This document shows positions 1 through 14,825 of a stretch of DNA of 14,825 nt, one piece after another. The position numbers were made by a program, and so were the translations under genes. How positions within the stretch are numbered: position 1 is the first letter of the stretch; each line of letters begins with the position of its first letter. Source of the DNA: a bacterium (GTDB lineage Bacteria; Patescibacteriota; Doudnabacteria; UBA920); NCBI GenBank assembly GCA_021789715.1, contig JAJYJE010000004.1:1-14825 (forward strand). The letters are read 5' to 3'. Below the pieces are notes generated by a model. The model searched no databases. It had not been told where the DNA came from and worked only from the letters and a program-made list of their open reading frames with translations.

Positions 1-1
1 C

Positions 2-256
2 GGCATTGCGGCGGATTTCCCGATTTGCGTAGTCCCCTCGCTCAAACACGACCTGCGCCTCCATGGCAAAGTCCGGGACTGGGCCGGCTTCATCGAAATC
101 GGCAACTCGCCGATGTCGTACGGCTCCTACAGCGGCGCCGGCGGCAAGGAAAAAATTACCTGGGACAAGCTCTCCACGCAGAGCTACTATCAAATTATCC
201 AAAGCGACGTGACCGTAGTCTTCCCCTGGATAGCCGCGGTCCTGCTCGGACTGTAA
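2..256 (+). CDS. C-terminal part of an unrecognised protein (5' end outside window)
   Basis: An open frame runs from the left window edge to a TAA at 254-256, giving the last 84 residues of a protein whose start is not visible. The fragment is Gly/Ser/Tyr-rich in the middle (GNSPMSYGSYSGAGG) and ends in a hydrophobic run (VVFPWIAAVLLGL) that could be a membrane segment or a buried helix. Codon third positions are G/C-rich, as in the other genes here. A strong hairpin terminator starts 18 nt after the stop, which supports this frame over the overlapping ones. I do not recognise the family and assign no function. Confidence 0.6.
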   Translation, partial: GIAADFPICVVPSLKHDLRLHGKVRDWAGFIEIGNSPMSYGSYSGAGGKEKITWDKLSTQSYYQIIQSDVTVVFPWIAAVLLGL

Positions 257-273
257 TTCGGTTAAAATAGAAG

Positions 274-309
274 ATACGGCAGCGACGGATTCACTCCGCG
301 CTGCCGTAT
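274..309 (+). terminator. Rho-independent terminator after the partial gene
   Basis: An 11-bp perfect stem (ATACGGCAGCG at 274-284 with its complement at 299-309) can extend by three more pairs past one bulged base, with a 7-nt loop. It is followed by AATTTT. A short T-rich run also follows on the minus strand, so it may stop transcription from both sides. It lies 18 nt after the stop codon at 254-256. Confidence 0.75.
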
Positions 310-316
310 AATTTTA

Positions 317-538
317 TGGAAAGGATAAACAAACGATAAACCCAGCTTGAGCCCGTACGGGCATTTTAAGCCGGGTTTACCAAGGGACAGCTTCCCCCAT
401 ATGCGATTTTCTATGTTTAATGCGACGGTGCATTCCGGCCTAACCGGCCTCTTAGGTTTATTCGCGGTCCGCCCACTGGCGGATTTGGGAAAGCCGCCCT
501 GCACTACTCGCCAGTTGCATCTGTTGCATTCCTTTCCA
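317..538 (-). ncRNA. Candidate structured non-coding RNA of about 220 nt (family not recognised)
   Basis: TGGAAAGGA at 317-325 is perfectly complementary to 530-538 and could close a 222-nt domain. Inside lie several hairpins: 338-348 with 368-378 (11 bp, enclosing GCCCGTACGGGC), 419-423 with 430-434, 439-443 with 452-456, and 468-473 with 478-483. In the 338-378 helix the one imperfect pair is G-U if the minus strand is transcribed but A-C on the plus strand, which favours the minus strand. No convincing protein is encoded. I looked for RNase P RNA, tmRNA and SRP RNA signatures and did not find their conserved cores. The gene boundaries are only the closing helix. Confidence 0.28.
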
Positions 539-573
539 CCTTAATCCTACACTATAAATGACGCAGATCCGGC

Positions 574-605
574 AAAAAAATTCCGCCCTATTTTGGCCGG
601 AATTT
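574..605 (-). terminator. Rho-independent terminator for rpoD
   Basis: Reading the minus strand, AAATTCCG (598-605) pairs with its complement at 578-585, with a short AT-rich loop, and the 3' arm runs into a stretch of seven Ts (574-580). It lies about 137 nt beyond the rpoD stop codon. A weaker AAGGA/TCCTT hairpin followed by Ts lies nearer the gene at about 668-684 and could act as an earlier partial stop. Confidence 0.65.
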
Positions 606-741
606 CCGAGCTTCAACCCACAGATAAAACCAAATATTTTATTACAAAACAAGACTCCGGGCTAGTCAAAAAGGAATATCCTTATAGTCTTCCGCGGTTC
701 CTTGGTCCGTCTCATCCTAACCCATAGCCCTGCTCCTTGCC

Positions 742-1995
742 TTAATAATCCCTGAGCTTATTTATATCCATATGCTCCCGAATGCGCTCCAAGGCTTTGG
801 ATTCGATCTGGCGGATGCGTTCACGGGTTACACCGAACTCTTCGCCGACTTCTTCCAAAGTATGGGTCACGCCGTCTTCCAGGCCGAAACGCATCTTTAA
901 GATCTTCTGCTCGCGGGGATCAAGGTCTTTTAAGATGCCGCCGACGTACTCCTTCAAAATCTGCCGGCCGGCCACCTCGTTCGGTTTGGTCGTATCTTCG
1001 TCGACGATAAAATCGCCAAGGTAGGAATCCTCGCCGTCATCTTCCCCGACCGGCGCATCAATGGATACGGTCTCCTGGGAAATTTTCTTGAGGTGGTATA
1101 CTTTCTCGACTTCAATGCCCATTTCGGCCGCGATTTCTTCGGGCAGCGGCTCGCGGCCGAGGTCCTGCACCAAAGACCGTTCCGCCTGGGCGTACTTGTT
1201 TAAAGTCTCTACCATGTGAACGGGGATGCGGATAGTACGGCTCTGGTCGGCCAAAGCGCGGGTAATAGCCTGGCGGATCCACCAGGTGGCGTAGGTGGAA
1301 AACTTATAACCCTTGCGCCAGTCGAATTTGTCCACTGCGCGGAACAGGCCCAAATTGCCTTCCTGAATCAAATCAAGCAAACCCAAATTACGGCCCATAT
1401 ATTTTTTGGCGATTGAAACCACCAGGCGCAAATTGGCTTCGGTCAACTTTTTTTTGGCAGCTATATCCCCTTTGCCGATGCGCTTGGCCAAATCGATTTC
1501 TTCTTCGCCGGTCAACAGCGGCACCTTGCCGATCTCGCGCAAATACATCTGAATGGAATCGTCATAAATATCGCCCAAGTCAAACGCATCAACCATTTCT
1601 TCCTGGTTCTTTTTTTTCTTTCCTTTGCCCGTTTCTGCCGGAGTATTTTCTGTCTTCTTATTTTGCTCCCAAACGCTCGCCACTTCCTGGTCGACTATTT
1701 CAATACCCCGCTTCTCCAGCGTTTCCATAACCCGCTCCAGACCGGCAATGTTATCCTCAAACTGCGGCATAACATGCAGCAATTCCGCTTCTGTAATAAA
1801 TCCGCGCTCCGAACCTTTAGCAACAAGCCGGCCCAGCGCCAATTCCATTTGCGCGGCCAACGCCTCGTGTTCCGCGATTTGGGCGGCAGTTTTGGCCGGT
1901 TTGGGCTTCCGGGCTTTTTTGGCCGGTTTGAGGATTTTAGGCTTATAAGCCTTCTTTACGGATTTCTTTTTGGGCTTGGCAGGTTTCTTCTTCAT
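742..1995 (-). CDS. rpoD: RNA polymerase primary sigma factor RpoD (sigma-70)
   Basis: This 417-residue protein directs RNA polymerase to housekeeping promoters. It begins with a Lys/Pro/Ala-rich tail (residues 1-36), followed by a region 1.1-like segment (about 41-110). Residues 146-165 form region 1.2. Region 2 is the most conserved part (about 190-247) and includes the core-binding and -10 recognition sequences [20 protein letters not shown] and [15 protein letters not shown]. Region 3 is at about 255-335. Region 4 (about 350-410) contains the -35 helix-turn-helix, with [19 protein letters not shown]. The protein is complete and of usual length for a short primary sigma. The ATG has no clear Shine-Dalgarno upstream. 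dnaG lies 129 bp upstream on the same strand, matching the dnaG-rpoD macromolecular-synthesis operon. The basic tail is the only odd feature. Confidence 0.97.
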
Positions 1996-2008
1996 AAGGT
2001 AGTGTTCT

Positions 2009-2097
2009 CAAATATACGAATCATCCGCCAGCTGGCGGACAAATACGCAAATACCGCAAATATCCAAACCTGGGTTTAGCCGAGATTCGTATATTTG
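2009..2097. repeat. Inverted-repeat cluster in the dnaG-rpoD spacer
   Basis: A 14-bp perfect inverted repeat (CAAATATACGAATC at 2009-2022, complement at 2084-2097) encloses a 16-bp perfect palindrome TCCGCCAGCTGGCGGA (2024-2039) and the dyad AAACCTGGGTTT (2066-2077). Just outside, a related AT-rich unit (TTTGTATATTTACG) follows at about 2105-2118. The set fills most of the 129-bp spacer. It looks like a dispersed intergenic repeat rather than a terminator, since no T-run follows either arm. The GC palindrome has a near copy at 468-483 (TCCGCC, loop CACT, GGCGGA). Confidence 0.6.
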
Positions 2098-2124
2098 TAA
2101 AAATTTGTATATTTACGATTACTG

Positions 2125-3876
2125 CTACATTAATTTTTCAAACTCTAAACGCTGCACTGAAAGATCGGCAAATGCCTTAGTCAGCTTTTGGAGCTCCGGT
2201 TTATCGCCTAAAGTCTCCGCCCGGCGGATATCCGCGTTCAGCCGTTGTTGCTGACGTTTGATGGCGTTAACTTTAAAGAGGGCAAACATTTTTTCCAGCT
2301 GACGGAGCTCTTGCCCGTCACCGCCCTCCAAAGCGTCACGTTGTGATTCTACCATAAATACGGCCTCTTTGGCTACTGGTTCGGCTAAAACTTGGTCTTG
2401 CCGCCCATGCCATAGCAAGTCCGCCAATCTCCGCACTTCCGCCTCCTCAAATTCTTCGGGCCGTGACTTCCGTTGGGCCGTTTGGAAAAACTCCGGATAA
2501 ACCAACAATCCGCCCAAAATTTCTTTTTCCATCAGCCCGGATTTTATCCCCGCTCCTTCCTCTATGGGCTTAGAGGCTGTACGCGATAAACCGGCGGATT
2601 GCCTCTTTATTTGTTCCCGTATTGTCCGCTCAAAAATCCCAAACCGTTCCGCCATGCGGCGGACATAGTGGTCTTGCTCAAGCGGATCGGCTATCGCTCC
2701 CAGCAGAGGCACCACGGCCTGGCTCAAATAATGTTTTTGTTCCACCGGGTCTTTCGCATAAGTTTTTTCCGCGTAAGCCATCTGCCAGTCCAAAAACCAT
2801 ACTGCCTCCGCCACTGCTTTTTCCCAAAGGCCGGGACTCTTTTTTATCAGCTCATCAGGGTCCTTAACTTTATCAAGCGCGATTACTTTCAAGCGGAACC
2901 CCTGCTTTAATGCCAGTTCGCCGGCCCGCCGGGCCGCGGCCTGCCCGGCCGCATCGCCATCAAAGCAAAATTTCAAATTTTTGGTCAGCCGCCCCAGCAT
3001 GGCCAGCTGCTCGACTGTCAGGGCCGTACCGCTCGTGGCCACGACGTTTTCAAACCCGGCCTGGTGCGGAGCGATGCAGTCCATTTGCCCCTCCACAATA
3101 ACCGCTTCGTCCAATTTCCTTATGGCATTCTTGGCAAAATTCAAACCGAACAGCACCCGGCCCTTGCTATAAATGACGGTCTCGGGAGAATTGACGTACT
3201 TGGCGGATTTGCCGTCGTCTTGGAGGATTCTTGCCGAAAATCCGACAACACTGCCGTTATAATCAAAAATGGGGAAAGTCACCCGGCCGCGGAACCGGTC
3301 ATAAACCTGCCCGCGCTCGTTTTTGGCCGAAACGCCGGCTTTGACCAAATCGCTTGCGTTTACTTTCTTTTTGGCCAAAGCCTGCTCCAGCGCGTGAAAT
3401 TCGTCGGGTGCAAAGCCAATTTGCCAGCGCTCGATAATTTTCTTGGATAACCCGCGCTTTTCCAAATACCCCAGCGCATCCTTGCCCTGCTTTTCTTCAA
3501 CCAAAATTTTGTGGTAAAACCTGGCCGCAAAATCGTTTATGCGATACAGCAAATCCTTTTCACTCTGCTGCTGGGGATCGGCCGGGCGGTACTCCGGCAG
3601 CTGAACCCCGGCTTTTTGCGCTAAAATTTTTAGCGCCTCCCGGAAATCCACGCTTTCGTATTTCATAACGAACCCAAACACGTCTCCGCCCTCGCCGCAG
3701 CCAAAACAGTGCCAAATTTGCTTTTGCGGGCTAATTTGCAAAGACGGCGTTTTCTCATGGTGAAACGGGCAGAGCGCCTTAAAATTGACGCCTGCTTTTT
3801 TTATTTGGATATAACCGGAGATCACATCCGCGATATTCAACCGGTCTTTGATATCTTGTAAAACCTGGTCAGCCAT
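2125..3876 (-). CDS. dnaG: DNA primase DnaG
   Basis: DnaG makes the RNA primers that start leading and lagging DNA strands and works with the replicative helicase. The 583-residue product has the family order. A CHC2 zinc ribbon sits at residues 36-60, with ligands C36, H39, C57 and C60 (CPFHH ... CFGC). The RNA-polymerase core follows, including YVNSPET and FPIFD. The TOPRIM catalytic centre has VEGQMD (E262) and FDGDAA (D306, D308). The C-terminal third, which should bind helicase, is divergent. Length is normal. The ATG at 3874-3876 starts the usual MADQVLQDIKDRLNIADVI lead-in, but no Shine-Dalgarno is visible. A sigma70-type promoter lies about 58 bp upstream, and rpoD follows on the same strand, so both are probably co-transcribed. 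Confidence 0.97.
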   Translation of the reverse strand: MADQVLQDIKDRLNIADVISGYIQIKKAGVNFKALCPFHHEKTPSLQISPQKQIWHCFGCGEGGDVFGFVMKYESVDFREALKILAQKAGVQLPEYRPADPQQQSEKDLLYRINDFAARFYHKILVEEKQGKDALGYLEKRGLSKKIIERWQIGFAPDEFHALEQALAKKKVNASDLVKAGVSAKNERGQVYDRFRGRVTFPIFDYNGSVVGFSARILQDDGKSAKYVNSPETVIYSKGRVLFGLNFAKNAIRKLDEAVIVEGQMDCIAPHQAGFENVVATSGTALTVEQLAMLGRLTKNLKFCFDGDAAGQAAARRAGELALKQGFRLKVIALDKVKDPDELIKKSPGLWEKAVAEAVWFLDWQMAYAEKTYAKDPVEQKHYLSQAVVPLLGAIADPLEQDHYVRRMAERFGIFERTIREQIKRQSAGLSRTASKPIEEGAGIKSGLMEKEILGGLLVYPEFFQTAQRKSRPEEFEEAEVRRLADLLWHGRQDQVLAEPVAKEAVFMVESQRDALEGGDGQELRQLEKMFALFKVNAIKRQQQRLNADIRRAETLGDKPELQKLTKAFADLSVQRLEFEKLM

Positions 3877-3933
3877 GGAAAGTCGGTAATTTGTAGCGGG
3901 TGGTTTAAAGCAAACTAATGAATTTCTACCTTT

Positions 3934-3962
3934 ATTTTAGCCTATATGAACGTTCGTAACAA
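3934..3962 (-). promoter_or_regulatory. Promoter for dnaG-rpoD with an 8-bp palindrome in the spacer
   Basis: On the minus strand, TTGTTA (3957-3962) and TAAAAT (3934-3939) are separated by 17 bp, which fits a sigma70 promoter (4/6 and 5/6 matches). Transcription would start near 3927 and leave a leader of about 50 nt. The spacer holds the palindrome GAACGTTC (3948-3955), placed where a repressor could block polymerase. Regulation by it is a guess. Confidence 0.55.
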
Positions 3963-4012
3963 TAGACAAAAATCTTCAAAAATGCTACTATTGTCCAAGT
4001 ATCGAAGAAGTC

Positions 4013-4052
4013 CCCAAATTTTCTAGCTTGAGCATCGCCAGGAAAATTTGGG
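4013..4052. other. Imperfectly flanked hairpin in the dnaG-tRNA intergenic region
   Basis: CCCAAATTTTC (4013-4023) pairs perfectly with 4042-4052 around an 18-nt loop. The same GAAGAAG-like sequence lies just outside both arms. No T-run follows, so it is not an obvious terminator. Apart from this hairpin and the two promoters, I see nothing coding between 3877 and 4130. Confidence 0.35.
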
Positions 4053-4096
4053 AAGAAGAGCGGGCCGCATGCTGGAGCAGCCTGCCCCGCGCCGAT

Positions 4097-4124
4097 TTGG
4101 ATAGTAATCCGGATTTTGTAAATT
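4097..4124 (+). promoter_or_regulatory. Promoter for tRNA-Ser
   Basis: TTGGAT (4097-4102) and TAAATT (4119-4124) have a 16-bp spacing and are moderate matches to the sigma70 consensus. The expected start point, 6-7 nt after the -10 box, falls at about 4131, which is the first base of the mature tRNA. Confidence 0.45.
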
Positions 4125-4130
4125 GCCAAG

Positions 4131-4220
4131 GGAGAGATCGCATAGTGGTCGAGTGCGCTTGCTTGGAAAGCAAGTAGGTTCGAAAGGGCCTCGGGGGTTC
4201 GAATCCCCCTCTCTCCGCCA
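4131..4220 (+). tRNA. tRNA-Ser (anticodon GGA)
   Basis: A complete class II tRNA with a 7-bp acceptor stem (GGAGAGA at 4131-4137 with TCTCTCC at 4210-4216), discriminator G4217 and an encoded CCA (4218-4220). The anticodon stem is CTTGC/GCAAG around the loop TTGGAAA, placing anticodon GGA at 4165-4167; it reads the serine codons UCC and UCU. A long variable arm (about 4175-4191) and a T-arm with GGGGG/CCCCC and loop TTCGAAT complete the fold. A promoter sits directly upstream and a hairpin terminator begins at the CCA. Confidence 0.97.
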
Positions 4221-4260
4221 GAGAAAAACAGACTACCTTCAGCGTAGCCTGTTTTTCTCT
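4220..4260 (+). terminator. Terminator of tRNA-Ser
   Basis: A 12-bp perfect stem (4220-4231 with 4249-4260) continues inward with CTAC/GTAG. The 3' arm carries the T-run GTTTTTCTCT. It begins at the last base of the tRNA, so the primary transcript would have almost no trailer before the hairpin. Confidence 0.75.
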
Positions 4261-4407
4261 GATATGAATGGTGGGATTCGGACGGGTTGAAGCGAGGCAA
4301 AACTTTTTCTGCAGAAAAAGATGCAGTCGAGCGATCGGCCGGTCCGAGTGGCGCAGGACTGGCCGCAACCCCGGACAAGGAGCGCTTCAGAAGAAACGCG
4401 ACGCGGA
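4261..4407. other. Non-coding segment between the tRNA-Ser terminator and a tRNA 3'-end copy
   Basis: This segment is rich in secondary structure and holds no credible gene. It contains the 18-bp perfect palindrome CTTTTTCTGCAGAAAAAG (4303-4320). It also has a 10-bp helix, 4336-4345 with 4356-4365, that pairs fully on the plus strand with one G-U. The loop sequence TCCGAGTGGCGCAGGA vaguely resembles the D-arm of a class II tRNA. It could be a decayed tRNA, a remnant of an element inserted at the tRNA 3' end, or a copy of a dispersed repeat. Confidence 0.4.
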
Positions 4408-4426
4408 AATCCCCCTCTCTCCGCCA
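4408..4426 (+). repeat. 19-bp exact copy of the tRNA-Ser 3' end (att-like)
   Basis: AATCCCCCTCTCTCCGCCA is identical to 4202-4220, that is, half the T-loop, the 3' T-stem strand, the acceptor strand and the CCA. The bases before and after differ. The matching 5' part of a tRNA is absent here, since no GGGGG or acceptor 5' strand precedes it. Direct duplication of a tRNA 3' end is the mark left by tyrosine-integrase insertion, although only 187 bp separate the copies. Confidence 0.7.
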
Positions 4427-4427
4427 C

Positions 4428-4458
4428 AAAAAACCCAAGCGTAAAGCTTGGGTTTTTT
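4428..4458 (-). terminator. Bidirectional terminator after ppsA
   Basis: A 13-bp perfect stem, AAAAAACCCAAGC (4428-4440) with its complement at 4446-4458, closes a 5-nt loop and gives a run of six Ts in either direction. It starts 17 nt past the ppsA stop and separates the pyk-ppsA unit from the tRNA locus. Confidence 0.9.
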
Positions 4459-4474
4459 GCTTGGTTCAAATATT

Positions 4475-6955
<2,481 letters not shown>

Positions 6956-6985
6956 AAATTTTAATTTTGTTAATAAATTTTTGCT

Positions 6986-8377
6986 TTATACAGTTTTTAT
7001 TTCCACCAGATTAAGATTCTCTTTCAGCCCCAAAGGTTCCCCCGTTACTATAACCACTCGCTCCCCTCTGCTGGCCAAATGCCGCTTTTTAACGGTGTCT
7101 ATCATCAATTTCAACAATTTTTCGTAGGTATCCACCCGCGGCACCAAATACCCGCTTACTCCCCAAAGCAGGCACATTTGCCGGAGCACTTTCGGCTGGG
7201 GCGTTAACATGACAATAGATGCGACATTCGGCCTTTCGTGGGCAATTTCGCGGGCGGTAAACCCGCTATCCGTGGCACCCACAACCACGCGAGCCTTGGT
7301 TTGGTCGGAGAGCTCGGAAACGCTCTCGGCTACGGCCTCGGTTTTGGAAATAGCCTTATCCAGCAAGTGGCGGCGGGTGGGCAAAAACACGCTTTTTTCC
7401 GTAACTTCGATAATTTTAGCCATTTGTTGTACGGCTTTGACCGGATAACGGCCGAATGCCGTTTCGCCAGAGAGCATTACGCAGTCGGTCTGGTCAATAA
7501 CCGCGTTGGCCACGTCGCTAACCTCGGCACGAGTAGGCCGCGGATTGCGAATCATGCTATCCAGCATCTGCGTAGCCACAATCACCGGCTTGCTGGCCTT
7601 CAGGCATTTTTGGATGATCGTTTTCTGGATTATCGGCACCTGGCTTTCGGGCATTTCCACTCCCAAATCGCCGCGCGCCACCATAATCCCGTCCGCCTCT
7701 TTAAGGATGCCATCAAAATTCTTTACGGCTTCCGGTTTTTCGATTTTGGCAATAATCTTCGGCGGTAATAAATTCTTGGGATTATATTTCCCGATCAATT
7801 TTTTTAATTTGACTACGTCGGTTTTGCTGCGCACAAAGGAAATCGCCACAAAATCCACATCTTGTTTGAGGCCAAATTTCAAATCGTCAATATCTTTTAC
7901 GGACAGTGACGGAATCTTGAGCTTGGTGCGGGGCAAATTTACCCCTTTGCGCGATTGGATTTTCCCCGGGCTTAAGACAACGCAGTACGCCTTGCCGCCG
8001 CCTACCCGTTTGACCTCTAACTCAATTAAACCGTCTTCTATCAAAATACGCTGGCGGGGACGGATGGACCGGATCACTTCGGCGTCCAGCTTAAAGTCGC
8101 GGCCAATCACAACTTCCTGGCCGATTTTCACGGTCAGCGGCTCTTTCATTTCATGGACGCGGATTTTCGGGCCGTGAAGGTCCTGCATAATGGCTACGGG
8201 AATTCCGAGCCTGGCCGACACCTGCCGGATGTTGCGAATAAGCAGCGCGTGATTTGTGTGATCGCCGTGGCTGAAATTCAGTCGGGCTACATTCATACCC
8301 GCTTTGACCATCTCAGTCAATATTTTAATTGATTGGGAAGCCGGCCCCAGCGTACAAACGATTTTAGTCTTTTTCAC
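6986..8377 (-). CDS. pyk: Pyruvate kinase
   Basis: Pyruvate kinase transfers phosphate from phosphoenolpyruvate to ADP, the last step of glycolysis. The 463-residue protein starts with KTKIVCTLGPAS and has NFSHGDH (34-40). The B-domain insertion follows MQDLHGPKIR. The active-site run IIAKIEKPEAV (208-218) contains catalytic K211 and metal ligand E213. VARGDLGVE (233-241) supplies D237, and ATQMLDSM contains T269. The C-terminal domain is complete. The start is GTG (8375-8377), six bases downstream of AAAGGA (8384-8389), one of the few Shine-Dalgarno sites on a core gene here. ppsA, encoding the opposing reaction, follows in the same unit. A strong -10 box and a leader of about 150 nt precede it. 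Confidence 0.97.
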   Translation of the reverse strand: MKKTKIVCTLGPASQSIKILTEMVKAGMNVARLNFSHGDHTNHALLIRNIRQVSARLGIPVAIMQDLHGPKIRVHEMKEPLTVKIGQEVVIGRDFKLDAEVIRSIRPRQRILIEDGLIELEVKRVGGGKAYCVVLSPGKIQSRKGVNLPRTKLKIPSLSVKDIDDLKFGLKQDVDFVAISFVRSKTDVVKLKKLIGKYNPKNLLPPKIIAKIEKPEAVKNFDGILKEADGIMVARGDLGVEMPESQVPIIQKTIIQKCLKASKPVIVATQMLDSMIRNPRPTRAEVSDVANAVIDQTDCVMLSGETAFGRYPVKAVQQMAKIIEVTEKSVFLPTRRHLLDKAISKTEAVAESVSELSDQTKARVVVGATDSGFTAREIAHERPNVASIVMLTPQPKVLRQMCLLWGVSGYLVPRVDTYEKLLKLMIDTVKKRHLASRGERVVIVTGEPLGLKENLNLVEIKTV

Positions 8378-8473
8378 TCCAGATCCTTTCCGTTAATTTA
8401 CACCCAACTTAAAATAGCCACAGCGGGCACGCGTCGCTCCAGGCGACTTTGGCCAAAAAATAAGTTATTTTAC

Positions 8474-8505
8474 GCCGGCGGTTATTTTGACCCCGGCATT
8501 TTTTT
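8474..8505 (+). terminator. Intrinsic terminator facing plus strand, inside the pyk leader region
   Basis: GCCGG (8474-8478) pairs with CCGGC (8493-8497) and GGT (8480-8482) with ACC (8490-8492), with one bulge and a 7-nt loop. Seven Ts follow at 8499-8505. This is a textbook terminator on the plus strand, yet no plus-strand gene lies upstream. On the minus strand the same hairpin would fold in the pyk leader RNA, followed about 10 nt later by an A/T-only dyad and a run of Ts, so an attenuator role is possible. Confidence 0.5.
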
Positions 8506-8537
8506 GTTTCTAAACACAAAGTTTCTATACCTATCAT

Positions 8538-8566
8538 ATTATAGCAAATTTTCCGTCTTTCTGCAA
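8538..8566 (-). promoter_or_regulatory. Promoter for pyk-ppsA
   Basis: A perfect TATAAT (8538-8543, minus strand) lies 17 bp from TTGCAG (8561-8566). Transcription should start near 8531, giving a leader of about 154 nt before the pyk GTG. The -35 box begins only 13 bp past the stop codon of the upstream EndoQ-like gene. The leader contains hairpins at 8474-8497 and at 8433-8447 (GTCGC/GCGAC). Confidence 0.7.
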
Positions 8567-8578
8567 CTTTTTTGCAAC

Positions 8579-9844
8579 CTAAAACAGGCCCATCTGTTTG
8601 GGCTTTCTAAAAATTTTATCGCGTTCCGACCCGTCAAAAATATGAATTTTACCGAACACCCCGTCATAACCGCCTTCAACACGGACACTGCCTTCGCGCA
8701 CGCGGATGACCGCTGCTGCAATTTCCGGATTCCCCAATTTTTCAATTTCCTCTTGGGGCACATCCAGTAAAATTTCGAATTCCGGCTCTTGATCCGTCAG
8801 TTTTTGATAAAGGGCCTGAACTTTTTTACTGCCTGCCCCCACCTCCAAAGTGTCGGCGATAATTTCTTCCAAAGGAATGGCGTTCTTAAACGGCACGGCC
8901 CGCGGCGGCATAAAACCCCATTGCCGATCGGCCAAATTGCTGACGCGCGACAGCACTCCGACTAAAAGCTTTTTGCCGCAGACCGGACAGATGCCGCCGT
9001 TTTTTTCGGTCTGCTCCGGCGTACAGGAAAACTTGCAATCGCGGTGCCCGTCCAAATGGTACTTGCCTTCTTCGGGATAGAACTCGATCGTAAACAAGAA
9101 TTCTTTTGGGTCCTTATTGCGGATAATCCGGATAATCTCATCGTACGATAGTTTTTCCGGATCAACCTCGAACACGTTGGCTTCGCGCCCCAGCTTGCGC
9201 AGACTGTGAGCGTCGGAATTGGAAATCAGGCTGATACTGTCGAGCATGGAAATTTGCCAGTTCATTTTGGGGTCGCTCGACAAGCCGGTCTCGATGGCAA
9301 AAATATATTTGGCCTGGTCTAAAAACGCTTCCTGTATGGAATCGAAGCCGGACAGGCTGCCGAATAACCCAAAGTGCGGCGTCCAGGCGTGGGCCGGAAT
9401 TACCTCGGCACGCCCATCGGCCTGTTTGACGATTTTGACCAAATCGTCGCAATGAATCCCCATAATCGGCCGGCCGTCGGATTTTAAGTTTGCCCCGCGC
9501 TTTTCTAGCCCGGCGATTATCCGGTCTGCCGCGGCAAAATCCGGAGCGAAGATCATATTGTGCACGCGCCTGACCTTGTCGCCCTGCTTGTAAATGTTAG
9601 AGACCTCGCCGGTCAGCATAAAATACGCCCGCGCTGATTTACCGCGCAGCCGATACAGGCCCGGTTTTGCCTCTTCCAGCGCGTCCTGCAACTCGCGGTT
9701 CCATTTGGGATGCGTAAAATCGCCGGTGCCGACAATGCCGATACCCTTCCTATCCGCCCAGGCGGCGATATTTTTCGGGATCAAATCCTGGCTGCAAGCC
9801 CGGGAATAACGGCTATGGATTTGTAAATCGGCGATGATTCTCAT
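8579..9844 (-). CDS. EndoQ-family PHP-domain endonuclease (TIGR00375-like)
   Basis: The 421-residue product matches the endonuclease Q family, known from Thermococcales and some bacteria to nick DNA 5' of deaminated bases such as uracil or hypoxanthine. The N-terminal PHP domain supplies metal ligands in DLQIHSRYSR (D6, H8/H10 region), GTGDFTHP (40-46), GE (79-80), H95, HAWTPHFG (152-159) and NSDAHS (209-214). A zinc module follows with C270, C274, C286 and C289. The C-terminal domain has GGYDGVFGKI. The protein ends in KQMGLF; QMGLF resembles the bacterial sliding-clamp motif QL(S/D)LF and suggests docking on the beta clamp. No Shine-Dalgarno precedes the ATG. A divergent gene starts 63 bp away, and the pyk promoter directly follows. 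Family membership is confident; enzymatic specificity is inferred. Confidence 0.85.
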   Translation of the reverse strand: MRIIADLQIHSRYSRACSQDLIPKNIAAWADRKGIGIVGTGDFTHPKWNRELQDALEEAKPGLYRLRGKSARAYFMLTGEVSNIYKQGDKVRRVHNMIFAPDFAAADRIIAGLEKRGANLKSDGRPIMGIHCDDLVKIVKQADGRAEVIPAHAWTPHFGLFGSLSGFDSIQEAFLDQAKYIFAIETGLSSDPKMNWQISMLDSISLISNSDAHSLRKLGREANVFEVDPEKLSYDEIIRIIRNKDPKEFLFTIEFYPEEGKYHLDGHRDCKFSCTPEQTEKNGGICPVCGKKLLVGVLSRVSNLADRQWGFMPPRAVPFKNAIPLEEIIADTLEVGAGSKKVQALYQKLTDQEPEFEILLDVPQEEIEKLGNPEIAAAVIRVREGSVRVEGGYDGVFGKIHIFDGSERDKIFRKPKQMGLF

Positions 9845-9853
9845 AAAATGCGG

Positions 9854-9881
9854 TTGCCAACTGGCATCACTCTTTTATTAT
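9854..9881 (+). promoter_or_regulatory. Promoter for the IMPase-like gene, with overlapping palindrome
   Basis: TTGCCA (9854-9859) and TATTAT (9876-9881) are separated by 16 bp, each a 5/6 match. The predicted start near 9888 lies upstream of the ATG at 9908 and downstream of the in-frame ATG at 9848, so it supports 9908 as the start. The dyad TGCCA-AC-TGGCA (9855-9866) overlaps the -35 box and could be an operator between the divergent genes. Confidence 0.55.
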
Positions 9882-9907
9882 TCCTACCTTTCCTCTATGA
9901 TAAGCTT

Positions 9908-10342
9908 ATGGACGCAAACGATCAATACCTTCAAGCCGCAGTAAGCGCAGCCAAAGAGGCGGGTAAAATTTTTCGGCGCTATTATGGACATCCGAAATTG
10001 GTGCAGACCAAGGGCGGTGATGCCAACAATTTTGTCACGGAAGTCGACGTCAGAATCGAACAACTGCTCCGCGCAATACTACTCAATAAATATCCTGACC
10101 ATAAAGTCATTGGTGAAGAATTGGGCTGGGACGCGATCGGCCGCAAGGATGCGGTCTGGATTATTGATCCTATTGATGGGACGACTAACTTTATCCATGG
10201 CATCGCTTATTGCTGCATATCCATCGCGCTGTGGGATAACCGCGGACCGCTGGTTGGCGTAATATATAATCCGACAACCAGCGAGCTGCTCACAGCCGCC
10301 AAAGGACGCGGCGCTCTGCTTAGGCTGGTCAAAAAAATCTGA
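9908..10342 (+). pseudogene. C-terminally truncated inositol-monophosphatase family gene
   Basis: IMPase-family enzymes remove phosphate from inositol phosphate or related sugar phosphates using two or three metal ions. The 144 residues contain the N-terminal hallmarks FVTEVD (42-47), GEE (69-71, metal-binding Glu) and WIIDPIDGTTNFIHG (84-98, with D87 and D90). They stop at TAAKGRGALLRLVKKI. Family members are about 250-270 residues long and need a second half with a WDxAAG-type motif supplying another metal-binding Asp; this is missing. The next plus frame after the end (about 30 residues to a TAA at 10412-10414) is not IMPase-like, so one frameshift does not restore the gene. The ATG at 9848 is rejected because it lies upstream of the promoter -10. 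Likely a non-functional remnant cut by rearrangement next to the accessory block. Confidence 0.75.
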
Positions 10343-10367
10343 ATCAAAATTTTTCACCAACAAAAAA

Positions 10368-10425
10368 GCGGACAGAACTTCCACATGCCATGCGCAAAAG
10401 CTTGGCCTGTTTTAATTCTGTCCGC
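10368..10425 (-). terminator. Long-loop terminator overlapping the stop codon of the 98-residue gene
   Basis: GCGGACAGAA (10368-10377) is perfectly complementary to 10416-10425. The 38-nt loop includes the TAA of the minus-strand gene (10412-10414), and six Ts follow on the minus strand (10362-10367). Ribosomes finishing the gene would cover the upstream arm, so termination may respond to translation. Confidence 0.6.
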
Positions 10426-10708
10426 CAGCCCCGGTTGTTTCGAGCTTAAGTCGGGCTGTTAGCCGGTCTTCCATGCGCAAATAACTCTTATCCTTCACCC
10501 GTGGCTGCCCCGACGCAACAACCGCCCATCCCCGCCCAAACGGACCCCAGTATGACGACCGGTCATTTTGCGCGAACAGTACATCGTACATTGTTCCGCC
10601 GGCATAGCAGTTAAAGATAGACCTTACTACATACCCGCTTCCGTTTATAAACACGCGCTCGTGCAGCCGCAATGGATTGGCTACCTGAATCTCGATGCAA
10701 TCCTCCAT
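10412..10708 (-). CDS. Hypothetical protein, 98 residues
   Basis: I do not recognise this protein. It is small and soluble, with no signal peptide, membrane segment or cysteine motif. Aromatic and glycine residues cluster in the middle (YDVLFAQNDRSSYWGPFGRGW, from about residue 41), and the C-terminus is charged (KDKSYLRMEDRLTARLKLE). It begins MEDCIEIQVANPLRLHERVFINGSGYVVRSI, which looks like a small beta-rich fold. The gene looks real because a full AAGGAGG (10713-10719) sits 4 bp before the ATG and a terminator overlaps the stop. It is the last of three minus-strand genes starting with the RHH-nucleotidyltransferase, 77 bp after its neighbour. Confidence 0.65.
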   Translation of the reverse strand: MEDCIEIQVANPLRLHERVFINGSGYVVRSIFNCYAGGTMYDVLFAQNDRSSYWGPFGRGWAVVASGQPRVKDKSYLRMEDRLTARLKLETTGAGGQN

Positions 10709-10785
10709 TGTGCCTCCTTATTTTTACATTACGCTAAACCTGGGAATCAAGGGCGAGCCTGGGCCCGCCCCGTTACCCCGGGCAC

Positions 10786-11073
10786 CTAGCTTATATTCTG
10801 CAGCATTTCCTCCACCAGCCGGCCGAACTCGCTGCTTCCCAGATTGAGCGGACCGGTCGTCAGCACACACACGCCTTTGTCGGCATGGTACGGTCCCCAA
10901 CCGATCACCTCCTGCTTGTTGATTCCATTGAGTACCAGCGCCGCAAACGGGCTCCTGGTAGCCTCGGATGAAAGCCGGCCGATGATCGGCAAGCTCACCT
11001 GTGCGCCGTCAATCTTCCCTTCCGCAAACTGTGCGCCACCCAAATTGCGCACTCTCAAATCCGTAATCACCAT
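10786..11073 (-). CDS. Hypothetical protein, 95 residues
   Basis: I do not recognise this protein. It begins MVITDLRVRNLGGAQFAEG and continues with short hydrophobic segments (VSLPIIG, PFAALVLNGI, VIGWGPY, VCVLTTGPLNL) and an acidic C-terminal helix (FGRLVEEMLQNIS), so it looks like a small globular alpha/beta protein. The start at 11071-11073 is chosen because GGAGG (11082-11086) lies 8 bp upstream. A longer frame to 11172 would add 33 residues read through the 11103-11160 hairpin and would create a spurious hydrophobic stretch (GCCIFLIFILSC). It lies 101 bp after the RHH-nucleotidyltransferase on the same strand and is probably co-transcribed. Confidence 0.6.
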   Translation of the reverse strand: MVITDLRVRNLGGAQFAEGKIDGAQVSLPIIGRLSSEATRSPFAALVLNGINKQEVIGWGPYHADKGVCVLTTGPLNLGSSEFGRLVEEMLQNIS

Positions 11074-11081
11074 TTCCTTCT

Positions 11082-11086
11082 CCTCC
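11082..11086 (-). promoter_or_regulatory. Ribosome binding site fixing the start at 11073
   Basis: GGAGG, 8 bp upstream of the ATG at 11071-11073 on the minus strand, sits inside the longer open frame. It argues for the 95-residue rather than the 128-residue product. Confidence 0.65.
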
Positions 11087-11102
11087 ACTGCGCCAGCTCT
11101 GG

Positions 11103-11160
11103 TCCGGCGGCAGGACAGGATAAATATCAAAAAGATACAACACCCTATCCTGCCGCCGGA
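11103..11160. other. GC-rich 13-bp inverted repeat between two co-oriented genes
   Basis: TCCGGCGGCAGGA (11103-11115) is perfectly complementary to 11148-11160. Inside it, AGGATA and TATCCT can pair in an alternative register, and TATC/GATA forms a small inner stem. No T-run follows on the minus strand, so it is more likely an RNA processing or stability element than a terminator. Confidence 0.5.
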
Positions 11161-11174
11161 AATTTGTCTCAAAC

Positions 11175-12026
11175 CTAAAAGCTCATAACCTGGTGCTTGC
11201 CAAACTCCACCAACCGCTCATAGGTTTGGACCGTAGAAACATCAAACCACGATCCGTCGAACGAATAGCCGCCGAGCTTCCCTTCTTCGGCCAGGCGCGG
11301 CAACGACCCGCTTTCCAGCTTGAGATCGTCTTCGCGAATATAGCGGAACAGGCTTGGCTCGGCCACGTAAATCCCCGCATTGACCAAATGAGAATGCGTC
11401 TTGGGATTTTTTGGTTTTTCCTCAAACTCGACAATCCTGCTGCCGACCAGCCGCGCTACGCCCCACATGCTCACCCGCTCCACAGACGTTAGCGCCATAG
11501 TGCAGACCAGGCCGGTTTGGCTGCGGTGAAAATCGAGGAGATCGTTATAATCGATATCGGCCAAGACGTCGCCGTACAATAAAAGGAACGTGGACGCAAA
11601 ATGACTTTGTGCCTGTTTGACCGGCTGAGCCGTACCCTTTTTGCCCGTCTGCTGCTCCAAATATGAAATATTAAGATCCCAACGGGAACCGTTGCGAAAA
11701 TAATCTTTAATCTTTTGGCCGCCGTGCCCCAGCGAGATGACGATATCCGAAATGCCCGCAGCCTTAAGCTTAAGCAAAGTATGCTCAAGCAGCGGGCGGC
11801 CGTTAACCGGCAACAGCGCCTTAGGCGACTCCGGAACCAGAGACGAAAAGCTCACGCCTTTGCCGCCGGCCAAAATTAACGCCTTAATCGGTTTTTTCGC
11901 CAAAGCTTCTGCCAACACTTCTTCCAACGCGTGGGAACGGTTGCGAATAAGCCGGCCATCCACCATTTCATCGAGCTGTTTAAGCAGCTCGTTCTTTAAG
12001 GTTATTGTAATGCGTTTTCGGGCCAT
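11175..12026 (-). CDS. Ribbon-helix-helix domain fused to a sugar-phosphate nucleotidyltransferase
   Basis: The 283-residue protein joins two domains. Residues 3-43 (RITITLKNELLKQLDEMVDG ... ALEEVLAEAL) have the pattern of a CopG/Arc-type ribbon-helix-helix DNA-binding domain: an alternating beta strand then two helices with IRNRSHAL between. From residue 48 a GT-A nucleotidyltransferase follows: LILAGGKG (50-57), SPKALLPV (67-74), YGDVLAD (151-157, metal Asp D153), FEEKPKNP (201-208), VNAGIYV (215-221) and WFDVSTVQTY (260-269, second metal Asp D262). The usual GTRL of the nucleotide loop is replaced by GVSF, so the conserved Arg is lost. Relatives make NDP-sugars from sugar-1-phosphates. No Shine-Dalgarno precedes the ATG. 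The promoter is overlaid by two palindromes, so autoregulation is likely. It could be an active enzyme with a regulatory domain or a substrate-sensing repressor. Confidence 0.85.
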   Translation of the reverse strand: MARKRITITLKNELLKQLDEMVDGRLIRNRSHALEEVLAEALAKKPIKALILAGGKGVSFSSLVPESPKALLPVNGRPLLEHTLLKLKAAGISDIVISLGHGGQKIKDYFRNGSRWDLNISYLEQQTGKKGTAQPVKQAQSHFASTFLLLYGDVLADIDYNDLLDFHRSQTGLVCTMALTSVERVSMWGVARLVGSRIVEFEEKPKNPKTHSHLVNAGIYVAEPSLFRYIREDDLKLESGSLPRLAEEGKLGGYSFDGSWFDVSTVQTYERLVEFGKHQVMSF

Positions 12027-12050
12027 ATTTGTATATACGACTTACTTAAT

Positions 12051-12100
12051 AGTATATCCGTTATGACGTATTGTCATATACTGTATGATAGTATCATACA
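12051..12100 (-). promoter_or_regulatory. Promoter and tandem palindromic operators of the RHH-nucleotidyltransferase gene
   Basis: A likely -10 TATACT (12051-12056) and -35 ATGACA (12072-12077) are 15 bp apart on the minus strand. Palindrome O1 is TATGACGTATTGTCATA (12062-12078) and overlaps the -35. O2 is TGTATGATAGTATCATACA (12082-12100), with 9-bp arms around one central base. Both share the half-site TATGA/TCATA, and their centres (12070 and 12091) are 21 bp, two helical turns, apart. This is the usual arrangement for cooperative RHH repressors. GTATATAC (12031-12038), nearer the ATG, is also self-complementary. Confidence 0.65.
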
Positions 12101-12118
12101 ATTTAAGCATAAAATAGC

Positions 12119-12143
12119 GCCCCGGATTTGGAAAGTCCGGGGC
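12119..12143 (-). terminator. Terminator of the 105-residue gene
   Basis: GCCCCGGA (12119-12126) pairs with TCCGGGGC (12136-12143), and the stem extends inward through T-G and T-A pairs to about 11 bp. It lies about 30 bp after the stop at 12174. The following minus-strand bases (GCTATTTTATG) give only a weak T-run. Confidence 0.55.
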
Positions 12144-12173
12144 AGATGCGGGGATGGCGGTAACGGAGCGGAA

Positions 12174-12491
12174 TTAAGCGGCCCGACGGTGGCGGAGAGA
12201 CTCCAGGCGCTGCAGGAAATTCTTCGCGCACGCAGCAAGGTCGGGTTCGGGAGCGTTTGGCTCATCCGGAAGCCATAAAGTTCCGTCGGCGATTGTCCGA
12301 AGGATCTTATGCTCCAGCTCCAGGCAAACTGCCAGGACGTGCAGCAAATGGTCGGAAAACGTCCGCGGCCAATATTCCTGGAATAGCCTCATGGCGTACA
12401 TTTCGTACGTTTCGCCGCCCTCCATGGGGCAACAGCTCAGCCAGGGCTCGACAACCTGGGATTTGGGATTAGCGTGTGCCATCGACGACAT
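12174..12491 (-). CDS. Hypothetical protein, 105 residues
   Basis: I do not recognise this protein. The N-terminal part contains CCPMEGGETYEMYAMRLFQEYWPRTF (the segment from about residue 20), followed by a long amphipathic helix (SDHLLHVLAVCLELEHKILRTI). After a proline-rich linker (DEPNAPEPD) there is a second, basic helix (LAACAKNFLQRLESLRHRRAA). It looks all-helical and soluble. AGGAGG lies 9 bp upstream of the chosen ATG and a GC-rich hairpin follows the stop, so the gene is probably real. It is divergent from the plus-strand nucleotidyltransferase at 12651. An inverted repeat made of the RHH operator half-sites lies between them. Confidence 0.6.
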   Translation of the reverse strand: MSSMAHANPKSQVVEPWLSCCPMEGGETYEMYAMRLFQEYWPRTFSDHLLHVLAVCLELEHKILRTIADGTLWLPDEPNAPEPDLAACAKNFLQRLESLRHRRAA

Positions 12492-12564
12492 TCTAACGAT
12501 CCTCCTAAGAGCTTTGGAACTCTTTAACTATAATAACGGATGAACAGGATTTTATAAGCAAACA

Positions 12565-12579
12565 TCATACCAAGTATGA
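12565..12579. promoter_or_regulatory. Third TATGA/TCATA inverted repeat, between divergent genes
   Basis: TCATACCAAGTATGA is a perfect dyad (6-bp arms, 3-bp centre). It uses the same half-site as the two operators at 12062-12100, but in outward orientation (TCATAC first, GTATGA second). It lies 71 bp before the ATG at 12651. A TATAAT on the plus strand at 12529-12534 is a possible -10, but I see no good -35 for it. Confidence 0.4.
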
Positions 12580-12638
12580 CAGCCGCTAAGAAGATTATTG
12601 CTGCGCCCGTCATTCAAGGCAGCAAGAATTTTTCAGGA

Positions 12639-12643
12639 GGAGG
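12639..12643 (+). promoter_or_regulatory. Ribosome binding site fixing the start at 12651
   Basis: GGAGG within AGGAGGAGGA lies 7 bp before the ATG at 12651. It rules against the in-frame ATG at 12576, which would add 25 residues read through this site and the operator-like repeat. Confidence 0.8.
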
Positions 12644-12650
12644 AATAGCA

Positions 12651-13457
12651 ATGAAACTCTCAGCGGTTATGCTGGCCGGAGGCTATGGTTGCTTTCACGG
12701 GCCAAAAATGCAAAAAATCAGCAAGGTACTGGCCCACTTGGACGGTAAGCCGATGTTCAGCCGGATTGTCGACCAACTCATTTCCACCAAGCTTTTCAGC
12801 CGCTACTATGTAGTTACGAATCAAGATTACCATGAGCAGATAGCCCTGGCCCTGCGCGGGCATCCTGAAATCCGTTACGTCACGCAGACTCACAGGATCG
12901 GTTCGGCCGGAGCCGCCAAACTGGCTCTGGATCTAATGGAACCTGACGAACAGCATGCTTTGATCCAGTACGGCGATATGGGCTTTATTGAACTGGAAAC
13001 GTATCGCTGCCTGGTGGAACGCCATCTGTATCACGACCGGCCCCGCCTGACTTTAGCGACTATTCCCTACGTGCCGGGCACTCCGGTCGAAAAATATGGC
13101 CGCTTTATTTACGGCGAGCATGGCGAATTGCTTGGAACGGTAGACGACCCGCTTTGCGTGCCGAGAGGCAAATTTGTCCAGGCAAATAAAGCCAACCCCT
13201 CCCTCTACGTGGCCAATGTCGGCTGGCTAAAACAGCGGATTCCCCGTCTGCGCCCCGTAGACAAAGGCGACGGCTTCCCTAAAGAACGCCTGATGCAGGG
13301 TTTAATCAGCGCAGCCCGCCAACGCGGGGACCGCGTAGCTTGCGTTCATTTCAGCGACTATGAACAATTCCACGGCGTCAATACGCTTGAAGAACTTCGG
13401 CAAGCCCGCCGGCTTTTTGCCGCTCGTATCCAGCACCGCGAGCCGATCGCGGCATAG
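12651..13457 (+). CDS. GlmU-like nucleotidyltransferase with altered nucleotide-binding loop
   Basis: The 268-residue protein resembles the uridylyltransferase half of GlmU, which makes UDP-GlcNAc from GlcNAc-1-phosphate. Visible elements are MLAGGYG (7-13), SKVLAHLDGKPM (24-35, Lys25 in the place of the PKVLH lysine), GSAGAAKLAL (84-93, cf. GTAHA), QYGDMGFI (106-113, metal Asp D109), EKYGRFIY (147-154) and GVNTLEELRQAR (242-253). The GTR of LAAGKGTRM is replaced by GCF, removing the conserved Arg. There is no C-terminal left-handed beta-helix. The start is set by a very strong Shine-Dalgarno. It is divergent from the 105-residue gene and convergent with another GlmU-like gene, with a shared terminator. 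The substrate cannot be told; loss of the Arg may mean changed or lost activity. Confidence 0.8.
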   Translation: MKLSAVMLAGGYGCFHGPKMQKISKVLAHLDGKPMFSRIVDQLISTKLFSRYYVVTNQDYHEQIALALRGHPEIRYVTQTHRIGSAGAAKLALDLMEPDEQHALIQYGDMGFIELETYRCLVERHLYHDRPRLTLATIPYVPGTPVEKYGRFIYGEHGELLGTVDDPLCVPRGKFVQANKANPSLYVANVGWLKQRIPRLRPVDKGDGFPKERLMQGLISAARQRGDRVACVHFSDYEQFHGVNTLEELRQARRLFAARIQHREPIAA

Positions 13458-13471
13458 CCGCTTAGGCAAAC

Positions 13472-13533
13472 AAAAAACAGGCTTGTTCCTTTGCTGCGTA
13501 TTAGCCGCGAAAGGGGATGGCCTGTTCTTTTTT
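13472..13533 (+). terminator. Bidirectional terminator between convergent nucleotidyltransferase genes
   Basis: AACAGGC (13476-13482) pairs with GCCTGTT (13520-13526). The stem extends through A-T pairs past one bulged C, with A-runs and T-runs at both ends (13472-13477 and 13528-13533). The loop of about 37 nt has a further CCTTT/AAAGG stem. It serves the gene ending at 13457 and the minus-strand gene ending at 13545. Confidence 0.75.
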
Positions 13534-13544
13534 CACTATTCCGC

Positions 13545-14285
13545 TTATTTTATAAGTTTTTCCGCCGTTTCCAACTCTTCCCTGGTATTTATGCCCAGCA
13601 CCTGTTCGGGCGGAACGCTAAAATTATGAACCCGCTCTCCTTGCGCAATGGCAACACCCACGATGTCAGTCAAGTAATATTCCTGTTGGACATTTTTGTT
13701 GCCGATATGTTTTAAGCTCTCCCATAACCACTTGGCGTTAAACATGTAAATCCCCGGATTTACTTCTTTGATTTTTCTCTGTACATCGGTGGCGTCTTTA
13801 AATTCGACAATGCCTATAATGTTATGATTAGGATCGCGCAAAATTCGGCCAAAATGTTCCAGTGAAGAGAATTTGCCGCGAAAATTATCCACCTGCGTAG
13901 TCAGCATGCTTATCTTGGCGCCGCTGTGCAAATGCATCTTAATTAGCTCACTCAGGCTCCCGGCCTTGATAAACGGCATATCGCCGTAGAGTACGACAAT
14001 ATTTTCCGCCCGGGCTTTCGACCGCGCTGCCTGTACCGCGTGGGCCGTACCAAGCTGCTTGTCCTGATAGGCATAGGAGTAGTGATTACCGAGCACGCCC
14101 TGGACTTTTTTCGCCTGAAAACCGACCACCACCACGGGCTTGGCCAGCTGATTAACCTTTTCAATCTCGTGGAGTACGTACAAAATCAGCGGCTTATTTT
14201 TCAGCATTACTAATACTTTGGGCACCGGCCCGTCGCCCATGCGCGTCCCCTTACCCGCGGCTAAAATGACAAATTGGTTTTTCAT
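13545..14285 (-). CDS. GlmU-type uridylyltransferase domain protein (NDP-sugar pyrophosphorylase)
   Basis: The 246-residue product carries the complete pyrophosphorylase active site of GlmU and relatives: LAAGKGTRM (8-16, diphosphate-binding loop with the conserved Arg), PKVL (22-25), QLGTAHAVQAA (77-87), LYGDMPFI (99-106, metal Asp D102), VNPGIYMF (175-182), QQEYYLTDIV (200-209) and GINTREELETAE (231-242). It probably joins UTP to an N-acetylhexosamine-1-phosphate. It lacks the C-terminal beta-helix acetyltransferase of full GlmU, so a partner would be needed for the acetylation step. The start at 14283-14285 gives the standard N-terminus, 4 bp after the stop of the upstream gene, pointing to translational coupling. 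A longer frame to 14372 would overlap that gene and is rejected. Confidence 0.92.
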   Translation of the reverse strand: MKNQFVILAAGKGTRMGDGPVPKVLVMLKNKPLILYVLHEIEKVNQLAKPVVVVGFQAKKVQGVLGNHYSYAYQDKQLGTAHAVQAARSKARAENIVVLYGDMPFIKAGSLSELIKMHLHSGAKISMLTTQVDNFRGKFSSLEHFGRILRDPNHNIIGIVEFKDATDVQRKIKEVNPGIYMFNAKWLWESLKHIGNKNVQQEYYLTDIVGVAIAQGERVHNFSVPPEQVLGINTREELETAEKLIK

Positions 14286-14289
14286 ATTT

Positions 14290-14825
14290 TTAATTAAAGT
14301 GTCGCAGATCCAACAGTACCGGATAATGATCTGATATTTTGTCCGTTTGTTGGGTAACAACAACCCCTGCACGAAATACTCTCTTAGCCAAGTCGTTTGT
14401 AGTGAATATATAATCTAAACGCAGCCGTGTAAAATGAAAAGGGTCTTTATTTATGCGGGTAGGGACCGAATAGATATCCTTTTTTTTCATATGCAGTTTA
14501 ACTACGTCAACCATCCCGGACTGCAAAATTTGCCCGATAACATCCCGAAGCAGCCTGTTTCTGCCAAACTTATAAATACGGGCCATATTCATTTTTTTCA
14601 ATATTGTTACCGGGTAAAAATCTTGGGGGGACAGAGCATTAAAATCTCCCAACAAAACGCAACGAATTTGCTTAGTAAAATAGGGTCTCAATTTTCCTAA
14701 CTCAGTTAGGCGCTCTTGTTCTCCCTTAGGTGACAGGTGAGTAATAATAAACCGAATGCGCCGCCTTCCGATTGTTTGAGCAACTACGGCGGCACAGTGA
14801 AATCCTTGATTTAACACCGCCACCT
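14290..14825 (-). CDS. Endonuclease/exonuclease/phosphatase family protein, C-terminal part
   Basis: This frame runs off the right window edge; at least 178 residues of the C-terminal part are visible. The EEP-superfamily motifs are in order: THLSP (about 28-32), LLGDFNALSP (57-66, catalytic D60 and N62), RLDYIF (135-140, D137) and SDHYPVLLDL (164-173, catalytic D165/H166). Such proteins are metal-dependent phosphodiesterases acting on DNA, phospholipids or other substrates, and the class cannot be fixed here. The N-terminal part with the catalytic Asn and Glu must lie outside the window. A GTG at 14821-14823 would be an improbable start because it removes that half. The next gene begins 4 bp after its stop. 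Confidence 0.88.
   Translation of the reverse strand, partial: VAVLNQGFHCAAVVAQTIGRRRIRFIITHLSPKGEQERLTELGKLRPYFTKQIRCVLLGDFNALSPQDFYPVTILKKMNMARIYKFGRNRLLRDVIGQILQSGMVDVVKLHMKKKDIYSVPTRINKDPFHFTRLRLDYIFTTNDLAKRVFRAGVVVTQQTDKISDHYPVLLDLRHFN

Follow-up and report, generated by a model that had tools for sequence, protein, structure and literature searches.

Trifunctional PutA carries an N-terminal ribbon-helix-helix (RHH) domain on a metabolic enzyme and is an autogenous repressor (PMC5293562), and CggR of B. subtilis, a member of the SorC family, represses the operon in which it is encoded alongside enzymes of glycolysis; its sugar-phosphate sensor is an enzyme-like domain resembling NagB (PMC11229326). 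Another RHH protein, NikR of E. coli, has GTATGA as its half-site (PMC7055735, PMC4486848). GMPPA, an inactive paralogue of GDP-mannose pyrophosphorylase, still binds GDP-mannose and is a feedback regulator (PMC11228364). Pyrophosphorylases of this class carry the signature GGXGXR(L)XPLX5PK, whose arginine is a main anchor of the phosphates; Mg is bound by two aspartates, and the lysine of the EKP motif contacts the phosphate next to the sugar (PMC9424295). The G, T and R of the loop in RmlA are described as catalytically important, and a T-to-A change lowers the activity (PMC8044546). RHH and nucleotidyltransferase are also described as separate parts of toxin-antitoxin systems (PMC6393860).

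The window, by which we mean the whole stretch of 14,825 nt that was analysed (positions 1 to 14,825 of contig JAJYJE010000004.1, assembly GCA_021789715.1, Doudnabacteria; an uncultivated bacterium with a small genome), carries a gene in which an RHH domain is fused to a sugar-phosphate nucleotidyltransferase. The preliminary description of this DNA took small sensors to be the usual fusion partners of RHH domains, and this premise is too strong because PutA joins an RHH domain to a large enzyme and represses its own gene (PMC5293562). The enzyme of PutA is an active proline/P5C dehydrogenase, whereas that of the fusion is a nucleotidyltransferase without the catalytic loop, and Pfam finds the RHH part and no proline or P5C dehydrogenase domain in the fusion. 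CggR has neither an RHH nor a nucleotidyltransferase domain, its DNA-binding and sensor folds differ from those of the fusion, and no SorC or NagB domain was found in the fusion by Pfam or among the 25 of 47 NCBIfam matches listed. GMPPA acts on a partner enzyme and we know of no role for it at DNA, whereas the fusion is proposed to act at DNA. A sensor account of the fusion thus has precedents in GMPPA (a dead NDP-sugar sensor), PutA (an RHH-enzyme repressor) and CggR (an enzyme-derived sensor). The combination of RHH with a dead pyrophosphorylase as a regulator, like any RHH-nucleotidyltransferase fusion or its regulon, has no earlier description among the literature matches listed, subscription papers lying mostly outside the search.

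Fusion gene and predicted protein

The gene, its domains and its nucleotidyltransferase-like neighbours are as follows.

11175..12026, minus strand: RHH-nucleotidyltransferase fusion gene (ORF, Pfam, full-length orthologues)
11895..12014, minus strand: ribbon-helix-helix domain, residues 5-44, with the strand RITITL (Pfam RHH_1, sequence match to NikR, model)
11214..11885, minus strand: sugar-phosphate nucleotidyltransferase domain, residues 48-271, a likely sensor
12576..13457, plus strand: second nucleotidyltransferase-like neighbour with the degenerate loop GGYGCFHG and no RHH match (profile searches)
13545..14372, minus strand: GlmU-N-like nucleotidyltransferase neighbour with an intact GKGTRM loop, in contrast to the fusion (profile searches)

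The fusion ORF runs in a single unbroken frame of 283 aa from an ATG at 12026 to a stop codon ending at 11175, and the plus strand across 11175..12026 is interrupted by stops. Pfam assigns RHH_1 to residues 5-44 (E 6e-5; 23.2 bits, above the cut-off of 20.5), the profile being covered in full (positions 1-39 of 39), and NTP_transferase (PF00483) to residues 48-271 (E 1e-33), so that the joining of the two domains in one frame, as originally read from the letters, is borne out by the ORF and by both profiles. The predicted monomer structure (pLDDT 91.3, pTM 0.85) consists of an extended segment (residues 1-10), two helices (12-21 and 30-43) and then the nucleotidyltransferase fold. Residues 1-45, with a pLDDT of 86-93, therefore show the beta-alpha-alpha order of the RHH fold that had been suggested for them. 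In this monomer model, segment 1-10 is not scored as a strand, as is expected of a sheet that forms between two chains.

The genes next downstream of the fusion in the window are short and have no Pfam match. By visual inspection, degenerate nucleotidyltransferases resembling the 12576-13457 protein are found close to the fusion in L021, L022, L023, L024, L026 and L028, and the window protein could be a partner pseudoenzyme of the fusion. We also note an inositol monophosphatase ORF on the plus strand (9848-10342), whose 164 aa match the profile no further than position 141 of 271. The 18 other proteins of the cluster have 211-334 aa, and the ORF is likely to be truncated or frameshifted.

Distribution and conservation of the fusion

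The genome set comprised 60 whole genomes, namely our own genome and 59 relatives. A full-length fusion was found in 20 of them, that is, in our own and in 19 of the 59 relatives (46-73% identity), and one further genome has a copy cut at a contig end. This survey of the same domain order supports a genuine fusion, and an assembly artefact is ruled out by its presence in 20 of 60 genomes, our own included. A scan of 84,980 species gave 278 places encoding a relative of the fusion; a search of viral contigs found none. Among the best 80 of the 278 relatives, those with a named group belong to CPR bacteria (Doudna-, Buchanan-, Uhr-, Falkow-, Kerfeld- and Gottesmanbacteria and others) or to archaea usually placed in DPANN (Altiarchaeota, Aenigmatarchaeota and Parvarchaeota).

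These best 80 and the window copy gave an alignment set of 81 copies, of which 69 are bacterial (the window included) and 12 archaeal; L074, which is broken in frame, was counted with gaps in residue tallies. The RHH part is more conserved than the enzyme part, with a mean pairwise identity of 57% against 47% and the higher identity in 89% of pairs. The motif RNRSHAxE is invariant in the 81 copies, which is partly built in because the motif is one of the two search seeds, and the 19 aligned copies that were retrieved without seeds show no variation in it either.

The putative operator

The putative operator of the window consists of the following elements.

12083..12099, no strand: perfect inverted repeat GTATGATAGTATCATAC, putative operator, the only such site in its own genome
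12062..12098, no strand: four TATGA/TCATA half-sites at 12062, 12074, 12084 and 12094 (steps of 12, 10 and 10; sequence, and a period common to the relatives)

The near end of GTATGATAGTATCATAC lies 57 nt upstream of the fusion start codon, and GTATGATA repeats are visible in the regions upstream of fusion genes. We counted TATGA pairs at every spacing from 0 to 15 within 250 nt upstream of the fusion genes, basing the counts on exact patterns that miss degenerate sites. Spacings 5 and 15 stood out (direct N5 in 36 loci, inverted N5 in 8 and direct N15 in 11), and all other spacing classes were found in at most 3 loci each. The pattern TATGA-N5-TATGA/TCATA is present upstream in 42 of 69 bacterial and 0 of 12 archaeal loci, so that 27 bacterial loci have no N5 pair; the archaeal loci have the N15 spacing in 5 of 12. 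Thirty dinucleotide shuffles of the upstream regions gave a mean of 0.07 and a maximum of 1 locus with an N5 pair, and among upstream regions of other ORFs such a pair was found in 9 of 1131, several of which are candidate targets. The units thus follow a period of 10 or 20 bp, which would fit RHH dimers lined up along one face of the helix.

When the two patterns were searched in the 60 genomes, GTATGATANNRTATGA was found in 17 and GTATGATANTATCATAC, with one mismatch allowed, in 7 including our own, and the reversed-pattern controls of both gave 0. Fusion and operator were both present in 18 genomes and both absent in 38, with 3 genomes having the fusion only and 1 the operator only (Fisher p = 2.5e-11, related genomes not being independent). 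Among 26 GTATGATANNRTATGA sites, 17 lie within about 500 nt upstream of the fusion and 3 upstream of the aminotransferase-type gene next to it (G001, G014), the remaining 6 being elsewhere; our own genome, 78% complete, has the operator once, before the fusion.

The operator-only genome, G016, is 69% complete, and three tandem half-sites (L204:1335-1365) stand there before an ORF that is HAD-like by eye; a similar site precedes a HAD gene in L022. That G016 holds a decayed fusion copy was considered and rejected, as tblastn near its operator gave no convincing remnant (best E 0.28). In G070 (Paceibacterota), a fusion-like paralogue (L182:1168-1968, minus strand) is preceded by an operator and followed by a gene resembling mannose-1-phosphate guanylyltransferase; the RHH part of this paralogue was recognised by eye, Pfam finding just NTP_transferase. 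We also asked by eye whether an R-to-K change at RHH residue 5 covaries with a changed half-site, and the idea was dropped: of the copies with K, L087 and L094 have altered repeats, but L057 and L081 keep TATGA.

Among solved proteins, the best match of the RHH part is E. coli NikR (1q5v; E 1.3e-4; strand KRITITL against QRVTITL). The putative operator of the fusion and that of NikR have the GTATGA half-site in common, and the RHH ancestry and the motif, found independently, agree. The NikR operator is GTATGA-N16-TCATAC, whereas that of the window is GTATGA-N5-TCATAC with a 10-bp period, and the fusion differs from NikR also in having no NikR_C metal domain (PF08753). This domain had 0 matches in the 60 genomes, and NikR as the owner of the operator is ruled out for the genomes searched.

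Another explanation is that the GTATGATA repeats are tandem -10 elements, or the site of another regulator, and that the RHH domain serves solely to dimerise the enzyme. TATGAT does resemble a -10 box, and 18 of 42 loci have TTGA[CT] at a distance of 10-30 nt before the first half-site, 9 of them at exactly 16 nt, against a background of 9% of random 25-nt windows; the window's own operator has no TTGA[CT] at this distance. However, the inverted TATGA-N5-TCATA copies of 8 loci cannot both be -10 boxes of the same strand, 74% of sites have a G just before the first TATGA, and the sites track the fusion across genomes and recur before unlinked genes. With respect to another regulator, a different small RHH_1 protein is encoded in 7 of the 19 operator-bearing genomes, including our own, and could own the operator in those 7; in the other 12, no RHH_1 match besides the fusion was found or none passed, and the half-site matches that of NikR, the solved RHH protein closest in sequence, with no NikR sensor domain present in the 60 genomes. 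We consider this explanation very unlikely. The operator most likely belongs to the fusion protein, whose binding is predicted from these sequence comparisons, and a 17-nt spacer would put the -10 element inside the operator, which points to repression.

Loss of the catalytic loop and retention of the pocket

The site of the presumed loss of catalysis in the window is the following.

11847..11867, minus strand: degenerate phosphate-binding loop GGKGVSF, residues 54-60, where active enzymes have GGxGTR[LM] (alignments; PMC9424295)

The fusion has the fold and most active-site residues in common with RmlA, MurU and GMPPB, and differs from them in its gained RHH domain and in its lost GGxGTR loop: Val-Ser replaces Thr-Arg in the window, the phosphate-anchoring arginine of the GGXGXR signature being thereby absent, and GTR is missing from 66 of 69 bacterial copies, the window included. 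GTR is kept in 3 of 69 bacterial against 12 of 12 archaeal copies. The arginine itself is absent at the loop position in 60 bacterial copies and kept in 9, so that 6 copies without GTR still hold it. The rest of the pocket is retained, as K69 and D153 are conserved in 81 of 81 copies each and K204 and D262 in 77 of 81 each; the window has the Mg-binding aspartates D153 and D262, the EKP lysine K204 and, alongside them, the PK lysine.

The tree was constructed from 80 copies, with L074 left out, and was rooted at the midpoint, by which the direction of change is not settled. The archaeal copies form one group within the CPR diversity, next to 2 of the 3 GTR-type bacterial copies, and two changes of the GTR label suffice. 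A deep branch including a GTR-type bacterial copy comprises L068 (Wirthbacteria) and its relative L075, in which the aminotransferase-type gene of the Doudnabacteria fusion loci is also found near the fusion. Among 37 other nucleotidyltransferase ORFs in the fusion neighbourhoods, 17 have GxGTR; by eye, the remainder are 10 with GKR or GRR, 7 with other loops, which look like one second family, and 3 fragments or spurious ORFs.

These residues bear on the possibility that the fusion has remained an active sugar-nucleotide pyrophosphorylase and doubles as an autogenous repressor in the manner of PutA, making an NDP-sugar and repressing its own gene when substrate or product is bound. The conserved aspartates and lysines of the pocket are consistent with activity, as is lysine, the commonest replacement of the arginine (33 of 81 copies), which could leave some activity in some copies. 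The archaeal copies keep GTR, and the gene directly after the fusion belongs to a phosphomanno/phosphoglucomutase cluster in 7 of 12 archaeal loci. In the window, however, a main phosphate anchor of the enzyme class (PMC9424295) is lost with the replacement of Thr-Arg, an intact-loop nucleotidyltransferase lies near the fusion, and the mutase cluster is found in just 1 of 69 bacterial neighbourhoods. We therefore regard an active enzyme as unlikely here. The archaeal copies resemble a catalytically active, self-controlled NDP-sugar enzyme accompanied by its mutase, whereas in most bacterial copies the chemistry seems to be gone and the pocket to remain, with neighbours that are often central-carbon genes.

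Candidate targets in related genomes

The GTATGATANTATCATAC scan gave 15 distinct palindromic sites, of which 5 lie before the fusion, 4 before an ORF beside the fusion, 4 near a distant aminotransferase gene and 2 elsewhere. The ORFs beside the fusion form one cluster in G001, G011 and G018 (PF00155 aminotransferase in the two members scanned), and that of G021 is of similar size and outside the cluster. The distance from site to called start reaches about 580 nt in G011 and 850 nt in G018. In the same four genomes, a palindromic site lies within 50 nt of the distant aminotransferase gene, which is of the PRK07568 type in the one scanned and alike by eye in the other three.

In 49 more distant fusion-bearing genomes, a relaxed pattern gave 49 sites against 12 for the reversed control. 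In three Uhrbacteria genomes, sites stand before a glutamate dehydrogenase gene followed by a PEPCK-type gene (a scan named one pair, and the other two look alike by eye). A Woesebacteria genome has a site before an aldolase gene, behind which GAPDH was recognised by eye, and a Gottesmanbacteria genome has one before galE, with a GalT-like gene (by eye) after it; further sites precede genes for a PfkB-type kinase, a type II GAPDH-like protein and a HAD hydrolase. Some matches precede ruvA, a ribosomal gene, unrelated genes or no clear gene. In G104 (L094), whose fusion is of the GTR type with no N5 pair upstream, the relaxed pattern has six matches, placed upstream of ruvA, a ribosomal-protein ORF and further ORFs (named by eye).

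In the 69 bacterial loci, the gene directly after the fusion is a member of the PGK cluster 6 times, of the GAPDH cluster 5 times and of a GlpX-like cluster 3 times, and these 14 loci constitute the likeness to CggR; one member each of the PGK, GAPDH and mutase clusters was scanned, and GlpX was named by eye. Of the 69 bacterial loci, 20 have a TrmB-type HTH regulator (one member scanned) in the vicinity of the fusion.

The neighbourhoods can also be read in another way, namely that the protein regulates cell-surface sugar synthesis only and that central-carbon genes surround it merely because gene order is conserved. GlmS-like genes are present near 14 and YvcK-like genes near 16 of the 69 bacterial loci (named by eye), and galE and the PfkB-type kinase gene carry operators, which is in favour of this reading. 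Against it, operators also stand before genes for aminotransferase, GDH-PEPCK, aldolase-GAPDH and type II GAPDH that are not linked to the fusion, and we judge a role restricted to the cell surface quite improbable. As the same operator stands before genes of gluconeogenesis, glycolysis and amino-acid carbon entry in relatives, the fusion probably couples these genes to sugar-nucleotide supply there. For the window's own genome, autoregulation is the only regulation supported by the sequence.

Proposed function and its meaning

Of the two options first offered for this fusion, a metabolic enzyme or a degenerate one used as the ligand sensor of a transcription regulator, we favour the second by inference, basing on the lost loop, the kept pocket and an operator that is conserved and tied to the fusion across genomes. 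The fusion is probably a one-component autoregulatory repressor, with a non-catalytic nucleotidyltransferase as its likely sugar-nucleotide sensor. The RHH domain is predicted to bind the GTATGA repeats before its own gene, where RHH dimers would occupy adjacent half-sites on one face of the DNA, cover the -10 and spacer region and block transcription. The nucleotidyltransferase domain, in which the catalytic arginine is missing, would act as a sensor of a nucleotide sugar or sugar-1-phosphate and no longer as its producer. Once bound in the dead pocket, this ligand would determine how tightly the RHH dimers hold the repeats, by which genes feeding hexose synthesis may be tuned to sugar-nucleotide supply.

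A broader proposal, to which we give slightly less than even credence, is that the family is an undescribed regulator of central carbon metabolism in CPR bacteria, in which an autoregulating NDP-sugar enzyme of the archaeal type lost catalysis, retained its pocket and was turned into the NDP-sugar sensor within a NikR-like repressor of gluconeogenic and glycolytic genes, a counterpart of CggR made from different parts. To our knowledge, the regulation of central metabolism in CPR bacteria is largely unknown. The fusion family offers a candidate CPR regulator together with a defined operator and a list of targets, all open to in vitro tests, and it places active-looking enzymes (archaeal copies) and presumed pure sensors (most bacterial copies) on one tree, with NDP-sugars as a candidate signal for transcription.
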